A stretch of DNA of 64,000 nucleotides, from assembly GCA_024275165.1 (NCBI GenBank), contig JAJRZQ010000036.1, positions 1-64,000 on the forward strand, written 5' to 3'. Below, in pieces: positions 1 through 64,000 of the stretch. The notes below the pieces were generated by a model. That model ran no database searches, was not told the origin of the DNA, and saw nothing but the letters and a program-made list of their open reading frames with translations. Numbering within the stretch: position 1 is the first letter of the stretch; the number at the start of each line of letters is the position of its first letter. This stretch comes from a bacterium (GTDB taxonomy: Bacteria; SAR324; XYD2-FULL-50-16). A program made the translations under genes and the position numbers.

Positions 1-69
1 ATTGACCTTAGAAGAATGAGGGATTAAAGAATCGGCAAAATCTGGCGCCGCCGCTTTCTCAGATGACAT
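1..69 (-). CDS. 5' end of an unidentified protein (partial)
   Basis: An ATG at 67-69 on the minus strand opens a frame that stays open for 23 codons to the window edge (begins M-S-S-E-K-A-A-A-P). A clear Shine-Dalgarno AGGAG lies 6 bases upstream (bases 76-80). Only the extreme N-terminus is visible, with no recognisable motif, so no product can be named. The good ribosome binding site is the main reason to call it. Confidence 0.5.
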   Translation of the reverse strand, partial: MSSEKAAAPDFADSLIPHSSKVN

Positions 70-411
70 GGGGAACTCCTGTTTCGGGCTTAACCTATAA
101 TATCAAAGGGGATAGATAGAGTCTAGCTGTGCAGAGGTCTCGAGTTAGACTTTGGAATGTACGATACATAGATGTTCAGCCTCCACTTTTTGGTCTCCAC
201 AATCTCTTCAAGGCGCGAAAAAAGCTAATTTTAGCCTGCTAGACGGGCGAAGTGCGCCCAGCAAGGCGCAAAACCCCTGAAAAGGGGCTGGTTAGGGATA
301 AAAATCCCAGCAAAAAAGGCGAATTTTCTAGAAAATGTAACAAACTGACTCTGCTCAAGTTGAAATCAGCCTGTTTGAGCTATTTTTCAGACCATCCAAA
401 AGGCTAGCTTA
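70..411. other. Intergenic stretch with three small hairpins
   Basis: No convincing gene. It holds the leader of the partial minus-strand gene, then three closely spaced inverted repeats: GGGCG/CGCCC at 245-259, CCCCT/AGGGG at 274-287 and GGGAT/ATCCC at 295-308, followed by an A/T-rich tract with an ATTTTCTAGAAAAT palindrome near 323. The middle hairpin may be a terminator for the radical SAM gene (listed separately). Confidence 0.4.
270..287 (-). terminator. Weak intrinsic terminator candidate for the radical SAM gene
   Basis: Read on the minus strand, a CCCCT-TTTC-AGGGG stem is followed directly by TTTT. The stem is only five base pairs and lies about 125 bases past the radical SAM stop codon, so the call is tentative. 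Confidence 0.35.
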
Positions 412-1353
412 CTACTTTTGCAGTTTAGCCCACATTGATTTTTGCTGAAAAATATGAGCGTTGCAATTTTTGCAAACCTCGATTTGCTCATAATGATGCT
501 CCAACATTTTTTGCCTATACTCTTTTAATACATCATTTCTCCAAATTTCATGGATCGATTGTTCCATTACATTTCCAAGAGGCGCCCTTAAATCATAATC
601 TAAGCAACATAAACCCGCTTCTCCACTCGAAGAAATCACCATCTCATCCCAAGGGTGAATGCAGGCAAAGTCAAAACTGCTATCTGTAAGGTTTTGCTTT
701 GTACTGTTTACATTTCGGTCTTCAATATCACCCAGCCAAGTATTATATTTATTCACATCAACCTTATCCACCTTTGGTCCCCATTCCTCTTTAAACCTCT
801 CAATCTCATCTTGATTTTCGGTCATATGAATAATCGTGGCCCTTGTTTGAATTTTTTTGGCATTGGATGAAGTCTTTTGATAGTTTAGAAAAAAATCAAT
901 ATTTTCCTTTACCTTATTTAGGGAAATCTTTCGTATTTTAAAATGAGTTTCCTCTGTAGCTCCATCAATATCAAAATTAATCACATCTAAAAGCCCTTCA
1001 TCAATAATGGTTTGGGAGCGCTCCTCGGTAAGATATTCCGAATTACTGGAAAGATAAAGTTTAGCTTGGGGAATTCCTTTCCTGATCGCCCGAAAATGAT
1101 CAATCACATGTTTACTGCACAATGAATCACCAAACCAAAAAAGGTTGATTTTTTTAACCGGTTTTCCCTGACAATCCGCAATAATTTTTTCTAAAATTTC
1201 AGCAGACATGTTCATCTTTTTACGCGTCATGATCGTTGGATGAGGGCACATGATACACTTGGCGTTGCAAGAACTGCTGAGTTCAATGGATAAAAGCTTA
1301 GGAAAGATTTCTTTTTTCGCTTTAAGTAATTTAAATAAAATGTATTTTATCAT
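412..1353 (-). CDS. Radical SAM/SPASM-type protein
   Basis: 313 residues. The N-terminal radical SAM motif C-N-A-K-C-I-M-C (CxxxCxxC, around residues 29-36) binds the 4Fe-4S cluster that cleaves S-adenosylmethionine. The C-terminal part has a SPASM/Twitch-like cysteine pattern (Cys in FACIHPW, the CC of GLCCLDY, and CKNC near the end) that would hold auxiliary clusters. Such proteins modify peptides, sugars or lipids; the substrate here is unknown. It stands alone, transcribed away from the lipoprotein at 1659, with no recognisable precursor peptide or glycan cluster in view. The gene is visibly richer in A/T than its neighbours, which suggests acquisition by transfer (inference). Confidence 0.85.
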   Translation of the reverse strand: MIKYILFKLLKAKKEIFPKLLSIELSSSCNAKCIMCPHPTIMTRKKMNMSAEILEKIIADCQGKPVKKINLFWFGDSLCSKHVIDHFRAIRKGIPQAKLYLSSNSEYLTEERSQTIIDEGLLDVINFDIDGATEETHFKIRKISLNKVKENIDFFLNYQKTSSNAKKIQTRATIIHMTENQDEIERFKEEWGPKVDKVDVNKYNTWLGDIEDRNVNSTKQNLTDSSFDFACIHPWDEMVISSSGEAGLCCLDYDLRAPLGNVMEQSIHEIWRNDVLKEYRQKMLEHHYEQIEVCKNCNAHIFQQKSMWAKLQK

Positions 1354-1658
1354 TAATTTTCAGGGAAAATAAAATTCTATTTTGTATTGTTTTCTTGTTT
1401 GATATCTAAAGGAAAGCTCGAAAAATTTAAAATTATGAAACTCATTGACCCATACAACTTCTAATCAAGGAGGGCATAATAATAGAAAAATAATCACCTG
1501 AAGTCAAACTTCGGCCAATTTTAATAAAATATCTTGTCAGTCCAAAAAAAATAGGGTATATTCCCTAGTGTCTCTTAAGATAGGGGACAAGAAGTCACCG
1601 CTTCCTCCCACCTAATGCTTTGCTTCAACAACGATTCTCCCTCTTATAGGAGTTCAAG
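1354..1658. other. Divergent intergenic region
   Basis: A/T-rich promoter region between the minus-strand radical SAM gene and the plus-strand lipoprotein. No supported gene. It contains the palindrome at 1552-1567 (separate entry) and a purine-rich ribosome binding site (ATAGGAGT) just before the ATG at 1659. Confidence 0.5.
1552..1567. promoter_or_regulatory. Palindrome TAGGG-N6-CCCTA, possible operator
   Basis: TAGGGTATATTCCCTA lies about 90 bases upstream of the lipoprotein ATG. A closely similar palindrome (TAGGGTA-TT-TACCCTA) sits at 54877-54892 between fecR-like and DAHP synthase genes. Two matching sites upstream of unrelated genes suggest a shared regulator; this is inference from sequence only. 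Confidence 0.35.
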
Positions 1659-2681
1659 ATGCGCCCCATTTTTTACCTCATACTCGCCGCCATGCTTGTT
1701 TTGTTCGCTTGCAAAAAAAAAACAGACTCCGCCGCCGCGGCAGCCAGCCCAACTGATATCCAAACAGCCCCCTTAGTCGATACCACAACCCAAACCGCCA
1801 ACGCCGACGATGCCGCTGCGAGCGCGGGTTGGGCCGCCAGCGATACCACCCCGGTCACCAGCAGTAACGCTGCGACGGTCATGGATAAAAACAACAGCGC
1901 TGAAATCGTCGTTTCCGCCTTAAACAACGCGGCTCCCTCTGCCTCTAGGGCAGTTCGATCTCTGGCCCAATTTGCGGCCCAGAAAGAAATCACCAAGACA
2001 ATGCGAAACTACAATTGGGCCAAGCCCAATCAAGCCACCACAACCACCGTTGACGCGGATGGCTATACCGTAACCAGCATTAATGAAACCATAAACTACA
2101 ACGGCACCTGTAGTGGCGGAAGCGGCTCGGCAAAAGCGGGCACTGTGGGCCTCACCGGCTCCTTTGTAGCGACCCTAAAAAGCAAAGACACCACCTCCGA
2201 TGTGAAATTTGATTTGAATAGCAGTGATGACGGCACTTTTGCTTTAAACTTCAATATCACCGGCTGCGCCGATTCCAAAGGCACGGTAATCTATGGCAAG
2301 GGGGCCTCTACAAGCACATCAACTGGCACCTACGCCGGTAGCCTTACAATAGCCAACAAACAAATTACCGATGCCTCTTATACCACCTCCGGCAACGGCA
2401 CGAGTAAGGAAAGCGGTGGCTATGCGATCCAGGTTTCCACAGGAGAAAAATATAAAATCGGCTTTGATCAAGACCTTAAAGTTTCCTACTCGCTCAGCGG
2501 TTCAGGGTGGGACTCCACTAGTGGTTCTTTTGCAAACAACACCGGAAATGCGACGATACTCCTCATCTCCACCCTGATCAGCGAAGGAACCACCTACACC
2601 TGTACCCTCGACAAAACCTACACTGGGGCAGAAATACAGGCTGCCGGATTTGACGCCAGTTTGGACATAATCTGCCAATAG
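1659..2681 (+). CDS. Predicted lipoprotein, Ala/Thr/Ser-rich
   Basis: 340 residues. A type II signal peptide (M-R-P-I-F-Y...L-F-A-C) has its lipobox cysteine at residue 18, followed by a run of lysines. A low-complexity Ala/Thr/Asp linker (about residues 25-100) leads to a domain rich in Gly, Ser and Thr with alternating hydrophobics, suggesting beta structure exposed outside the inner membrane. No family was recognised. It is convergent with the nucleotidyltransferase (11 bases between stops). Similar lipoproteins of no known role occur elsewhere in the window. Confidence 0.8.
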   Translation: MRPIFYLILAAMLVLFACKKKTDSAAAAASPTDIQTAPLVDTTTQTANADDAAASAGWAASDTTPVTSSNAATVMDKNNSAEIVVSALNNAAPSASRAVRSLAQFAAQKEITKTMRNYNWAKPNQATTTTVDADGYTVTSINETINYNGTCSGGSGSAKAGTVGLTGSFVATLKSKDTTSDVKFDLNSSDDGTFALNFNITGCADSKGTVIYGKGASTSTSTGTYAGSLTIANKQITDASYTTSGNGTSKESGGYAIQVSTGEKYKIGFDQDLKVSYSLSGSGWDSTSGSFANNTGNATILLISTLISEGTTYTCTLDKTYTGAEIQAAGFDASLDIICQ

Positions 2682-2692
2682 CGTTTGTCAGC

Positions 2693-3427
2693 TTAATCCA
2701 AAGCCCCCCAACGCGCTCGGGCCTCTTGCTCGGCCTGAGCGAGTTGCTCGGGGCTGCCGATATCCAAAAACCAGCTTTTGGAGGCATCCCAGCCTTGCAC
2801 CAAAGCCCCTTGCCGGGCCTGCTTTAAATAAAGTTCTAAAATATCAAAGGGAAAAGGCTCTACTTGGTTGAAAATCCGCGGGCTCACCAAGTGAAACCCA
2901 GAAAACCCCCATTCTTTGAAGGGTTGCCCGGATCGAATACAAAGCTCTTGGATTTTTTGGGCCACATTCACCCGGCCCGCAAGCTGCATGGACTCATCCA
3001 GCAACAGCATCCCCGGCGACCGCGCTTGATTTACCGCCAAACTCACCAAGGCCCCGCTTTGTTGGTGCGCTTGCATAAAATCATGGAGAGGCAAATCGGT
3101 TAAGATATCCCCATTGCAGATTAAAAAATCCTCATTTTCCCCAAACCACTCCCGGGCATTCCACAGGCCGCCTCCAGTCCCTAAAATCTCGGGTTCCTCA
3201 ATAACCTGAAGCTGAATTGGCCCCTGGTAGCGCTTGGCGTAAACCGCGATCTGCTCTTTTAAGTAATGGGCATTGAGCAGCGCCTCACGCACCCCTTGGC
3301 GGGCCAAATGGGCAAGCACCCAATCCAAAACCGGTTTACCCAAAAGCGGAATCAAGGGTTTCGGAGTGGAGAGCGTTAAAGGGCGCAGCCGGGTACCGAA
3401 ACCGGCGGCAAAGATCATTGCCTTCAT
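2693..3427 (-). CDS. Sugar-phosphate nucleotidyltransferase (MurU/ManC-like)
   Basis: 244 residues from the ATG at 3427; a longer frame exists upstream, but the family signature starts exactly here: M-K-A-M-I-F-A-A-G-F-G-T-R-L-R-P-L-T with the G-x-G-T-R-L-R-P phosphate-binding loop, then T-P-K-P-L. G-T-G-G-G and N-G-D (metal-binding Asp) follow at about residues 80-110. The enzyme should join an NTP to a sugar 1-phosphate, giving NDP-sugar for cell wall or envelope glycans. Length fits MurU (MurNAc-1-P uridylyltransferase), but no AmgK kinase partner is adjacent, so the substrate is open. Confidence 0.8.
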   Translation of the reverse strand: MKAMIFAAGFGTRLRPLTLSTPKPLIPLLGKPVLDWVLAHLARQGVREALLNAHYLKEQIAVYAKRYQGPIQLQVIEEPEILGTGGGLWNAREWFGENEDFLICNGDILTDLPLHDFMQAHQQSGALVSLAVNQARSPGMLLLDESMQLAGRVNVAQKIQELCIRSGQPFKEWGFSGFHLVSPRIFNQVEPFPFDILELYLKQARQGALVQGWDASKSWFLDIGSPEQLAQAEQEARARWGALD

Positions 3428-3568
3428 GCGGGGCCCCTGAGCCAAAAAGCTTGATCTAAAAAACAGAGATACATCCAACCAATCAAAACCAAACCAATAA
3501 CTCGGTCGCTCTCCCGATCATGAGCCTCGAAAAAAGCCAGGGAGGGACTTTTCCCCTTGTTCTGCAAC

Positions 3569-5494
3569 TCAATCCTTTTGAAAAATCTGAGGCTCGGAGG
3601 GGGCCTGATATTGGTCGCTCCCCCCCCCGTTCACCTCGGGGATATTGTATTCTTTAGAAACATCAATACGAAAGCGATTGTTTCTCGCGTTCCGCAGTTT
3701 AAGCTTGCTGTTGTGACTCACCTCAGAGAGTTCTTGAGCGTTGCGCACGATCTTCGGGGTGAGAAAAATCATCAGGTTGGTCTTGCGGGTCGTGGTGTTG
3801 CGGGTTTTAAAAAACCACCCCAAAATGGGGATGTCGCCCAAGCAGGGGGTTTTCAGCTCCACCGCCGTTTTTTCATCGCTGATCAAGCCGCCTAAGGCAA
3901 TGGTCTGGCCATCTTGCACCACCACCTTGGTTTTCAAACTGCGGTTTAAGGTGGTAATCGCTCCTTGAGTGCCCAAGGCATTGGCCTTGCCTTCGACCAG
4001 GTTGCTGGATTGCTCCTCGATGCGGAGTTCTACCGTCCCATCCGCGTTGATCTGCGGGGTAATTTTCATGGATACGCCCACCTCCTTATACTCGATGGTG
4101 GTCGTTTCATTGCCCTGGACATCCACCTTGGTGGTGCCCAAGGTGGGAATCACTTCCCCCACCTTGATCTCGGCCTCTTCATTGTTTAGGGTTAAGATCT
4201 GCGGATTCGAAAGAATATCAATCTCGCTGTCTTGCTGAGTCGCCCGAATAAAGGCATTGAAGCTGGAGAACTGCTGCCCCCCAAAAGAAATCGGCCCCCC
4301 GACAATCCCCACCTGCGCCCCGCCGGTCACGGTAGCGGGAAATTTTTTCGGCCCTCCGGTACTGCCCACCCCGCCCAAGGTCACCAAGGCCTCGGTATCC
4401 TTGCCCTCGTTGACAATTTTGCCGGCCTGCCACTCCACGCCTAAGTCTAAGGATTTATCCAGTTTGATTTCCATGATCAAGGCCTGGATAAAAACCTGGG
4501 CACGGGGAATATCCAATTGGCCAATCACCTGCTCCAAAGTTTCAAAGTCGCTGGCATCGGCAAAAATAATCAAAGAGTTTGAGGGGACATCGGCAATAAC
4601 CGAGATGGAGATGTTCTTGCCCTGGGCGGTTTTTTTCGCTTGCAGGTCACGGGTAAATTTTTCCATCACCTTAGCGACCTCGCCGGCATTGGCGCTTTTT
4701 AGGGGAAACACCCGAATATTGCCCCCCTGCTTGCTTTCACGATCAAGCTTTAAGAGCAGGCCCTTTGCCGCCGCAATGGTAGAGGGCAGGCCCACCAAAA
4801 TCAAGCTATTGGTGCGACGATCAGAAAAAACATTCAGGGTATTGTTGTTTTTATTGTTGGTCTCATAAATCTTAGAAATGAGTTGCGCCGTCTCTATGGC
4901 AGAAGCATACCGCAAACGCACGATTTCCGGGCCGAGGCGCTCTCCCCCGGGCTGGTCGATAATGCGCACCATTTCCGCAAAGCGCTCGGTATTCTCTTTG
5001 GTGTCTTTCAACATCAAGGTGTTGGCATTATCCACCTGCACCAAAATAGCGGTTTTACTGATCAACGGGGCCAAGGCGGCGCGCACGGCGCGTACATTTA
5101 AATGTCGAATATGGATCACCCGGGTGACAAAAGCCCCCCCTTGTTTGCCCTGACTGATCGGAGGCATTCCGGTCTTCGCCTCTTGCACCGGCAAAATACG
5201 GTCAACCCCAGCTTCATGGATCAAGGTGAGGTTATTCACCGCCAGTACCGTTTCAAAGATTTTCATGATCTCTTTTGAGGTGAACTCTTCGGTAGAAAGA
5301 ATGGTGATCTTTTTTCCCTTTAAATCCTTTGCGTTAAAAACAAAGGTTCTCCCCGTGGCCCGACCGATTACCTTGACCGCTTGCAAAATCTCTACATCCT
5401 CTAAGCTGATGCGTGATTTGTCCGCCGCCATAGCGCCTCCCCCCCAAGCGAGGGCGAAAAACAAAAATAAAAGAGAGAGGAACTTGTATTTCAT
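3569..5494 (-). CDS. gspD: Secretin of type II secretion / type IV pilus class (GspD-like)
   Basis: 641 residues from ATG 5494, which places a standard signal peptide (M-K-Y-K-F-L-S-L-L...A-M-A-A) at the N-terminus; the upstream in-frame ATG would bury it. An N0 domain (about residues 26-100) is followed by N1-N3 repeats (about 115-370, with the H-I-R-H-L-N and L-R-Y-A-S-A patterns) and the secretin channel domain (about 420-590, with V-G-E-V-I-P, G-V-S-M-K-I-T-P and a V-P-x-L-G-D-like P-C-L-G-D-I-P-I-L-G-W-F-F motif). It should form the outer-membrane gate for folded exoproteins. No other gsp or pil gene is in the window, so it is an orphan locus here. Confidence 0.9.
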   Translation of the reverse strand: MKYKFLSLLFLFFALAWGGGAMAADKSRISLEDVEILQAVKVIGRATGRTFVFNAKDLKGKKITILSTEEFTSKEIMKIFETVLAVNNLTLIHEAGVDRILPVQEAKTGMPPISQGKQGGAFVTRVIHIRHLNVRAVRAALAPLISKTAILVQVDNANTLMLKDTKENTERFAEMVRIIDQPGGERLGPEIVRLRYASAIETAQLISKIYETNNKNNNTLNVFSDRRTNSLILVGLPSTIAAAKGLLLKLDRESKQGGNIRVFPLKSANAGEVAKVMEKFTRDLQAKKTAQGKNISISVIADVPSNSLIIFADASDFETLEQVIGQLDIPRAQVFIQALIMEIKLDKSLDLGVEWQAGKIVNEGKDTEALVTLGGVGSTGGPKKFPATVTGGAQVGIVGGPISFGGQQFSSFNAFIRATQQDSEIDILSNPQILTLNNEEAEIKVGEVIPTLGTTKVDVQGNETTTIEYKEVGVSMKITPQINADGTVELRIEEQSSNLVEGKANALGTQGAITTLNRSLKTKVVVQDGQTIALGGLISDEKTAVELKTPCLGDIPILGWFFKTRNTTTRKTNLMIFLTPKIVRNAQELSEVSHNSKLKLRNARNNRFRIDVSKEYNIPEVNGGGSDQYQAPSEPQIFQKD

Positions 5495-5816
5495 GTTTGT
5501 CTTGAGTCCTTTTTGACTCCCTGTTAAAGCAAGGGCAATGCCCAAACAGGCGCCTTATCAATTCGGCGCTATATTGCCCCTCTGTAAACTGGACCGACCT
5601 AGGCGCAGCCTACAGACCGCTCCCTTTGCTTTCGCGGAGTTCGCTTGCAGGCGGATCGCCTTGATGACGCTCTGCCCGAGGCCGCAGCCGACAAGGCGGC
5701 TCTCGCGAGCGCTCGCTGAGCTAAGCGCCCCGCTATTTAAATATGCTCCGCGGGCTGGGGCTGAAAGCCCCAGGCCCCAGTGGTTTTTTAAACTCAGGAA
5801 CGATATACACGCCGGA
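5495..5816. other. GC-rich intergenic stretch with dispersed repeat
   Basis: This separates larB from the secretin gene. The part at 5570-5730 is unusually G/C-rich for an intergenic region here, with overlapping inverted repeats (for example GGCGGATCGCC near 5651 and GCGAGCGCTCGC near 5705). The part from 5731 is a copy of the dispersed repeat listed separately. A 115-codon open frame on the minus strand spans repeat and larB sequence and is not believed. Confidence 0.5.
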
Positions 5817-5820
5817 TTAA
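5731..5820 (+). repeat. Dispersed hairpin repeat, family 1, copy A
   Basis: About 90 bases that match copies at 37501-37590 (plus) and 30045-30134 (minus). Shared core: CGCTATTT, ATGCTCCGC, GGCTGGGGCTGA-AGCCCCAG (a strong stem), then GGTTTTTTAA and CTCAGGAA. It touches the larB stop codon (5817-5819), so the larB transcript would end in this hairpin. Confidence 0.85.
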
Positions 5821-6560
5821 TAAGAAGCCTGCAAGGGGCAAGCTTGTTGTAAAATGCGCAACGCCGCCATGGCAGCGCCAAACCCGTTGTCGATATTGAC
5901 CACACTCACCCCGGCAGCGCAGGAGTTGAGCATGGTCAATAAGGGGGCGACGCCTGAAAAACTAACCCCATAGCCCACCGAGGTAGGAACCGCGATGATG
6001 GGCAAGGCGAGCAAGCCCCCGGCAAAACTAGGGAGAGCGCCATCCATGCCTGCCACCACAATGGCGACCGCGCAAGCCTTAATTTCCGCCAAGCGGCCCA
6101 ACAGGCGATGCGGCCCGGCAATGCCGACATCGTACAAAGATAACACCTCTACCCCTAAATGCTCCAGGCAAACCGCCGCTTCCTCGGCCACCTCTTGATC
6201 TGAAGACCCAGCCGTCAGCAGGGCCACGGGCTTGGAAAAGCGTTTTTTCCGACTCGATCCTTTTAAAATGCGCGCCACAGGGTGCCACTCCAAAGAAGGA
6301 AAGGAGTCCTTTAACGCCAGCCCGATCTCCGCGCTCAAGCGAGTCACCAAAGGCCGAGCCTCTTGGGGCAGAGCCTGCAGGATTTGCTGGAGCTGGGCTA
6401 AACTTTTCCCCTCCCCATAGATCACCTCCGGCAAGCCCGTTCTGCGTTGGCGGTCTGTATCGAGCTGAATTTTGCCTAAATCCAAGACCCCGGACAAGGC
6501 TTTTTCCGCCTCCATCAAGTCGATCCGCCCGGCCAGCAAGGCGGTGAGAATCTCCTTCAC
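5817..6560 (-). CDS. larB: Nickel pincer cofactor biosynthesis protein LarB
   Basis: 247 residues, starting at GTG 6560, which overlaps the larE stop by four bases (GTGA). LarB is the pyridinium-3,5-biscarboxylic acid mononucleotide synthase: it carboxylates and hydrolyses nicotinic acid adenine dinucleotide, the first step of the nickel-pincer nucleotide cofactor. The C-terminal half (about residues 120-235) is PurE/AIR-carboxylase-like, with T-A-G-S-S-D, Y-D-V-G-I-A-G-P-H-R and the A-V-P-T-S-V-G-Y-G motif. Paired with larE; the nickel-inserting larC and a LarA-type racemase are not in the window. Confidence 0.93.
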   Translation of the reverse strand: MKEILTALLAGRIDLMEAEKALSGVLDLGKIQLDTDRQRRTGLPEVIYGEGKSLAQLQQILQALPQEARPLVTRLSAEIGLALKDSFPSLEWHPVARILKGSSRKKRFSKPVALLTAGSSDQEVAEEAAVCLEHLGVEVLSLYDVGIAGPHRLLGRLAEIKACAVAIVVAGMDGALPSFAGGLLALPIIAVPTSVGYGVSFSGVAPLLTMLNSCAAGVSVVNIDNGFGAAMAALRILQQACPLQASY

Positions 6561-7366
6561 AGGATCGCCGGATTCAGGCTGCCAGAGCGAAACCCCGCTA
6601 AATCCAAGGTCACCCTCGTAAAGCCCAGGGCTTTGATGCCGATCAACAAGGCTTCTCGATGCTCCAGCACCTGAGAAAAATCAGAGGGATCCACCTCAAT
6701 GCGAGCCAATTCACCATGGTGACGAAGCCGGAACTCTTGCAAACCAAAAGAACGCAAGAGCAACTCCCCGTGGGCAATTTGCCGTAATTTTTCTTGGGTA
6801 ATCGGCTCTCCAAAGGGAATACGGCTATTCAAGCAGGGGCTAGAGGGTTTGTTCCACAAGGTCAAGCCTGCTTGTTGGGCCAGCAAACGAATCTCCGCCT
6901 TGGTCAGGCCGACCTCGGCCAAGGGATATGCCACCCCCTGCTCCCGCCCCGCGGCAATGCCGGGTCGGTAGTCCTTTAAGTCATCGAAGTTCACCCCGGC
7001 AATGAGATGTTGCACCCCCAATGCTAGCGCCTTGACCTTGATTTGCCGAAAACTTAAGGTTTTACAGTGGTAGCAGCGATCTAGGGGATTGTCGGCGATT
7101 AAGGGTTCATTCAGCTCAGAAACCTTCAGCTCATGCAACTCCCCCCCTAAGGAATGGACAAAGCTGTTTGCCTCTTCCCTTTCCCCTGGGGGTAACGATT
7201 CGCTCACCACCAAGCAAGCTTGGGCACGGGAGCCGAGTTCTTGTTTTGCCCGGTAGAGCAAAAAGCCGGAGTCAACCCCTCCTGAAAAAGCGACCATCAC
7301 GCTAGGCAGAGGAGCCAGCAACAACCCAAGCCGGCGATTTTTTTCCCAAAGAACGGTATGATTCAT
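6557..7366 (-). CDS. larE: ATP-dependent sacrificial sulfur transferase LarE
   Basis: 269 residues. The PP-loop S-G-G-V-D-S (residues 28-33) adenylates the carboxylate groups of the LarB product. P-C-L-N-S-R-I-P-F-G has a cysteine at residue 178 that matches the sacrificial cysteine of single-cysteine LarE; R-C-Y-H-C-K (98-102) adds two more cysteines, so a cluster-based variant is possible. It delivers sulfur to give the dithiocarboxylate precursor of the nickel-pincer cofactor. First gene of the larE-larB pair, coupled by a four-base overlap. Confidence 0.92.
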   Translation of the reverse strand: MNHTVLWEKNRRLGLLLAPLPSVMVAFSGGVDSGFLLYRAKQELGSRAQACLVVSESLPPGEREEANSFVHSLGGELHELKVSELNEPLIADNPLDRCYHCKTLSFRQIKVKALALGVQHLIAGVNFDDLKDYRPGIAAGREQGVAYPLAEVGLTKAEIRLLAQQAGLTLWNKPSSPCLNSRIPFGEPITQEKLRQIAHGELLLRSFGLQEFRLRHHGELARIEVDPSDFSQVLEHREALLIGIKALGFTRVTLDLAGFRSGSLNPAIL

Positions 7367-7432
7367 GTCGATTTTACCTCAAGGTGCCCAGCCGAGGTTG
7401 TCCATCCCCCCTCAAGGCTTATTGTCGTTGAT

Positions 7433-9157
7433 TTAATAACCTAACGCAAGGCCGCTACGACGCGGATCAGCGACCCCGTAATATTTTCCCGTTCGCCCAT
7501 TGCGGTAAATGCTGTTTGCCGCCCCCATGGAGGCGCCTACCACGACCTTATGCCCCATTCGTTTCAATTTTTGAATCACCTTGGGGGCAAAACCCACTTC
7601 CAAACGCAATTCATCGGGAAACCATTGATGATGCATTCTCGGGGCTGCCACCGCCTTCCCCAAACTCATGCGATGTTCCAGCACATTTAAGATCACCTGC
7701 ACGGTGGTGGAGATAATCTGACTGCCTCCGGGGCTGCCCGTAATCAAAACCACCTTCCCTTTTTTTCGCACAATGGTGGGAGACATCGAACTGAGCATGC
7801 GTTTTTTCGCCTCAATCCGATTGGCCTTGCCCCCCACTAAGCCATAAGCGTTTCGGGCCCCGGGCTTGGCGGAAAAATCATCCATCTCATTATTGAGTAA
7901 AAATCCGGCGCCCTCGACCACCATCCCGTTGCCAAAACTAAAATTCAAGGTGGTGGTATTGGCAACCGCGTTCCCCCAACGGTCGATAACGCTAAAATGG
8001 GTGGTTTCGGTACTTTCATAGCCCCGAATCCGAGTAGGCCGAATCCGTTTCGAAGGCTTGGCCCTTTTTAAATTGATTTTGACCCTCTGCCGATTCGCGT
8101 AACCTTGATTAGTGAGTTTGCGCACAGGGACCCGAACAAAATCAATATCCCCCATATAACGGGAGCGGTCCGCATAGGCGTATTTCATTGCCTCGGCCAA
8201 GACATGGACCCCCTTGGCGCTATTGTGCCCAAACCTCTTTAAGCGAAATCCCTCTAAGATATTTAAAATCTGAATCACATGCACCCCGCCCGAACTGGGC
8301 GGCCCCATCGAAAGAATTTCATAGCCCTTATACACCCCTCGCACGGGCCTGCGCAAGGCGGGGTAATAGAGGGCTAAGTCTTCTGCGGTGATGATCCCGC
8401 CCGTGTTTTCCATTTGGGCTACAATTTGGCGGGCAATCTTCCCTTTATAAAAGGCAGATGGCCCTTCTTTCGCTAAGAGCTTTAAGGTTTTGGCCAAATC
8501 CGGCTGTTTTAAAAGATCCCCCGCCTCATAGGGCTCCCCCCATTGAAAAAAGACCTTTTTGGTGCTGGGCCATTGTTTCAGCATTTCTTCGCGTTTTTTC
8601 AAGGCCGCGGCAAAGGTGGGAGAAACAATAAACCCCTCTTCGGCAAGACGAATCGCCGGGGCCAAGGCCTCTGTCCAGGTTAAGGTGCCATAACGACTCA
8701 AGGCGAGGTGCAACCCGGCAACCGTGCCGGGCACCCCCGAAGAAAGCGCGCTAAAGCGGCTTTTTTGCGGGTCCGGCTCCCCGGCCTGATCTAGAAACAT
8801 GGTTTCGGTTGCTGCCAAGGGGGCTTTTTCCCGGTAGTCGATGGCACCCATCTTCCCGTTTTTCAAAGCGAGTACCATAAACCCCCCACCGCCGAGATTC
8901 CCCGCCCTCGGCATAGTTACCGCTAAAACCAAACCTAGGGTTACCGCGGCGTCCACCGCGTTGCCGCCTTTTTTTAAAACCCGTAAGGCTTCCTTGACCG
9001 CAATGGGCTCGCTCGCCACCACCATGCCTTGGCGCCCCTCAACGGTTTCCGCTTCACCCTGAGTCGGCCTAGCGGCAATGATCGGTTCAACCGCCGCTTC
9101 TTGCGCCCATAGATTCGAAGCGCAAAAAAACCAGAGCATAAAAAATATAAAACGCAT
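7433..9157 (-). CDS. ggt: Gamma-glutamyltransferase
   Basis: 574 residues from ATG 9157, which gives a proper signal peptide (M-R-F-I-F-F-M-L-W-F-F...W-A-Q) and begins one base after the carbonic anhydrase stop. The proenzyme cleaves itself before Thr385 in T-T-H-F-S-V-I-D, the nucleophile of the mature small subunit. Other family marks are D-Y-R-E-K-A-P (substrate Arg109), N-N-E-M-D-D-F and G-S-P-G-G. It acts in the periplasm on glutathione and other gamma-glutamyl compounds. The tight junction suggests co-transcription and translational coupling with the carbonic anhydrase upstream. Confidence 0.94.
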   Translation of the reverse strand: MRFIFFMLWFFCASNLWAQEAAVEPIIAARPTQGEAETVEGRQGMVVASEPIAVKEALRVLKKGGNAVDAAVTLGLVLAVTMPRAGNLGGGGFMVLALKNGKMGAIDYREKAPLAATETMFLDQAGEPDPQKSRFSALSSGVPGTVAGLHLALSRYGTLTWTEALAPAIRLAEEGFIVSPTFAAALKKREEMLKQWPSTKKVFFQWGEPYEAGDLLKQPDLAKTLKLLAKEGPSAFYKGKIARQIVAQMENTGGIITAEDLALYYPALRRPVRGVYKGYEILSMGPPSSGGVHVIQILNILEGFRLKRFGHNSAKGVHVLAEAMKYAYADRSRYMGDIDFVRVPVRKLTNQGYANRQRVKINLKRAKPSKRIRPTRIRGYESTETTHFSVIDRWGNAVANTTTLNFSFGNGMVVEGAGFLLNNEMDDFSAKPGARNAYGLVGGKANRIEAKKRMLSSMSPTIVRKKGKVVLITGSPGGSQIISTTVQVILNVLEHRMSLGKAVAAPRMHHQWFPDELRLEVGFAPKVIQKLKRMGHKVVVGASMGAANSIYRNGRTGKYYGVADPRRSGLALGY

Positions 9158-9158
9158 A

Positions 9159-9755
9159 TTAAAGGTCAAAAAAATGGACACGACCGGTTTCTAAGTCGTA
9201 AAGAGCGGGTTGAACTTTCAAATGCCCCGTATGCAGGCGAGGCGCAAAGGGGGAGGACTCCGCGCTGAGCTGTCTCGCCGCGTGGGCCGCGTTCGCCTTC
9301 ACCGCTTCCAACCACAAATCCGCGCCCGGGGCCAGAGACGACTTCGCCAGAGCTAAAGGCTCTTGAATGCGACTGGTCAAGGGGGCTAAATAATCATCTT
9401 GTACCCCATCCATCGCGGCCTTGACCGCGCCACAACGGGTATGACCCAAGGAGACAATCAAAGAAACGCCCAAAACCCGCACGGCAAACTGAATGCTCGC
9501 TAAAATCACCTCATCCGATAAAGCGCCGGCAACCCGGATAATAAACAAGTCCCCCACGGCGCGGTCAAAAATAATTTGCGGCGGCACCCTCGAATCGGAA
9601 CAACTCAGAATACAGGCAAAGGGGTTGGGGTCTTTCAAGGAAGTCGGTTTTTTCGGATAATCGGAAAAAATATAACTCTCCCCGGCAACATACCGGGCAT
9701 TGCCTTCTTTAAGAAGGCGTTTGGCTTCATCAGGAGTGTGCGTCTTTGGCTGCAT
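9159..9755 (-). CDS. Beta-class carbonic anhydrase
   Basis: 198 residues. Zinc ligands are plain: C-S-D-S-R (Cys52, with the Asp54-Arg56 dyad) and G-H-T-R-C-G-A (His105, Cys108). It interconverts CO2 and bicarbonate in the cytoplasm; there is no signal peptide. First gene of a two-gene unit with gamma-glutamyltransferase. The functional link between the two is unclear. Confidence 0.94.
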   Translation of the reverse strand: MQPKTHTPDEAKRLLKEGNARYVAGESYIFSDYPKKPTSLKDPNPFACILSCSDSRVPPQIIFDRAVGDLFIIRVAGALSDEVILASIQFAVRVLGVSLIVSLGHTRCGAVKAAMDGVQDDYLAPLTSRIQEPLALAKSSLAPGADLWLEAVKANAAHAARQLSAESSPFAPRLHTGHLKVQPALYDLETGRVHFFDL

Positions 9756-9837
9756 AAGAGTCCATAGCGTTTTTGGAAGACTACCAAAGCCTTTTCTTTT
9801 TCGCTAGCCCCAATGATGCGATTCGTTGAAAGAGGCG

Positions 9838-11880
9838 CTAGCGCTCCCCTTCAAAAATAGCCTTCACCTCGGTCGCGCTTAAGGCGCGACTGAAAAAACG
9901 CAACTCATCGAGCTTGCCCCGAAAAAAGCCCCCCGTGGGGGTCGCCCCCGTACCGGCTTCGGCACCGACTAAAAGATGGTTCGCCACTTGGTACTGCAAG
10001 GGGGTCGTCACCAGCGCATCGTCACTGGCAACCAGCCCCCCGTTGACATAGAGCTTTAAAAGCCGCCCATCGTAAACCACAAATAGATGCGCCCACCCAG
10101 AGAGGTTCTCTCGCGCGTAGCTGACATTGGCGAACTTCTCATACCGCCTGACCTCAGCGTAAACCCTCCCCTGCCGGCAGTAGAGGCGATACCCCCCAAG
10201 GCCCTCGAAATTAGACACCAGACTTTCTGACAAGTCGCACTCCTGGGCCCAAGAGGCTTTATAAAACCAACCCCCAAAACTGATCTGCGCCGGACGAAAA
10301 AGCTCTGAATTACCTAAATCCAGGTATTGACCCGCCTCGGAAAGAAGATACAAGGCCCCGTTCGGCAAGCCCTTGCGCCCCGCGGCGGGCAGGGGGTCGC
10401 CCTTTAAGCTCGCGGAGAGCAGATTCGCCCCTCGCCCCTCGCCGTTACTATCTAAAGGCAAGTGAACGATGAGGCTTGTTTCCAAGTCCAAGTCAGTCAG
10501 CGCCCAGGCCAAGGGAGTGGTCCATTCCCCCGACACCCCACGGCTGTAGGCTAAGAGGTAGGTTGTTCCCGTGGGCAAAAGGGTAGAGCCAAGCTGCAAC
10601 GACAAACTTTTCCCCTCCGTGGGTAAAGCGGCAAAGGGCAGGGACGAGAGCTTTGTCGTGGTATCGCTGCCCCAATAAAGCGCATAATCTTTAACTTGAG
10701 TTTCATCGGTAGCGGGGGTGAGGGTCAAGGTTCCGGCCAAACTGCCCTTGGCCGGGTCGATATCATAGAGCCGCAGGGCCGTGGGCGCCCCTAAAGGCAA
10801 ATGAAGGTCGACGATGGGCAAGGCGGCAGGGCTCGCCGCTTCACCGCTTGCGGTGGTGGTATAGACCAAAAGATGGGTCGCCCCGCTGGGAATCGCGGTA
10901 TTGGCCGCAAAGCTGTGGGTCAGGTTGGCCCCTGTTTTGGCGTAGGTGGCAATCGCGGTTTGCCCGCTCAATTTCGCGTTCACTCCCGAGCCCCAATAGA
11001 GTACATAACTGACTGAATTGGTTTCATCCGTCGCTTTTTGGATGACCAAACTCCCTGTAAGTTGGTTTTGATCGAGGTCCGAGTCGGTCAAGCTCAAGCC
11101 CTGCGCCCCCCCGGTTAAAGCCCAATCCGTAAAGGCCAAACTTGCCGGGCTTGCTTGCTCGCCAAACTGGTTGTAGGCGTACCACAAAAGGTGGGTCGCC
11201 CCCGAAGGCGTGGAGGTTGAAAGCAAATAACTCTGATCCGCCCCGTTTTTAGGTAGACTGGTCAGGGCCGTGGTGCTGAGTTTCGCGGTACTGCTGCTGC
11301 CCCAATAAAGATTGTAGCCGAATAAATCCGCTTCGCTGCTCGCTCGGCGCAGGGTGATGAGTCCATACAACTGACCCGCGTCCGCATCGGAATCCGCAAA
11401 TTGCAGGCTCCCCTGCGCCGTGGGGGGCAGGTTGGCCGGACTGGGCAAGGTGATGGTTGAGGCGGAATTGTACAAAGTGGCCTGATCCCCCCCGTCATAG
11501 GCCAAAAGATTAAAAAAATGATTCTGCCCCGAAGCCAACCCCTGGGCCATAAAAAAGGTCATGGCCCCCTTGGGCTGAAATAAGGCTATGGCGCTCTGTT
11601 GCACTTCGGCCACGGTACTCAAAATACCCTGGGTATTATAAAAAAGTTGGTATTGGATGTTGTTCGAGGCCGTACTGTCATCCTTTGCCGGGTCCCAACT
11701 CACCACCACCGTCTGTTGCCCTACCTGGCTTAGCGTCAACTTCGCAGAAAACAAGGTGGGCGCCGCTCCGTGATCTACCGCCGCGTTACTCGTTTTCTTG
11801 CAGCCTCCGGCAAAAGCCAGCACAACCCCGATCAGCCCGAGCCATCCCCAGAGGGCCCACCCCTTTTTGTTCGTCCCCAT
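9838..11880 (-). CDS. Large lipoprotein with C-terminal LamG/concanavalin-like domain
   Basis: 680 residues, starting at ATG 11880 within a TAATG overlap with the ROK kinase stop. The type II signal peptide has the lipobox A-F-A-G-G-C. The middle carries about four fibronectin-III-like or similar beta repeats of roughly 100 residues, each marked by a Y-x-L-Y-W-G-S motif and T-H-L-L-x-Y (visible at least three times). The last 200 residues resemble a LamG domain (F-G-G-W-F-Y-K-A, L-Y-V-N-G-G, D-E-L-R-F-F-x-R-A-L). Probably a surface sugar- or protein-binding lipoprotein; translational coupling to a sugar kinase hints at carbohydrate binding, which is inference. Confidence 0.8.
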   Translation of the reverse strand: MGTNKKGWALWGWLGLIGVVLAFAGGCKKTSNAAVDHGAAPTLFSAKLTLSQVGQQTVVVSWDPAKDDSTASNNIQYQLFYNTQGILSTVAEVQQSAIALFQPKGAMTFFMAQGLASGQNHFFNLLAYDGGDQATLYNSASTITLPSPANLPPTAQGSLQFADSDADAGQLYGLITLRRASSEADLFGYNLYWGSSSTAKLSTTALTSLPKNGADQSYLLSTSTPSGATHLLWYAYNQFGEQASPASLAFTDWALTGGAQGLSLTDSDLDQNQLTGSLVIQKATDETNSVSYVLYWGSGVNAKLSGQTAIATYAKTGANLTHSFAANTAIPSGATHLLVYTTTASGEAASPAALPIVDLHLPLGAPTALRLYDIDPAKGSLAGTLTLTPATDETQVKDYALYWGSDTTTKLSSLPFAALPTEGKSLSLQLGSTLLPTGTTYLLAYSRGVSGEWTTPLAWALTDLDLETSLIVHLPLDSNGEGRGANLLSASLKGDPLPAAGRKGLPNGALYLLSEAGQYLDLGNSELFRPAQISFGGWFYKASWAQECDLSESLVSNFEGLGGYRLYCRQGRVYAEVRRYEKFANVSYARENLSGWAHLFVVYDGRLLKLYVNGGLVASDDALVTTPLQYQVANHLLVGAEAGTGATPTGGFFRGKLDELRFFSRALSATEVKAIFEGER

Positions 11881-12791
11881 TAATTTTTTATTCCTTGTTT
11901 CTGCTTCCATTGATCCTCAGCAAAAAAAGCGGCCCCCCACAGGCCTGCCTCTTCCCCCAATTGAGCGGGGCGTAACTTGAGCTTCCCCCGAAAGGGGGGG
12001 AGTAATTCTTTTTCCATCTGCTGGCAGGCCGGCTGGATCAAGGCGTCCCATTGTTTTGACAAGCCCCCTCCAAACAAAATAAGTTCAGGATCCAAAAGAT
12101 GCACCAACCCTGCCAAGCCTCTCCCCAAAGCGAATTGTGCCTGAGAAATCACCTCTCCCGCTACCTGGTTGGACTCTCTAAGGGCAAACACCTCCTCTGC
12201 TTGGGTCACCTTAAGGCCCATGGCGCGAGCAACAGCGACAATTCCGCTGCCCGAGGCATAGGCCTCCAAATGCCCTAATTGACCGCAGCCACAAGGGGGG
12301 CCCGTAAAGTTGATGGGAAGGTGCCCCGCCTCTAAAGCGAGCCCCTGGGCCCCGACCAGCAGTTTGCCTGCCACCATGGCGCCCGCGCCAATGCCCGTGC
12401 CGAGGGTCAGCATCAAGCAGTTTTTCACCCCCTGGCCCCCACCCATACGGGCTTCCCCATAACAGGCCAGGTTGGCGTCATTCCCCAAGAACACGGGCAG
12501 ATTAAAGCGCTCTTCCAGTTCTTGGCGAATCGGGACTCGCGCCCAGCCGGGCAGGTTGGCAGAATGATAGATGATCCCTTGGGCCGGGTCGAGGGTTCCC
12601 GCAAAGGCGAGCCCGATCAATTGGGCCTTTTGCGCTTGCTTTTTCAAATAACCATCGACCAATTCATAAAAGGCCCGGGGGTGAAGGGGCGTGGCAAAAC
12701 GCTCAACGCTCAACCCCTTGGGGCCGAGCAGAGCGATACGGCAGTGGGTGCCACCTAAATCAATGGATAAGATCGGGCTTAAAGGATACAT
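11880..12791 (-). CDS. ROK-family sugar kinase (glucokinase-like)
   Basis: 303 residues. N-terminal ATP site I-D-L-G-G-T-H; catalytic region G-N-D-A-N-L-A; G-T-G-I-G-A-G phosphate loop; and the ROK zinc site of G-H-L-P followed by C-G-C-G-Q-L-G-H-L-E, a zinc-binding set of cysteines with the E-x-G-H histidine. It should phosphorylate glucose or an N-acetylhexosamine in the cytoplasm. No DNA-binding domain, so an enzyme rather than a repressor. It is followed with a TAATG overlap by the LamG lipoprotein. Confidence 0.9.
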   Translation of the reverse strand: MYPLSPILSIDLGGTHCRIALLGPKGLSVERFATPLHPRAFYELVDGYLKKQAQKAQLIGLAFAGTLDPAQGIIYHSANLPGWARVPIRQELEERFNLPVFLGNDANLACYGEARMGGGQGVKNCLMLTLGTGIGAGAMVAGKLLVGAQGLALEAGHLPINFTGPPCGCGQLGHLEAYASGSGIVAVARAMGLKVTQAEEVFALRESNQVAGEVISQAQFALGRGLAGLVHLLDPELILFGGGLSKQWDALIQPACQQMEKELLPPFRGKLKLRPAQLGEEAGLWGAAFFAEDQWKQKQGIKN

Positions 12792-12907
12792 AAACCGAGT
12801 TTAACTTGCTTTGAAAGAAAGGCCAAGGAGAAGGAGAGGAGGAAAAAGAAAGAAGCATTGAGCTTTCGACTCGTTTCTGGCAAAAAAAAAGCAACCAAGG
12901 AAAACCG

Positions 12908-13291
12908 ATGGAACTACCCCCGCCCGAGCAAGGGCTCAAACGAATCTACAAGGCCTTTTTCTATTCTTTAAAGGGTTTTGCCGCCGCTTACCGGCATGAG
13001 GCCGCCTTTCGCCAAGAGCTTTGGCTCTGCCTCTTGCTCACTCCGCTGCTTTTCTGGCTTGATTTTAACTGGGGAGAGCGGCTCTTGCTCTTATCGAGTT
13101 TATTGATTTTACTTATGGTTGAATTACTCAATTCCGCGATTGAGGCCCTCGCGGATTTAGCCAGCCCCGCCTACCACCCCTTGGCGGGCAGGGCAAAGGA
13201 TTTAGGCAGCGCCGCGGTTTTTTGCGCCTTGAGCTTTGTCGCTCTAGTCTGGGCCTGGGGTTTGGCTCGGGCTTTGGGCTATTTCACCTGA
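12908..13291 (+). CDS. dgkA: Diacylglycerol kinase DgkA
   Basis: 127 residues, the usual length. Three membrane helices, with the family motif E-L-L-N-S-A-I-E-A-L-A-D (residues about 77-88) and A-K-D-L-G-S-A-A-V. It phosphorylates diacylglycerol at the inner membrane, recycling lipid released by membrane-derived glycan synthesis; some homologues act on undecaprenol. A Shine-Dalgarno-like AAGGAAAA precedes the ATG. Its 3' end overlaps the convergent YihY gene by 13 bases. Confidence 0.93.
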   Translation: MELPPPEQGLKRIYKAFFYSLKGFAAAYRHEAAFRQELWLCLLLTPLLFWLDFNWGERLLLLSSLLILLMVELLNSAIEALADLASPAYHPLAGRAKDLGSAAVFCALSFVALVWAWGLARALGYFT

Positions 13292-14622
13292 TCCGGCTTA
13301 CCCCCTGTGACAGCTTGAGGAAAGACTTTGACTGGCTTTGGCCGAGTTTCCCATACTGCGGCCAGGCTTTGCCCCTCTTCTAAAAAATAAGGGTGTACCG
13401 CGAGTTGATTCAAGAGGTCGCCATGCCGCTGCTCAAAATTAAAATGCGCTTTATAATTGTAGAGCAGTTCAGCCAAATCCTGGAGCCGAATCATTTTCGG
13501 CGCCTTGCCCAGCTGGTAGGAGCCCCCTCCAAAATCGGCATGGGATGCCTCCAATTTCACCACAAACCCCTTGGCCAAAAGTTGATTGAGGATAAAGTGC
13601 AAGCGTTTTTTATGGATGCTCAAGCGAAAATGAAGCTGGCTCAAATCCAGCGCCTCCTCCCCCTCTTCAAAAGCCTTAACCAAGCAGAGCAACACCTGCA
13701 AACCGTTGTTTAAAAGCGATTCGTCATTATAAAGGTTTTCGACAAACTTATATTGGGTTGCCTGATGATATTGCAATACAAAGGTTAAAGCGGCTCCACC
13801 AAGGACCACCACCCAAACGACAAAGAGCCATAAAAGCATGATGGGAAAGGTAACCAAAGGGCCATAAACTAGATTTAAGGTGTTGAAATTACTAAAATAA
13901 TAACCTAGAGCCCAGTTGGTGAGCTGAATCAAAATCGCCGCGAACAAGGCCCCCTTTAAGGCAGCTAGGCCCTTTACCTTGACATTGGGAATATAAAAAT
14001 AAAGGGCCTGCAACCCCAAAGTGGTCACAAAGATCGGCACCAATTGACTAAAAACCGCCTCAAAAAGGGGAGAGCGAACCAAGTCCCCATAATAGGGCAT
14101 GCTATGCAAATAAGGGGGAATGGAAAAAACCAGCACCAGCAGCATGGGGCCAAAAAAAAGGGTCATGAAAAAAGCCAGCCCATTGCTGAACCACTTTCGG
14201 TCACGGCCCATATCCCAAATCTCATTTACCGCGTCCCCGACCTTTGCGTAGAGAAAAACTCCCGCGAGAAACAAAGCGGGAAAACCGATCACCCCCAGGG
14301 CAAGGCTTAAGTTTGCCAGCCGCTCCACTTGAATAAAAAGCTGATTGACATACTCAGGGATTAAATAAATCGAGATGAATTCTTGAATCTTGTCTTTAAC
14401 CTGCTGATCCTTGGTGATATTGCCTAAGATGGAAAAGAAGATCGCCACGATAGGCACCAAAGAGAGGATGGTGGAATAGGCCAAGGACTGGGCCATGATG
14501 GCGACCCGTCGTTTGCGGATATTCGCCGCCAGCAGCCGCGCGATCCGGCCCCACTTTACCAAGAAAGCCCCCCAGGGCCAAGTCTCAAGTCGGGTCACGA
14601 ATTTTTTTACTCTTGGCGTCAT
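13279..14622 (-). CDS. YihY/virulence factor BrkB family membrane protein
   Basis: 447 residues. The N-terminal 290 residues carry the YihY pattern: A-Q-S-L-A-Y-S-T-I-L-S-L-V-P after a basic stretch, then about six membrane segments, including Y-x-Y-I-P-N-x-x-V and P-I-M-L-L-W-L-F-V-V-W. The C-terminal 150 residues are soluble and look like a winged-helix-type extension, seen in longer family members. Older annotations call it ribonuclease BN, which is wrong for this family; the role is unknown. It starts divergently from the aldehyde dehydrogenase. Confidence 0.9.
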   Translation of the reverse strand: MTPRVKKFVTRLETWPWGAFLVKWGRIARLLAANIRKRRVAIMAQSLAYSTILSLVPIVAIFFSILGNITKDQQVKDKIQEFISIYLIPEYVNQLFIQVERLANLSLALGVIGFPALFLAGVFLYAKVGDAVNEIWDMGRDRKWFSNGLAFFMTLFFGPMLLVLVFSIPPYLHSMPYYGDLVRSPLFEAVFSQLVPIFVTTLGLQALYFYIPNVKVKGLAALKGALFAAILIQLTNWALGYYFSNFNTLNLVYGPLVTFPIMLLWLFVVWVVVLGGAALTFVLQYHQATQYKFVENLYNDESLLNNGLQVLLCLVKAFEEGEEALDLSQLHFRLSIHKKRLHFILNQLLAKGFVVKLEASHADFGGGSYQLGKAPKMIRLQDLAELLYNYKAHFNFEQRHGDLLNQLAVHPYFLEEGQSLAAVWETRPKPVKVFPQAVTGGKPDQVK

Positions 14623-14687
14623 GGTACTTTTCTGGTTTCTTTGTTAATATATTAAGCGCTGTTTCCCTTTTCCGCAATGCTTGCCTT

Positions 14688-16073
14688 ATGAAAAATCGGT
14701 TTCTCGCTCAACAACAGGCCTTTGCCCGTGACCCCTACCCCAGTTTAGAGCAACGCAAACGCGTGCTCGGCCAACTGATCCAAATGCTGCGACGGCGACA
14801 AACCGACTTTGCCCAAGCCTTAGCCGATGATTTCGGCCAGCGGGCAGAGAGCGAAACCAGGCTTTTGGAGGTCTTTCCTTCTTTAGAGCTGATCCGCTAC
14901 AACCTGCGCCAACTCCCCCGCTGGATGAAAAGGCAAAAACGATCCACCAGTCTGTGGTTTTTTCCGGCCCGCAATGAGGTGATTCCTTGGCCTAAGGGAG
15001 TCATCGGGATCATCGTCCCTTGGAATTACCCCCTTTTTTTGGCCCTTGGGCCTTTAGTCCAGGCCCTAGCGGCAGGCAATCGGGTAATGTTGAAATTACC
15101 GGAGCAAACCCCCGCTTTTTCTCCATTGCTCCAGCAGGCCTTAAGCGAAACCCTCCCCCAAGAGCGTTGCGCCGCGGTGTTGGGCGGTCCCGAAACCGGA
15201 GCGGAGTTTGCCGCTCTGCCCTGGGACCATCTCTTTTTTACCGGTTCCACCCAAATCGGGAAAAAGGTAATGGCCGCGGCAGCAAAAAACCTCACCCCCC
15301 TCACCTTAGAACTCGGCGGCAAGAGCCCGGCGCTCCTGTTCGACGATGCGGACTTCAGCGACGCGGCAACCAAAATTGTAACGAGTAAAAGCTATAACGG
15401 GGGGCAAACCTGCGTGGCCCCCGATTATGTGTTATTGCCGAAAAAGCGCCAAGAAGAGTTTATCGAGGCCTGCCGTCAAGCCTTCTTTAAACTCTACCCC
15501 CATTGGCGCAAAAACCCGGATTATACCGCCATTATCAATACTGCCCACTACAACCGCCTGCAAGAATTGCTGAGCGACGCGAAAGCTTTGGGGGCAGAGG
15601 TGTTGCCCCTGGCCAAAGACAGCCAAAGAGAAGCCAAGCGCGTCTTGGCCCTGCACCTGGTCTTGAATCCCCCCTGCGCCAGCCGCTTGATGAAAGAAGA
15701 AATCTTTGGCCCCATTCTGCCGATCTTAGGTTATGAAAACCTAACCGAAGCAAAGAACCTGCTGGCCCAAAACCCCAAACCCCTAGCCTTTTACGCCTTT
15801 TCCCAAAACTTGGACCAGGCTAAAAAACTAGCCCTCGCGACCCCCTCTGGGGGGGTGGCGCTCAACGATTGCGTACTGCACATCGCCCAAGAGGATTTAC
15901 CCTTTGGCGGGGTCGGCCCCAGCGGACTAGGCCAATACCACGCTGCCGAGGGTTTTTATGCCTTCTGCCAACTCAAACCGATTTTTCAACAGGCCTCCAC
16001 CAGTCTGGGGTTTCTTGTCCGCCCCCCTTATGGGGCCAGGATTAAGGCCCTGCTCAAGGCCATGATTCGCTAG
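14688..16073 (+). CDS. Aldehyde dehydrogenase (class 3 / coniferyl aldehyde dehydrogenase type)
   Basis: 461 residues from ATG 14688 (the longer open frame overlaps the YihY start and carries no family sequence). P-W-N-Y-P and F-T-G-S-T forms the NAD(P) site, L-E-L-G-G-K-S-P the catalytic glutamate, and G-G-Q-T-C-V-A-P-D-Y the catalytic cysteine. The lack of an N-terminal oligomerisation arm and the length match the class 3 group that oxidises fatty or aromatic aldehydes. The physiological substrate is not visible. Standing alone between YihY and rpsA. Confidence 0.92.
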   Translation: MKNRFLAQQQAFARDPYPSLEQRKRVLGQLIQMLRRRQTDFAQALADDFGQRAESETRLLEVFPSLELIRYNLRQLPRWMKRQKRSTSLWFFPARNEVIPWPKGVIGIIVPWNYPLFLALGPLVQALAAGNRVMLKLPEQTPAFSPLLQQALSETLPQERCAAVLGGPETGAEFAALPWDHLFFTGSTQIGKKVMAAAAKNLTPLTLELGGKSPALLFDDADFSDAATKIVTSKSYNGGQTCVAPDYVLLPKKRQEEFIEACRQAFFKLYPHWRKNPDYTAIINTAHYNRLQELLSDAKALGAEVLPLAKDSQREAKRVLALHLVLNPPCASRLMKEEIFGPILPILGYENLTEAKNLLAQNPKPLAFYAFSQNLDQAKKLALATPSGGVALNDCVLHIAQEDLPFGGVGPSGLGQYHAAEGFYAFCQLKPIFQQASTSLGFLVRPPYGARIKALLKAMIR

Positions 16074-16089
16074 TCAATCGTTTCCCCTC

Positions 16090-16138
16090 TTGACGAAACG
16101 CTAAAAAATCAGGCATAAATTATGTTTACTCGGTAAAC
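16090..16138 (+). promoter_or_regulatory. rpsA promoter/leader with perfect palindrome
   Basis: TTGACG at 16090-16095 is followed after 18 bases by CATAAA (a weak -10). Overlapping the likely start region is the perfect palindrome GTTTAC-TCG-GTAAAC at 16124-16138. The 36 bases between it and the rpsA ATG contain no Shine-Dalgarno sequence. Promoter assignment is by eye. Confidence 0.4.
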
Positions 16139-16174
16139 CCAGTAATTGTTTCAACCTAAAACACAACCTAACTC

Positions 16175-17926
16175 ATGACCCAGATTAACCGCAGCATCAC
16201 CTTTTCCGACGAGGCATTCGACTTTGATGCCATGTTGGCCAACAGCCTCCAAGGCGTTGGCGAACAAGAAATCGTCAAAGGCAAAGTCACCAAGATCACC
16301 AAAGACTTCGTTACCGTCGATTTCGGTTACAAGTCCGAGGGCCAAGTCCCCACTCAAGAATTTTTCGATGAAGAAGGTACCCTTCATGTACAAATCGGCG
16401 ATGAAGCCGAAATCTATATCGAGCGTTTTGAAGATGAAAACGGCCAGGTCGTTGTATCAAAGGACAAGGCAGATAAACTGCGCGTTTGGGCTGAGGTAGG
16501 CACCATCTTTGAAAGCGAAGGCACCATCTCCGGGGTGATTACCGCTCGCATCAAAGGCGGCCTCTCCGTCGATATCGGCATCAAGGCCTTCTTACCAGGC
16601 AGTCAAGTGGACCTGCGCCCCGTACGCAACCTTGATAAACTCATCAACGAACGCTTTGACTTCAAGATTTTAAAATACAACCCCAAGCGCGGCAACATCG
16701 TCTTGAGCCGCCGCGCCATCTTGGAAGTGGATCGCGCCGAACAACGCAAAAAGACCCTGCAACTCTTACAGGAAAACGCCATCATCAAAGGCTTTGTCAA
16801 AAACATCACCGATTACGGCATCTTTGTGGATTTAGGCGGGGTAGACGGCCTGCTCCACATTACCGACATGACCTGGGGCCGCATCGTTCACCCCTCCGAC
16901 ATGTACTCCATTGGCGATGAAATCGAAGTGATGGTTTTAAAGTACGACGCCGTCGAAGAAAAGGTTTCCTTAGGCCTCAAGCAAAAACAAGCCAACCCCT
17001 GGGACAATGTTATCTCCAAGTACCCCATTGGCACCGAGGTTTCCGGCAAGGTGGTCAGCTTGACCAACTACGGCGCCTTTGTCGAAATCGAAGAAGGCGT
17101 GGAAGGCTTGATCCATGTTTCTGAGATGAGCTGGACCAAAAAAGTCCGCCAACCCTCCAGCGTGGTGAACTTAGGCGATGAGGTGACCGCCATCATCAAA
17201 GAAGTGGACACGGAGCAACGGCGCATCAGCCTCTCGATGAAAGAGGCGATGAGCAACCCCTGGAAGGAAATCGCCGACTCTCGCCCCGTCAACAGCGTGG
17301 TCAAGGGCAAGATTCGCAACATCACCGACTTCGGCATCTTTGTGGGCTTGGAAGAAGGAATTGACGGGCTTGTTCATATCTCGGACATGTCTTGGTCCCA
17401 ACGCCAAAAAAACCCCGCCGAGCTTTACCACAAAGGGGATGAAATCGAAGTGAAGATCTTAAACATTGATGTGGACAACCAACGCTTAAGCTTAGGCATC
17501 AAGCAACTGGAACCCGATCCCTGGGAAACCTTGGAAAGCCAAATCAATGTGGGGGATATCATCCAGGGTCAGGTCGTTCATGTCGCGGACTTTGGTGTTT
17601 TTGTCGAGATCACGCCCGGAGTTGAAGGCCTGGTGCATGTCAGCGAGATTGATACCGAGGTGAGCAAAAAGAGTTTAAGCCAGTTCTACCCCATCCATAG
17701 CGAGGTTCAAGCCAAGGTGATCAATCTCAACTCGGACGAACGCCGTTTGGGCTTGAGCGTAACCGGAATCGTGGGCGATGACGGCGAGGTCCGCCCCTTA
17801 GACGAAGCCATGGACAAACTCAAGGGAGACGGTCAGGCAACGGGCACCGAAGAAGAAGAAGAGCGCCTTCGTCAAGAAGCGCAAGCGGCTGCCGTTGCTG
17901 CCGCGGCGGCTCAAGCAGAAGAATAA
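16175..17926 (+). CDS. rpsA: 30S ribosomal protein S1
   Basis: 583 residues, close to the normal length, with six S1 RNA-binding domains starting near residues 30, 115, 200, 285, 372 and 459 (seen as repeated G-x-V-x-x-I-T-x-F/Y-G-x-F/I-V and G-L-V/I-H-I/V-S motifs). It binds mRNA on the 30S subunit and helps start translation of structured or weakly initiated messages. The C-terminal tail is acidic and Ala-rich. No Shine-Dalgarno is visible before the ATG, as is typical of rpsA genes that are autoregulated. Confidence 0.97.
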   Translation: MTQINRSITFSDEAFDFDAMLANSLQGVGEQEIVKGKVTKITKDFVTVDFGYKSEGQVPTQEFFDEEGTLHVQIGDEAEIYIERFEDENGQVVVSKDKADKLRVWAEVGTIFESEGTISGVITARIKGGLSVDIGIKAFLPGSQVDLRPVRNLDKLINERFDFKILKYNPKRGNIVLSRRAILEVDRAEQRKKTLQLLQENAIIKGFVKNITDYGIFVDLGGVDGLLHITDMTWGRIVHPSDMYSIGDEIEVMVLKYDAVEEKVSLGLKQKQANPWDNVISKYPIGTEVSGKVVSLTNYGAFVEIEEGVEGLIHVSEMSWTKKVRQPSSVVNLGDEVTAIIKEVDTEQRRISLSMKEAMSNPWKEIADSRPVNSVVKGKIRNITDFGIFVGLEEGIDGLVHISDMSWSQRQKNPAELYHKGDEIEVKILNIDVDNQRLSLGIKQLEPDPWETLESQINVGDIIQGQVVHVADFGVFVEITPGVEGLVHVSEIDTEVSKKSLSQFYPIHSEVQAKVINLNSDERRLGLSVTGIVGDDGEVRPLDEAMDKLKGDGQATGTEEEEERLRQEAQAAAVAAAAAQAEE

Positions 17927-17962
17927 GGAAGCCTTTATTGACTTAAGGCTCTCAACCATCCA

Positions 17963-17983
17963 GGGAGGCTCAAAGAGCCTCCC
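17963..17983 (+). terminator. Perfect hairpin between rpsA and tonB
   Basis: GGGAGGCTC-AAA-GAGCCTCCC is a nine-base-pair perfect stem 37 bases past the rpsA stop and 18 bases before the tonB-like ATG. No T-run follows, so it may be a processing or attenuation hairpin rather than an intrinsic terminator. Confidence 0.5.
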
Positions 17984-18001
17984 CTATCCCCCCTTCCCGC
18001 C

Positions 18002-18868
18002 ATGCGCAAGGAAGACTTCTTTACCTACAAACGACCGATCAAAAAGACTCTGCTCTGGTTGATCCTCATCTCTCTTTTATTGCACCTCTTGCTGTTTGTT
18101 TATTTTTCCCTGCAAAAGGAAGAAAAACCCCCGCAACCTCAAGCAATTGAAGTTGAACTCGCTCCCAGCACCCCCAGCAGAGCCCCGGCAACAAAGACAA
18201 AAAAGGCAGCGCCAAAAAGCGTGATAAAAAAAAGAGCCCCAAAAAAGGCGAAAGCCCAAGCAAGCTTGCGACCTCCTAAGCTTCGATTAAACAGCCAAGT
18301 CGAGTCCTTGCAAAGAGAGGTCTTTCGCCTGAGCGACCAGGCCGAAGTTCCCGCCTCCAAAACCTTGACTTCCCCAACCCCCTTCCAAGAGAGTCCACCC
18401 ACGCCCCAGGCCCCAGGCAGCCCAAAAACAGCCATTCCCCCCGTTGCCGAGGCCCCGCGCGGGATTTCCGCGGAAGAAACGATTCAAGTCGGCAAGCTCC
18501 CCTTAGAGCCGGGGGAATTCAAACCAGCCAACCCCCTCGCCTCGGCAAGGCCCCAAAAAACCCAGCAACCCGCAAAGTCCAAAGAGGGAAAAGGCCAAAA
18601 AGGATTACTCATTGAAGGAGAGGTCCGAGGCAGGACCATTATTTTTCGCCCTCAGCCCCCGAGATTGAATTTAGCGCAGGATGTAACCGTGACCTTGAGC
18701 TTTCGGGTGCTGCATGATGGAACGGTGGATCAAATCGTCCCCTTGATCAAGGGGAACGCGAAATTAGAACAAGTCGCCATCGACTTGGTCAGCCGATATC
18801 GCTTTCAGCCCTTAGAACCAGGCGCCGCCCCCCAAAAAGGCACGATTCGCGTTATTCTGACTCGTTAA
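18002..18868 (+). CDS. TonB-family energy transducer
   Basis: 288 residues. A single N-terminal membrane helix (about residues 18-37, after a basic cytoplasmic tail) is followed by a long Pro/Lys/Ala-rich periplasmic spacer (40-205) and a C-terminal TonB-like domain (about 205-288; V-T-L-S-F-R-V-L-x-D-G-T-V and Y-R-F-Q-P-L). It would couple the proton-motive force, through ExbB/ExbD (not in this window), to outer-membrane receptors. The C-terminal domain is of the AgmX/PglI or TolA-like variant, so the partner is uncertain. It overlaps the convergent kinase gene by 17 bases. Confidence 0.8.
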   Translation: MRKEDFFTYKRPIKKTLLWLILISLLLHLLLFVYFSLQKEEKPPQPQAIEVELAPSTPSRAPATKTKKAAPKSVIKKRAPKKAKAQASLRPPKLRLNSQVESLQREVFRLSDQAEVPASKTLTSPTPFQESPPTPQAPGSPKTAIPPVAEAPRGISAEETIQVGKLPLEPGEFKPANPLASARPQKTQQPAKSKEGKGQKGLLIEGEVRGRTIIFRPQPPRLNLAQDVTVTLSFRVLHDGTVDQIVPLIKGNAKLEQVAIDLVSRYRFQPLEPGAAPQKGTIRVILTR

Positions 18869-21431
18869 GGCTGGTAGGCTCAATGGAAAGGCTGGCATGC
18901 AGCTGGGTGGAGAGTTCTTTTAGGTGTTCATTTGCCGCGTCAAAGTTGAACTCGTCGAGTTCCTCAATAATCGGGGTCAACTTGGGAGCGGGCACGAGGG
19001 CAATGATTCTGGATTGATGACTGTGCAACAGGTCTTGGGCGCGAAACCCCTCCCCCCTGGATAAATGCTGCAAGACCAAATCAAAAATCCCTAAAACCTC
19101 TTCCAACTCTACATCCTGCGCGGGCTGAATCTCAAAATTGGAGCCTCTTAACTTGGCAATCACCTTAAGGAGTTGGTTGATCTCTTGCTCCAATTCAATA
19201 ATCTTCCCCACTGCTTCGCTTTGGTTGCCTGCCAAGGCTGCCCGCTCCAACTCCTCAGCCACCCGCCGAACTTGTATCGCGCTGATATTACCAGAGCTAC
19301 CCTTGATTCGGTGCGCCGACTGGGCCAGTTGGGTTAAATCATTTTGATCCCGAGCGCGGAAAATTGTCAGCATGATTTCAGACTGCCCCCGGGCAAAGCT
19401 GGTCAAAGCGTCGAGGTACAGCTTCACGCTCCCCCAGCGAAGCACCCCTGCCTCCGTATTTAACCCCGGCATTTCCTGGGGAAGTCGGGCCTCTGTTTCC
19501 GGCGCTTTGACCTTGATTAAAACCGGCTCCCCGCCCAAATATTGCTCTAGGAGTTGGAACAATTCCACAAATTGAATCGGTTTGGCCACATATTCATTCA
19601 TCTTCGCCGCTTCGCAATCTGCCCTCACATCCGCGGGGTCTGAGGCGCTCACCGCAAAAATCGGCAAATCCTCCTCACTACAGCCCTCCAAGGCCCGAAT
19701 TTGTTTGCTCGCTTCATAGCCACTCAAATCGGGCAACTGCAGATCCATTAAAATGAGATCCACCGAACCGGTTTGCGCCCTGGTGACCGCTTCGCTCCCA
19801 CGGCTCGCCTTTTCGACCTGATACCCCTTTTCCCTTAACCGGGTTGTCAACAGCAGTTGATTGGTGCTGTCATCATCCACCACCAAAATGAGGTGGTTTG
19901 AGGTTGCAGGGGCCGGCTCCGGTGCGGAATCCATCAACAGATCAATTTGAGAGAGCAACGCGGCCCGCTTGACCGGTTTGAAAAGATACCCCGTACCGCT
20001 ACATTGCTCGACCTCTTTTAGCTGCGCTGGTTTTAGATAAGAAACCATCAAAATAAAAAGCATGTTTGCGCAGGCGGGGGAGTGTTTCAGAAGCTTGATC
20101 AACTCCAAACCGCCTCGCGCAGAAAGGTTGGCGTCCACCAAGGCAAAATCGACCGGATTGCGTTCCAACTGCGCGATCACCTCTTCCTCGCTCAAGGCCA
20201 AAAGAACTTCCATCTCCCACCCAAGCAACAGATTCTGCAAGGCGTTTAAACTTTCCGGGTCACTGTCGGCAACTAAAACGCGTTTCAAGCCCTTGCTTTT
20301 TAAGTGATAATGCTCATGTGAAAGAGCGGGGCCCGCCAACCCGAAATCGAGAGAAAAGAAAAAACTCGTTCCCCTCTTCACCTCGCTTTTCAACCAGATG
20401 CGGCCCCCCATCAGCTCGATCAACTGCTTTGAGATCGTCGTTCCCAAGCCGGTACCGCCGTATTTGCGAGTCGTGGAAGAATCGGTCTGGGTGAAGCTTT
20501 CAAAGACCTCGTTAATTTTATCCGCGGCAATCCCAATCCCCGTATCCCGAATTTCAAAAAGAACCCGGACCTCTTTTTTGGGTTTGCGCTCGACCTTCAT
20601 CAGCAAGGCTACCGAACCCTTTTCGGTAAATTTAATGGCGTTGCCCAAAAGGTTTAAAAGCACCTGCCGCAAGCGGGTCGGGTCTCCAATCAAAGGGGAA
20701 GGCATGGCAGGATCCAGATTTAAGACCATATCCAGCCCTTTTTTATGGGCCTCGCTCATGAAGGTATCCAGTACCTCTTCACTCAATTTAATCGGGTCAA
20801 AGGTGATTTGCTCCACCACCATTTTATGCACTTCCAACTTGGATAAATCCAAAATATCATTGAGCAACTTCAAAAGATTCCTCGCCCCGCCATTAGCGGC
20901 TTCAATATACCTTCTTTGGGTCGGAGTCAGGTCGGTACTTAAAGACAACTCGGTCATCCCGATGATTCCATTCATGGGGGTGCGGATCTCATGACTCATG
21001 TTCGCCAAAAAAGAGGACTTGAGTTTCGCTGCCGCTTGCGCCTCTTCCTTTGCGGTGATGAGGGATTTTTGCAAGGCCTTTTCTTCGGTGATGTCCCTTA
21101 AAACCACCGTATAAAAAAACTCCTCCCCTTGCGGGGTGTGACTGAAGGAAATATACAAGGGGAATAAAACCCCCTCTTTGTTGCGACCAAAAACCTCTTT
21201 TGTTTGTACATTTTGGTTTTTCCCTAGGAGCGAGAAAAGATATTCCCAAATGTTTTCTTGATCATCGGTCATTAGATGTCGCAAGGGCCGACCCATGATA
21301 TCGGCGGCCCCAAAACCAAAAATTTCTTCCACCGCAGGATTAAAAGAGACAATCTCACCCTGCTCATTCAACACTAAAATCCCCTCCACCACATTCTCAA
21401 AAATCGCTTTCAAGCGGCCATAGCTACTCAA
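18852..21431 (-). CDS. Hybrid histidine kinase, C-terminal part (PAS-HisKA-HATPase-REC-REC-Hpt)
   Basis: 859 codons if counted from the TTG at 21431, which directly follows the TGA that ends the upstream reading frame; both are in the same frame, so this is one gene cut by a single stop. Domains: PAS (about 5-115), HisKA with the phospho-acceptor His147 in N-M-S-H-E-I-R-T-P, HATPase (D-T-G-I-G-I and G-G-T-G-L-G-T), two receivers (aspartates in L-V-D-A-N and L-M-D-L-Q), and Hpt (A-H-R-I-K-G-S). It can in principle still run a phosphorelay as a soluble fragment, but it would lack its membrane sensor. Whether it is translated from the TTG is unknown. Confidence 0.85.
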   Translation of the reverse strand: MSSYGRLKAIFENVVEGILVLNEQGEIVSFNPAVEEIFGFGAADIMGRPLRHLMTDDQENIWEYLFSLLGKNQNVQTKEVFGRNKEGVLFPLYISFSHTPQGEEFFYTVVLRDITEEKALQKSLITAKEEAQAAAKLKSSFLANMSHEIRTPMNGIIGMTELSLSTDLTPTQRRYIEAANGGARNLLKLLNDILDLSKLEVHKMVVEQITFDPIKLSEEVLDTFMSEAHKKGLDMVLNLDPAMPSPLIGDPTRLRQVLLNLLGNAIKFTEKGSVALLMKVERKPKKEVRVLFEIRDTGIGIAADKINEVFESFTQTDSSTTRKYGGTGLGTTISKQLIELMGGRIWLKSEVKRGTSFFFSLDFGLAGPALSHEHYHLKSKGLKRVLVADSDPESLNALQNLLLGWEMEVLLALSEEEVIAQLERNPVDFALVDANLSARGGLELIKLLKHSPACANMLFILMVSYLKPAQLKEVEQCSGTGYLFKPVKRAALLSQIDLLMDSAPEPAPATSNHLILVVDDDSTNQLLLTTRLREKGYQVEKASRGSEAVTRAQTGSVDLILMDLQLPDLSGYEASKQIRALEGCSEEDLPIFAVSASDPADVRADCEAAKMNEYVAKPIQFVELFQLLEQYLGGEPVLIKVKAPETEARLPQEMPGLNTEAGVLRWGSVKLYLDALTSFARGQSEIMLTIFRARDQNDLTQLAQSAHRIKGSSGNISAIQVRRVAEELERAALAGNQSEAVGKIIELEQEINQLLKVIAKLRGSNFEIQPAQDVELEEVLGIFDLVLQHLSRGEGFRAQDLLHSHQSRIIALVPAPKLTPIIEELDEFNFDAANEHLKELSTQLHASLSIEPTSLNESE

Positions 21432-22595
21432 TCAACTGAGGCGCATGCGATTGAAGGCTTCGGTCAAGTCGGTAACCTCGCCCTCCCCCTTTTCCGGCAG
21501 GCTCTCTTGCAGGTCACCTGCGGCAAAACGCCGAGCGGCCTGAGTCAGCTCCATGATAGGCAGAGCGATTTTTTTGGCGCTTCGCAGTGAAAGCAGGGTG
21601 GCCAACAAGATCATCAGGCCAATTAAGAAAACCCCCGAAGCCTTGGCCAACCAGCCGATCTGCACGACCGTTTTCCGGTCTGCCTGCATTCTTTGGGTCA
21701 TGATATCGGTTAGAGCTTGCAATCGGTTTTCCAAGGCCTCATCCAAGGGACGATGCACCTTGGTAATCAATTGAAAAGTCCGATTCCAACTCGGTTGCAC
21801 ACGGTTGAACATCGCCCCCTTGGCAGCGAGCTTATAAGCGGCAAAGTCTTTTTTTACCCTCCTTAGCGCGACTCGTTGGCGCTGGGTCAGCGAGAATTTC
21901 TGCAAGCGGGATAAATAACTCTCAATAATTTCAATGGATTGTTTAAACATCTCTTCTTTGGCGGGCCTCGCGTCATGCAAATAGGCATCCAAAATACTCC
22001 AACCGTAAACAAAATAATGTGAAAAATCGAGCAGGGTGGAAGAAATCAGGGTATCTTTCCCCCCCGCCCGCTTTCGCTCCTCACTCAACATCAAATCAAT
22101 ATTGTGGTTCAAGCGCTTTGAAAGAGGGGCGACTTCGTGCTCAAAAAGATAACGCGCCGGTTCGTTTTCCTCACTGTGGGCCAACCCTTCAATTTGATCT
22201 TGAAGCATCTGGTATTGCACCAAATGATCTTTAATTTCATTTAATAAATTCTGAATCTCCTTTGAGTCAGAAAAGATCAAAGCTTGAAAGCGAGCCAAAG
22301 AAGGATAGATTTTCTCCGTCCAAACAGCGCGCCTTTGCTCGACAAATCGAGGGTCGGCAAACTCCATCCAGTCTCGCAGCAAGGTTTGAGATTTTTGAAT
22401 TTGAATATAAACCTGATCAATCGACTCCATGGTAGGCTGAGTCTTATTCACCACCTTAACGGCAATGGTATTCATCCAAAAAATAGCGCCCAAAGCGACC
22501 AACAATAACAAAACCCCTAAACCTGCCAAGGCGAGGTGAGATTGTAAGAGTTGATTGCGCAGGTTTTTTTGGCTGAATTTTTGAAAAAAAGTCAT
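21432..22595 (-). CDS. Hybrid histidine kinase, N-terminal sensor part (TM-sensor-TM-HAMP)
   Basis: 387 residues from ATG 22595 (an upstream TTG would add 14). A membrane helix at about 23-43, a roughly 240-residue helical periplasmic sensor domain, a second helix at about 310-330 and a HAMP domain (P-I-M-E-L-T-x-A-A-R-R-F-A-A-G-D-L) end abruptly at F-N-R-M-R-L-S-stop, precisely where HAMP normally runs on into the next domain. The following codon opens the PAS-kinase frame. By itself this half cannot signal. Read as a broken gene or one whose TGA is read through. Confidence 0.85.
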   Translation of the reverse strand: MTFFQKFSQKNLRNQLLQSHLALAGLGVLLLLVALGAIFWMNTIAVKVVNKTQPTMESIDQVYIQIQKSQTLLRDWMEFADPRFVEQRRAVWTEKIYPSLARFQALIFSDSKEIQNLLNEIKDHLVQYQMLQDQIEGLAHSEENEPARYLFEHEVAPLSKRLNHNIDLMLSEERKRAGGKDTLISSTLLDFSHYFVYGWSILDAYLHDARPAKEEMFKQSIEIIESYLSRLQKFSLTQRQRVALRRVKKDFAAYKLAAKGAMFNRVQPSWNRTFQLITKVHRPLDEALENRLQALTDIMTQRMQADRKTVVQIGWLAKASGVFLIGLMILLATLLSLRSAKKIALPIMELTQAARRFAAGDLQESLPEKGEGEVTDLTEAFNRMRLS

Positions 22596-22913
22596 GAAGG
22601 TTTCAGGCTTATTTTTTTTGCTCAGGCTAGCAAACAAGCCAAAAAGGCAAAAGAGTTTTCTTCCTTATTTCGACGAATGAACAGGGTTTAAGCCTTTTTT
22701 AAAGCTAGATCTATAATCCCATCCGCCTGCTCCATCCACCAAGGCAACTCTACAAAATTTAGAAGGCGCCTCATATTTTCATTCTCTCCCCTCCCCCAGG
22801 CTGCCTTACTGAGCGTATGAAAAAAAATTCATTAGCTTTGCGTTGCCCCTCTTTCGATTTCTTGCTAATTTTTGCGTTCATTTATTTTTTCAATTTTTTG
22901 ATAAAAACAAAGA

Positions 22914-24032
22914 ATGAAAAAGCTTATTCTCAATCTGATCAGCTTCGCCTTGCTGGCGACCCCTGTTTTTGGCTTGGATTTGGCGCCCAACGCGATGCCT
23001 TCCGATGATACCGACAGTGATGCCCACAGCCTGCGCGCCGTAGGGGCCGCTTTGCGCCTGGCCCCTGTTGAGGGGCGGTTTTTTGGGCGTATCCGCTCCA
23101 CCATGGTTTATCATAATTATACCAACGACGCGATCAAATACAACTACCTCGATACAACCAGTGACGCGCGTTTGGGGTACACGGTGAAATCCCAAGCCGG
23201 GGAATGGATGACCTCGGCCACCATTGATTACAATATCGAGTCGGCAGACTCGAAAATTGAGGCCCGTTACCTTTTTGTAACCATTGAAAATACGGAGTTT
23301 TCCTTTCGTATCGGCAGGCAAGAGCCGGGGGGCAGCACCCTGGGAGGCCGCTACCTGCAAAATATTGATGAAACCTTGGTGATCGGCGAGACCATCGGCT
23401 TTGGCGATTACCTGACTTTTCGCCTTAAAAAACCGGGCCTACAATTGGTTGTGGGGCGTGCCGCCGGGGGAAATGTCACCGGGGCGGAAGTGATCCCCAA
23501 CCGCGAAGAGGCCTCCGCGCTTTTTTGGCGAACGCACCTAGGCGAATTCGATGTCAGCGCCAGCGTTACAAACATCAATGAAAAGGTGAATGTTTTAGCC
23601 CAGTCCAAAAACTTGGCCGTCCATGGCGCGGAACGCTATCAAAGCGCTGCCGGAGCGATACAGACCCCCTTGGGCCCTGGCCGACTCAGCTTAAACTTTG
23701 ACCGCTACAAAAAGGCGCATCTTGACACCCAAGCCTCGAACATCAACAAGCAGACCGATATTTTCTTTTACGACCTGCCCTTTAGCCCAGATGACGGCCT
23801 AACCTTAGCCTATTCCAAGGAAAAAGAAACCGACGGGAGCCAATACCCGACCCGCTTTGTCAGTACAGATATCGGATACACCTACTCCATGGGTATTTTA
23901 CGGCTTTACGGAGCGGTCAACAGAACCCTTTTGACAGACCAAGATGGCGGTACAAATATTAAGGAAACCCAGTTCGGGGTCGGGATGGGGGCCTTTTCTA
24001 ACCCTTGCGACAAGGCTCAACCTGCCTCCTGA
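22914..24032 (+). CDS. Porin-like outer-membrane protein
   Basis: 372 residues. Signal peptide (M-K-K-L-I-L-N-L...V-F-G) then amphipathic beta strands throughout, with Y-x-Y and aromatic-rich segments, G-R-Q-E-P-G-G-S-T-L-G-G-R-Y motif, and V-G-M-G-A-F near the end. Porins usually stop right after such a terminal aromatic residue, but here 14 further residues follow (S-N-P-C-D-K...). The likely explanation is a small indel or the repeat element that begins just downstream (inference). Substrate unknown. Confidence 0.75.
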   Translation: MKKLILNLISFALLATPVFGLDLAPNAMPSDDTDSDAHSLRAVGAALRLAPVEGRFFGRIRSTMVYHNYTNDAIKYNYLDTTSDARLGYTVKSQAGEWMTSATIDYNIESADSKIEARYLFVTIENTEFSFRIGRQEPGGSTLGGRYLQNIDETLVIGETIGFGDYLTFRLKKPGLQLVVGRAAGGNVTGAEVIPNREEASALFWRTHLGEFDVSASVTNINEKVNVLAQSKNLAVHGAERYQSAAGAIQTPLGPGRLSLNFDRYKKAHLDTQASNINKQTDIFFYDLPFSPDDGLTLAYSKEKETDGSQYPTRFVSTDIGYTYSMGILRLYGAVNRTLLTDQDGGTNIKETQFGVGMGAFSNPCDKAQPAS

Positions 24033-24054
24033 TTAGAAAAAAAACAAGGTGAAG

Positions 24055-24273
24055 CTTTGAGGAACCTCTGAAAAACTCCTTGCCTACCGCTTGCTCAAGC
24101 GGTAGGTTCGCGCCCTTCGGGCTGATTATGGCCCCTGGGGCGCGTCAAGTTTTTCCGTCTTTTCGGTTGCGCATGAAATCCACAACCTCAACGCAACTCA
24201 ATAAGTACCAATTTTTGATTTGGCAAGGCATCCTTGCCTTGTTAGTACCTCTGCGCTTTTCAGAGTTTCCTTA
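24055..24273. mobile_element. MITE-like element with inverted ends
   Basis: About 215 bases between GAGGAACCTCTGAAAAACTCC and the inverted counterpart GCGCTTTTCAGAGTTTCCTTA. Inside lie a strong hairpin (CCTACCGCTTG-CT-CAAGCGGTAGG, about 24083-24106) and a GCGCCC/GGGCGC pair. No coding capacity. The right 95 bases are repeated in reverse at 37592-37686. The ends resemble GGAGCCTTTGAAAAATTCC beside the IS5-family remnant at 61002, so it may be a non-autonomous relative. Confidence 0.55.
24179..24273 (+). repeat. Dispersed repeat, family 2, copy 1
   Basis: Aligns over its full length with the reverse complement of 37592-37686: shared blocks include CAACCTCAA, TTTTTGATTTGGCAAGG and TTTTCAGAGTTTCCTT. 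The two copies differ at scattered positions, so they are old. Confidence 0.8.
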
Positions 24274-24286
24274 ACTCACAAGAGGG

Positions 24287-24580
24287 TCACGCATCACCCT
24301 TAAAGTCCACCACTTTAACCAAACTTGCGTGCTCTTGCACCCAGGCCCTCACCTTTTGGTGCTCTGGGTGCTCGTTATAAAGGTTTAAGGCCTCTAAGCT
24401 TTCAAAGCTCGCAAACAGCGCCAGATCCATACTGCGCTCGCTCTTGAGTATATCCAGCTCAACTCGCATTTTTTTAATCTCTTGAATCCTTGCCGGCAAG
24501 GCCTCCAACAGTTGCTTTAAATGCTCCACCTGAGCGGGGTTATTCTTTTTCAATTTAAACATCACAATATGTTGAATCAT
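24287..24580 (-). CDS. Dabb-family (stress-responsive A/B barrel) protein
   Basis: 97 residues, the full length of a single Dabb domain. M-I-Q-H-I-V-M-F-K-L-K (conserved His4) starts the domain; L-A-L-F-A-S-F-E-S-L and Y-x-x-H-P-x-H are the other conserved parts. These small dimeric barrels have varied or unknown functions. The ATG overlaps the stop of the upstream hypothetical gene (ATGA), so the two are co-translated. Confidence 0.88.
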   Translation of the reverse strand: MIQHIVMFKLKKNNPAQVEHLKQLLEALPARIQEIKKMRVELDILKSERSMDLALFASFESLEALNLYNEHPEHQKVRAWVQEHASLVKVVDFKGDA

Positions 24581-25350
24581 GCCAATTCTTTTTTAATTCT
24601 GGTTTCACAGAGGTTTAAAGCTTTCAGTCGCTGCTGCGGGTCCGGTTCTAAAAGCTTTTGCAGGTATTCTTGTTCCACTTCGTTTTTTTTGATAAAATAG
24701 CGAAAGACCACTCCATATAAAATCTTCAAGCGGGTTGTAAGATCCGCAGAGCCACCAAGCTCTTTTTTCAGTCGTCGCGACTCTTCAAAAGCCAATTTGG
24801 TCACCTTTTCCCGCAGCTTTTGGGGGATTTCCGTTTCCTCCTCCCCTAAGTAAAACTGGGAGAGGTCCATCAAGCGATTAATCTGGACCAATATTTTCCC
24901 TAGTTCAGGGGAATCGTCAGGCAGAGCGCTCAGGTTGTCTAAAAAAACCTGACGCAGGTCGGGAGGAGGCAAGGCTTTGACCTCTTCAGGGCGAAAATCC
25001 AAAGGAGTACCCCCTGTTTTTTGATAAAAAAGCTTGGCCAGTTCAGCGTCGAAAAACAACCAAAACTTGGCTTGGTGCCCCTTTTTGCCCGGGCGAGGCC
25101 GTTCTAAAAACCAAAAGAGTTCTCTTTCGCCAAATAAAACTTCCTCCAGTAGAGCAAAGGCATCGAGTAGTTGATCCTCTTGGGTAAAGTCTAAAAGCTG
25201 ATTCTCGGTTAAAATCAAGTTCCAACCAAGGCGACTGTAGTCTTTTTGTTCCACGCGGCTTAATTTTTCCGCTTCTTCGAGACAGCGGGCAAAAAAAGAG
25301 GGATAAAAAAATTGTAGCTTGCGTTTTTCAGGTAGGGCTTTGGGGGACAT
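24577..25350 (-). CDS. Hypothetical protein, charged and helical
   Basis: 257 residues with no recognised family. Rich in Leu, Glu, Lys and Arg, predicted mostly helical, with no signal peptide or membrane segment. Contains an R-P-R-P-G-K-K-G-H-Q basic patch near residue 105. It overlaps the Dabb gene by four bases; this pairing is the only clue to function. Confidence 0.75.
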   Translation of the reverse strand: MSPKALPEKRKLQFFYPSFFARCLEEAEKLSRVEQKDYSRLGWNLILTENQLLDFTQEDQLLDAFALLEEVLFGERELFWFLERPRPGKKGHQAKFWLFFDAELAKLFYQKTGGTPLDFRPEEVKALPPPDLRQVFLDNLSALPDDSPELGKILVQINRLMDLSQFYLGEEETEIPQKLREKVTKLAFEESRRLKKELGGSADLTTRLKILYGVVFRYFIKKNEVEQEYLQKLLEPDPQQRLKALNLCETRIKKELA

Positions 25351-25505
25351 AACTCCATTCTCCGTTTGGAAAAAGCTTAACCCAGCCGTTCAAAAAGGGA
25401 AACCCCGCCAAGGGACTATTTACTTTCTCTGCAATAGGCGAAATAATAATTCGAGAATATCTGAAAGTGCCCATCTGTGGGTTTTTTCAATCTTTAAGGA
25501 TAGAA

Positions 25506-26366
25506 ATGCCCTCGCCCCCTCTCTTTGCCGACCTGCACTGCCATTCCACCCATTCCGACGGCACCTTGAGCCCCATCGAACTAGTGGAAGAAGCCTGGAG
25601 AAAGGGGATCAAACTCTTATCCCTGACCGATCACGACTGCCTGAGTGGGTTGCCCGAGGCCGCGAACGAGGCAAACCGCTTAGGGATTGATTTCATCCCC
25701 GGAATCGAATTGAGCGCTCGTTACAAGGGAGGAAACCTCCATATCTTAGGCTACGGCTTTGACCCCCATAACGCTCTACTGAACCAGGCTTTGGCCCAAT
25801 TTCAATTGGAACGGGCGCAGCGAAACGCAAAAATGCTGCGCAAACTGCAAGCCTTTGGCTTAGAGGTCACCTTAGAGGAATTTTTAGAGGTCGCCGGCCC
25901 CAGCGCAAGCCCGGGCCGCCCCCATGCGGCTCGTTTGTTGGTTGAAAAGGGCTATTGCCCAGACTTGCAAGCGGCCTTTGCCCATTATCTCTCTCCAGGC
26001 AAGCCGGGATTTGTCCCTAAATACAACTTCGAGCCCGCAGCAGCGATCAAACTACTCCATCAAGCAGGGGGGAAGGCGGTCTTGGCCCACCCCTGCACCC
26101 TCAACCGCACCGCCCAGAGCCTAACTCAGTATGTTGACCGGCTCAAAGCCTCGGGGCTTGATGGGGTTGAAGCCTATAACTCGGCCCACCACCCCGAAGA
26201 AGCGGCTCATTATCTGGCCTTAGCGCAAGAACTGGGCTTGTGGATTACAGGCGGTTCAGACTACCATGGAGCCAACAAAAAAAATGTTGAGCTTGGGGAA
26301 TGGCAACCCCGGCAGATGATCCCCTTCAACTGGATTTCACCCCACATCGCCTCAGGAGCAAGTTGA
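25506..26366 (+). CDS. PHP-domain phosphoesterase (RNase AM/YciV-like)
   Basis: 286 residues from ATG 25506, which places A-D-L-H-C-H-S-T-H-S-D-G-T at residues 7-19 as in the family. The four PHP metal motifs are visible: H-C-H, T-D-H-D (about 41), G-I-E-L-S (about 65), and the C-terminal G-S-D-Y-H-G. Homologues hydrolyse 3',5'-nucleoside bisphosphates or trim RNA 5' ends. First gene of a three-gene unit with very short overlaps (TTGA and ATGA). Confidence 0.92.
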   Translation: MPSPPLFADLHCHSTHSDGTLSPIELVEEAWRKGIKLLSLTDHDCLSGLPEAANEANRLGIDFIPGIELSARYKGGNLHILGYGFDPHNALLNQALAQFQLERAQRNAKMLRKLQAFGLEVTLEEFLEVAGPSASPGRPHAARLLVEKGYCPDLQAAFAHYLSPGKPGFVPKYNFEPAAAIKLLHQAGGKAVLAHPCTLNRTAQSLTQYVDRLKASGLDGVEAYNSAHHPEEAAHYLALAQELGLWITGGSDYHGANKKNVELGEWQPRQMIPFNWISPHIASGAS

Positions 26367-27919
26367 GCGAATTTTTGATTTTGCAATACACCGACGCGCA
26401 TGGTCGTTATCTAAGCCATTTGCCGCAAGATCAAGCCATTCGCTTAAAAGGGCTGGACCGACTTTCGACCTATTTGCGACCGGTTCGAGCAAGCAGAACC
26501 GAATACCTGCTCATCGACAATGGAGACAGCATTCAAGGCCAGCCTCTCGTTGATCTATGGCAGCCCCCTCCAATCGACGATCCTCGATTGGATCACCCCT
26601 TAAACTTGCTTCATCGCGCTTTGGGGGTGCACGCCTTTGTTTTGGGGAATCACGAGTTCAACTTTGGGCTACAGCGACTCCAGGAAATTCAAGCCCATAG
26701 CCAGGTCCAATGGCTCGGGGCCAATATTTTACAAGAGGGGCAACTCGTTTACGACGCCTATGGAATCTTTGAGCGAGAAGGGGTCAAAATCGGGGTTTTG
26801 GGACTGATCACCGAATTCGTTCCCAAATGGGAGCCAACCCAAGCCTTAAAAAGCCTCACCTTTGCCAATGTGATCCAAACCGCAAGGCACTGGATCCCTA
26901 AAATCAGAGAAGAATGCGACCTCTTGGTGGTTTCATACCACGGTGGATTGAATACCAACCCCGTCACGGGGGAAAAGCTCGGGGCCCTTTCCTTAGAAAA
27001 TCAAGGTTGCGAACTTTGGGAAGAATTCCCCCAAATAGATATACTTCTCACCGGGCACCAGCACCGTCAAATCTTAACCGACCCGGCGGACAAAGCCCTC
27101 TTGGCCCAAGCCTCTTGTCAGGGGCGTTGTTGGGCAGAGGTGTGGGTGACCCCCCGCCCCTTAATCCAGGTTGCGGGGCAAATCGTGCAAGCCCAAGATT
27201 ACGACCCCGACCCGGCGCTTGCCGAATTGCTGCTGCCCAATCTAAAACGCAACGAGAGCTACCTCTCGCAAGTATTGGGCTACGCCGAGCCCAACTTCCA
27301 AATCAGCGACCCCATGACCGAGGTATGGATCCAAAAACACGCCTTGATCCAATGGATCAACGACTTGATGCTCCAGGCGACCGGAGCGGATATCGCGGCT
27401 AGCTCGCTTTTAGACGCAGAGGTCAAGGGCCTGCCGAGCAAGGTGACCATGCAGGATGTCTTAACCACCTATTTCTTTCAAGATTCTCTTTGCGTCCTCA
27501 AAATAACCGGAGAAATCCTCCAACAAGCCTTAGAGCAGGCCGCCAGCTTTTTTAGCTGCCCCCGGGGGGCAACAAGCTTGGCGGATCTAAGTGTCAATCC
27601 CGCTTGGGGTGACTCGCGGGTCAAAAGTTACAACTATGATTTTTTTGAAGGAATCCGCTACAGCTTCAACCTCTCCAAACCTGTGGGGCAGCGAGTCACA
27701 GAGCTTTTCTTTCAAGAAAAGGAGGTCAAGAAAGAAGACTCCTTCCGCTTGGCCCTAACCACCTACCGGGCAGGCGGCGGGTTTTACGAAATGTATGGCC
27801 CCCACCTCATCGTGGAGGAATTGTCGGTCAAGATCACCGACTTGATGGCCGAGGACTTAAAAGCCAAGGGAACCCTTCATATTCAACCCATTCAAAATTT
27901 CCAACTTCTTTTTTCATGA
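26363..27919 (+). CDS. Metallophosphatase / 5'-nucleotidase family protein, cytoplasmic
   Basis: 518 residues if started at TTG 26363, which overlaps the PHP gene stop as TTGA; an upstream ATG at 26300 would give a 63-base overlap and add 21 residues. The N-terminal calcineurin-like phosphoesterase has L-Q-Y-T-D-A-H-G, D-N-G-D-S-I-Q-G, L-G-N-H-E-F-N-F, V-S-Y-H-G-G and T-G-H-Q-H. The C-terminal 5'-nucleotidase domain binds the substrate. Unlike UshA and CpdB it has no signal peptide, so it should act in the cytoplasm, and its pairing with a PHP nucleotide phosphatase suggests nucleotide or RNA-fragment salvage. Confidence 0.88.
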   Translation: MSEFLILQYTDAHGRYLSHLPQDQAIRLKGLDRLSTYLRPVRASRTEYLLIDNGDSIQGQPLVDLWQPPPIDDPRLDHPLNLLHRALGVHAFVLGNHEFNFGLQRLQEIQAHSQVQWLGANILQEGQLVYDAYGIFEREGVKIGVLGLITEFVPKWEPTQALKSLTFANVIQTARHWIPKIREECDLLVVSYHGGLNTNPVTGEKLGALSLENQGCELWEEFPQIDILLTGHQHRQILTDPADKALLAQASCQGRCWAEVWVTPRPLIQVAGQIVQAQDYDPDPALAELLLPNLKRNESYLSQVLGYAEPNFQISDPMTEVWIQKHALIQWINDLMLQATGADIAASSLLDAEVKGLPSKVTMQDVLTTYFFQDSLCVLKITGEILQQALEQAASFFSCPRGATSLADLSVNPAWGDSRVKSYNYDFFEGIRYSFNLSKPVGQRVTELFFQEKEVKKEDSFRLALTTYRAGGGFYEMYGPHLIVEELSVKITDLMAEDLKAKGTLHIQPIQNFQLLFS

Positions 27920-28173
27920 GCGAACTCATTCATCAACTCGATAGCGCGGCAGGGCGAAGCCTCAAAGACAAACTGAAGGATTTTTTAGGGGTTCACCCCT
28001 TGGAGCTGGCCCTTCAAGATGGAGGGGTATTGCAGGGCATTGTCTCAGAAATCGGCACAGACTACATTCAAGTCATTGAGACAAATGGAGAGGAACGGCT
28101 CATCGCCCTGACAGCCCTCTTGTGGGTCAAGCCCATTCAAACCAACAAGCCACCCCTCAAACTAGGCTTTTAA
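27916..28173 (+). CDS. Small Sm-like (LSM-type) hypothetical protein
   Basis: 85 residues, overlapping the metallophosphatase stop by ATGA. Residues about 25-75 (L-E-L-A-L-Q-D-G-G-V-L-Q-G-I-V-S-E-I-G-x-D-Y-I-Q-V and L-I-A-L-T-A-L-L-W-V) have the strand order of a bent-sheet LSM/Hfq-like fold. Such proteins can bind nucleic acids, which would suit the upstream nucleotide hydrolases; this is inference from pattern and context. Confidence 0.7.
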   Translation: MSELIHQLDSAAGRSLKDKLKDFLGVHPLELALQDGGVLQGIVSEIGTDYIQVIETNGEERLIALTALLWVKPIQTNKPPLKLGF

Positions 28174-28482
28174 ATCAATATGCCGCACCCCCATCCAACG
28201 ATCCCGGAGCCAAAGACTCCCCAAGGTAAGCACCCCGGGTAAAAGCATAAAAAACATCAAGGCCAGCCAAAACCGATGCTCTGTCGCCCCCCCAAGCCAA
28301 CAAAAATACGCTTGAAACCCGCCTTTAGGAGGAATCGCCAAGAGGCGGGAAAGCAGTTCTTCAACAAAGGCAAAGGCGTTGACGCAGCCGCTCCCCGGCC
28401 CCTTCACCCAACCGTAGAGCCAAATCGCGCTGCCCCAAAGCAGGTAAACGAACAAAAAAAGTATTGGCCTGGGAAGTTTCAC
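28162..28482 (-). CDS. Small membrane protein, unknown function
   Basis: 106 residues from GTG 28482, one base past the stop of the Sel1/pentapeptide gene (a longer frame is open but runs antiparallel through that gene's coding end and is unlikely). Two membrane helices, about residues 6-24 and 70-92, flank a loop with one cysteine pair (G-S-G-C-V and Y-F-C-W). Overlaps the convergent small gene by 12 bases. No family was recognised. Confidence 0.6.
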   Translation of the reverse strand: MKLPRPILFLFVYLLWGSAIWLYGWVKGPGSGCVNAFAFVEELLSRLLAIPPKGGFQAYFCWLGGATEHRFWLALMFFMLLPGVLTLGSLWLRDRWMGVRHIDLKA

Positions 28483-28483
28483 C

Positions 28484-29899
28484 TCACCTCTTTTGGTGCA
28501 GATTACTCCAAACCCCACTGGCATCCAAATACCCCTCGATCCCCGGTGGCAAGGCAAGCGCTCCCTTAAAGCTCGCCCCTTCCAATTTGACTTCCAATAA
28601 AAGGGTTTGCTGTAAATCCGCCCCCTCAAAGCGGGCTCCCTTAAAGTCCACCCGCTCAAAACGGGCTTGGGTCAAGCTCGCCCGATCCAGAAAGGCCCCC
28701 TGAAAATCCGCCTCTAGGGCGACCGCTTGGACCAGCTTCACTCCCGTCATCCGGCTGCGGTTAAAACGGGTAAAGTGCAACTTGGTTTGGCTTAAATCGG
28801 CAAAACTCAGGTTGGCTCCATCAAACTCCGCCCAAGAGAGGTCCGCGCCCATAAAGTTAGCCCCCGTAAGCTTAAAGGGTTTAAAATTGAGGTAGGTCAG
28901 ATTCAAGCCGCTCAAGTCTTCCCCGCTAAAATCAATCTGTTCTTTGTGTCGCTCGACTTGGCGCATTAGGTTTCTCAACGACTTTCTCGCCGCGTCCCCG
29001 CCACCGGCACGCAGGGCTTTAAAATACCATCGCGCCGCCGCGCGGTGATCCTCGTTCACCCCCTTGCCCACCTGATAGAACCAACCGATCTGCAATTGAG
29101 CCGGGTAGTACTCTTGGGTTGCCGCCTTTTGATACCAACTCATCGCCTCGTCCAGATCCAAGGCGAACCCCTCTCCACTTTCAAACATTTTGCCCAAGCG
29201 GGTTTGCGCCTGAGGATTCGTTTGCCTGGCCGCCAGCAAATACCACTTGGCCGCTAAGGATAGATCCCGCGAGGTGCCCACCCCGATTTCATAGAGCCTG
29301 CCTAAGTTGGCCTGCGCCCGAGCGTAACTTTGGTTGGCCGCCTCCTGATACAGGGCAAAGGCTTTTTTCGGTGAGGGAGTAACCCCTTGCCCGGTTTGGT
29401 ATAAAATTCCCAAGTTGTTTTGCGCCCTGGCAAAACCCTGCTCCGCCGCGTCGCGGTAAAGCTCGACCGCTTGCCGCAAGTCCACTACCGTTCCTAAGCC
29501 CACTTCATACATATAGCCGAGGTTGGTTTGAGCAATCGGATCGTCATCCTCTGCCAATTCCCGCAATTTAGGGATGGCTTTACGAAAGAGTTCCGCTGCC
29601 TTTTGCTCGTTTTTTTCTACCCCCTGACCTTTTAAATAGAGCAGCCCCAGATTGTATAATCCGATGGGGTTTTCTTGCGCCGCGGAGCGACGCAACCAAG
29701 GGAGCGCGGCACCCAGAACCCTGGTTCCCGTCTCACCTCGACGCAAACTCCCCCCTAAAACCCCTTGATAATAAGAATCGCCCCCTCGAGCTCTGAGGGT
29801 GATTTCTTGAAAGTCGGTTCCGCTACCGGAAATTAAAGGCTCCGTACCCGAACAAGCGAACAAAAAAACCAAACTAAATAAAACAAATAAGGCTTTCAT
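28484..29899 (-). CDS. Lipoprotein with Sel1 repeats and pentapeptide repeats
   Basis: 471 residues from ATG 29899 (GGAAAAGA upstream; a TTG 15 bases earlier is possible). Lipobox V-F-L-F-A-C, then about six Sel1 repeats (residues about 70-290; A-x-x-N-L-G-x-L-Y-x-x-G-x-G-V) and pentapeptide repeats A-(D/N)-L-x-x (about 320-455). Sel1 repeats form a protein-binding solenoid and the pentapeptides a beta-helix. Anchored to a membrane on the periplasmic or surface side, it is probably a scaffold. The fusion of the two repeat types is uncommon. Confidence 0.88.
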   Translation of the reverse strand: MKALFVLFSLVFLFACSGTEPLISGSGTDFQEITLRARGGDSYYQGVLGGSLRRGETGTRVLGAALPWLRRSAAQENPIGLYNLGLLYLKGQGVEKNEQKAAELFRKAIPKLRELAEDDDPIAQTNLGYMYEVGLGTVVDLRQAVELYRDAAEQGFARAQNNLGILYQTGQGVTPSPKKAFALYQEAANQSYARAQANLGRLYEIGVGTSRDLSLAAKWYLLAARQTNPQAQTRLGKMFESGEGFALDLDEAMSWYQKAATQEYYPAQLQIGWFYQVGKGVNEDHRAAARWYFKALRAGGGDAARKSLRNLMRQVERHKEQIDFSGEDLSGLNLTYLNFKPFKLTGANFMGADLSWAEFDGANLSFADLSQTKLHFTRFNRSRMTGVKLVQAVALEADFQGAFLDRASLTQARFERVDFKGARFEGADLQQTLLLEVKLEGASFKGALALPPGIEGYLDASGVWSNLHQKR

Positions 29900-30001
29900 T
29901 TCTTTTCCATTCAATGAACGATCTCCTTGGTTCTATAACCTGCCAAGGAGTACGGTCAACGCAATTCCCCCGGTACAACTCAAACAAAAAACGCAAAAGG
30001 G

Positions 30002-30037
30002 CTGAAGGAAGCTCTGAAAATGCGGAGGTTCCTTCAG
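30002..30037. repeat. Hairpin related to repeat family 2 ends
   Basis: CTGAAGGAA-G-CTC pairs with GAG-G-TTCCTTCAG around TGAAAATGCG. The same word order (AAGGAAACTCTGAAAAATGCGGAGTTTCC) occurs at 37594-37621 beside repeat copy B, so repeat families 1 and 2 are found together twice. Confidence 0.65.
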
Positions 30038-30044
30038 TTGAATT

Positions 30045-30134
30045 ATTAACCCGGCGGGTATAGGGTTCCTGAGGTTAAAAAACTACTGGGGTCTGGGGCT
30101 CTCAGCCCCAGCCTGCGGAGCATGTTAAAATAGG
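30045..30134 (-). repeat. Dispersed hairpin repeat, family 1, copy C
   Basis: Reverse-strand copy matching 5731-5820 and 37501-37590. The stem CTGGGGCT-GAG-AGCCCCAG is perfect here. Flanks match copy A (GCCGG-TTAATAA) more closely than copy B. Confidence 0.85.
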
Positions 30135-30277
30135 CTTCAAAACAAAATAACCCTCCAATATAGGGTGTTGCTCCAATAGCCTGAGCGAGGATCTCATGCT
30201 AACCTTGAACCGCTTACTTGTGAGGCCTGCAACCCGTTTCCGGCCCCTGAACTCAACCCCCTTTTATCGGCTTCTTC

Positions 30278-31615
30278 ATGCCCAGCCCAGAAACCACAAC
30301 TTCCACCCCCCCAGAAGAAGTTGCCCCTGCCCCCGAAACAGAACAAAAAACCAAGCAGGAAACCCATTCCGATACGGAAGGGTTCATGACCAGCCTGAAA
30401 GAGGCCAGCGACTTCCCCTTGCCGCAAACCAATCCTTCTTGGCTGGTCCCCCTAGGGGATAAGGGGAAAAAAACTCGAAGTTTATTGGCTTTCCTGCATA
30501 AAAAAGAAGTCTCCAGCGAGCGTTTGCAACAATTGGCTCAATTGAGCAAGGTCGCCGCGGGCAAAGCTTTAGTCGAGGTGCAAAACCTTTTAAAGCAATA
30601 CCCAAATAGCCCGGACCTCTATATTTTAGCGGCGATCTGCAAACAAAGGAATATCGCCATGTCCAGCGCCAGTCCGAAAGCGACCCTGAACGGGCTCAAG
30701 GGGGCCACCTTAGATGCCGCCAAGGCCTTGTCTTCTCCTGGAGGGCTCACCATCGGCAACCTCGATAAATTTTTGCAGATCTATAGCGTTTACTTTGAAC
30801 GGCTCAAGCGCTCTCTGGAAAAAACCAAACAACTGCTCCGAAACCTGCCCCAAAACAGGGATCGACAAGCAGCCACCGAGGCCTTCAACCAGGCTACGCA
30901 GACCTACGATTACCTCATCGAGCAACAAAAAAAAGCGAAACTCATCTACGATTTTTTAAAAAAAATCTTTTCTAAATCCAGCCAGCGGAATATTCGCTTT
31001 GAATATCATGCGGTACTGGAGGCAGTGCATGCCGTCATGCAGGGAGAGGTTAAAAATCCAGTCCTCTACGGCAGCGCCCAAGAGGTGACCGATCATGTCT
31101 ATTACCTGCTCCTCTGCCTCGCTCACATCCCTTTACTCGAACCGCTTACCGAGCATTATCACAGCCTCTACGAGCAAAGCCATGTTTCCATGCAGGCGCG
31201 TTGGACCGCCATCCAACACCGCCGTGTTTTACACCTTTACCACCAAAGTCTGGCGCAGGGGAAAAAAGAAGAGATTCAAAAAATAGCGCGTCGGCTTTTT
31301 GATTTAAATTACACGGTGGTCAAAAAACTTTCGGGGAACCCCTTAAAAAAAGACTTTGAATTTGAAGCTTTTTTAAACCTCGGAAGGGTCACTCTCTTAG
31401 TCTTTCAATACTTCCCTTCCGACATGCAAAAAAAGATGTTCAACATGGCGCAGGGGGCCTTGGAACTCTGCATTAAGAGCGACGCCAGCGCGAAGGGGAA
31501 CAAAAGCCAGCTCGCGATTGACCTAACCAATCTCTTAAACCAAAGCCTGCAACTAGATCGCGAAAAGGAAAACGACCCCCCCCCAACCACCGAAACGGAG
31601 ACCAGCCCAACCTAA
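30278..31615 (+). CDS. Hypothetical protein, mostly helical
   Basis: 445 residues. No family recognised. The N-terminal 35 residues are Pro/Thr/Glu-rich, as are the last 15; the middle is helical with no signal peptide or membrane segment. A better ribosome binding site (GGAAGGG) sits before an internal ATG at 30386, which may be the true start. Overlaps the convergent gene at 31612 by four bases. It lies between a Sel1 scaffold lipoprotein and sensory genes. Confidence 0.72.
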   Translation: MPSPETTTSTPPEEVAPAPETEQKTKQETHSDTEGFMTSLKEASDFPLPQTNPSWLVPLGDKGKKTRSLLAFLHKKEVSSERLQQLAQLSKVAAGKALVEVQNLLKQYPNSPDLYILAAICKQRNIAMSSASPKATLNGLKGATLDAAKALSSPGGLTIGNLDKFLQIYSVYFERLKRSLEKTKQLLRNLPQNRDRQAATEAFNQATQTYDYLIEQQKKAKLIYDFLKKIFSKSSQRNIRFEYHAVLEAVHAVMQGEVKNPVLYGSAQEVTDHVYYLLLCLAHIPLLEPLTEHYHSLYEQSHVSMQARWTAIQHRRVLHLYHQSLAQGKKEEIQKIARRLFDLNYTVVKKLSGNPLKKDFEFEAFLNLGRVTLLVFQYFPSDMQKKMFNMAQGALELCIKSDASAKGNKSQLAIDLTNLLNQSLQLDREKENDPPPTTETETSPT

Positions 31616-32259
31616 GGCTGGCGGCTTCTTTCTAAGAGTTGCAACAAGCGGGGAATCTCGATCACCTGCCAGTTTTCTTCATTATGGCGCAGCAAAAGCT
31701 CAATCTCTAAGGGGTTTTTTGCCCCAGGGGGGAGCATTTTGATCCAGAGGCTCGCTTTTTTTTCTTTTTCTTTCGTCTCGATCAGCCCCGCAAAGCGCCA
31801 TTTTCGAGCGGAGAATTGATGGAGCAGCATGGCAGGGTCGCCCGCGGGCAAATTGCGCAATTCTGTATGTTGCACCCAAGCCAAAAGGCTGCGTTTCGCG
31901 TCAGGTAAGAGTTGAATAATCGGCCGACTCTGAATTTGCCTTGCCGCGGCCTCGCCGATCCAGGTTTTCGCATCGGGGTTGCGTTGCACCTCTAAGTAAA
32001 AGCTATTCAGTATTTCATCGAGGTCAACCGATTCGGCAAACAAGCTTGCGTTTTGTTTTTCCAAAGCTTTGTTGACTAAGCTTAAAGCCCGTTGGGGGCT
32101 GGTGTAGACATACACAACAAACATCGCTACCCCAATAAACATGGGAATCAGCATCGCCGCGATGATCATCCATAGGGGAAGTTTATCCCCCCTCTCGTTG
32201 GAAGTTGATTTATTTGGTCTATTGCTTTTTTTAAGTTTTCCGGTTTGTTTCTTAGCCAT
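31612..32259 (-). CDS. Hypothetical single-pass membrane protein
   Basis: 215 residues. A basic, Ser/Asn-rich cytoplasmic tail (1-27), one membrane helix (about 29-52) and a periplasmic domain of about 160 residues that begins S-P-Q-R-A-L-S-L-V. This layout resembles DUF2939-like membrane-anchored proteins, but the match is weak. Divergent from the hybrid kinase at 32381, sharing its promoter region. Confidence 0.7.
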   Translation of the reverse strand: MAKKQTGKLKKSNRPNKSTSNERGDKLPLWMIIAAMLIPMFIGVAMFVVYVYTSPQRALSLVNKALEKQNASLFAESVDLDEILNSFYLEVQRNPDAKTWIGEAAARQIQSRPIIQLLPDAKRSLLAWVQHTELRNLPAGDPAMLLHQFSARKWRFAGLIETKEKEKKASLWIKMLPPGAKNPLEIELLLRHNEENWQVIEIPRLLQLLERSRQP

Positions 32260-32342
32260 GTAATTTCATTGAGGTTAAGGCAGTTGAAAAAAAATTTGTA
32301 TTTGGTTTGTAAAACAAATTACACTTTCATCCTTGCTCAAAG

Positions 32343-32361
32343 TAGGTTAAATTTAGGTTAA
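32343..32361 (+). promoter_or_regulatory. Tandem TAGGTTAA boxes upstream of hybrid kinase
   Basis: TAGGTTAA occurs at 32343-32350 and 32354-32361, 11 bases apart, i.e. one helical turn, ending 19 bases before the kinase ATG. An AATTTGT/ACAAATT dyad lies upstream at 32293-32320. Direct repeats at this spacing are typical of response-regulator sites; the assignment is inference. Confidence 0.35.
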
Positions 32362-32380
32362 CAACCTCCTCTTCAACAAG

Positions 32381-34180
32381 ATGAACATCAGCCTACGCAA
32401 AAAAATTCTCATTGTCTCCCTGATCACAAGCTTGATCGTCTTGACTTTGATTTTCTTTGCCATCGCATCATATCATGGGATGCTGCGCATCCACGACCTT
32501 TGGCACAAGCATGAAAATATCCATGCCAGCGCTACCCTGCAACTCAGTGGAATCAATCGCCAATTGGGCTATGGGGGAATGATCCACAATTTGAAAAACT
32601 TTATCTTAAGAAAAGACCCAAGTCTCGTCCCCAAAATCGAAAAAAACTTTCGCCAAATCGACCAACACCTACGCTACCTGCGCCAGATCGCTCTTTTGCG
32701 CAATGAAAAATATTCCCTACAAAAAATCGAACAGACCTTAAAACAGTATCGAAAAAGCTTTGCCTTGACTCAGGTCTTAGTCCGTAAAAACCTCTCCCCC
32801 CAAGAGATCGACCAACAAGTCAAGGTGGATGACCGTTATGCCAACCAGGCCCTAGATGCTTTAACCGACAGCATTGTCGCCCTGAGTCTAATGCATCAAG
32901 AAGAGTCGGAAAAAGTCCTCCGTCAGGCTGTTTTTCTTTCCATCCTGCTTTTTTTTCTCATTCCCCCAATTGGAGGAATGGGGGTGTATCTGATCTACAA
33001 CCTCAGCCTCACTTCAAAGGCCAACGAAAAAGCGCAAGTCGCGGCCGAAACCAAAAATCGATTTTTGGCCAATATGAGTCATGAGATCCGCACCCCGTTA
33101 AATTCCATGATCGGGATGACCAATCTACTCTATAAAACACCCTTAAACCCGATGCAGGTAAAATATCTAACCTCGGTACGCAAAGAGGCGCAGAATCTTT
33201 TGGGTCTGCTCAACGACATCTTGGATATTTCCAAACTGGAGCAGCAAAAAATGCAACTCCAAACCGTTCATTTCAATTTGCAAGAACTGGCTCAAGAGGT
33301 GATGGATTCTTTTTTAAGCGAATCCCATCGCCAAGGGTTGAAGCTGCAACTCTTTTATGACGCGGCCTTATACCCCTACCGCATCGGCGACTCGGTACGG
33401 ATCCGGCAAGTGATCTACAATCTATTATCCAACGCGATTAAATTTACGACTCAAGGAGGAGTAAGCTTAACCCTCTCCGCTTTAGAAGAAAGCGCTTTGA
33501 AAATTACGATAGAAGATACGGGGAGGGGAATCCCGGAGCCTCAACAACAAGAAATCTTTAAAGCCTTTACCCAAGCGGACAACCATATCACGAAACATGG
33601 CGGAGGAACCGGTTTGGGCATGGCCCTGGTCAAGGAAATTTGCGACCTGCTCCAAGCCCGGCTCTCTTTAACCAGTGAACCGGGCAAAGGAAGCTGTTTT
33701 ACCATTGAGTTGAGCTTACCGCGCAGCACCCCTTATTACCTTGCGAGCGACCCCTCTCACCTTAGCCCTTTACGAATTCTCGTTGCCGAAACTCAAGAGG
33801 AGAGCCGCGCGCTCATCGAATTGCACCTAAGCGAAGCAGGGCACAAGGTCTTTTTTGCTCTGAATAAAGAAGAAGTGGTGGAATGCTGGAAAAACAACCC
33901 CTTCGATTTAATCTTGCTGGATATGCAGATGCCGGAAAAAAACGGTTACCAGGCGGCTAGGGCAATCCGGCGTTTAGAGGCAGAGCGGGGCGGGCACATC
34001 CCCATCATCGCCTTAACCGCAAGCGCCGTATTAAAAAACCCAGAGCAATACTTTCTCGCAGGCATTGATGACTATCTCAGCAAACCCATTGACTTAGCTG
34101 ATTTTGAAGCCAAAGCCACCAGTCTGATGCAGGCCACCCATTCCTTGGGCAATTTGCATCGCCTACAAGAAAAAAAATAA
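32381..34180 (+). CDS. Hybrid sensor histidine kinase with receiver domain
   Basis: 599 residues. Membrane helices at about 9-30 and 182-206 frame a periplasmic helical sensor containing G-Y-G-G-M-I-H-N-L-K-N-F-I-L-R, a motif seen in several bacterial sensors. There is no HAMP domain. Then HisKA (phospho-acceptor His234 in N-M-S-H-E-I-R-T-P), HATPase (N-A-I-K-F-T, D-T-G-R-G-I, G-G-G-T-G-L-G-M) and one receiver (L-L-D-M-Q-M-P with acceptor Asp). No Hpt domain, so a separate phosphotransfer protein or regulator must accept the phosphate. Confidence 0.93.
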   Translation: MNISLRKKILIVSLITSLIVLTLIFFAIASYHGMLRIHDLWHKHENIHASATLQLSGINRQLGYGGMIHNLKNFILRKDPSLVPKIEKNFRQIDQHLRYLRQIALLRNEKYSLQKIEQTLKQYRKSFALTQVLVRKNLSPQEIDQQVKVDDRYANQALDALTDSIVALSLMHQEESEKVLRQAVFLSILLFFLIPPIGGMGVYLIYNLSLTSKANEKAQVAAETKNRFLANMSHEIRTPLNSMIGMTNLLYKTPLNPMQVKYLTSVRKEAQNLLGLLNDILDISKLEQQKMQLQTVHFNLQELAQEVMDSFLSESHRQGLKLQLFYDAALYPYRIGDSVRIRQVIYNLLSNAIKFTTQGGVSLTLSALEESALKITIEDTGRGIPEPQQQEIFKAFTQADNHITKHGGGTGLGMALVKEICDLLQARLSLTSEPGKGSCFTIELSLPRSTPYYLASDPSHLSPLRILVAETQEESRALIELHLSEAGHKVFFALNKEEVVECWKNNPFDLILLDMQMPEKNGYQAARAIRRLEAERGGHIPIIALTASAVLKNPEQYFLAGIDDYLSKPIDLADFEAKATSLMQATHSLGNLHRLQEKK

Positions 34181-34327
34181 AAAAATTGATTTTGCGTTAG
34201 AAAAAACGACCTTCTCGCAGACCTAAAGAAGGGGCAGCATCCTCCATCGGGCTCATTTTCCCTATCGAGTCCTTGCTAAAGGGGAACCTCAACCCACAAA
34301 GCGATTCCACAAAAAACCGAATACCCC

Positions 34328-35479
34328 TTAAAACTTAAAACGATCTAAGGTCTCATTGAGCAGCAGCACCTCAGCGTTCATGCTTTGCCCTACATGATCC
34401 ACCCTTAATATCTTTTCAAAAATCCCTTTCATGGCCTCTTCGTTGCTTGCCGCGTCTTGGGTCGCGCTGATGATCAACTGGCTCATGCCGTTGATCATGC
34501 CCTCTTGACGCTCCGCCGCCGCCGTCACCTTAGAGACCTCCGCGGACACCTCTAAAACTAAAGCGATAATATTGCTGAAAAATTCTTCCATACTGCTGAT
34601 CACCTTGCGCCCCTCGCCGATATTTTTTAAATTCGATTGGGCAAGCGATTCAATCTGATCCACAACTCGGGAGCTGGATTCGGCTAAGGTTTTTACTTCT
34701 CCCGCGACAACCGCGAAGCCTCGACCCGACTCCCCCGCTTTTGCGGCTTCAATCGCCGCGTTGAGAGAAAGCAGATTGGTTTTACGGGTAATATCGCGAA
34801 TATTCGCCATGAACCCGGTCGATTCTTCAATCGCCGCAATGATATCATCCATGGACTTGCTTCCCTTATGAATCACCTCCCTCCCGCTTTGGGCAACCTG
34901 CTCGGCTTCGGTGGTCTTGATCATGACCTGCCGGATCATCTTCAGCCCCTTGGAGTTGGCGCTAAAAAAAAGTTCCGCCGAATAGGTCATCTCCGTTAAC
35001 AGGGCGCTGGTCTTACTGAGCAACCCGACCACTTCTTGCGAAGTTAATTCAATAGATTGGGTCACCTGAGAGAGGTCCGCGCTCGTTTGCCCCACTAAGC
35101 TGGCCGAATGAGCCGCAGTGCGCAGCGTATCCTTTAACCCGTTGCGCATGGTCAACAAAGCGGCAATCACCCCTTTGGGGGTCTCCCCCTTTTTTAAATT
35201 AAAAGAAAAACTTAAATCCCCTGAATTGATACGATTAGCGATACTGCTGAGCTTTCCCGGTTCAGCGCCCAGTTCTTTTTGTACCAACAAGTTGAGCCGC
35301 CAAGCCAGCAGCGCGGTCAAGAAAATAAAAATTCCGGCAATCCACCAACGAGCCAAGGCAAATAACTCCCAACCGCTGGCGAAGCCCAGGAGAAACAAAC
35401 CCAAAATAGCTACCAGAAAGGGCAACAAAATCGCCCTTTTCAATTGCCCTTGATGAGAGAGGATCTCTACTTTTTCCAT
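34328..35479 (-). CDS. Methyl-accepting chemotaxis-like protein without periplasmic sensor
   Basis: 383 residues. Two adjacent membrane helices (about 16-34 and 37-56) with only a few residues between them, then a HAMP-like region (65-110) and a methyl-accepting signalling domain. The hairpin tip T-N-L-L-S-L-N-A-A-I-E-A-A-K-A-G-E is intact, so it can contact a CheA/CheW-type array. Lacking an outer domain, it must sense membrane state or the cytoplasm. Part of the sensory region at 32381-41824. Confidence 0.9.
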   Translation of the reverse strand: MEKVEILSHQGQLKRAILLPFLVAILGLFLLGFASGWELFALARWWIAGIFIFLTALLAWRLNLLVQKELGAEPGKLSSIANRINSGDLSFSFNLKKGETPKGVIAALLTMRNGLKDTLRTAAHSASLVGQTSADLSQVTQSIELTSQEVVGLLSKTSALLTEMTYSAELFFSANSKGLKMIRQVMIKTTEAEQVAQSGREVIHKGSKSMDDIIAAIEESTGFMANIRDITRKTNLLSLNAAIEAAKAGESGRGFAVVAGEVKTLAESSSRVVDQIESLAQSNLKNIGEGRKVISSMEEFFSNIIALVLEVSAEVSKVTAAAERQEGMINGMSQLIISATQDAASNEEAMKGIFEKILRVDHVGQSMNAEVLLLNETLDRFKF

Positions 35480-35568
35480 GGAGTGACTACCTTACAAATG
35501 CTTATTTAATCTCTTTATGCCATAAACCCTATTGTAGAAGCAATAGCTTTAGGCTTATATCTCTTTGT

Positions 35569-37380
35569 TTATAAAGGTGGCTCTCTTAGTTCGGCCCCTT
35601 CTAGGTTTGCGCCTTTTGTCCGAATCTCGTCGTAAATCGCTAAAGAGAGATCCAGTTTCTTTAAATTCGCGCCGCTGAAGTCCGCATGATTGAGATACAC
35701 CCCCTGACAACGGGCTCGAACCAGGTCTGCTTGGCGAAAATTCGCCTTTTGAGCCTCCGCGTTCTCCAAGCGGGCTCGACTCAATTTGCATTGTACAAAA
35801 CAAGCCTCATTGAAGTTGCCGGCGGTCAAATTGGCTCCTTGTAAATTGCCTTGGCTAAAGTCCGCTTTCAAGGCCTGTACATGGCTTAGATTTGCCTTCA
35901 CCCAATTGCAGCCCTGCGCTTGTACCTCGGATAAATCCGCTCCCTGCAAAAGCCCCTTGGGCCAGTTTGTCGCTTGTAAATTCGCCCCCATCAATTTTGC
36001 CTCCTCCAGCACGATTTTCCTCCCTTTGGAAAAAGAGAGATCCGCGCGGCTTAAATCAGCTTGAGCCCACCTCGTCTTTTTTACCTTTGCTTTACTTAAA
36101 CTCGCGCCGGTAAAATCGCTTTGGCTCAAGTCGGCATATTTCAGGCAGGCCTCTTCTAAGTGGGCGAAACGAAAGTCGGCCTCAACCCCCTGGGCGGATT
36201 GAAATTGAGCTTTCCGCGCCCTGCACATCACAAAACTGGCCCCCTGCAATCGGCAGTGCGTTAGCTTTGCTTCTTTTAGGTTCGCCTCCTTGAACGAGGC
36301 CCCTTGCAGGTTGGCCCCCGCTAAATTTGCCTTAGAGAGGTCCGCCCCCTGTAAAATCGCGCCGCTTAAGTTGATTTTTTTAAAAGAGATCCCACCCCAG
36401 GGCGCTTTTGGCCAGATTAATCCGCTTAAATCGCGCCCTTTCAGCCAACGGGGCTGAAGCTTAGCCCCTTCTAAATTGGCTTCTGCCCAATGGCAATGAA
36501 AGGGGGAGGCCTGTTCCCAATTTGTGGCGCGCAAATCCGCCCCCCTAAAATCCGCTCCTTTGAGCCGCGCCCCGATCAATTTAGCGGCAATCAGTATCCC
36601 TTTGGAAAAGATTGCCCCTGGAGCAAGCACGCCCCTTAAGTCTGCTCCAGTCAAATCGGCACCTGTTAAATCCGCGTGAGCCAACCGACTTTGCCCCAGC
36701 AGGGCATGGTTTAACTTCGCCCCCTGCAAACGGGCCTGGCGCAGGTCCGCCCCTTCTAAATGAGCGCTGCGCAAATGCGCCTGTTCCAGGTTCGCCCCGC
36801 GCAAATTGGCCCCTTGCAGATTGATTTGGTTTAAAATCGCCCCCTTTAAGGTTACCCCAGAAAGCTTTGCCCCCTGAAGTTGCACCCCTTCTAAATTAAT
36901 CAGGTACAGGGTCGCCCCCTCTAAATTCGCCCCCTCAAGCCGGGCGTAACGGAGCATGGCGCGAGACAACAAAGCCCCCCTCAGTTTCGCCTGAGAAAGA
37001 TTGGCCGCTAAGAACACAGCGCCCGTTAGGTCGGCACCGCTTAAGTCCGCTTTGACTAAATTCGCCCCCATCCACTGCGCGGCCTGCGCCCGAACCCCCT
37101 TCAGCTTGGCCTGAGCCAAGCGGCCCTTGCTTAGGTTGGCATGGGCTAGATTCGCGCCGCTCAAGTCCGCTTTTTGAAAAATCGCCCCATGCAAGTCGGC
37201 TTTAAAAAAATTAGCCCCACGCAAATCAGCACCCTGGAACACGGAAAAAGCTAAATTGGCCTCGCAAAAATCAAAGCCTCTTAGTTTTTGACCGATAAAC
37301 ACGGCCCGACGGCCCTTGGTTTTATCCTCGAGCCAGTCTTGATGTTCTTTTAAAACAATAGCGATGCTTTTTCGTTCCAT
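35569..37380 (-). CDS. Very long pentapeptide-repeat protein
   Basis: 603 residues from ATG 37380 (the upstream frame lies in repeat sequence). After about 35 residues (M-E-R-K-S-I-A-I-V-L), the protein is an almost unbroken run of roughly 105 pentapeptides A-(D/N/K)-L-x-x, with K, Q, R and H unusually frequent at variable positions. It should form a long right-handed quadrilateral beta-helix. No signal peptide or membrane helix, so cytoplasmic. Some such proteins mimic DNA and shield gyrase; whether this does is unknown. One W-P-K-G or W-P-K-A segment near residues 330-345 breaks the pattern. Confidence 0.93.
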   Translation of the reverse strand: MERKSIAIVLKEHQDWLEDKTKGRRAVFIGQKLRGFDFCEANLAFSVFQGADLRGANFFKADLHGAIFQKADLSGANLAHANLSKGRLAQAKLKGVRAQAAQWMGANLVKADLSGADLTGAVFLAANLSQAKLRGALLSRAMLRYARLEGANLEGATLYLINLEGVQLQGAKLSGVTLKGAILNQINLQGANLRGANLEQAHLRSAHLEGADLRQARLQGAKLNHALLGQSRLAHADLTGADLTGADLRGVLAPGAIFSKGILIAAKLIGARLKGADFRGADLRATNWEQASPFHCHWAEANLEGAKLQPRWLKGRDLSGLIWPKAPWGGISFKKINLSGAILQGADLSKANLAGANLQGASFKEANLKEAKLTHCRLQGASFVMCRARKAQFQSAQGVEADFRFAHLEEACLKYADLSQSDFTGASLSKAKVKKTRWAQADLSRADLSFSKGRKIVLEEAKLMGANLQATNWPKGLLQGADLSEVQAQGCNWVKANLSHVQALKADFSQGNLQGANLTAGNFNEACFVQCKLSRARLENAEAQKANFRQADLVRARCQGVYLNHADFSGANLKKLDLSLAIYDEIRTKGANLEGAELREPPL

Positions 37381-37500
37381 GGGGTTCCACTTCGATCCCC
37401 CAGAGGAATAGCGTGCGGGGTTTAATGACTCGGTTTCAAAATAGCAAATTGGCCTCACTTGGCAAAGAAGGAAAAAAAGAACTTGCCTCCGCAAGCGCTC

Positions 37501-37590
37501 CGCTATTTCAATATGCTCCGCAGGCTGGGGCTGAGAGCCCCAGACCCCAATGGTTTTTTAAAATCAGAAATTATATAAGAACCTCATTAG
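37501..37590 (+). repeat. Dispersed hairpin repeat, family 1, copy B
   Basis: Matches 5731-5820 and the reverse strand of 30045-30134. Contains CGCTATTT, ATGCTCCGC, the perfect stem CTGGGGCT-GAG-AGCCCCAG and TGGTTTTTTAA. The right end (TTATATAAGAACCTCATTAG) is more diverged. Confidence 0.85.
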
Positions 37591-37591
37591 T

Positions 37592-37686
37592 AAAGGAAAC
37601 TCTGAAAAATGCGGAGTTTCCCAGCAAGACATGGATACCTTGCCAAATCAAAAAGTGTAACTTATTAAGTTGCATTGAGGTTGGGA
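37592..37686 (-). repeat. Dispersed repeat, family 2, copy 2
   Basis: Reverse complement of 24179-24273 with scattered substitutions. Its outer end forms the hairpin GGAAACTC-N11-GAGTTTCC at 37595-37621. Directly abuts family 1 copy B. Confidence 0.8.
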
Positions 37687-37878
37687 CTTTAATTCCAACG
37701 CTTGAAATTGAAAAACTCCAAAAAGTTCCTCAATGTAGGGGCAGGTAAAGCAAAAGGAATCCCTTGCAAGACAATTCAAACTTTGGAGTTTTCCCCAAGG
37801 CCCGGAAATAAAATCGCTAAAGAAGCGCTCTCCGAATTGCAATCCTTTCGCGTATAGAGGATAATCAAAAAATACAGC

Positions 37879-38295
37879 TTAGTTTGGGCTTAAGCCAGAG
37901 CGTTGCGCTACCTTGGCTTGAAACTCAAAAATTCTCTGAATTTTTTCATTTAAGACCTGCGCGTCATAAGGCTTGGTCATATAATTCGTTGCTCCCGCTC
38001 GCATGGCCGACATGATATTTTCCGGCTCCTCATCCGCCGTAACCAATAAAATAGGTAATTGCCGCCAACGCTCATTCGCGCGAATCGCGGCAACCAACTC
38101 CAGACCGTTCATTTTCGGCATGATCCAATCCGAAATAATTAAATCAAACTCTTCATCCTCCATTTTTTCCAAGGCTTCCACCCCGTCTTCAACCAGTTCG
38201 ACATCCATAAAACCGATATTGCGTAAAATTTTTTTAACCAGCATCCTGGTTCCTACGGAGTCTTCAGCGACTAAAATGCGAATGTCTTTATCCAT
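37879..38295 (-). CDS. CheY-like single-domain response regulator
   Basis: 138 residues, one receiver domain and no output. The acidic pocket E-D at 11-12, acceptor Asp56 in I-I-S-D-W-I-M-P, Thr86 and Lys108 in T-K-P-Y are all present. It would diffuse to its target, as CheY does. Divergent from the CheA-like kinase at 38388 with a 92-base gap, which is likely its phosphate source. Confidence 0.93.
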   Translation of the reverse strand: MDKDIRILVAEDSVGTRMLVKKILRNIGFMDVELVEDGVEALEKMEDEEFDLIISDWIMPKMNGLELVAAIRANERWRQLPILLVTADEEPENIMSAMRAGATNYMTKPYDAQVLNEKIQRIFEFQAKVAQRSGLSPN

Positions 38296-38387
38296 GATTC
38301 ATTCAATGTTTCAAACAACTTGGGTAGTGAAGAAATTCAATCTTAAATTTACCTTCTTTTCTTCCCTTTGTCATCCTTCCATGAACC

Positions 38388-40484
38388 ATGACTGACGAAC
38401 AAAAATTGCAAAACTTGCTCCATAGCCTGCAAAAAACCTTAGAAAACGCGGAACCCTCCATCCGGGTGCGCAGTCTGCAAACCCTCTTGGATTTCAAAAG
38501 AGAACTTTTTAAAGATAAAACCATTGAGGAATTCTTTGTTGGCGATCCAAGCTTTTTTTCCCCCATCGCCCCGGACCCGGAAAGAGAAGAACAAGAAAAA
38601 AAAACAAAACAAAAATTACTTTGTTACTTGCAACGGTTAAAAGAAACCCCTTCTTTAGTGCGTTTTTTGGTCGGTTTTGCCGAATTGGTTCCCTTTGAGG
38701 CCGGGCAAACCCTAATCTATGCGGACAAGGTTCCAGAGGGTTTGTTGATCTTTCCCGCCAGCTTAGAGGTGAAACTCCCTACAGGGGGCTCGATTCAACG
38801 CTCTGCCGCGCTTTTAGGGGGCCTTTCCCTCTCCCAACCGCCCCGCGCCTCGCAAATCACCTGCATCGCGCGACAGGCCTGTACGGCCCTGCTCTTACCG
38901 GCTGAAAAACTGCAACCGATCTTATGTCTACACCCCGACTTACAAGAAGCCCTCTTTGATGAAATCTTGCAAGAAGAAGAACAAGAACTCTCCGACGCCT
39001 TGCGCGATGGAGGAATATGCCAAGAGCAACAACGCCAGATTCGAGCGATGATCAACAACATGGGCCAAGCGGTCTTTACCCTCGACCCCAATGGAGAAAT
39101 CGGTGAGTTCTCCGGTTTGGCGGCTCGGTTTTTAGGTTATGAAGACCTAACGGGCCGCCCCTTTGCCGATCTAGTGCTGCGTCAAAATGAAAAAAAACTC
39201 AAATCCTATTATCGCGCTTTACGCCTGCTCCATAGCGGCAACCGGCTTGATCCGGGCGTTGTCTTAAGCCTTCTTCCCGCTGAGCTTACCTTGAATGAAG
39301 CCCATTATCGCTTCCATTACCAAATCATTGAAGACATTCAAGGCTATGTCTTAAATCTCATTGTGCGGATGGAAGAGATCAGTAAAGAACTCGAAATGGC
39401 CCGGATGCGGCAAGCCGCGGAAGAAGAGCGGGAAAAGGAACAGCATATTTTAGATCAGGTTCGTAACAACATCGGCAGTTTTTTAAACCTCTTGGAATTG
39501 ATTGAGGAAAATCAAACAACCTTAAAAAAGTACCAAAAAGACTTTGTCGATCCTTTACTTCCCCCCGACCAGCAGCAGACCCAAAGCTTAGTCAACAGCC
39601 TGCACACCATCAAAGGGCTTTGCAGTCAGTTTGAAATCACCCCTTTAAAAACAGCGGCCCATCAGATGGAAGGCGCGGTGCGGGCCTTTGCCTTAACCCC
39701 CTCCCAAAAAGCCGCAAGCTTTAAGGAGCAGCAAAAACAATTAAAAAAACAATACCGCTACACCCAAAGCTTAGTCGAATCCCTAGGAGAAAAGGTGCTT
39801 TCGATCTTACGAGGGATTCACTTTAGTCCTGCGGAGTTCGACCAGCTCCGCCAAGCGGTCGATGAACAAAATTGGAAGCAAGCAAAGTGGCAATTGCAAA
39901 AAAAGATCGACCTCCCCCTCAGCGCCATTGCCGAGGGGTGGGAAAAAGATATTGCCCAATTGGCGGGGCAACTGGGCAAAGAAGTCGCCTTTGAGGTTCA
40001 AGGAGACGAAAATCTACTCCTCCCCATCGCTTGGGTCAAAACCTTAAACGCGGAATTGCGTCATATCTATCGCAATGCCTTAGACCACGGTTTTGAAACC
40101 CCCAAAGAGCGCACCCAAGCGAAAAAACCGCCCCAAGGCCAACTCCGTTTAGAGGCAAACGAAAAACCAGGAATGTTAGAACTCACCTTGAGCGATGACG
40201 GAAGGGGAATCGACTTCACTCAAATCATTGCTCTGGCCAAGAAAAAACCGGAACTCGATCAAGCCGTGATTGAGGATTTAATCCATCAAAACGAGGCCTG
40301 GCGGATTTTATTGCTTCCTGGATTTTCCTCGGCAAAACAGCTGAGCAGCATCAGCGGGCGAGGGGTGGGCCTGGACGCGGTCGAGCAGGCTTTGGCAAAA
40401 CTCGGGGGCACTTTAAAAATTGAAACTGAAAAAGGAAAAGGCAGCCGCTTCATCATCCAGCTTCCTTGGGCAGGAAAAGGCTAG
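38388..40484 (+). CDS. CheA-like histidine kinase with PAS and Hpt domains, lacking CheW domain
   Basis: 698 residues. Region 90-190 has the feel of a cyclic-nucleotide-binding-type fold (F-E-A-G-Q-T-L-I-Y); PAS lies at about 214-330, followed by a helical linker. Hpt: H-T-I-K-G-L with phospho-acceptor His406. ATPase: R-N-A-L-D-H-G-F-E (562-570, a CheA-type N box), D-D-G-R-G-I-D (603-609) and G-R-G-V-G-L-D-A-V (657-665). In CheA the Hpt comes first and the protein ends with a CheW-like domain; here Hpt is central and the protein ends after the ATPase. Soluble. Likely passes phosphate to the divergent CheY-like protein. Confidence 0.88.
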   Translation: MTDEQKLQNLLHSLQKTLENAEPSIRVRSLQTLLDFKRELFKDKTIEEFFVGDPSFFSPIAPDPEREEQEKKTKQKLLCYLQRLKETPSLVRFLVGFAELVPFEAGQTLIYADKVPEGLLIFPASLEVKLPTGGSIQRSAALLGGLSLSQPPRASQITCIARQACTALLLPAEKLQPILCLHPDLQEALFDEILQEEEQELSDALRDGGICQEQQRQIRAMINNMGQAVFTLDPNGEIGEFSGLAARFLGYEDLTGRPFADLVLRQNEKKLKSYYRALRLLHSGNRLDPGVVLSLLPAELTLNEAHYRFHYQIIEDIQGYVLNLIVRMEEISKELEMARMRQAAEEEREKEQHILDQVRNNIGSFLNLLELIEENQTTLKKYQKDFVDPLLPPDQQQTQSLVNSLHTIKGLCSQFEITPLKTAAHQMEGAVRAFALTPSQKAASFKEQQKQLKKQYRYTQSLVESLGEKVLSILRGIHFSPAEFDQLRQAVDEQNWKQAKWQLQKKIDLPLSAIAEGWEKDIAQLAGQLGKEVAFEVQGDENLLLPIAWVKTLNAELRHIYRNALDHGFETPKERTQAKKPPQGQLRLEANEKPGMLELTLSDDGRGIDFTQIIALAKKKPELDQAVIEDLIHQNEAWRILLLPGFSSAKQLSSISGRGVGLDAVEQALAKLGGTLKIETEKGKGSRFIIQLPWAGKG

Positions 40485-41824
40485 ACGGATTTCAAGCTTA
40501 AAAAAATATCCATCGCCTGCTCCCCAAAAATCTCATAGGGGTCGTAATCTTTGGCAATCTTGCGCTCTTTTTCCAAAGCGAGATCCAGCATCGGATTGGG
40601 CTTGAGGTCCTTACCGCTCCCATCGCGCACCAAAACAACCTGGGGGCGTTTTAAGTCTTTTTGCGGCACCTTTAAGACAAAACCGAGACTCCCATCGTCT
40701 AACTCCACCAAGCTGCCCACAGGGTAATAACCCATAGCCTGCACAAAGTCATCCCATACCTTTTCATCCAACTCCACACCGGCCAAGGCTTCAATAAAAC
40801 GAATGGCGGCGGGGGCGGACCAAGATTTTTTATAACTCCTGCGACCAATCAACGCCTGATAGATATCAATGATGGCCAGCAATCTGGTTTCATAAAGCAT
40901 GTCCGCGTACTTAAACCCCACCGGATAGCTCGCGAAATTGGATTCATCCATTTTTACATGATGATAACCCGCTAGATTAACACAATAATCGGGCAAACCC
41001 AGTTCTTTTAAAAGCTCAATAGAGTGGGTCGGATGCGCGCGCATGGCTTCCATCTCCGGGCTATTTCTCTCAAAGCGCACCGTAGATTCTAAAATCTCTT
41101 TGGGTACCTTAGATTTTCCCAGATCATGCAAAATCGCCGCCAACAAAAGCTCATGCTCACTTTGAAAAATACCTTTTTCCCCCTTGTTTTGCATGATCTT
41201 TTTATAGACACCTAAATAAATCACCCCGACATCCACACAATGGGCATAGGTTTGATCGCTCTGCTTCAAGCTCGCCAAACTACTCATGGCCGCGCCAAAA
41301 GAGCTTTCGATGATCTGCTCGACTAAGCCCTCGACCTCATTAAGCTTCATCACCCCCTTGGCAATGTTATCCATCAACTGCTCAACGGCCTTGCTCGCGT
41401 TTTCCCGCACCGCCACGCTTTTTTTGGCTTTCGCCACAAAGCTATTGGCTTCGCGTGCCGCCTGTTGCCGTTGCTCTTCTTTGGTGGAAGGGCGCACCAA
41501 AAATTGTTTAAAACCCTGACGCTGCAACTCACGAATCAATTTCTGGGTCACATGAACAAGATGATGCAATCGAGAGGGGAGTTCTTCCACCTGCATCAGC
41601 AGGTCTCCCTCTTTTACCTGATCCACCCGGACCACCTGCTCATTGCCACCTCGAGTCACCTTTGCCTTCGCGCCGGGAAAATTGTGAGATACCCATTGGC
41701 AAGACTTTGCGTCCAAAAGACCTAGCTTTTCAACCAGCCCCTGGTAGGCAACAATGTTCATTCCTTCTTCTAGTTGGGCGATCCCCACCTCTTTGACATT
41801 CTCACTCATTCCATACCTATCCAT
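40481..41824 (-). CDS. HD-GYP-like phosphodiesterase with degenerate GYP motif
   Basis: 447 residues; an ATG 15 bases downstream (41809) is an alternative start. A DUF3391-like N-terminal region (about 8-115) and HD domain: I-L-H-D-L-G-K (His233-Asp234), H-P-T-H-S-I-E and Y-H-H-V-K-M-D (288-293). The signature HHE-x-x-DGxGYP is here H-H-V-K-M-D-E-S-N-F-A-S-Y-P, so the metal ligands are mostly kept but GYP is changed. It may hydrolyse c-di-GMP weakly or act as a sensor. Overlaps the CheA-like gene end by four bases, convergently. Confidence 0.85.
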   Translation of the reverse strand: MDRYGMSENVKEVGIAQLEEGMNIVAYQGLVEKLGLLDAKSCQWVSHNFPGAKAKVTRGGNEQVVRVDQVKEGDLLMQVEELPSRLHHLVHVTQKLIRELQRQGFKQFLVRPSTKEEQRQQAAREANSFVAKAKKSVAVRENASKAVEQLMDNIAKGVMKLNEVEGLVEQIIESSFGAAMSSLASLKQSDQTYAHCVDVGVIYLGVYKKIMQNKGEKGIFQSEHELLLAAILHDLGKSKVPKEILESTVRFERNSPEMEAMRAHPTHSIELLKELGLPDYCVNLAGYHHVKMDESNFASYPVGFKYADMLYETRLLAIIDIYQALIGRRSYKKSWSAPAAIRFIEALAGVELDEKVWDDFVQAMGYYPVGSLVELDDGSLGFVLKVPQKDLKRPQVVLVRDGSGKDLKPNPMLDLALEKERKIAKDYDPYEIFGEQAMDIFLSLKSV

Positions 41825-41889
41825 TAAATCGAAGGAACCATAAATCTAAATCAGTTTGTATAAATTGGCAAACTCATCACTAAAAACAC

Positions 41890-43173
41890 TTAAGGAGAAT
41901 TGCGGATAATACGCTCCTTGATGCGATGCACCCCATACCACACGCTGAGTAAAACCACAGGGATACTGATCGCGCTGATGATTTCCGCATTGAGCCTCAG
42001 CCCCAACTTTTCACCCCCTTTGAGTAAAATTTTGAGCAAGCTCACCATATAATAGCTGATCGCCGCGATCGAAAGACCTTCCACCGCCTCTTGCAACCTC
42101 AATTGCAGCTTCCCCCGCGCGTCTAAGGAGAGCAGCAAGGCTTGGTTTTGCTCTTCCAACCTCAGACTGATTGAGGTTCCCAATAACTCGCTTGCCTGTT
42201 CGATTCGGCCTGCCAATTCCTCAATGCGCGCTCTCACAACCCGGCAGGTTCGTTCCGCCGGAGTGAGCCGCCGCCGCAAAAAATCACCCAAGGTCAGATG
42301 ACCGGCAAGCTTTTCTTCTTCCAAACCCAATAAAATTTCCTGCGCCAATTTAAAATAGGCGTCGGTGGCCCCAAAGCGAAAGGAGTGGGCACGCAGTTCC
42401 GTCACGGCAATGGACATTTCGGTTAATTTAGAAAGTAGGCTTTGCTCGTCTTCTAAACTTTGAATCTGTTTAATCTGATCCGCCACCAAGATCAACGAAT
42501 AATCCATGCGATTGAGCGTCGGCGAAATTTGCCTCGCCAAGGGAAGCGCCAACAAAGCTAAGATGCGATAGGTCTCCAACTCCAATAAACGCTGCACCAC
42601 TCGCCCCGTCTGGGCCTCGCCCAGTTGATCGCTTAAAACCAGATAGCGGCCGCAGCCGTCTTCATGGAGGTCTAAAGAAGACCAAACCTCTGCCCCACCT
42701 CGGCGTACCCGACTCCCCACAATCGCCTTGCCCGAAAAAAGCTGGTGAATGCGCTGATGATCGTATTTCTTCTGGGCCGAGTCCACCACCAAGTGCGTTG
42801 AAATCAAGAGTTTACCGGGAATCCCCTCCATCCACGCAGGAGGAATGCGTTTTAAGGGAGGATTGGAAAAGGGCTCTTGATACAACCCCGCCTCAAAAAA
42901 AGCGTAACTGGAAAACTCCCCGTGCCGCTGCCAGCGAACCCGCACAGTGCCTAAGTTTTCCGTATAGGAAAGGCAACCGGGCTCTGGGGTCGGCGCTTGA
43001 AAATCTTGGGCCAAACGGCAAAGATGGGCTCGCTCCTGCTCGGCCGTGGCCGCGCCAAAAGGGACGACCAATAAGCTAACCCGACAGGGTGTGGGCAACC
43101 TGGGGAAAGGTCTGGAATGACTCTCTTGATAGAGCGCCTCCTTTAAGGGATGCATTTTTTCCGGGCTAAGCAT
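41890..43173 (-). CDS. DUF3422 family protein
   Basis: 427 residues. Opens with H-P-L-K-E-A-L-Y-Q-E-S-H-S-R-P-F-P and the central R-x-R-G-G-A-E-V pattern typical of DUF3422, with a long helical middle and one membrane helix near the C-terminus (about 400-418). Such proteins are probably membrane-anchored; the function is unknown. Standing between the HD-GYP and hydroxylase genes. Confidence 0.88.
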   Translation of the reverse strand: MLSPEKMHPLKEALYQESHSRPFPRLPTPCRVSLLVVPFGAATAEQERAHLCRLAQDFQAPTPEPGCLSYTENLGTVRVRWQRHGEFSSYAFFEAGLYQEPFSNPPLKRIPPAWMEGIPGKLLISTHLVVDSAQKKYDHQRIHQLFSGKAIVGSRVRRGGAEVWSSLDLHEDGCGRYLVLSDQLGEAQTGRVVQRLLELETYRILALLALPLARQISPTLNRMDYSLILVADQIKQIQSLEDEQSLLSKLTEMSIAVTELRAHSFRFGATDAYFKLAQEILLGLEEEKLAGHLTLGDFLRRRLTPAERTCRVVRARIEELAGRIEQASELLGTSISLRLEEQNQALLLSLDARGKLQLRLQEAVEGLSIAAISYYMVSLLKILLKGGEKLGLRLNAEIISAISIPVVLLSVWYGVHRIKERIIRNSP

Positions 43174-43235
43174 CGTATTTCTCCTATAGGGACAGTTAGT
43201 ATGACGATAGCCCTAAAAAAGCGCAATGGGCTAAA

Positions 43236-43823
43236 TTACCTAGACAGGCTTTCTGCTTGCAGAGAATAGTGATCTTTCGCTAAACGAAAGGGCTGGGTCA
43301 AAAGTCGCTCAAGGCGTAATTCCTTTGGGTCTCGCAAGATCGTCAAGCCGATGGTTTCGCCCTCATGGCCCGCTGCGGGCTGGGAGTGATAGGTGCCAAA
43401 AAAATAATCCCACCAAGAAAGATTAAAACCAAAATTACTATTGGTCTCTCGGGTTAATACGGAGTGATGAACCCGATGAAAGTCCGGGGTCACCAAGCAA
43501 AGCCGCAGGAGGCGATCAAGGCCCAAAGGAAGCTTGATGTTTCCATGGTTGAACATGGCCATGCCATTGAGCAAGACCTCAAACAAAATCACCGCTTCAA
43601 CGCTTGCCCCTAAAACCCCGACCACAACAAGCTTAATCCCCATGGAAAGGAAGATTTCTACTGGATGAAACCGCGCGCCTGTGGTGACATCATAATCCAA
43701 ATCAGCATGATGCATCCGATGGAACCGCCAAAACAGGGGAACCGCATGCGCCATGACATGCTGAAAATAGATCGCCATATCCAGCAAAACCACAGCGAGC
43801 GCCACCTCGACCCCCTGCCCCAA
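43236..43823 (-). CDS. Sterol desaturase/fatty acid hydroxylase, C-terminal part (frameshifted gene)
   Basis: 195 codons in a second frame that continues the upstream fragment. It holds the di-iron histidine motifs: H-V-M-A-H, H-R-M-H-H, N-H-G-N and H-R-V-H-H. The junction reads G-Q-G-V-E-V-A-L-A-V in this frame, directly after N-W-L-R of the other, so a single missing base near 43811-43818 (a T/G-rich run) accounts for the break. Catalytic part intact but without its start and first helices. Confidence 0.82.
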   Translation of the reverse strand: MGQGVEVALAVVLLDMAIYFQHVMAHAVPLFWRFHRMHHADLDYDVTTGARFHPVEIFLSMGIKLVVVGVLGASVEAVILFEVLLNGMAMFNHGNIKLPLGLDRLLRLCLVTPDFHRVHHSVLTRETNSNFGFNLSWWDYFFGTYHSQPAAGHEGETIGLTILRDPKELRLERLLTQPFRLAKDHYSLQAESLSR

Positions 43824-44080
43824 CGCAGCCAGTTCAGCAGGCCGAACTGATTTTGGGAGGCATAAAGCGCCATCCCCGTTGCCATCAAAGGCATCCCCAA
43901 TCGCAACAACAAACTGTTGAGCATCACCAAAGCCAGATTGTTCAACCAGCGTACCCCCTTGCTTTGGGTCAGTTTACGGCGTGGAGCAACCCCCTCCCAA
44001 ACCGCCACGAGGGCAAAGATTCCAAAAAAGGCGCTGAGCCGGACCCAGGTCTCGTTTATCAGGAGAAAGTTTTCCATCAC
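43658..44080 (-). CDS. Sterol desaturase/fatty acid hydroxylase, N-terminal part (frameshifted gene)
   Basis: The first about 88 residues (M-M-E-N-F-L-L-I to N-W-L-R-W-G) are the proper N-terminus with three membrane helices; the rest of this frame to 43658 is out-of-frame junk antiparallel to the function. Together with 43236-43823 it would make a roughly 280-residue membrane di-iron hydroxylase. Damage or sequencing error cannot be told apart without reads. Confidence 0.75.
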   Translation of the reverse strand: MMENFLLINETWVRLSAFFGIFALVAVWEGVAPRRKLTQSKGVRWLNNLALVMLNSLLLRLGMPLMATGMALYASQNQFGLLNWLRWGRGSRWRSLWFCWIWRSIFSMSWRMRFPCFGGSIGCIMLIWIMMSPQARGFIQ

Positions 44081-44188
44081 AACCGCTGCTTGAAATAAGT
44101 TTAAAAAGCTTGATTTTGGGCCATTCTTCTTGAAGGAACCTCTAAATTACAAAAAAAATTCATTCTTCCGGCAAGCAAAACAACTCTG

Positions 44189-44713
44189 CTACAGGTTTCC
44201 CAACAGCTCCAGCAAACGACTTCCATCCTTAAAGTCTTCCTGCATCAGCACCTGCCCGGCCGGATTGAGTACCACGGTAGTGGACATGGTTCCGGAAAAG
44301 GCCCGCGTCAACGAGCCGTCGGTATCCACCAAAACCTGTGTTTTTTGATAGCCTGAGGCTTGCTGCGCCTGCCTGGCCCCCTCAATGGTTCCAGAAACAA
44401 AATCAACCAGCAGCAGCCGCGCTTGGGGGAATTGCGGCATCACCCGCAGTAGATGATCGGTATGGCTGTTGCAGACAGGGCACCACATGGTAAAATATAA
44501 AACCAAACCCTTGGCCTGGGCCGCTGCTTCCTGCAGCTTGACCTGGGCCCCTTGACTATCGGTGGCGATCAACCCCTGCAAGGGGCCTGATTGCGTTGTT
44601 GCCTCCCCTAGACGGTGATCCTTCCCGCTAGGCAGTAAATCCCCACTCACTTCCTTGCAGCCAAAAAGCCCTAGGAGCAAGAACAAGCAAAAAAGCTTTT
44701 TAATGGAACACAT
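44189..44713 (-). CDS. Thioredoxin-fold lipoprotein (TlpA/ResA-like)
   Basis: 174 residues. Lipobox L-F-G-C (Cys19), then a thioredoxin-like domain with the active site W-C-P-V-C-N-S-H (a Cys-Pro-Val-Cys pair). Anchored on the periplasmic side, it would reduce disulfides or deliver electrons to a partner such as a c-type cytochrome or a copper protein. Its start overlaps the upstream outer-membrane gene by 14 bases. Confidence 0.85.
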   Translation of the reverse strand: MCSIKKLFCLFLLLGLFGCKEVSGDLLPSGKDHRLGEATTQSGPLQGLIATDSQGAQVKLQEAAAQAKGLVLYFTMWCPVCNSHTDHLLRVMPQFPQARLLLVDFVSGTIEGARQAQQASGYQKTQVLVDTDGSLTRAFSGTMSTTVVLNPAGQVLMQEDFKDGSRLLELLGNL

Positions 44714-45656
44714 GAGTCACCTCAAAACTAAAGGTTTTTGTAATCGGAAAATTGGTTCCCCTCCCTTGCGCCCGCAAGGCTTGATTCAATTGAGTTTTAT
44801 AGACCCAGGTTTTTTCCGCGTTGGAGTAACTGAAAGCCCACCCCCAAGCCTGGCGCAGCATCCCCGTGCCTTCGTTCAACTGGTGATTGATCCTCGCCGC
44901 CCCTTCTTGCAAATGGCTGAGGTTGGTATTGAGGGTGACTTCATCCAGGTTGGTCAAAAACCAAGTGTAGCTCACACTGGCCCCGCTTTGGAATCGGTTC
45001 CCCAATTGCTTTAAATAGGGGGCGACCCATTTGCCGTACTCTTGATTGACCATCCGAGGCACATGCCACCCCACCCCCCCTGAGAGGCTCGCGCTCCAGG
45101 GGTAAATGGTTTTTTCCACCAAGGCGGTCGCCTCGAAACGATAAAAGCCCCTACCCGTAATATCGAAACTACTCGTTACCGAGTCATAAGGCGATATCCC
45201 CGTGGGAACCACCAATTTGAGCCCAAAGTAACTCGCCGGCAACCAATCTCTCGGCCTTTGGATTTGATACACACAGGTGATCTGATCAAAGTTTTCATAC
45301 AAAAGCCCTAGGGTTAGGTCCCCCACCCCTTGGGTGTTGCCGCTCACCCCGGAATATTGGTTTTGATTCGCCACCCAAGAAGTCGTTGCGTTTCCCTGCC
45401 AATTGGAGGACAGACGGTAACCCACCCCGAAGTTCAGACGCCTTTGCATTAAATTGGAACCCGGCGGATCAGGGATCACCTCGCCTTGTCCATTCCAAAA
45501 GCCCTGGTAATCTTCTTCCGCCAAACCGAGGCTCATCGCGGCGGGCATGAATTTTGGAAGGGTCACCCCTCCGCCGCTTCCGCCACCACAGCAGCTTGCC
45601 GCCCAGAGCGGCCCCACCCAGAGCAGGGAGATAAAAATAAAAAATAAGCTTTTCAT
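44700..45656 (-). CDS. Predicted outer-membrane beta-barrel protein
   Basis: 318 residues. Signal peptide (M-K-S-L-F-F-I-F...L-W-A-A) followed at once by S-C-C-G-G-G-S-G-G-G, an unusual Cys-Cys glycine-rich segment. The rest is amphipathic strands ending in F-E-V-T-H-V-F-H, close to an outer-membrane barrel C-terminus. In the same unit as a lipoprotein and a thioredoxin-like protein, which suggests a metal or redox role for the Cys-Cys segment (inference). Confidence 0.72.
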   Translation of the reverse strand: MKSLFFIFISLLWVGPLWAASCCGGGSGGGVTLPKFMPAAMSLGLAEEDYQGFWNGQGEVIPDPPGSNLMQRRLNFGVGYRLSSNWQGNATTSWVANQNQYSGVSGNTQGVGDLTLGLLYENFDQITCVYQIQRPRDWLPASYFGLKLVVPTGISPYDSVTSSFDITGRGFYRFEATALVEKTIYPWSASLSGGVGWHVPRMVNQEYGKWVAPYLKQLGNRFQSGASVSYTWFLTNLDEVTLNTNLSHLQEGAARINHQLNEGTGMLRQAWGWAFSYSNAEKTWVYKTQLNQALRAQGRGTNFPITKTFSFEVTHVFH

Positions 45657-45703
45657 GTTGTTTTTTGAAACGCCCGCCGGGGCCTTGCCCCGGCAAGCAA
45701 TTT

Positions 45704-47329
45704 TTAAAGGGTAAAGGTAAAGGTTTGATAGCCGTTGCTGCCCGCGGCAGCCTGGCCATCGGTGGTCTTTTGCTCTCCATTCACGCTCAAGCGGACAAAA
45801 ACCGAATTGGCCTTGCCTGAAGTCAAACCCAAGCCCGTTGCCTTATATTTCCCCTTGCCCAAATCGCTCATGACAGTCCAGGTTGTTTGGTCCATACTCG
45901 CCTCTGCGACAACCTGATTCACTGTTAAGGCGTAGCCGGTTCCACTGTTTAAAACCAAACCAGAAACCAAAGCCGGAACACTCATCATGGATTCACCAAC
46001 GGCGATAAAAAAAGTGGCGCTTTGGGCAGCGGTATCCAAGCTCTCCTTAAACAGGTAGTAGGGGCGGGCTTCCATACCCCCGGCCATGGCCATTCGCTGA
46101 TCCTTGACCCCTTTCAAATCAACGCGAACTCCATCGCCCGTCCCCATCTTCACGCTAGGGAAAAAGGTCACGCTTTCGCTGGCGCTGTTTTGGGTTATTT
46201 TTACCCCTAAAGACCAAATCCCCATCGACATGTTATTTACGCTGCTCGCCATGAGATAATACAAAGCGCAAGTAAAAACAGTTGCCTCACTCGCGCTTTG
46301 GGCGCAGCCTGCTTGGGGTGTCCCATGCGTCATGCTGGGCATACGCATTTTCGGGGTGAGGCTCAAGCTGGGCAGACTCGCCAAGGGCGAGCCGTTTAAA
46401 TCCGTCACTTTTAGACTAAATTGAGTCTTGCCTTGCATCGCCTCCTGCGCCCCAGGGATATATTCCACCTTGTAACTCGTTGAATAAAGAACCTTGGTAA
46501 AGGGTAAACTTCCCAATTTATCGGTGGTGAGACCGCTTTGGTTGCGTGTCGAATCTAAAAACTCCAACATGGACAAGGCAAATTGGTTCGCCCCATCTTT
46601 TGGTAGTTTTTTGGCCCCCAGCATGACGGTGGCGCTGCCGGCCAAGCCGTTGAGGGTTCCATCGGCCAAATCTTGCCCCAAAGCCCGCAACATCGCTATC
46701 TGCTGGGTCTCGTCTTTGGTTAGCTTAAAGGCCATTTGGCTAAAGGCGGCGGCGCGAAACCCAGCAAGCTTTGCCTCTAAGGTCTCCTTACCTGTCATGA
46801 CCTGAGTTACTTCCACCGGCTTTTGGGCCTGTTGGGGCTGAAACCCAAAATGGGTCAAAAAGGCCTGCTCCGCCGCCAACGCGGCTACCTCTAAGGAGGT
46901 CACCCCGCTATGGTATCGGCTCCAATCCTTTGCCGCCCGCTCAATGAGGGTGGTCGCCGGGTCCAAGGTCACCAGAGGGGCCGCCCCCACGAGAGAGTTC
47001 CCGGCAATCACCGCGCTCAGGCCTTCGCTCCCCAAGGTGACTTGCTGGCCTGTCGCCTCGTCTTCATAACTCCCCCCCGAGCTTTGGATCACCAAAGTCG
47101 ATTTAAGGTCATCTGCCTTGAGGGTGAGCTGAAACTCTCCCTTCAGGCTCTGTGTCGTGCCTAAGGATTGACCTGCCGCGTCATAAGCGGTCACCTTGGC
47201 CCCGTCCAACAACCCCGCCATGAGGGTGCCGTCTAAAACAATGTCATTGCCGATAGTATTGCTTTTACATCCCGCTAAAACCAAAGCGACCCAAAAGCCG
47301 ACCTGGATCAAATTGAATCTTTTTTTCAT
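45704..47329 (-). CDS. Lipoprotein, first gene of the barrel/thioredoxin unit
   Basis: 541 residues from ATG 47329 (M-K-K-R-F-N-L-I...V-L-A-G-C-K, lipobox Cys20 region; an in-frame ATG 12 bases upstream is weaker). Ser/Thr/Gly-rich, mainly beta; contains repeated H-G-T/M-x-M and M-M/M-S-M methionine-rich patches in the middle (about residues 340-480). Similar multi-copper or MbnP-like proteins contain such patches, but no family was recognised. Confidence 0.72.
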   Translation of the reverse strand: MKKRFNLIQVGFWVALVLAGCKSNTIGNDIVLDGTLMAGLLDGAKVTAYDAAGQSLGTTQSLKGEFQLTLKADDLKSTLVIQSSGGSYEDEATGQQVTLGSEGLSAVIAGNSLVGAAPLVTLDPATTLIERAAKDWSRYHSGVTSLEVAALAAEQAFLTHFGFQPQQAQKPVEVTQVMTGKETLEAKLAGFRAAAFSQMAFKLTKDETQQIAMLRALGQDLADGTLNGLAGSATVMLGAKKLPKDGANQFALSMLEFLDSTRNQSGLTTDKLGSLPFTKVLYSTSYKVEYIPGAQEAMQGKTQFSLKVTDLNGSPLASLPSLSLTPKMRMPSMTHGTPQAGCAQSASEATVFTCALYYLMASSVNNMSMGIWSLGVKITQNSASESVTFFPSVKMGTGDGVRVDLKGVKDQRMAMAGGMEARPYYLFKESLDTAAQSATFFIAVGESMMSVPALVSGLVLNSGTGYALTVNQVVAEASMDQTTWTVMSDLGKGKYKATGLGLTSGKANSVFVRLSVNGEQKTTDGQAAAGSNGYQTFTFTL

Positions 47330-47428
47330 GAGAGTCTCCATTTTTAAAGCAGAGGTCTTTGCATAAAAACCTAAAGTAAACTGCCTTTAAATTTAGTTAA
47401 AAAATCAACTTATCAATTGAAAAACAAA

Positions 47429-47570
47429 GGGGTATGCCCACAAGCAATCCGCCCCAGGCAGGATGCGCCTAGAGGCGGATGCTTGCATGCTTTCCCTTCC
47501 GTTGAGACCTAAACCCCTACGCTCTTTGGCCAAACAAAACTCAGCCAGAACAGGGTAAGGCATACCTTAA
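47429..47570 (-). ncRNA. Structured leader or small element upstream of the 45704-47329 lipoprotein
   Basis: Outer arms GGTATGCC (47432-47439) and GGCATACC (47562-47569) can pair. Inside is a long imperfect hairpin, CAAGCA(A)TCCGCC with GGCGGATGCTTG (about 47442-47486), around AGGC/GCCT. It lies in the 250-base gap before a lipoprotein gene, so on the minus strand it would be a 5' leader. It matches no riboswitch class I know by sequence; a MITE is the alternative. Confidence 0.4.
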
Positions 47571-47580
47571 AAAAGAAATT

Positions 47581-48000
47581 TTAAACTAAAGGCGGGCCCC
47601 GAGGTGGGGAATGGACTTGAAAAGAAGTAGGAATGACCTGTAAGACACCTGACGGAATCTTCCAGGCTAAGCAAACCATTGGCAAAAGGAGCGTGCTGCT
47701 CGCGAGCGGACCACCTGTAGCCGCGTGACAATATTTACAGTGATCCGAGCCCTGCCCCCCCTTTGGAGGCGCAGGGCTGGAAGAAGGATTTGTGGAAGCT
47801 CCCCCCGACTTGGCCCTAGAGACCGTCCCCGCATGGTCGTGGTGATGCGCCCCTCCCGCAGCAGAGGCAACTTGACTCAACAAAGCCTTGCCGGCCTTGA
47901 AGGTGGCGCAATGCGAGGCGCTCCATCCTAAGCTGACGGTTAAAGCGACCGCGCTCAAGAGGCTGACCAATCGAATCAAAATGGGTTTGGTTTCGTTCAT
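47581..48000 (-). CDS. Small His-rich exported protein (DUF2946-like)
   Basis: 139 residues. N-terminal hydrophobic segment (about 8-28) then G-A-H-H-H-D-H-A-G, a Pro/Ser/Gly linker and D-H-C-K-Y-C-H, as in DUF2946 proteins that have a His/Cys cluster and often sit beside copper genes. The C-terminal part is hydrophobic. Context with two thioredoxin-like proteins and a barrel protein fits metal handling; the family assignment is tentative. Confidence 0.6.
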   Translation of the reverse strand: MNETKPILIRLVSLLSAVALTVSLGWSASHCATFKAGKALLSQVASAAGGAHHHDHAGTVSRAKSGGASTNPSSSPAPPKGGQGSDHCKYCHAATGGPLASSTLLLPMVCLAWKIPSGVLQVIPTSFQVHSPPRGPPLV

Positions 48001-48075
48001 AGAGGCACCAAGAAGGATGCTTCCAGACTACGCACCCTCTTCTCTGCCGAACAAGTAAAAAACTGTAACAAAGTA

Positions 48076-48615
48076 TCAACGAAGGAGGGGATTTAAAGCC
48101 TGTCGTAAACTTTCCTTTAATCCAGGGTCAAACCCGGCGTGACGGTAGACCTCCTGCCCTTGGGCATTGTAAAGGAGCAGGTAGGGTAGGCCGGAAACGA
48201 GAAAACGATCATAGGCCTCAGCTACATTGGGGATAAAGATGGGCAACAAAATCCCCGTGACTCGCAAAAAAGCGGGGATGCGGGTTCGCAGTTCCTCCTC
48301 ATCGAGATTCACATAGAAAAATTTGACCCCTTGAGGCTGGTACTGTTCCTTTAATTCATTCAAAATAGGCGCCTCTAATCGGCAAGGGTAGCAGGTGACG
48401 GAAAAAAAAGCCAAGACCAAGGGCTGCCCCCCCTGCAAAGACTTTAAATCTATTTGCTTTGCGGAAGAAAACAACCTCCCTTGAATCGCGGGAATCGTCG
48501 ACTCACCCAGGGCAAGCACAGGCAAAGCCGATAAAAAAAACAAAACAAAAAAAACGCTCCAGCGATAAAACCTCTGCCCCGCCGGAGGGGTCTTTAACCA
48601 GGTTGGATATTTCAA
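48076..48615 (-). CDS. TlpA-like thioredoxin-fold protein
   Basis: 179 residues, starting at TTG 48615, which overlaps the carboxypeptidase stop (TTGA). A membrane-anchor helix (about 18-37), then a thioredoxin domain with active site T-C-Y-P-C-R (Cys-Tyr-Pro-Cys) and G-L-P-Y-L-L-L (the cis-Pro loop). It should be a periplasmic disulfide reductase. If started only by coupling, its expression would suffer from the stop in the gene upstream. Confidence 0.85.
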   Translation of the reverse strand: MKYPTWLKTPPAGQRFYRWSVFFVLFFLSALPVLALGESTIPAIQGRLFSSAKQIDLKSLQGGQPLVLAFFSVTCYPCRLEAPILNELKEQYQPQGVKFFYVNLDEEELRTRIPAFLRVTGILLPIFIPNVAEAYDRFLVSGLPYLLLYNAQGQEVYRHAGFDPGLKESLRQALNPLLR

Positions 48616-48818
48616 CGGTAACTCTCGATCAGCAGGTCAAGCACCTTGCGGCGCGCGCGCTGGTTGTTGTTGAGCATGATCACAAAGGGCTTCCATTGAT
48701 CCTCATCCGTATAGATATAGCCCGCGAGGTTGGAAACTCGGTCCAAAGTGCCGGACTTTGCCAAGATACGCGATGTCTTGCTGGCCTCGGCCAAATCACT
48801 AAAATGCGAACGCTTGAG
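48612..48818 (-). pseudogene. C-terminal fragment of PBP4-type carboxypeptidase after in-frame stop
   Basis: About 68 codons in exactly the same frame as the gene at 48819-50744, beyond its TAA. It carries the third catalytic box, A-K-S-G-T-L (KTG-like), needed for substrate binding, and the family end Y-I-Y-T-D-E-D-Q. No convincing start codon for separate use (a TTG at 48794 is possible). Read as the orphaned end of the same gene. Confidence 0.75.
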
Positions 48819-50744
48819 TTAAGGCAAGAGATGCTTGTAAGGCTTAAAGTAATCCAAAAGCTGGGTCATCCCTTTTAGGGTCATGCGATTTTTCCTAGAA
48901 AGACCGCTCCCCTCCACCAACGCCACCTCTTTCGGGCTTAAGCCCACCTCCTTTTGTAAAAAGTTTCTCAAAAGATAAACCCCGTCCTCAATTTTCGCGG
49001 GGCTGCCGAACTTCTTTAAAGCCATGTCCAACACCAGTTGATTGGCAATGAAGTTGCTCGATTCGGCCAGCATGACGCGGATCACCTCCTCTAAGAAGGC
49101 AGAAGAAGAATAGCGTAAAATCGGGGTCGCTGTCGGTGCCTGGCCAATACGCGGTTCTTGGGCAAGCCGCATCCCCTTTTGTTTAAAAATAGCCTCGGCC
49201 AGTTCCAAGGTGTATTGGGTTCCCTCACGGGCATTGCGCGCCACCGCAAAATGATGCATTGCCGGAGGGAAGGAGCGCGCCCTTTTTTCCGCCTTATGGG
49301 TGAGGGGGGTATTCGCCTCTAAGCTGCGAACCCGCCGACCGGGCAGCACTTCAACCCGAGCCGTGTTTTGGTTCACCGCCAAAGCACCAATGGGGGCATC
49401 CCACACCTGTACGCTCACCACCCTCCCGTCAAAATCAGGGCGAATCTCAAAGGCGGTGTCATCGGCCACCAAGCCCCGCAAGGGGTGGGTAAAAACCCCG
49501 AGGGATTTTAATTGATCCCCTAAAGCATGCAGATCCCGACTGGAAAAGGAAGGGTCGCCAAAGCCCTTTAAGTAAAGCGTGCCCCCCTCAAAATACACCT
49601 CAGTGCGAAAGCGGTGCTTTTTCCCTAAAATATATAAGGCCGCGGCAGCGGTGGCCACCTTGGTCAAGCTGGCGGGGATATAATTCCCCTCTTGATAAAG
49701 CAGGTCAGGGCGTTGTACTTCCCCCACCATGACCCCGCCGCTCTCAAAAAGGTTTTTCAAACGGGCTTCTAAGCGCTCCTTGCCTTTTGCCTCACGGATC
49801 AACAGGGTCACCGTTGCCACGGCAGAAGGACTATAGGGGTCGCGCGCGAGAAAGTGAAAGCTATCCTTCCCCTTAAACCCGGGGTTGGGTTGATAGACCA
49901 AGGCCCCCTCTCGCGAGATCAACTGCCCAAAACGAGGCTGACTCAAAAGCTCATAGGTTAAGGGGTCTTTTTCCGCGTCCGTTGCCTTTAAGTGAAACGA
50001 GATCGCTTGATCCTTCTCACTTTGCAGGTGGATGTCCTTTACCATGGGGGCTTGATTTTTTTCACCGACACGAATTTCGATGCGCCCCACCTCCCCTTGA
50101 GAAAAGGTATCTTCCCCGGCAAAAACAATCCAATCTGTTCCCGTATAACCCGGTGCGGGCAGGTATTCCAAGTAGGGAGGCTCCCCCTTGAGCTCACCGT
50201 GCCCCGGCGCCTGCAAGATCCGGTAGGTAATGAAGTCTCCATCTGCGTCAATCGCTTGCAGCTTAATCGCCGCGCTTTTGTTTTTTTCTACCCTGACGCG
50301 ATAACTTTTCGCCCGTGGAGCATCGTTTTTCCCCTTGACCTCCAACTCCACCCAACCCGCTGAGCTTTCCGACTCGCCATGGCGCACCGTAAACTCAAAA
50401 TGGTCTTTGCCAAAAAAATCGGGCTCTGGAATATAGGTTACCTTGGGAGGGGCCCCCTGCAAGCGCCCCTGTTGCGGTGGACGAGAAATATGAATAAAGT
50501 CTTCTGCTTGCATGCCTTTGGCTCGCAGCACAATATCAAGCTTCGATTCCTCCTCCAAAACCAGTTTTTGGCTGACGGGGCTAGCGCCGTTTGGAGAAAG
50601 AATAAAAAAAACCAAACCCACCGTCAGGGCAACACCAACAACCAGCGCCCCCGCGCCTGCAACGGCTTGAAGCGAAGAGGGCGACGGCAACCGTTTATTT
50701 TTAAACGGGGTTAAAAACTTCAACAGGGTAGACAAATTCACCAT
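48819..50744 (-). CDS. dacB: PBP4-type D-Ala-D-Ala carboxypeptidase with three cadherin-like repeats, truncated
   Basis: 641 residues. A membrane helix (about 29-50), three tandem cadherin-like repeats of about 85 residues (60-140, 141-230, 231-318; each with D-A-E/D-G-D and Y-x-P-x-P-x-F/Y-x-G-x-D), then the peptidase domain with S-L-T-K (359-362) and S-S-N (562-564). It stops at TAA 48819-48821, just before the KTG-like box that continues in frame. The truncated enzyme should be inactive or impaired. The N-terminal repeats are unusual for this family, where the peptidase normally stands alone. Confidence 0.85.
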   Translation of the reverse strand: MVNLSTLLKFLTPFKNKRLPSPSSLQAVAGAGALVVGVALTVGLVFFILSPNGASPVSQKLVLEEESKLDIVLRAKGMQAEDFIHISRPPQQGRLQGAPPKVTYIPEPDFFGKDHFEFTVRHGESESSAGWVELEVKGKNDAPRAKSYRVRVEKNKSAAIKLQAIDADGDFITYRILQAPGHGELKGEPPYLEYLPAPGYTGTDWIVFAGEDTFSQGEVGRIEIRVGEKNQAPMVKDIHLQSEKDQAISFHLKATDAEKDPLTYELLSQPRFGQLISREGALVYQPNPGFKGKDSFHFLARDPYSPSAVATVTLLIREAKGKERLEARLKNLFESGGVMVGEVQRPDLLYQEGNYIPASLTKVATAAAALYILGKKHRFRTEVYFEGGTLYLKGFGDPSFSSRDLHALGDQLKSLGVFTHPLRGLVADDTAFEIRPDFDGRVVSVQVWDAPIGALAVNQNTARVEVLPGRRVRSLEANTPLTHKAEKRARSFPPAMHHFAVARNAREGTQYTLELAEAIFKQKGMRLAQEPRIGQAPTATPILRYSSSAFLEEVIRVMLAESSNFIANQLVLDMALKKFGSPAKIEDGVYLLRNFLQKEVGLSPKEVALVEGSGLSRKNRMTLKGMTQLLDYFKPYKHLLP

Positions 50745-50756
50745 GGAGCAAAAACC

Positions 50757-51359
50757 TTAAAAATTAAAATCCCAATTCTGCACATAGGCGATTTGCGCCT
50801 TGTTCAAGGGGCTGTTGTTAAATCCGCCGGATTGATGCAAGCGCCAAGTATATTCAATCGAGCCTAAACGCCCGATGCCGAAACCGGCAAAAAAATGCAA
50901 GAACAAGCCCTCTCCTTGATAATAGGTGCCCTGCTTTACCTCGGACAACTGTCCCGGGTCATCTCTACTGATAAAGGCGCGATAGTAGCCGAGACGGCTT
51001 CCCCACCTCAACCAAAGTTTATCCCAAATCGGCAATTTTTGGGAAAGGTTTGCCTTATTTCCCCAAAAAGACTCAAAAGCCGCCCCAAACCCGTCCATGT
51101 AGTAAAAAGTCTTATTCGAGGTAGATTGCGTTCGATGGTAATAGGCTCCATAGGAGTAGCCTTCTGCTTGTTCTTCCAACAAAGTGGCTTGCAATCCGTA
51201 GGCCTGTTTATCCGAAAAACCGCTATCGACCTCTGAAAGTCCATAGTTTTTATAGGTTGCCGTTACGCCTGCCTGCAACACATAGTTTTTTGACCCCCCA
51301 TGGGCCGCCGGCAAAAAACCCAAAAAAGAAAGGAAAAAAAACAAAAGAATGCGCTTCAT
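50757..51359 (-). CDS. Predicted outer-membrane protein
   Basis: 200 residues from ATG 51359 (M-K-R-I-L-L-F-F-F signal peptide; the longer frame would bury it). Beta strands throughout, tyrosine-rich (Y-Y-H-R, F-Y-Y-M-D-G), ending in N-W-D-F-N-F, a typical barrel C-terminus. Family not recognised. Its stop is 12 bases before the carboxypeptidase start. Confidence 0.75.
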   Translation of the reverse strand: MKRILLFFFLSFLGFLPAAHGGSKNYVLQAGVTATYKNYGLSEVDSGFSDKQAYGLQATLLEEQAEGYSYGAYYHRTQSTSNKTFYYMDGFGAAFESFWGNKANLSQKLPIWDKLWLRWGSRLGYYRAFISRDDPGQLSEVKQGTYYQGEGLFLHFFAGFGIGRLGSIEYTWRLHQSGGFNNSPLNKAQIAYVQNWDFNF

Positions 51360-51484
51360 TGATTTGAATTTGCTTAAATTTTTATTTTCTCGTGCTTGGT
51401 TCACTGTGTCAATGCCAATTCCTTGACTTTGCGGGGCGCCTGCCGCAAAATATGCCGTATTGCAAATTTTTCCCCTAATAGGCC

Positions 51485-51697
51485 ATGCAGGATACCATTC
51501 AATATCTCGCCCATCTTCCCGGACTCACCGCTTTCTTGCTCCTCTTTTCTTGCGTTTTAATCGGCATGGATTTGCGTAAATTATATCGGTACGCCACCAT
51601 GACCGAAAAACCGAAAAACTTTCGCTTTCGCTATATTCTACCGGGAATCACAATTTTTACCTTGGGTTTTATGCTGCTCCGGGTAGCGAGCGAATAG
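51485..51697 (+). CDS. Small two-helix membrane protein
   Basis: 70 residues with two membrane helices (about 13-29 and 50-66) and a basic loop between (R-K-L-Y-R-Y, K-N-F-R-F-R). No family recognised. No strong ribosome binding site, but the hydrophobic pattern and basic loop are typical of a real membrane protein. Confidence 0.6.
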   Translation: MQDTIQYLAHLPGLTAFLLLFSCVLIGMDLRKLYRYATMTEKPKNFRFRYILPGITIFTLGFMLLRVASE

Positions 51698-51999
51698 GCA
51701 AACCATCCAATCGCTCCCTTAAAAAAGGGTTCCACTGCCCCCTCCAAAAAAAAAGTAGAACCCACCCCCTCGACTCCCCCCAAAGCCCGCATTCTGCGAT
51801 ATAGTATAATTTATTGTTTTTTAAATATAATTTAGCTCTTTAGAAGCGCCTTCACTAAGGTCGCAATTCCTTCTTGCTCGTCCTTTAGTCCTTTTGATTG
51901 AAGAAGAAGGTTGCTTTTATATTTTATTTTATATAATTTGTAGAAAATTATCCTCTAAGGAGCCGCAGAGCCGCCGTTTCTCTAATCCTAAAAAATCTT
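51698..51999. other. A/T-rich intergenic region
   Basis: A 300-base region with no supported gene: tracts of A and T (TATAGTATAATTTATTG near 51800, TATATTTTATTTTATATAATTT near 51920) are likely promoter DNA for the NYN gene. AAGGAG at 51957 is about 40 bases from the ATG at 52000, so is not its ribosome binding site. Confidence 0.45.
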
Positions 52000-52446
52000 A
52001 TGGATATTGTTCGCCTACAAAAAAATGTCGCCTTCTTAATTGATGGCGCCTTTTTCATCCAACGCTTCAAGCTGATCTTTGGTCCTGACAAGTCCCCTAA
52101 AGAAATCGCCGATAAATTAGAAGAAATGGTGCGCTTTCACCTTTCTGGGGATAATCTATACCGGATTTTTTATTACGATTGCTACCCCTACGACAAAAAG
52201 GAAACCCACCCGCTCACCAACAAAATTTTGGACTTTGCAAGCACGAAAAAAACTCAGGAACACTTAGCCCTGTTCGAGGAACTAAAAAGCCGCAGAAAAG
52301 TGGCATTACGCCTAAGCGAGGCCCCATCGACAGGAAATTGGCTCATCAACCCTCAACAAACCCAAGCCTTGCTTCAAGGTACAATCACCGCAAAAAGCCT
52401 AAAGCCCGATGAAGTCCATTTTAGTCTTGCCCAAAAGGGGGTATAA
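52000..52446 (+). CDS. NYN-domain nuclease, N-terminal part (cut by in-frame TAA)
   Basis: 148 residues. V-A-F-L-I-D-G-A-F-F (first metal-binding Asp) opens a NYN/PIN-like domain, with F-Y-Y-D-C-Y-P. It ends L-A-Q-K-G-V-stop. In relatives this reads K-G-V-D-x-K-I-G-x-D; here the TAA stands where the conserved aspartate belongs, and the frame runs on unbroken. The family (LabA/DUF88-type) includes RNA-cleaving enzymes. As it stands, the catalytic site is incomplete. Confidence 0.8.
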   Translation: MDIVRLQKNVAFLIDGAFFIQRFKLIFGPDKSPKEIADKLEEMVRFHLSGDNLYRIFYYDCYPYDKKETHPLTNKILDFASTKKTQEHLALFEELKSRRKVALRLSEAPSTGNWLINPQQTQALLQGTITAKSLKPDEVHFSLAQKGV

Positions 52447-52722
52447 ATGAAGATCGGGGTAGATATCGCCACCCTCAGCCTAAAAAAACAGGTCGATAAA
52501 GTGATTTTACTTGCCGGGGATTCCGACTTTGTCCCCGCTGCTAAACTGGCTCGCTACGAGGGGGTGGATTTTGTTTTAGACCCCATGTGGAGCCCGATTC
52601 AAGATAGCCTATGCGAGCATATTGATGGGCTGAAATCCGTTTGCCCTCGGCCAGATCGCCATAACGAACAAGGCGCAAAACAAGAATTTGCCCCCCATGA
52701 CAGGCCCCCCGAAGACCCATAA
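52447..52722 (+). CDS. NYN-domain nuclease, C-terminal part
   Basis: 91 residues, beginning with ATG directly after the TAA and in the same frame: M-K-I-G-V-D-I-A then L-A-G-D-S-D-F-V-P-A, the second half of the NYN active site. It could be made separately by re-initiation (TAA-ATG), giving a two-piece protein, though without the aspartate lost to the stop. More probably the end of a broken gene. Confidence 0.78.
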   Translation: MKIGVDIATLSLKKQVDKVILLAGDSDFVPAAKLARYEGVDFVLDPMWSPIQDSLCEHIDGLKSVCPRPDRHNEQGAKQEFAPHDRPPEDP

Positions 52723-52826
52723 CCCAAAAACAACAAGATTTAGCCCCCGACTTAAAGCCTTCCTCTCCACTTTATCACAACAAAAAAAAAGTAGGGTGGG
52801 CTTTGTTGACCTCTCCAAGCGGTAAA

Positions 52827-53426
52827 TCAACCCCTCTCCCCTTTTAAGCCAATAAAAAGAATGACAATCAATTCATTCGCATCCGATAAAAGCTTATCTA
52901 ATGGAGGGGCCCCCTGGATCAGGCTATGGGGCAATAAAAACATCTGTAGGGCCTGAAAAGACAACTCCGCCTGCCTTGTCACCGAACCGGAACGGATCAA
53001 CCCGGCGGCTTGGGCTTGGGCGAGAATCTCGATCAGGCAATCCTTTTTTAATTGAATATGCCGTAAGGGGAGCTCCCTCCTCTTTGCGGAAATAAATTCA
53101 ATGAGTTCATAAAGATGGAGTTGATTGGTAAAAATCGAATAATTGTAAGAAAGGATATTGCGCACAAAGGCAGACATCTTTTCCACTGGTGAGGCATTGC
53201 TGGCCAAAACCTGTAAGATAATTCTCTGGATGTGGCCCATGTATTTTTCAACCACCGCCTCCCCAATTTCTTCTTTATTTTCAAAAAAACGGTAGAGGTT
53301 TGCGGGCGACATATCACAGTCATCCGCAATTTCCGTTACATTGGTTTTTTTAAAACCGTAACGAATAAATCTCGTTTGCGCAGAGGCCAGAATTTTTTCT
53401 TTGATTTTGTGTCGATCCGGAGACAT
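52827..53426 (-). CDS. TetR-family transcriptional regulator
   Basis: 199 residues from ATG 53426. The N-terminal helix-turn-helix (A-x-x-R-F-I-R-Y-G-F-K-K-T-N-V-T-E-I-A, then M-S-P-A-N-L-Y-R-F-F-E-N-K) is standard TetR. The ligand domain is untyped. No efflux pump or enzyme gene lies beside it, so the target is unknown; two palindromes upstream could be its operators. Confidence 0.92.
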   Translation of the reverse strand: MSPDRHKIKEKILASAQTRFIRYGFKKTNVTEIADDCDMSPANLYRFFENKEEIGEAVVEKYMGHIQRIILQVLASNASPVEKMSAFVRNILSYNYSIFTNQLHLYELIEFISAKRRELPLRHIQLKKDCLIEILAQAQAAGLIRSGSVTRQAELSFQALQMFLLPHSLIQGAPPLDKLLSDANELIVILFIGLKGERG

Positions 53427-53495
53427 GGTAGCCTGTCCTTGATGCAATTGCAGATTACTGCTGCTCAATGAGGATTTAGCGAACAATTCTAACGG

Positions 53496-53518
53496 TTGGT
53501 ACGAAGGTTCTATACCAA
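53496..53518. promoter_or_regulatory. Candidate TetR operator dyad
   Basis: TTGGTA-N11-TACCAA lies 70 bases upstream of the TetR start codon, a usual place for autoregulation. Assigned from symmetry and position only. Confidence 0.4.
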
Positions 53519-53562
53519 GACACTATGGCGCCCTCTAAGTAGATAGAGAGAATTCCCTTCCT

Positions 53563-53578
53563 TTGATCCCTGGATCAA
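53563..53578. promoter_or_regulatory. Perfect palindrome TTGATCC-CT-GGATCAA
   Basis: A perfect seven-base inverted repeat with a two-base spacer, 137 bases upstream of the TetR ATG. Could be a second operator or a site for another regulator. Confidence 0.35.
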
Positions 53579-53747
53579 TAGCCTAGTGGATTTGCGATAA
53601 AATATTTACATAATTTTTATGAATGGTCGAGAAAAAAAATTATTTTTTTTCCAACTTCTAGACCGATGGGCTCCTTCCTTATTCCACGCCAACCGCAACA
53701 CCCCCTCTTTGTAAAAAATCGAGTCCCTCAAAAGCAGGGGGGCATGC

Positions 53748-53776
53748 AAAAAAAAAGCGGCCCTTGCAGGCCGCTT
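53748..53776 (-). terminator. Intrinsic terminator of the FecR-like gene
   Basis: On the minus strand AAGCGGCC-TGCAAG-GGCCGCTT is followed by a T-run (nine A on the plus strand, 53748-53756). It lies 26 bases past the stop of the 53802-54755 gene. A textbook terminator. Confidence 0.9.
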
Positions 53777-53801
53777 CTTTTATTCTTCGCCAGAGAAGGA
53801 T

Positions 53802-54755
53802 TTATTCAAGGAGTTGAGCCTTGTACTCTTCTAATTCAGCACGATAGGTTTTATCGAGTTTCAGTTTTTTATAAACGCGAAACAGATAAGGAGCCATTTC
53901 GATTTCATCGGGGTTATCCTTTAAGTATTGGCGATACTTTTCCATCGCGGCTACATAGAGCTGCTGATCTTCAAAGTAGTTCCCCAACATAAAGGCGTTA
54001 TCGGGATATTCTTTCTGCAAAGCCGATACGGAATCGCTCAGCTTTTTTTGCTCACTCCCTTCAAGCCAGGTAATGGTGCGGGGCTCAATTTTGCCTTTGC
54101 GTTTATTGGGCTTCATGGAAACCGCTTTTTTGCCGTTTTTGTAAGCCTCAATGCTGTAGACAACCGTTCCCTTTACGGGCTGAATCTTAGCGCGAACAAT
54201 CGCGTTTTTAGTGGCAGGAACCTTATAAACCTTCTTGCCGACGGTCAACTTATAGCTGTATTGCTTGCCTAAGTTTTCCCAAACCACGAAGGGATAATCG
54301 GAGTAAACAACCAATTCACGCACTGCGTCGATTTGCGTTTTTTTCTTCGATTGGCTTCTACGCACCGTGGTAAAAGACTGAGATTTATCAAAACGCTTCA
54401 TTAAGCTTACGGCAAGCTGGTTACTGGTTGCTGCTTTTTTCAGCTTCCCCTTCACCGCATGAATGCCTTTAGCGGTCACTTTAATTTCAGAGTTTGGCCC
54501 CATCATAAAGTTTTCGCCCGTAAGTTTATTGGTAATGCGGCCTTCGCCATATTTACCGGTGCGGATCGTGTAGCCGACAAACAAAAACTTGTTGCGCCGT
54601 ACCTTTTTCCACTTGTGGTTTTTCTTGGAGTACTCCGTGGCCCCCTTGACTTGGCTGATCACGGCTACAGGGTCCTTAGACCCCGCATAGGCGACAGCAC
54701 CGAATAGGAAGAAAAAAATACTTCCTAAGGCTATCAATTTTTGAACTGCTTTCAT
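53802..54755 (-). CDS. FecR-like periplasmic protein with C-terminal helical repeats
   Basis: 317 residues from ATG 54755 (AAGGGG six bases upstream; a second ATG is two codons earlier). Signal peptide (L-I-A-L-G-S-I-F-F-F...A-Y-A), then a FecR-like domain (V-A-V-I-S-Q-V-K-G-A-T-E-Y...G-Y-T-I-R-T-G-K-Y-G-E-G-R-I, about 30-110) and a basic linker. The last 70 residues are TPR-like (A-M-E-K-Y-R-Q-Y-L-K-D-N-P). With no sigma factor or TonB receptor beside it, it is probably structural. Very high Lys content. Confidence 0.8.
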   Translation of the reverse strand: MKAVQKLIALGSIFFFLFGAVAYAGSKDPVAVISQVKGATEYSKKNHKWKKVRRNKFLFVGYTIRTGKYGEGRITNKLTGENFMMGPNSEIKVTAKGIHAVKGKLKKAATSNQLAVSLMKRFDKSQSFTTVRRSQSKKKTQIDAVRELVVYSDYPFVVWENLGKQYSYKLTVGKKVYKVPATKNAIVRAKIQPVKGTVVYSIEAYKNGKKAVSMKPNKRKGKIEPRTITWLEGSEQKKLSDSVSALQKEYPDNAFMLGNYFEDQQLYVAAMEKYRQYLKDNPDEIEMAPYLFRVYKKLKLDKTYRAELEEYKAQLLE

Positions 54756-54876
54756 GGTCATCCCCTTTTGCAGGTTCTAAACGAGCTTGTAGACCGGAAG
54801 GGTCTCTTTGCCTCTTATTTATAGTTAAATTATAAGGTATCTCTTTTTATCATGCAAGTAATCCTTCAATTTTTTT

Positions 54877-54892
54877 TAGGGTATTTACCCTA
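54877..54892. promoter_or_regulatory. Palindrome TAGGGTA-TT-TACCCTA, possible operator
   Basis: Perfect seven-base inverted repeat between the divergent FecR-like and DAHP synthase genes. A near copy (TAGGGTATATTCCCTA) stands at 1552-1567 upstream of a lipoprotein gene. Confidence 0.4.
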
Positions 54893-55014
54893 TTTTTAGG
54901 CAAAGTCAAGCAGAGAACGCTCTGATTCAAGCCACCCTTTCCCCTTGCCAAAGCCTACGCCCCACTTATAAGTTTAACCTTAAAGGAAAAACCGCTCACT
55001 GAACAAAAATAGAT

Positions 55015-56349
55015 ATGGAATGGCTTAAAAATTCATGGCGACAAAAAAAGGCAGAACAACAACCAGATTGGCCTGAGCCTGCTTTTTTGCAACGCGTTTG
55101 CGGCGAATTGGAAGCCCTACCCCCTTTAGTCTTTGCCGGAGAGATTCGCACTTTAAAGTCTTACCTTGCCCAGGCGCAAGAAGGAAACGCCTTTTTGCTC
55201 CAGGGAGGGGATTGCGCCGAAGAATTTAAAAACTGCACCGCCCCCACCATTCGCGAAACCCTAAAGGTGATTTTGCAAATGGCGGTAGTGTTAAGCTTTT
55301 CAGGGGAAAAACCCGTCATCAAAATCGGGCGCATCGCGGGCCAATACGCCAAGCCTCGTTCTAGTTCCATTGAAAAAAAAAGCGCAATTGAACTCCCCAG
55401 TTACCGAGGCGACATCGTCAATGGGGCCGACTTCACCCCAGAGGCCCGCTTACCCGACCCAAACCGCTTAAAAGAGGCCTACTGGCGCAGCGCCTCCACC
55501 TTAAATCTCTTGCGGGCCTTTACCAAAGGCGGCTTTGCCGACCTGCACCGAGTGCATGCCTGGAACCAGGATTTCATCCAAAAAAGCACCGAGGGGCACC
55601 GCTATGAGGAGCTGGCCAAAGCCATTGAAAAGGCCCTGGCTTTTTTAAAGGTCATCGGGATTCAAGACGATCATCCAGAAATCCACGAGGTGGATTTTTA
55701 CACCAGTCATGAAGCCTTACTCTTAAACTACGAAGAAGCCTTAACCCGCAAAGACACCATTACGGGAAATTGGTACGACTGTAGCGCGCATATGCTGTGG
55801 ATCGGGGATCGCACCCGCCAGCTCGACGGCGCTCATATCGAGTTCTTGCGCGGAGTCCGCAACCCCATTGGGATGAAAATCGGCCCCAAACACGACTTAG
55901 ATGAGATCAAGCGCATCATCGAGCGGCTCAATCCAAACAATGAAGGAGGCCGTATCACCCTGATCACTCGCTTTGGCGCCGATCAGGTGGACCGACACCT
56001 CCCCCCCTTGGCGCGCGAAATCACCCGATCCGGCTTCAAGGTACTCTGGAGTTGCGACCCCATGCACGGCAATACCTATCTTTCATCCAGCAATTACAAA
56101 AGCCGTAAATTCACCAGCATCATCAACGAAATCTTACGCTTTTTTGAGGTTCACCGGGCCGAGGGCACCGTACCCGGCGGGGTTCACCTTGAATTGACGG
56201 GGCTGGATGTAACCGAATGCACCGGCGGGGCCCAGCAAATTGAAGATCACCACCTAGAAAACAACTACGCCACCAACTGCGACCCTCGGCTCAACGCCCA
56301 GCAAGCTCTAGAATTGGCCTTTTTGATTTCCGATAAGCTTAAAGGATAA
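55015..56349 (+). CDS. Class II 3-deoxy-7-phosphoheptulonate (DAHP) synthase
   Basis: 444 residues, the length of the plant-like class II enzyme. L-L-Q-G-G-D-C-A-E (metal-binding Cys), K-I-G-R-I-A-G-Q-Y-A-K-P-R-S (PEP site), R-G-V-R-N-P-I-G-M-K and L-W-S-C-D-P-M-H-G-N-T are all intact. It makes DAHP from erythrose 4-phosphate and PEP, the first step of the shikimate pathway. A DAHP synthase next to panB (pantothenate) is not a pathway pair, just neighbours. panB starts three bases past its stop. Confidence 0.95.
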   Translation: MEWLKNSWRQKKAEQQPDWPEPAFLQRVCGELEALPPLVFAGEIRTLKSYLAQAQEGNAFLLQGGDCAEEFKNCTAPTIRETLKVILQMAVVLSFSGEKPVIKIGRIAGQYAKPRSSSIEKKSAIELPSYRGDIVNGADFTPEARLPDPNRLKEAYWRSASTLNLLRAFTKGGFADLHRVHAWNQDFIQKSTEGHRYEELAKAIEKALAFLKVIGIQDDHPEIHEVDFYTSHEALLLNYEEALTRKDTITGNWYDCSAHMLWIGDRTRQLDGAHIEFLRGVRNPIGMKIGPKHDLDEIKRIIERLNPNNEGGRITLITRFGADQVDRHLPPLAREITRSGFKVLWSCDPMHGNTYLSSSNYKSRKFTSIINEILRFFEVHRAEGTVPGGVHLELTGLDVTECTGGAQQIEDHHLENNYATNCDPRLNAQQALELAFLISDKLKG

Positions 56350-56352
56350 CTG

Positions 56353-57132
56353 GTGAAACCGATTACCCTGCCCCAACTCACCGCCATGAAAGGGGTGACC
56401 GCCCAAGTTTGGGCCACCGCCTATGACGCCTGGATGGCTAAAATTCTAGACGAGGTCGTTGAGGTGATCTTGGTGGGCGACTCCTTGGGAATGGTGGTGC
56501 AGGGAAAAGAAAACACCCTGCCTGTTACTCTCGATGAGATGATCTATCATACTCAAATGGTCCAACGAAATTGCCAGCGGGCCTTTTTAGTCACCGACCT
56601 CCCCTTTTTGAGCTATCAAACCAGCCCCCAAGAAGCGATTCGCTCAGCGGGCCGGGTCTTAAAAGAAGCGGGTGCCCAGGCAGTGAAACTCGAAGGGGGA
56701 AAAGAAATGGCAGAGACCATTCACGCCTTGACCCGGGTAGGGATTCCCGTGGTGGGGCATTTGGGGATGACTCCGCAATCGGTTCATGCCTTTGGCGGTT
56801 TTGGCAAGCAAGCCAAGGACAGCCAAGGAGCTAAACGGCTTTTGGAAGATGCCCAAGACATTTGCGCTGCCGGGGCCTTTGCTTTTGTTTTGGAAAATAT
56901 CCCCCACGACTTGGCCCAACAGGTTACCCGAGCCGTCCCCGCCTTGACCATCGGCATCGGGGCCGGAGGCGATACCGATGGCCAGGTCCAAGTCTTTCAC
57001 GATCTTTTTGGACTCTATGAGGACTTCACCCCCCGCCACGCCGTGAAGTTCGGTGAACTGGGAAAAGAAATGAAACAAATGGCGCAAAACTACGCGCTTG
57101 CCGTGCGGGAAAAAAAATTAATCAGCCCTTAG
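56353..57132 (+). CDS. panB: 3-methyl-2-oxobutanoate hydroxymethyltransferase
   Basis: 259 residues from GTG 56353. V-G-D-S-L-G-M-V (Mg-binding Asp), V-K-L-E-G-G and G-H-L-G-M-T-P-Q-S are the family marks, with the catalytic Glu in V-L-E-N-I-P. It adds a hydroxymethyl group from methylene-tetrahydrofolate to ketoisovalerate, the first committed step to pantothenate and CoA. Convergent with dcd, overlapping by 11 bases. Confidence 0.96.
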   Translation: MKPITLPQLTAMKGVTAQVWATAYDAWMAKILDEVVEVILVGDSLGMVVQGKENTLPVTLDEMIYHTQMVQRNCQRAFLVTDLPFLSYQTSPQEAIRSAGRVLKEAGAQAVKLEGGKEMAETIHALTRVGIPVVGHLGMTPQSVHAFGGFGKQAKDSQGAKRLLEDAQDICAAGAFAFVLENIPHDLAQQVTRAVPALTIGIGAGGDTDGQVQVFHDLFGLYEDFTPRHAVKFGELGKEMKQMAQNYALAVREKKLISP

Positions 57133-57667
57133 ATTGAACTTCCGAATCTAAAAAGACGCGGCTTCCCGTGGCTTTTTTCTGCCCTTGATACTTCCCCTGG
57201 TAGGGATTTAAGGCCGCTTGATCCATCTCTGCGAGGACTAATTGACAAATCCGCCGCCCCGCGTCCAATTTAAGAGGTAGGTTGTTGGCATTAAAAAGCT
57301 CCAGCGTAATCTCCCCTTCAAAACCGGGGTCTACCCAACCGGCATTTTGAATAAACAACCCCATTCGCCCAATGGAGCTGCGACCCTCCACAAAGGCGGT
57401 GAGGTTGTTGGGCAGTTTGATGTATTCCTTGGTGGTGGCTAAAATGAACTGCCTCGGCGGCAAGATGAGGCAAGCCATCTCCAACTTTTCGTATTGGGGA
57501 GGCGTGTCTAGGTTTAAATGGGTCAGGTTATGCTCGTCTACCTTGGCGTAGCTGGTTCCCAACCGAAGGTCGATGCTGGCGGGTTGGAGCTGCTGCTGCT
57601 CCAAGGGAGTCACCGCGAGGTCGCCGCAGGCGAGTAATTCTTTGATGCGCTTATCTGATAAAATCAT
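57122..57667 (-). CDS. dcd: dCTP deaminase
   Basis: 181 residues from ATG 57667 (M-I-L-S-D-K-R-I); the longer frame has no family sequence. G-R-S-S-I-G-R-M-G and G-W-V-D-P-G-F-E-G-E-I-T-L-E with the catalytic Glu are present. It deaminates dCTP to dUTP for thymidylate synthesis; members of this length may also be bifunctional, which the sequence alone does not settle. Confidence 0.95.
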   Translation of the reverse strand: MILSDKRIKELLACGDLAVTPLEQQQLQPASIDLRLGTSYAKVDEHNLTHLNLDTPPQYEKLEMACLILPPRQFILATTKEYIKLPNNLTAFVEGRSSIGRMGLFIQNAGWVDPGFEGEITLELFNANNLPLKLDAGRRICQLVLAEMDQAALNPYQGKYQGQKKATGSRVFLDSEVQSKG

Positions 57668-57754
57668 AGTTTTTCTCTGGGTAGGGGCTTTAAAGACTAT
57701 AAAACCCGACCCGTTTCGGCAAGAACGAATCCAACCCTCTAAACAGCAATTTTT

Positions 57755-58900
57755 ATGAGTTCTTTTGAGTTTCACTTAACCCATACCGACCCCAGCGGCG
57801 CCCGGCGCGGCGAGTTCACCACCCCCCACGGCAAGGTGCAAACCCCCATTTTTATGCCCGTGGGCACGGCCGCGGCCATGAAGGCCATCACTCCAGCGCA
57901 ATTGAGCGAAGCAGGCGGCCAAATCCTGCTTGCAAACGCCTATCATTTAGCCAACCGGCCCGGCCCGGACTTGATTGAAAAACTCGGTGGCCTGCATGGG
58001 TTTATGGGGTGGGAAGGGCCGATTTTGACCGATTCGGGGGGCTACCAGGTGTTTAGCCTAAAGACCCGTCAAGTGGATGAAGAGGGGGTCACCTTCAGCT
58101 ATCACAAGGGAGGGGCGCCCGCGCGCCTTACCCCGAGCAGCAGCATGAACATTCAAGAACGGCTCGGCGCCGATATCATCATGGCCTTTGACGAGTGTGT
58201 GGAATTTCCCACCACCCATGCCTATGCCAAAGAAGCCCTCAAGCGCACCACAAAATGGGCAAAAATCTGCAAATCCGTACACCAACGAAAGGATCAGGCC
58301 CTTTTTGGCATCTCCCAGGGGGCTCTTTTTGAAGACCTGCGCAAACAAAGCCTGGCCGAACTCCAAGAGATCGACTTTCCCGGTTATGCCATCGGCGGTT
58401 TGAGTGTCGGGGAGGGGCTCGACAACATGAACCGCGCCTTGGATTTCATCACCCCCTTGATGCCCATGGATAAACCCCGTTATCTCATGGGGATCGGCCT
58501 CCCTGAAGACATGTTGGAAGCCATTGAGCGGGGAGTGGATATGATGGATTGCGTGATCCCCACAAAATTTGCCCGCTCCGGGGTACTCTTTACCCATGCG
58601 GGGCGGATTCGGGTTACCAATGGGGAGTTTCGCAAAGATAAATTCCCCCCCGATACCCATTGCCGCTGCTATACCTGTTCCCACTTCAGCCGCGCCTACC
58701 TGCATCACCTCTTTGCCGCCAACGAGGTCTTGAGCGCGACCTTGACCAGCATCCACAACCTGCATTTTTACCTCGGCTTGATGCGACAAGCGAGAACCGC
58801 CATTGAAGAAGGGCGATACCTAAGCTTTAAAGCGGATTTTTATGCTTTATACTTTCGCAAAGAGAGGAAAAAATCCCCCAGCCGCAGCAAAGGGAAATGA
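57755..58900 (+). CDS. tgt: tRNA-guanine transglycosylase (queuine tRNA-ribosyltransferase)
   Basis: 381 residues. The catalytic pocket is L-T-D-S-G-G-Y-Q-V-F-S-L; the nucleophile Asp lies in M-M-D-C-V-I-P-T; zinc ligands are C-R-C-Y-T-C and the histidine of Y-L-H-H-L. It swaps guanine 34 of certain tRNAs for preQ1. Starts divergently from dcd with about 90 bases between; rnr follows with a four-base overlap (ATGA). Confidence 0.97.
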   Translation: MSSFEFHLTHTDPSGARRGEFTTPHGKVQTPIFMPVGTAAAMKAITPAQLSEAGGQILLANAYHLANRPGPDLIEKLGGLHGFMGWEGPILTDSGGYQVFSLKTRQVDEEGVTFSYHKGGAPARLTPSSSMNIQERLGADIIMAFDECVEFPTTHAYAKEALKRTTKWAKICKSVHQRKDQALFGISQGALFEDLRKQSLAELQEIDFPGYAIGGLSVGEGLDNMNRALDFITPLMPMDKPRYLMGIGLPEDMLEAIERGVDMMDCVIPTKFARSGVLFTHAGRIRVTNGEFRKDKFPPDTHCRCYTCSHFSRAYLHHLFAANEVLSATLTSIHNLHFYLGLMRQARTAIEEGRYLSFKADFYALYFRKERKKSPSRSKGK

Positions 58901-60999
58901 AACTTACCGCCAAAAATGTGGTCGCCTGCCTACAAGCCTTCCCCCAAGGGCTAAGCGCCAAGGAACTCTTAAAGGCCTTAGGGCAAAGCCAAGCAAAAAA
59001 AAACCAATTGCGGGGAATCTTGCGAGGCTTGAGCGGAGGCCGACTGATCGTCAAAGAAAAAGATCGCTATCAACTAACGGGGAAGCCGCTCAAGGAAAAA
59101 AAGCGCCCCCGCCAAAGAGAAGGCGATCTCAAAGGGCAGGCCGCCCAGCTCGACCAGAGAGGGGTCCTCTTTTGGCAGGGAGATACTCCCATGCTGTGGC
59201 CCTTAGGCAAATTGGAACCCTTTGCCGTTTCCAAAAAACAAGCGGGCCTAAGCGACTTGATTCCCGGCGATGAGGTGCGCTTTGAGCCCAAGGTCCGCGG
59301 GGGAGCCTACAACCTCAAGCCCCTCTCTCGCAAATTAGAGGCGGTTCAGGCCAAGCTTTTTTGCCAAAGGGAACAAATGTGGGGCCAACCTCTTTGTTCC
59401 GGGCTCCCCGCCCTCGCCTTAAGCGGCTTGCCTTTTGACCCTCACCTTGAGGGCCGCTTTGCCTTGATCAGCGCCCTAGACCTGCCTCAAAAGGCCAAGG
59501 TCTTAAGGGTGTTGCCTCACAACCCCAGCTACGAAGAGCTCTACCAAGATATTTTCACCGACTTCGGGCTGACCCTTCCCTTCCCCGCTGAAGCGCTAAA
59601 AGAGGCGGCGTCTTACCCGGAGCGGGCCCCCCTGGAAGAAGGCCGTAAAGACTTGCGCCACCTTGATTTGGTAACCATCGATGGGGAGGACGCGAAAGAC
59701 TATGACGACGCGATCTTCGTGAGCCCAGAAGGGGAAAACTACCGGCTCTTCGTGGCCATTGCCGATGTGGCGCATTTCGTCCGCCCCGGCACTCCCTTGG
59801 ATCAAGAGGCGCAACGGCGCTCTACCAGTGTCTACTTGCCCGGCTATGTCATCCCCATGTTGCCTGAGGCCCTAAGCAACGGGCTTTGCAGCCTGCAAGC
59901 GGGAAAGGACCGCTTGAGCCTCACCTGCGAAATGCTCATAGACCCTCAAGGGAGCGCTCTCGAGTTTCAAGTCTATGAAGCGGTGATCCAGGTGCGCCAA
60001 CGCCTGACCTATGACCAACTCGATCACTTTTTTCAAGGCAAGGAAACTCAAGGCCTCGCCCCTTCTTTGCCCGAGATGCTGACCCAAGCGGGTCAGCTCG
60101 CGCAGATCTTGCAAAAAAAACGCGCTCAAAGAGGGGCGATCCAATTCTCTTTGCCCGATTCCCGCTTTTTCTTTACCCCCGAGGGGCAAATCCAAACCGT
60201 AGTTAAAACCCGGCAAACGGTTTCCCAAAAACTGATCGAGCAGTTCATGCTCGAGGCCAATGAATCCGTGGGCAAGCTGGTCGATCAAGAGGGATTGTCC
60301 ATTCTCTGGCGCAATCACCCCGACCCCCTCCCCGAAAAAATGCGGGCTCTACGCGAAATGCTCCACAACGAAGGGGTTCGCCTCGCCCACCTGAAATCGG
60401 GCAAGGACTATAACGAAGTCTTAAAACGGGTTTTAGGGAGCCACAAACAAGAATACATCGAATATCATCTTTTGCGCAGTCTCTCTTTGGCTCTCTATGA
60501 ATCGCAACGCTTACACCACTTCGGGCTGGCGGCAAGCCATTATCTGCATTTTACCAGCCCCATCCGCCGCTACCCCGACTTAGTGGTACACCGTGCCTTC
60601 AAGGCTTGGCTTAAGGGGCAAAAACCCTGGAAAACACCTTACTGGCTGGGCCAACAGGCCAGTGACCGAGAGCGCAACGCCCAAAAGGCGGAGCGCGATG
60701 CCAACCGCCTGCAAAAAATGATCTTAATGGCGGACCGGATTGGCGAAGTTTTTACCGGCAAACTCAGCGGATTGCATCAAGCGGGGATTTGGATCGAACT
60801 GAGCGACCCCTTTGTCGAGGGGTTTATCCCCTACGCGGCCATTCCCGATGATCATTACCACTTTGAGGAACGCCAATTCAAGGCCTATGGTCGTTCCACA
60901 AAGCGAGTCTTGGCGGTGGGGCAGGCGGTGCAAGTGCTTTTAAACGGCTTAGACCCAAGAAATCGTTCTTTAAACTTTCTTTGGCTCACCTGGAAATAA
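58897..60999 (+). CDS. rnr: Ribonuclease R
   Basis: 700 residues. A basic N-terminal helix-turn-helix-like region (1-70), cold-shock-type domains (80-230), the RNB catalytic domain (about 245-580; D-A-K-D-Y-D-D-A-I with metal aspartates) and a C-terminal S1 domain (about 620-700). A processive 3'-5' exoribonuclease that digests structured RNA and takes part in quality control. The ATG overlaps the tgt stop, so the two are co-translated. Confidence 0.95.
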   Translation: MKLTAKNVVACLQAFPQGLSAKELLKALGQSQAKKNQLRGILRGLSGGRLIVKEKDRYQLTGKPLKEKKRPRQREGDLKGQAAQLDQRGVLFWQGDTPMLWPLGKLEPFAVSKKQAGLSDLIPGDEVRFEPKVRGGAYNLKPLSRKLEAVQAKLFCQREQMWGQPLCSGLPALALSGLPFDPHLEGRFALISALDLPQKAKVLRVLPHNPSYEELYQDIFTDFGLTLPFPAEALKEAASYPERAPLEEGRKDLRHLDLVTIDGEDAKDYDDAIFVSPEGENYRLFVAIADVAHFVRPGTPLDQEAQRRSTSVYLPGYVIPMLPEALSNGLCSLQAGKDRLSLTCEMLIDPQGSALEFQVYEAVIQVRQRLTYDQLDHFFQGKETQGLAPSLPEMLTQAGQLAQILQKKRAQRGAIQFSLPDSRFFFTPEGQIQTVVKTRQTVSQKLIEQFMLEANESVGKLVDQEGLSILWRNHPDPLPEKMRALREMLHNEGVRLAHLKSGKDYNEVLKRVLGSHKQEYIEYHLLRSLSLALYESQRLHHFGLAASHYLHFTSPIRRYPDLVVHRAFKAWLKGQKPWKTPYWLGQQASDRERNAQKAERDANRLQKMILMADRIGEVFTGKLSGLHQAGIWIELSDPFVEGFIPYAAIPDDHYHFEERQFKAYGRSTKRVLAVGQAVQVLLNGLDPRNRSLNFLWLTWK

Positions 61000-61067
61000 G
61001 GAGCCTTTGAAAAATTCCCCCAACAAACCCATTTCTGTCGGATTTGATAAATTCAGCTAGGTAGCCC
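61000..61067. other. IS5-like terminal sequence
   Basis: Directly after the rnr stop, GGAGCCTTTGAAAAATTCC at 61002-61020 leads into the IS5 remnant. It resembles the ends of the element at 24055-24273 (GAGGAACCTCTGAAAAACTCC), so is probably the outer inverted repeat of the insertion sequence. Confidence 0.45.
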
Positions 61068-61530
61068 CTATTTTTTTATTTTTGAGAGGGATTTTCTCTC
61101 AACTCCCGTTTCTACGGAGTTTTGCCTGTTTTTAGCCTTAACGAGATTGTGCAGGCCAAAGAGCAGGCAAAGTTGCCCTAGGTTTTTCTCTAAGCCCCGG
61201 TATTTGACTTTGCGATAGCCCCATTGATATTTTAGTACTTGGAAAGGATACTCTACTTTTGCCCTGGTACTACTTCAATAGCGATTCCACAACTCCTGAG
61301 GTGTCTTCAGCTTTTGTCCTCTGGTGGCTTTTTCCAAAACCGCCCGGAAACCTCCAAGCTTTTCAAACTCTTGCTTTTTTGTCTCATTGATTATCCCCAT
61401 AAATCGCCTGTTCCTCGCTATGCAGAAGGCTTTTAAACTGGCTGCTGTCATGATCTTTCGCTGTCGTAGCGGTTACACTGTGGACTAATCCGCTATTGGC
61501 ATCCACCCCGGACAGGCTCTCAAGGAACCA
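61068..61530 (-). pseudogene. IS5-family transposase remnant
   Basis: C-terminal part only. G-V-D-A-N-S-G-L-V-H-S-V-T-A-T and H-S-E-E-Q-A-I-Y-G-D near 61390-61515 is the second catalytic-Asp region of IS5 DDE transposases; a frameshift at about 61385 leads to K-Q-E-F-E-K-L-G-G-F, an in-frame TGA at 61275-61277, then R-A-K-V-E-Y-P-F-Q-V-L-K-Y and G-Y-R-K-V-K-Y-R-G-L, the conserved end (catalytic Glu). No complete element remains. Confidence 0.85.
61510..61520. repeat. Left arm of 11-bp inverted repeat flanking the lipoprotein gene
   Basis: GGACAGGCTCT at 61510-61520 is the exact reverse complement of AGAGCCTGTCC at 62340-62350. The pair encloses the lipoprotein gene at 61520-62308. Confidence 0.6.
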
Positions 61531-62308
61531 CATTAATAACCTGATTTGTTCCGCTGGCATCATCAACATCATCCAAATCTACAGTGTATGGCTTAGATGG
61601 GTCGAAACCAGCTGCATCAGAAAGCACCACCCATACGGTTTCTACCTTAAATGTTGTGCAGGTGGAGGAAGATCCAGACTCAACATAGCCGTTGTACAAC
61701 GAACTTGGAAGATCGGAAATACTACCAGCAACTTCGATGGTTTTTTGATTTCCAGCTTGAATAAGGGAGTCTGATAAATTGCAGATAAACGCACCAACAG
61801 CCACCGGAGTGAACTTGATTTTAAACCCTTTGGTATAGGGGGATATTGTCACTGTTGACTCTTTGTTTCCCGAAACATCATAACCAATTACTACAATATC
61901 TTGACCGCCAGAAGGGGAACCTATTGTCGATATTGTTGGAGCAGATTCTTCAACCGCTACGGAATAAAAGGTGGAAGAGTCATCTTCAGCAGTCACCGTA
62001 TAAAAAGGTAAAAAGCTAAAGTCGTTTGCAGTCACGCCACTTACCTGCGCGACCCCTCCATGAGTTACCGATTTTCCGTTATGTGTAAAACTCGCAACGA
62101 GAGAGCTTCTACTTGTACCATACGGCACCGAAGCAGTTATGTTGGTCCCTGATATCGTAGCGGCAACATCGGAGGAAAGAGCCGAGTTAGTCGCCGCTAA
62201 AAAAGAAAATGAAGTAAATTCACTTGTACTTTTAAGTGCTGCTTTACATCCGGCTAAAACCAAAAAAAACAGCAAAAGGGAAACTGTGAATGATTTAGTC
62301 ATTTTCAT
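61520..62308 (-). CDS. Lipoprotein with bacterial Ig-like/DUF5018-type N-terminal repeat
   Basis: 262 residues. Ribosome binding site GAGG seven bases before the ATG. Lipobox V-L-A-G-C. A domain from about residue 35 to 110 (F-x-F-L-A-A-x-N-S-A-L-x-x-D-V-A-A-T-I-S-G-T-N-I, then V-P-Y-G-T-S and V-S-G-V-T-A-N-D-F) resembles DUF5018-type surface lipoproteins. The C-terminus ends inside the IS-derived sequence (V-I-N-V-V-P), so may be cut short. Flanked by inverted repeats and two IS remnants. Confidence 0.75.
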   Translation of the reverse strand: MKMTKSFTVSLLLFFLVLAGCKAALKSTSEFTSFSFLAATNSALSSDVAATISGTNITASVPYGTSRSSLVASFTHNGKSVTHGGVAQVSGVTANDFSFLPFYTVTAEDDSSTFYSVAVEESAPTISTIGSPSGGQDIVVIGYDVSGNKESTVTISPYTKGFKIKFTPVAVGAFICNLSDSLIQAGNQKTIEVAGSISDLPSSLYNGYVESGSSSTCTTFKVETVWVVLSDAAGFDPSKPYTVDLDDVDDASGTNQVINVVP

Positions 62309-62339
62309 GGTTACCTCAAAATTGTTTGTTGATCTGTTA

Positions 62340-62350
62340 AGAGCCTGTCC
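62340..62350. repeat. Right arm of 11-bp inverted repeat
   Basis: AGAGCCTGTCC, followed by AATAAACTATTTTAGCAC. Inverted partner of 61510-61520. The TGTCC within it could also be the end of the IS3-type element. Confidence 0.6.
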
Positions 62351-62361
62351 AATAAACTATT

Positions 62362-62980
62362 TTAGCACAAGAAAAATTTGTGATGCTCCGGTTTGTCTGG
62401 ACAACCTGAGACCAGTTCTAAGCTCTGATCTTTGTTAAATTGAGGCCTCAGACAGCCTCGATGATTCCCGCGACCCCCATATACTTCATCAGGGGTATTC
62501 CCTCCATGAGTCTGGTGAGGGCGTTCTTGATTATAAAACTCAAACCAGGATTTCAGACCCTTTCTCAGGTCACTGACACCCTCAAAGGTATGCAGGTACA
62601 GGTATTGGTATTTCACAGTCCACCATAAGCGTTCAATGAAAATGTTGTCTTGGTACCACCCCCGGCCATCCATGCTGATACGGATATCGTTTTGTTTCAG
62701 CAGATTGATAAATTCCAGGCTCGTAAACTGAGCACCCTGATCCGTGTTGAATATCTCAGGTGTACCATGTTTCTGAATCGCCCCTTTTAAGGCCTCAACG
62801 CAAAAATCAGTATCCAGGCTGTTGGAGACTCGCCAAGCCAAAACCTGACGGCTGTACCCGTTCATAATGGCCACCAAGTACATGAAACCCCTTGCCATGG
62901 GTACATGTGATATCCGTTGCCCAAACCTGATTGGGCGATCAGTCTCGGGCCTTGTCGGATCTACTCAAATCCTGGGAGCG
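62362..62980 (-). pseudogene. IS3-family transposase (OrfB) remnant
   Basis: C-terminal two thirds of an IS3-type integrase-core transposase: A-R-G-F-M-Y-L-V-A-I-M, N-T-D-Q-G-A-Q-F-T-S (second catalytic Asp), W-Y-Q-D-N-I-F-I-E-R-L-W (catalytic Glu) and Y-N-Q-E-R-P-H-Q-T-H. Upstream of 62898 the coding continues in another frame as N-Q-V-W-A-T-D-I-T (first catalytic Asp), then degrades by 62980, so at least two frameshifts. The open frame alone is 178 residues. Not functional. Confidence 0.88.
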
Positions 62981-63115
62981 AATTTGCGCTTTAAAAACCA
63001 AGCAAAAGGTGGCGCCCGTTCCACCACAAGGTTGTATCCCCCCTTTATTTTAAAGGCGATCTCCCGCTTGCTCTATCCGAAAGGGATTCGGATTGCATGC
63101 CCCCTTCATGAAGGC

Positions 63116-63148
63116 AAAAAAAACCCCCGCTCAAGGCGGGGGTTTTTA
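63116..63148 (-). terminator. Intrinsic terminator downstream of fusA
   Basis: AAAAACCCCCGC-TCAAG-GCGGGGGTTTTT is a perfect stem with T-runs on both strands, 43 bases past the fusA stop (minus strand). It can work in both directions. Confidence 0.92.
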
Positions 63149-63190
63149 ACAGAAAAAGAAATTTCTCGCCAATGTAGGGGTTGTTTCAAC

Positions 63191-64000
63191 CTACTCGTCT
63201 TTGGCCAGTTTATCCCTGCGAGCGGCAATCACCTCTTCTTGCACATTGCGGGGGCAAGCGGCATAAGATTCAAATTCCATGGAGAAGGTCGCCTTGCCTT
63301 GGGTCGCGCTACGCAAACTCGTAGAATAACCAAACATTTCCGACAGGGGAACCGAGGCGTTGATGACGGTCATGTCTTCTCGTACTTCAGAGCCGGCGAT
63401 AATCCCCCGACGGCTGGAAAGGTCGCCGATGACAGCGCCCTGAAACTCAGCCGGGGTTTCGACCTCGACTTTCATCATCGGTTCTAAGAGTTGGGGCCCC
63501 GCTTGGGCAATGGCCTGCTTCATCGCCTGACGAGAACAGATGCGAAAGGCCATGTCGGAAGAATCCACATCGTGGTATTTCCCGTCATTTAAATTGATCT
63601 TAATGCCCACCATGGGAAAAGCCCCCAAGGGCCCCTTGTTCATCACATCTTTAAAACCCATCTCGCAGGCGTTGATAAATTCGCTCGGGATGTTGCCGCC
63701 CTTGACCTTATTGTTGAATTCAAAGGTGGGGCTCCCTTCGGTTTCATACTCTAAAGGCTCGATGCTGCCGATAACACAAGCGTATTGGCCCGAACCCCCG
63801 GTTTGTTTTTTATGGGTGTAGTCGAACTTGGATTGACGAGTGATCGCCTCGCGGTAGTTGACCTGAGGGGCGCCGACCTCGACTGGAACCTTGTATTCTC
63901 GTTGCATCCGTTCGATATAAATCTCGAGGTGCAATTCCCCCATACCTGAGATAATCGTCTCCCCCGATTCTTCCGCGGTTTTGACATGAAAGGTAGGGTC
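63191..64000 (-). CDS. fusA: Elongation factor G, C-terminal part (partial at window edge)
   Basis: 270 codons, cut by the window end at 64000. Domain III end to domain V: G-E-L-H-L-E-I-Y-I-E-R-M, domain IV with G-G-S-G-Q-Y-A and P-S-E-F-I-N-A, domain V E-P-M-M-K-V-E-V-E-T-P and R-R-G-I-I-A-G-S. It drives translocation on the ribosome with GTP. The genuine terminator lies just beyond its stop. Confidence 0.96.
   Translation of the reverse strand, partial: DPTFHVKTAEESGETIISGMGELHLEIYIERMQREYKVPVEVGAPQVNYREAITRQSKFDYTHKKQTGGSGQYACVIGSIEPLEYETEGSPTFEFNNKVKGGNIPSEFINACEMGFKDVMNKGPLGAFPMVGIKINLNDGKYHDVDSSDMAFRICSRQAMKQAIAQAGPQLLEPMMKVEVETPAEFQGAVIGDLSSRRGIIAGSEVREDMTVINASVPLSEMFGYSTSLRSATQGKATFSMEFESYAACPRNVQEEVIAARRDKLAKDE

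Follow-up and report, generated by a model that had tools for sequence, protein, structure and literature searches.

The domains P1, P3, P4 and P5 were present in every CheA collected in a 2023 survey and were treated there as the core CheA domains (Berry et al., 2023; PMC10782961). The CheAs in that survey were identified through these core domains, so the absence from it of kinases lacking P3 and P5 does not imply that such kinases are rare (PMC10782961), and a literature search that covered few subscription journals found no CheW-less kinase of CheA type with fused sensor domains described. Among HD-GYP proteins, PmGH has seven metal ligands that are common to both HD-GYP groups, and its R314 and K317 contact guanine; the substitutions D183A and D308A cause a loss of activity as severe as that of metal-ligand mutations, whereas mutants of the GYP motif, R314 or K317 show no such strong loss (PMC4159591). 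DvhD is a metal-free c-di-GMP receptor from which the HD and HH residues have been lost (PMC13090378).

The window analysed here, a stretch of 64,000 nucleotides, comes from a SAR324/Ca. Lambdaproteobacteria MAG (2.69 Mb, 98% complete). An earlier note on this DNA had drawn six ORFs together as a non-canonical chemosensory-like pathway, and all six were found where it had placed them (Table 1). Ordinary che equipment is present elsewhere in the host, with five canonical CheW-bearing CheAs, 15 CheW-domain matches and about 14 MCPs. The genome also encodes FliM and, besides the normal protein, a very divergent second FliM-family match (G000:C41:22332-22907). A scan of 37700-42000 for promoters and terminators gave counts near those of shuffles and nothing usable. 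Elsewhere in the window (28484-29914) there is a protein in which Sel1-type and pentapeptide repeats are apparently joined, with a lipoprotein-like N-terminus.

Table 1. Features of the locus (nucleotide positions in the window) and domains of the kinase (residue numbers)
Feature	Position	Strand	Evidence
CheW-less CheA-type sensor kinase, 698 aa	38388..40484	+	Pfam, family alignment, AlphaFold, P4 fold match, P4 tree
CheY-like single-domain response regulator, 138 aa	37879..38295	-	Pfam Response_reg, adjacency, clade
HD-GYP-like protein, 447 aa	40481..41824	-	Pfam HD_5, adjacency, metal ligands, fold
Membrane MCP, 383 aa; neighbour, probably not part	34328..35479	-	Pfam MCPsignal 7.3e-26
Hybrid histidine kinase HisKA-HATPase-REC; neighbour, probably not part	32381..34180	+	Pfam
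Pentapeptide-repeat protein, 641 aa; neighbour, probably not part	35569..37494	-	Pfam
Kinase: cNMP-fold domain	residues ~90-180		
Kinase: long helix (42 residues)	residues 183-224		AlphaFold model
Kinase: PAS domain	residues ~217-330		Pfam E 3.6e-5
Kinase: coiled coil	residues 332-360		AlphaFold model
Kinase: Hpt domain, phospho-accepting His406	residues ~362-464		Pfam E 2.4e-6
Kinase: P4 ATPase	residues ~510-693		Pfam HATPase_c E 9.9e-14

The conserved unit at this locus consists of the kinase, the CheY-like regulator and the HD-GYP-like protein, and not of six genes. Among the 13 kinase loci of the family that were compared, the HD gene adjoins the kinase gene tail-to-tail in ten (the window, C19 of the same genome, G002, G003:C89, G004, G005:C44, G006, G007:C66, G008 and G009), and a CheY gene adjoins it in five (the window, G001, G002, G004 and G003:C33). 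The HD gene is the sole partner neighbour in many SAR324 loci, and in some neither partner is found. Since the host has just three HD genes of this family (matches above 500 bits), the adjacency of kinase and HD genes is poorly explained by chance; it recurs across genera at 30–50% protein identity with the orientation kept. The window kinase and CheY genes are divergent and separated by a 92-bp gap, and the kinase gene shares 4 nt with the HD gene at their stops (CTAG), a 4-nt overlap that the gene coordinates show in G004 too. Given these divergent and convergent arrangements, the three genes do not form one operon. The host carries a second such kinase–HD pair, with no adjoining CheY gene (L047:5640-9062, G000:C19).

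The six-gene cluster was rejected as a unit, as in relatives the kinase does not retain homologues of the MCP, the hybrid kinase or the pentapeptide protein as neighbours: no orthologue of the hybrid kinase and no match to the pentapeptide protein were found in the relatives' kinase neighbourhoods, and the window MCP is not orthologous to the MCPs near other kinases of the family. Pfam gave the order HisKA-HATPase-REC for the hybrid kinase, which also has a weak 4HB-like N-terminus, and a signalling domain for the MCP, whose reported lack of an outer domain agrees with two transmembrane segments that have almost no loop between them when the sequence is read by eye. The pentapeptide protein, its start uncertain (TTG), does not deserve the description 'giant' at the length given in Table 1. 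In a genome outside the family (L079:5881-9470, G042:C93), genes for an MCP and a CheW-less cNMP-Hpt-P4 kinase lie on one strand and overlap by ~4 nt, as if translationally coupled.

The description of the kinase as carrying a PAS domain, a central Hpt domain and a CheA-type ATPase, and as lacking CheW, was borne out by Pfam and by the family alignment. Within the Hpt motif LHTIKG (LHxxKG in the family) lies His406, a residue that all 16/16 close relatives share, and RNALDHGFE at residues 562-570 is a CheA-type N box. The box residues of YRNxxDHG, DDGxG, GFS and SGRGxG are, together with His406, invariant in the alignment of 16 full-length family members, and because of this invariance the window kinase is predicted to be one that should be catalytically active. 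That the gene is a broken CheA pseudogene was considered and rejected, the catalytic residues being invariant and the CheW-less form being common to the whole clade. In an AlphaFold model of the protein (mean pLDDT 79.5, pTM 0.40, so that the placement of the domains is unsure), the ATPase matches the CheA P4 domain 1i5c with a Z score of 22.5 and an rmsd of 2.7 over 179 aligned residues at 36% identity.

Pfam found no CheW (P5) domain in the kinase, and there is no room for one since the chain stops ~5 residues past the ATPase. Nor did Pfam find P3 (H-kinase_dim) in the kinase or in the kinases related to it, although this library detected the domain in the host's five canonical CheAs, at E 1e-9 to 1e-13 in four and as a weak match in the other; as P3 is poorly conserved generally, and certain P3 matches need HHpred, this absence is to be read as P3 not being detectable. 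The rearrangement of CheA reported earlier was thus correct as to the missing CheW domain and incomplete as to P3. With P5 absent and P3 undetectable, the window kinase is not a CheA by the published definition (PMC10782961).

The cNMP fold is genuine across the kinase family. Ten of 16 members match PF00027 (the window kinase itself falls below threshold), the family profile matches the CNBDs of cGMP- and cAMP-dependent kinases in the PDB, and residues 59-201 of the kinase model match the HCN2 CNBD with a Z score of 15.1. In the phosphate-binding cassette FGE...R(S/T)A, with the columns read by eye, the Arg position is never Arg in any member of the family, and the window kinase also lacks the FGE motif. 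Ordinary binding of cAMP or cGMP is unlikely for this reason, and these nucleotides were set aside as candidate inputs. Of the two domains that had been suggested to receive the signal, the PAS domain is a reasonable choice, and the cNMP-like domain is without the canonical residues for a ligand. Adjoining one relative of the kinase, in a single case, is a gene for a protein that combines cNMP-binding, class III cyclase and PilZ domains (L070:10114-11868).

When 68 P4 domains were placed in a midpoint-rooted tree, a single supported group (99/93) gathered 24 CheW-less kinases and was separate from the sampled CheAs. Its members come from SAR324, two Bdellovibrionia MAGs, one Rhodoferax MAG contig and Jezberella, and the CheW-bearing CheAs of the same genomes are placed outside it. 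The remaining CheW-less kinases (a betaproteobacterial HAMP type, a 7TMR-DISM type and a C13 protein) branch elsewhere, and because CheW-less kinases fall in separate places, CheW presence or absence has changed at least three times on supported branches; the midpoint root gives these changes no direction and does not distinguish loss of CheW from its primary absence. Each of the ten genomes in the window's family has a strong match to the kinase, as do several of a second family. The full architecture was found in only 1/59 sampled genomes of the class Bdellovibrionia and is therefore not general there.

Several loci met in this comparison merit separate mention. A Bdellovibrionia MAG has a kinase of the same clade, paired with a receiver, a few kb from CheA, CheW and a CheR–CheB fusion (L082:1207-10009). 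A small contig binned as Rhodoferax (L081, CAMCZF010000200.1) carries a cNMP-Hpt-P4 kinase and a CheY, by transfer or misbinning. In the host itself, one CheW-less protein joins a 7TMR-DISM membrane sensor with Hpt and a CheA-type ATPase (L049:5301-8063, G000:C8). In Betaproteobacteria, a CheW-less che-like operon recurs (L105:1090-5741, L106:6216-10856 and L102:1-4058, also L096, L103, L104 and L107), in which a HAMP/4HB-Hpt-CheA-type kinase is followed by a 240–260 aa MCP-hairpin protein, often by a protein of ~180 aa, and by a CheX-domain protein.

The regulator, reported earlier as CheY-like, is a receiver domain (Pfam Response_reg 1.1e-27) with Asp12, the acceptor Asp56, Thr86 and Lys108. 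It scores best against the CheY model PRK10610 (1e-37, below that model's cutoff). The kinase-adjacent CheYs form a supported clade (99/96), apart from one long-branch row, and the window protein is 45–53% identical to them versus at most 45% to paralogues from its own genome; the paralogue on C8, which looks canonical by eye, is 45% identical.

The HD-GYP-like protein (Pfam HD_5 7.6e-18) has an N-terminal alpha/beta domain and a C-terminal beta domain of its own. Its seven core metal ligands (H195, H233, D234, H264, H288, H289 and D320) are invariant in 9/9 members of the HD family, and it is likely from these residues that the protein binds metal. Also invariant are Lys237, Arg329 and Lys332, the equivalents of K225, R314 and K317 of PmGH, and the equivalent of Y285 is kept too. 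Elsewhere the site has changed: HHExxDGxGYP is replaced by HHVKxD....SYP with a 3-residue insertion before SYP, and the equivalents of D183 and D308 of PmGH are invariant Ser189 and Gln323, the former position placed by its offset from an aligned His and not by structure. The adjective 'degenerate' applied to this protein therefore fits the motif, these two positions and the insertion, and does not fit the metal site or the Lys237/Arg329/Lys332 set. As D183 and D308 are essential in PmGH, hydrolysis by the HD protein is doubtful, and whether it would cleave c-di-GMP is uncertain; with its metal ligands kept and other enzyme-essential residues replaced, it is a putative modified phosphodiesterase or c-di-GMP receptor. 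A metal-free receptor of the DvhD kind was rejected, because the HD family retains its metal site and DvhD is without HD and HH (PMC13090378). The closest fold to the model is that of Bd1817 (Z 15.0, rmsd 4.1–4.2, about 211 residues); confidence in the model is low near the catalytic region. Kinase-adjacent HD proteins cluster in the HD tree, yet not as one clade. HD paralogues of this family sometimes stand alone with no kinase nearby, so the HD protein can presumably work without the kinase and has further roles.

We hypothesize that the three proteins form a stand-alone sensor pathway, which probably does not belong to the standard chemotaxis machinery. Our current working hypothesis, drawn from the sequences and to which we give a probability of about 0.6, is that the kinase is a soluble, array-free sensor whose His406 donates phosphate to Asp56 in its own CheY, with the HD partner coupling the pathway to a cyclic dinucleotide. 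The PAS domain, the cNMP-fold domain or both would read a cytoplasmic signal, and the two long helical segments (Table 1) would carry it onwards and probably also hold the dimer together, as P3 does in CheA. The P4 ATPase would then phosphorylate His406 in the Hpt domain, and the phosphate would move to the adjacent CheY-like protein. With P5 absent and P3 undetectable, the kinase is expected to work outside CheW/receptor arrays, and the earlier proposal of a pathway independent of CheW is a fair reading given the CheA-related catalytic core, the missing domain and the conserved synteny with CheY and HD genes. The CheY-like protein may act on the flagellar switch, for which a target is available since the host has FliM, or on the HD protein. 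The latter, the most constant partner, may hydrolyse or sense the messenger, most likely c-di-GMP, and so couple the pathway to it.

The kinase might instead be an array-independent side input to ordinary chemotaxis: the CheY that it phosphorylates would compete for a shared FliM with the canonical one and so bias the swimming that the five canonical CheAs control. We regard such a role as possible, if somewhat doubtful: the resemblance of the window CheY to the C8 paralogue and to the CheY model, the presence of FliM and the two Bdellovibrionia MAGs with a kinase–receiver pair a few kb from CheA-CheW-CheR/CheB genes all agree with it, but the HD partner points to c-di-GMP, in place of motor control or alongside it. 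Of the two circumstances that together were to refute the earlier reading, a normal che system elsewhere in the genome and no link of kinase to regulator, just the former holds: ordinary che systems exist, but the synteny supports the link. That the three genes are chance neighbours from separate pathways is very unlikely, for while their divergent and convergent orientations and the solitary HD paralogues would be consistent with it, the repeated adjacency across genera with orientation kept and the 4-nt stop overlap shared by the window and G004 are not.

The MCP, which the earlier note had counted as a member of the pathway, might be the true partner, a receptor that regulates the CheW-less kinase itself with neither CheW nor P5 in between, and this we judge very unlikely. 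Five loci (the window, G002, G004, G003:C33 and, outside the family, G042, where the two genes overlap) do have an MCP gene of one kind or another no more than about 7 kb from the kinase, and betaproteobacterial CheW-less kinases often precede an MCP-hairpin protein and a CheX-like protein. MCP genes are dense, however, at roughly one per 150 kb, so that one or two such neighbours are expected by chance; the G002 and G004 loci, being syntenic, do not count as two separate cases, the MCPs are not orthologous to one another, and the enrichment was judged weak. The MCPs have hairpin tips of the ordinary type, intact in the window MCP, the host offers CheW proteins and canonical CheAs in number, and the kinases have no domain known for MCP binding. 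The same low standing applies to the broader idea that chemosensory signalling could do without arrays and CheW, an MCP, or an MCP-hairpin protein on its own like that of the betaproteobacterial operons, directly driving a CheA-type kinase that lacks P5 and P3.

Returning to the stand-alone sensor pathway, it is interesting to consider what such a kinase may offer. CheA is usually defined by its array-coupling parts, and here is a family in which the Hpt and P4 pair probably acts as an ordinary sensor kinase. The family is a natural test of which CheA parts are needed for catalysis and which for arrays alone, and of how CheA-type kinases gain or lose array coupling. For SAR324/Lambdaproteobacteria, the unit is a candidate link of cytoplasmic sensing, motility and c-di-GMP.

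The kinase resembles CheA in its Hpt domain, in the sequence and fold of its P4 ATPase and in its CheY-type neighbour, and differs from it in lacking P5 and any detectable P3, in the central rather than N-terminal position of Hpt, and in carrying PAS and cNMP-fold sensor domains. With PAS sensor histidine kinases of the HisKA type it shares cytoplasmic sensors linked to the catalytic core through coiled coils, but it has an Hpt phospho-acceptor and a CheA-type ATPase and no HisKA. The betaproteobacterial CheW-less kinases and the 7TMR-DISM kinase on C8 of the host are alike in having a C-terminal Hpt and CheA-type ATPase without CheW; they differ in their membrane sensors (4HB/HAMP or 7TMR-DISM), in their neighbours (MCP hairpin, CheX) and in falling outside the supported cNMP-PAS P4 clade. 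The HD protein, finally, shares the HD fold with PmGH and Bd1817 and its family keeps the metal ligands and the K225, Y285, R314 and K317 equivalents, while departing from both in SYP for GYP, in Ser and Gln for D183 and D308, in the 3-residue insertion and in its own N- and C-terminal domains.
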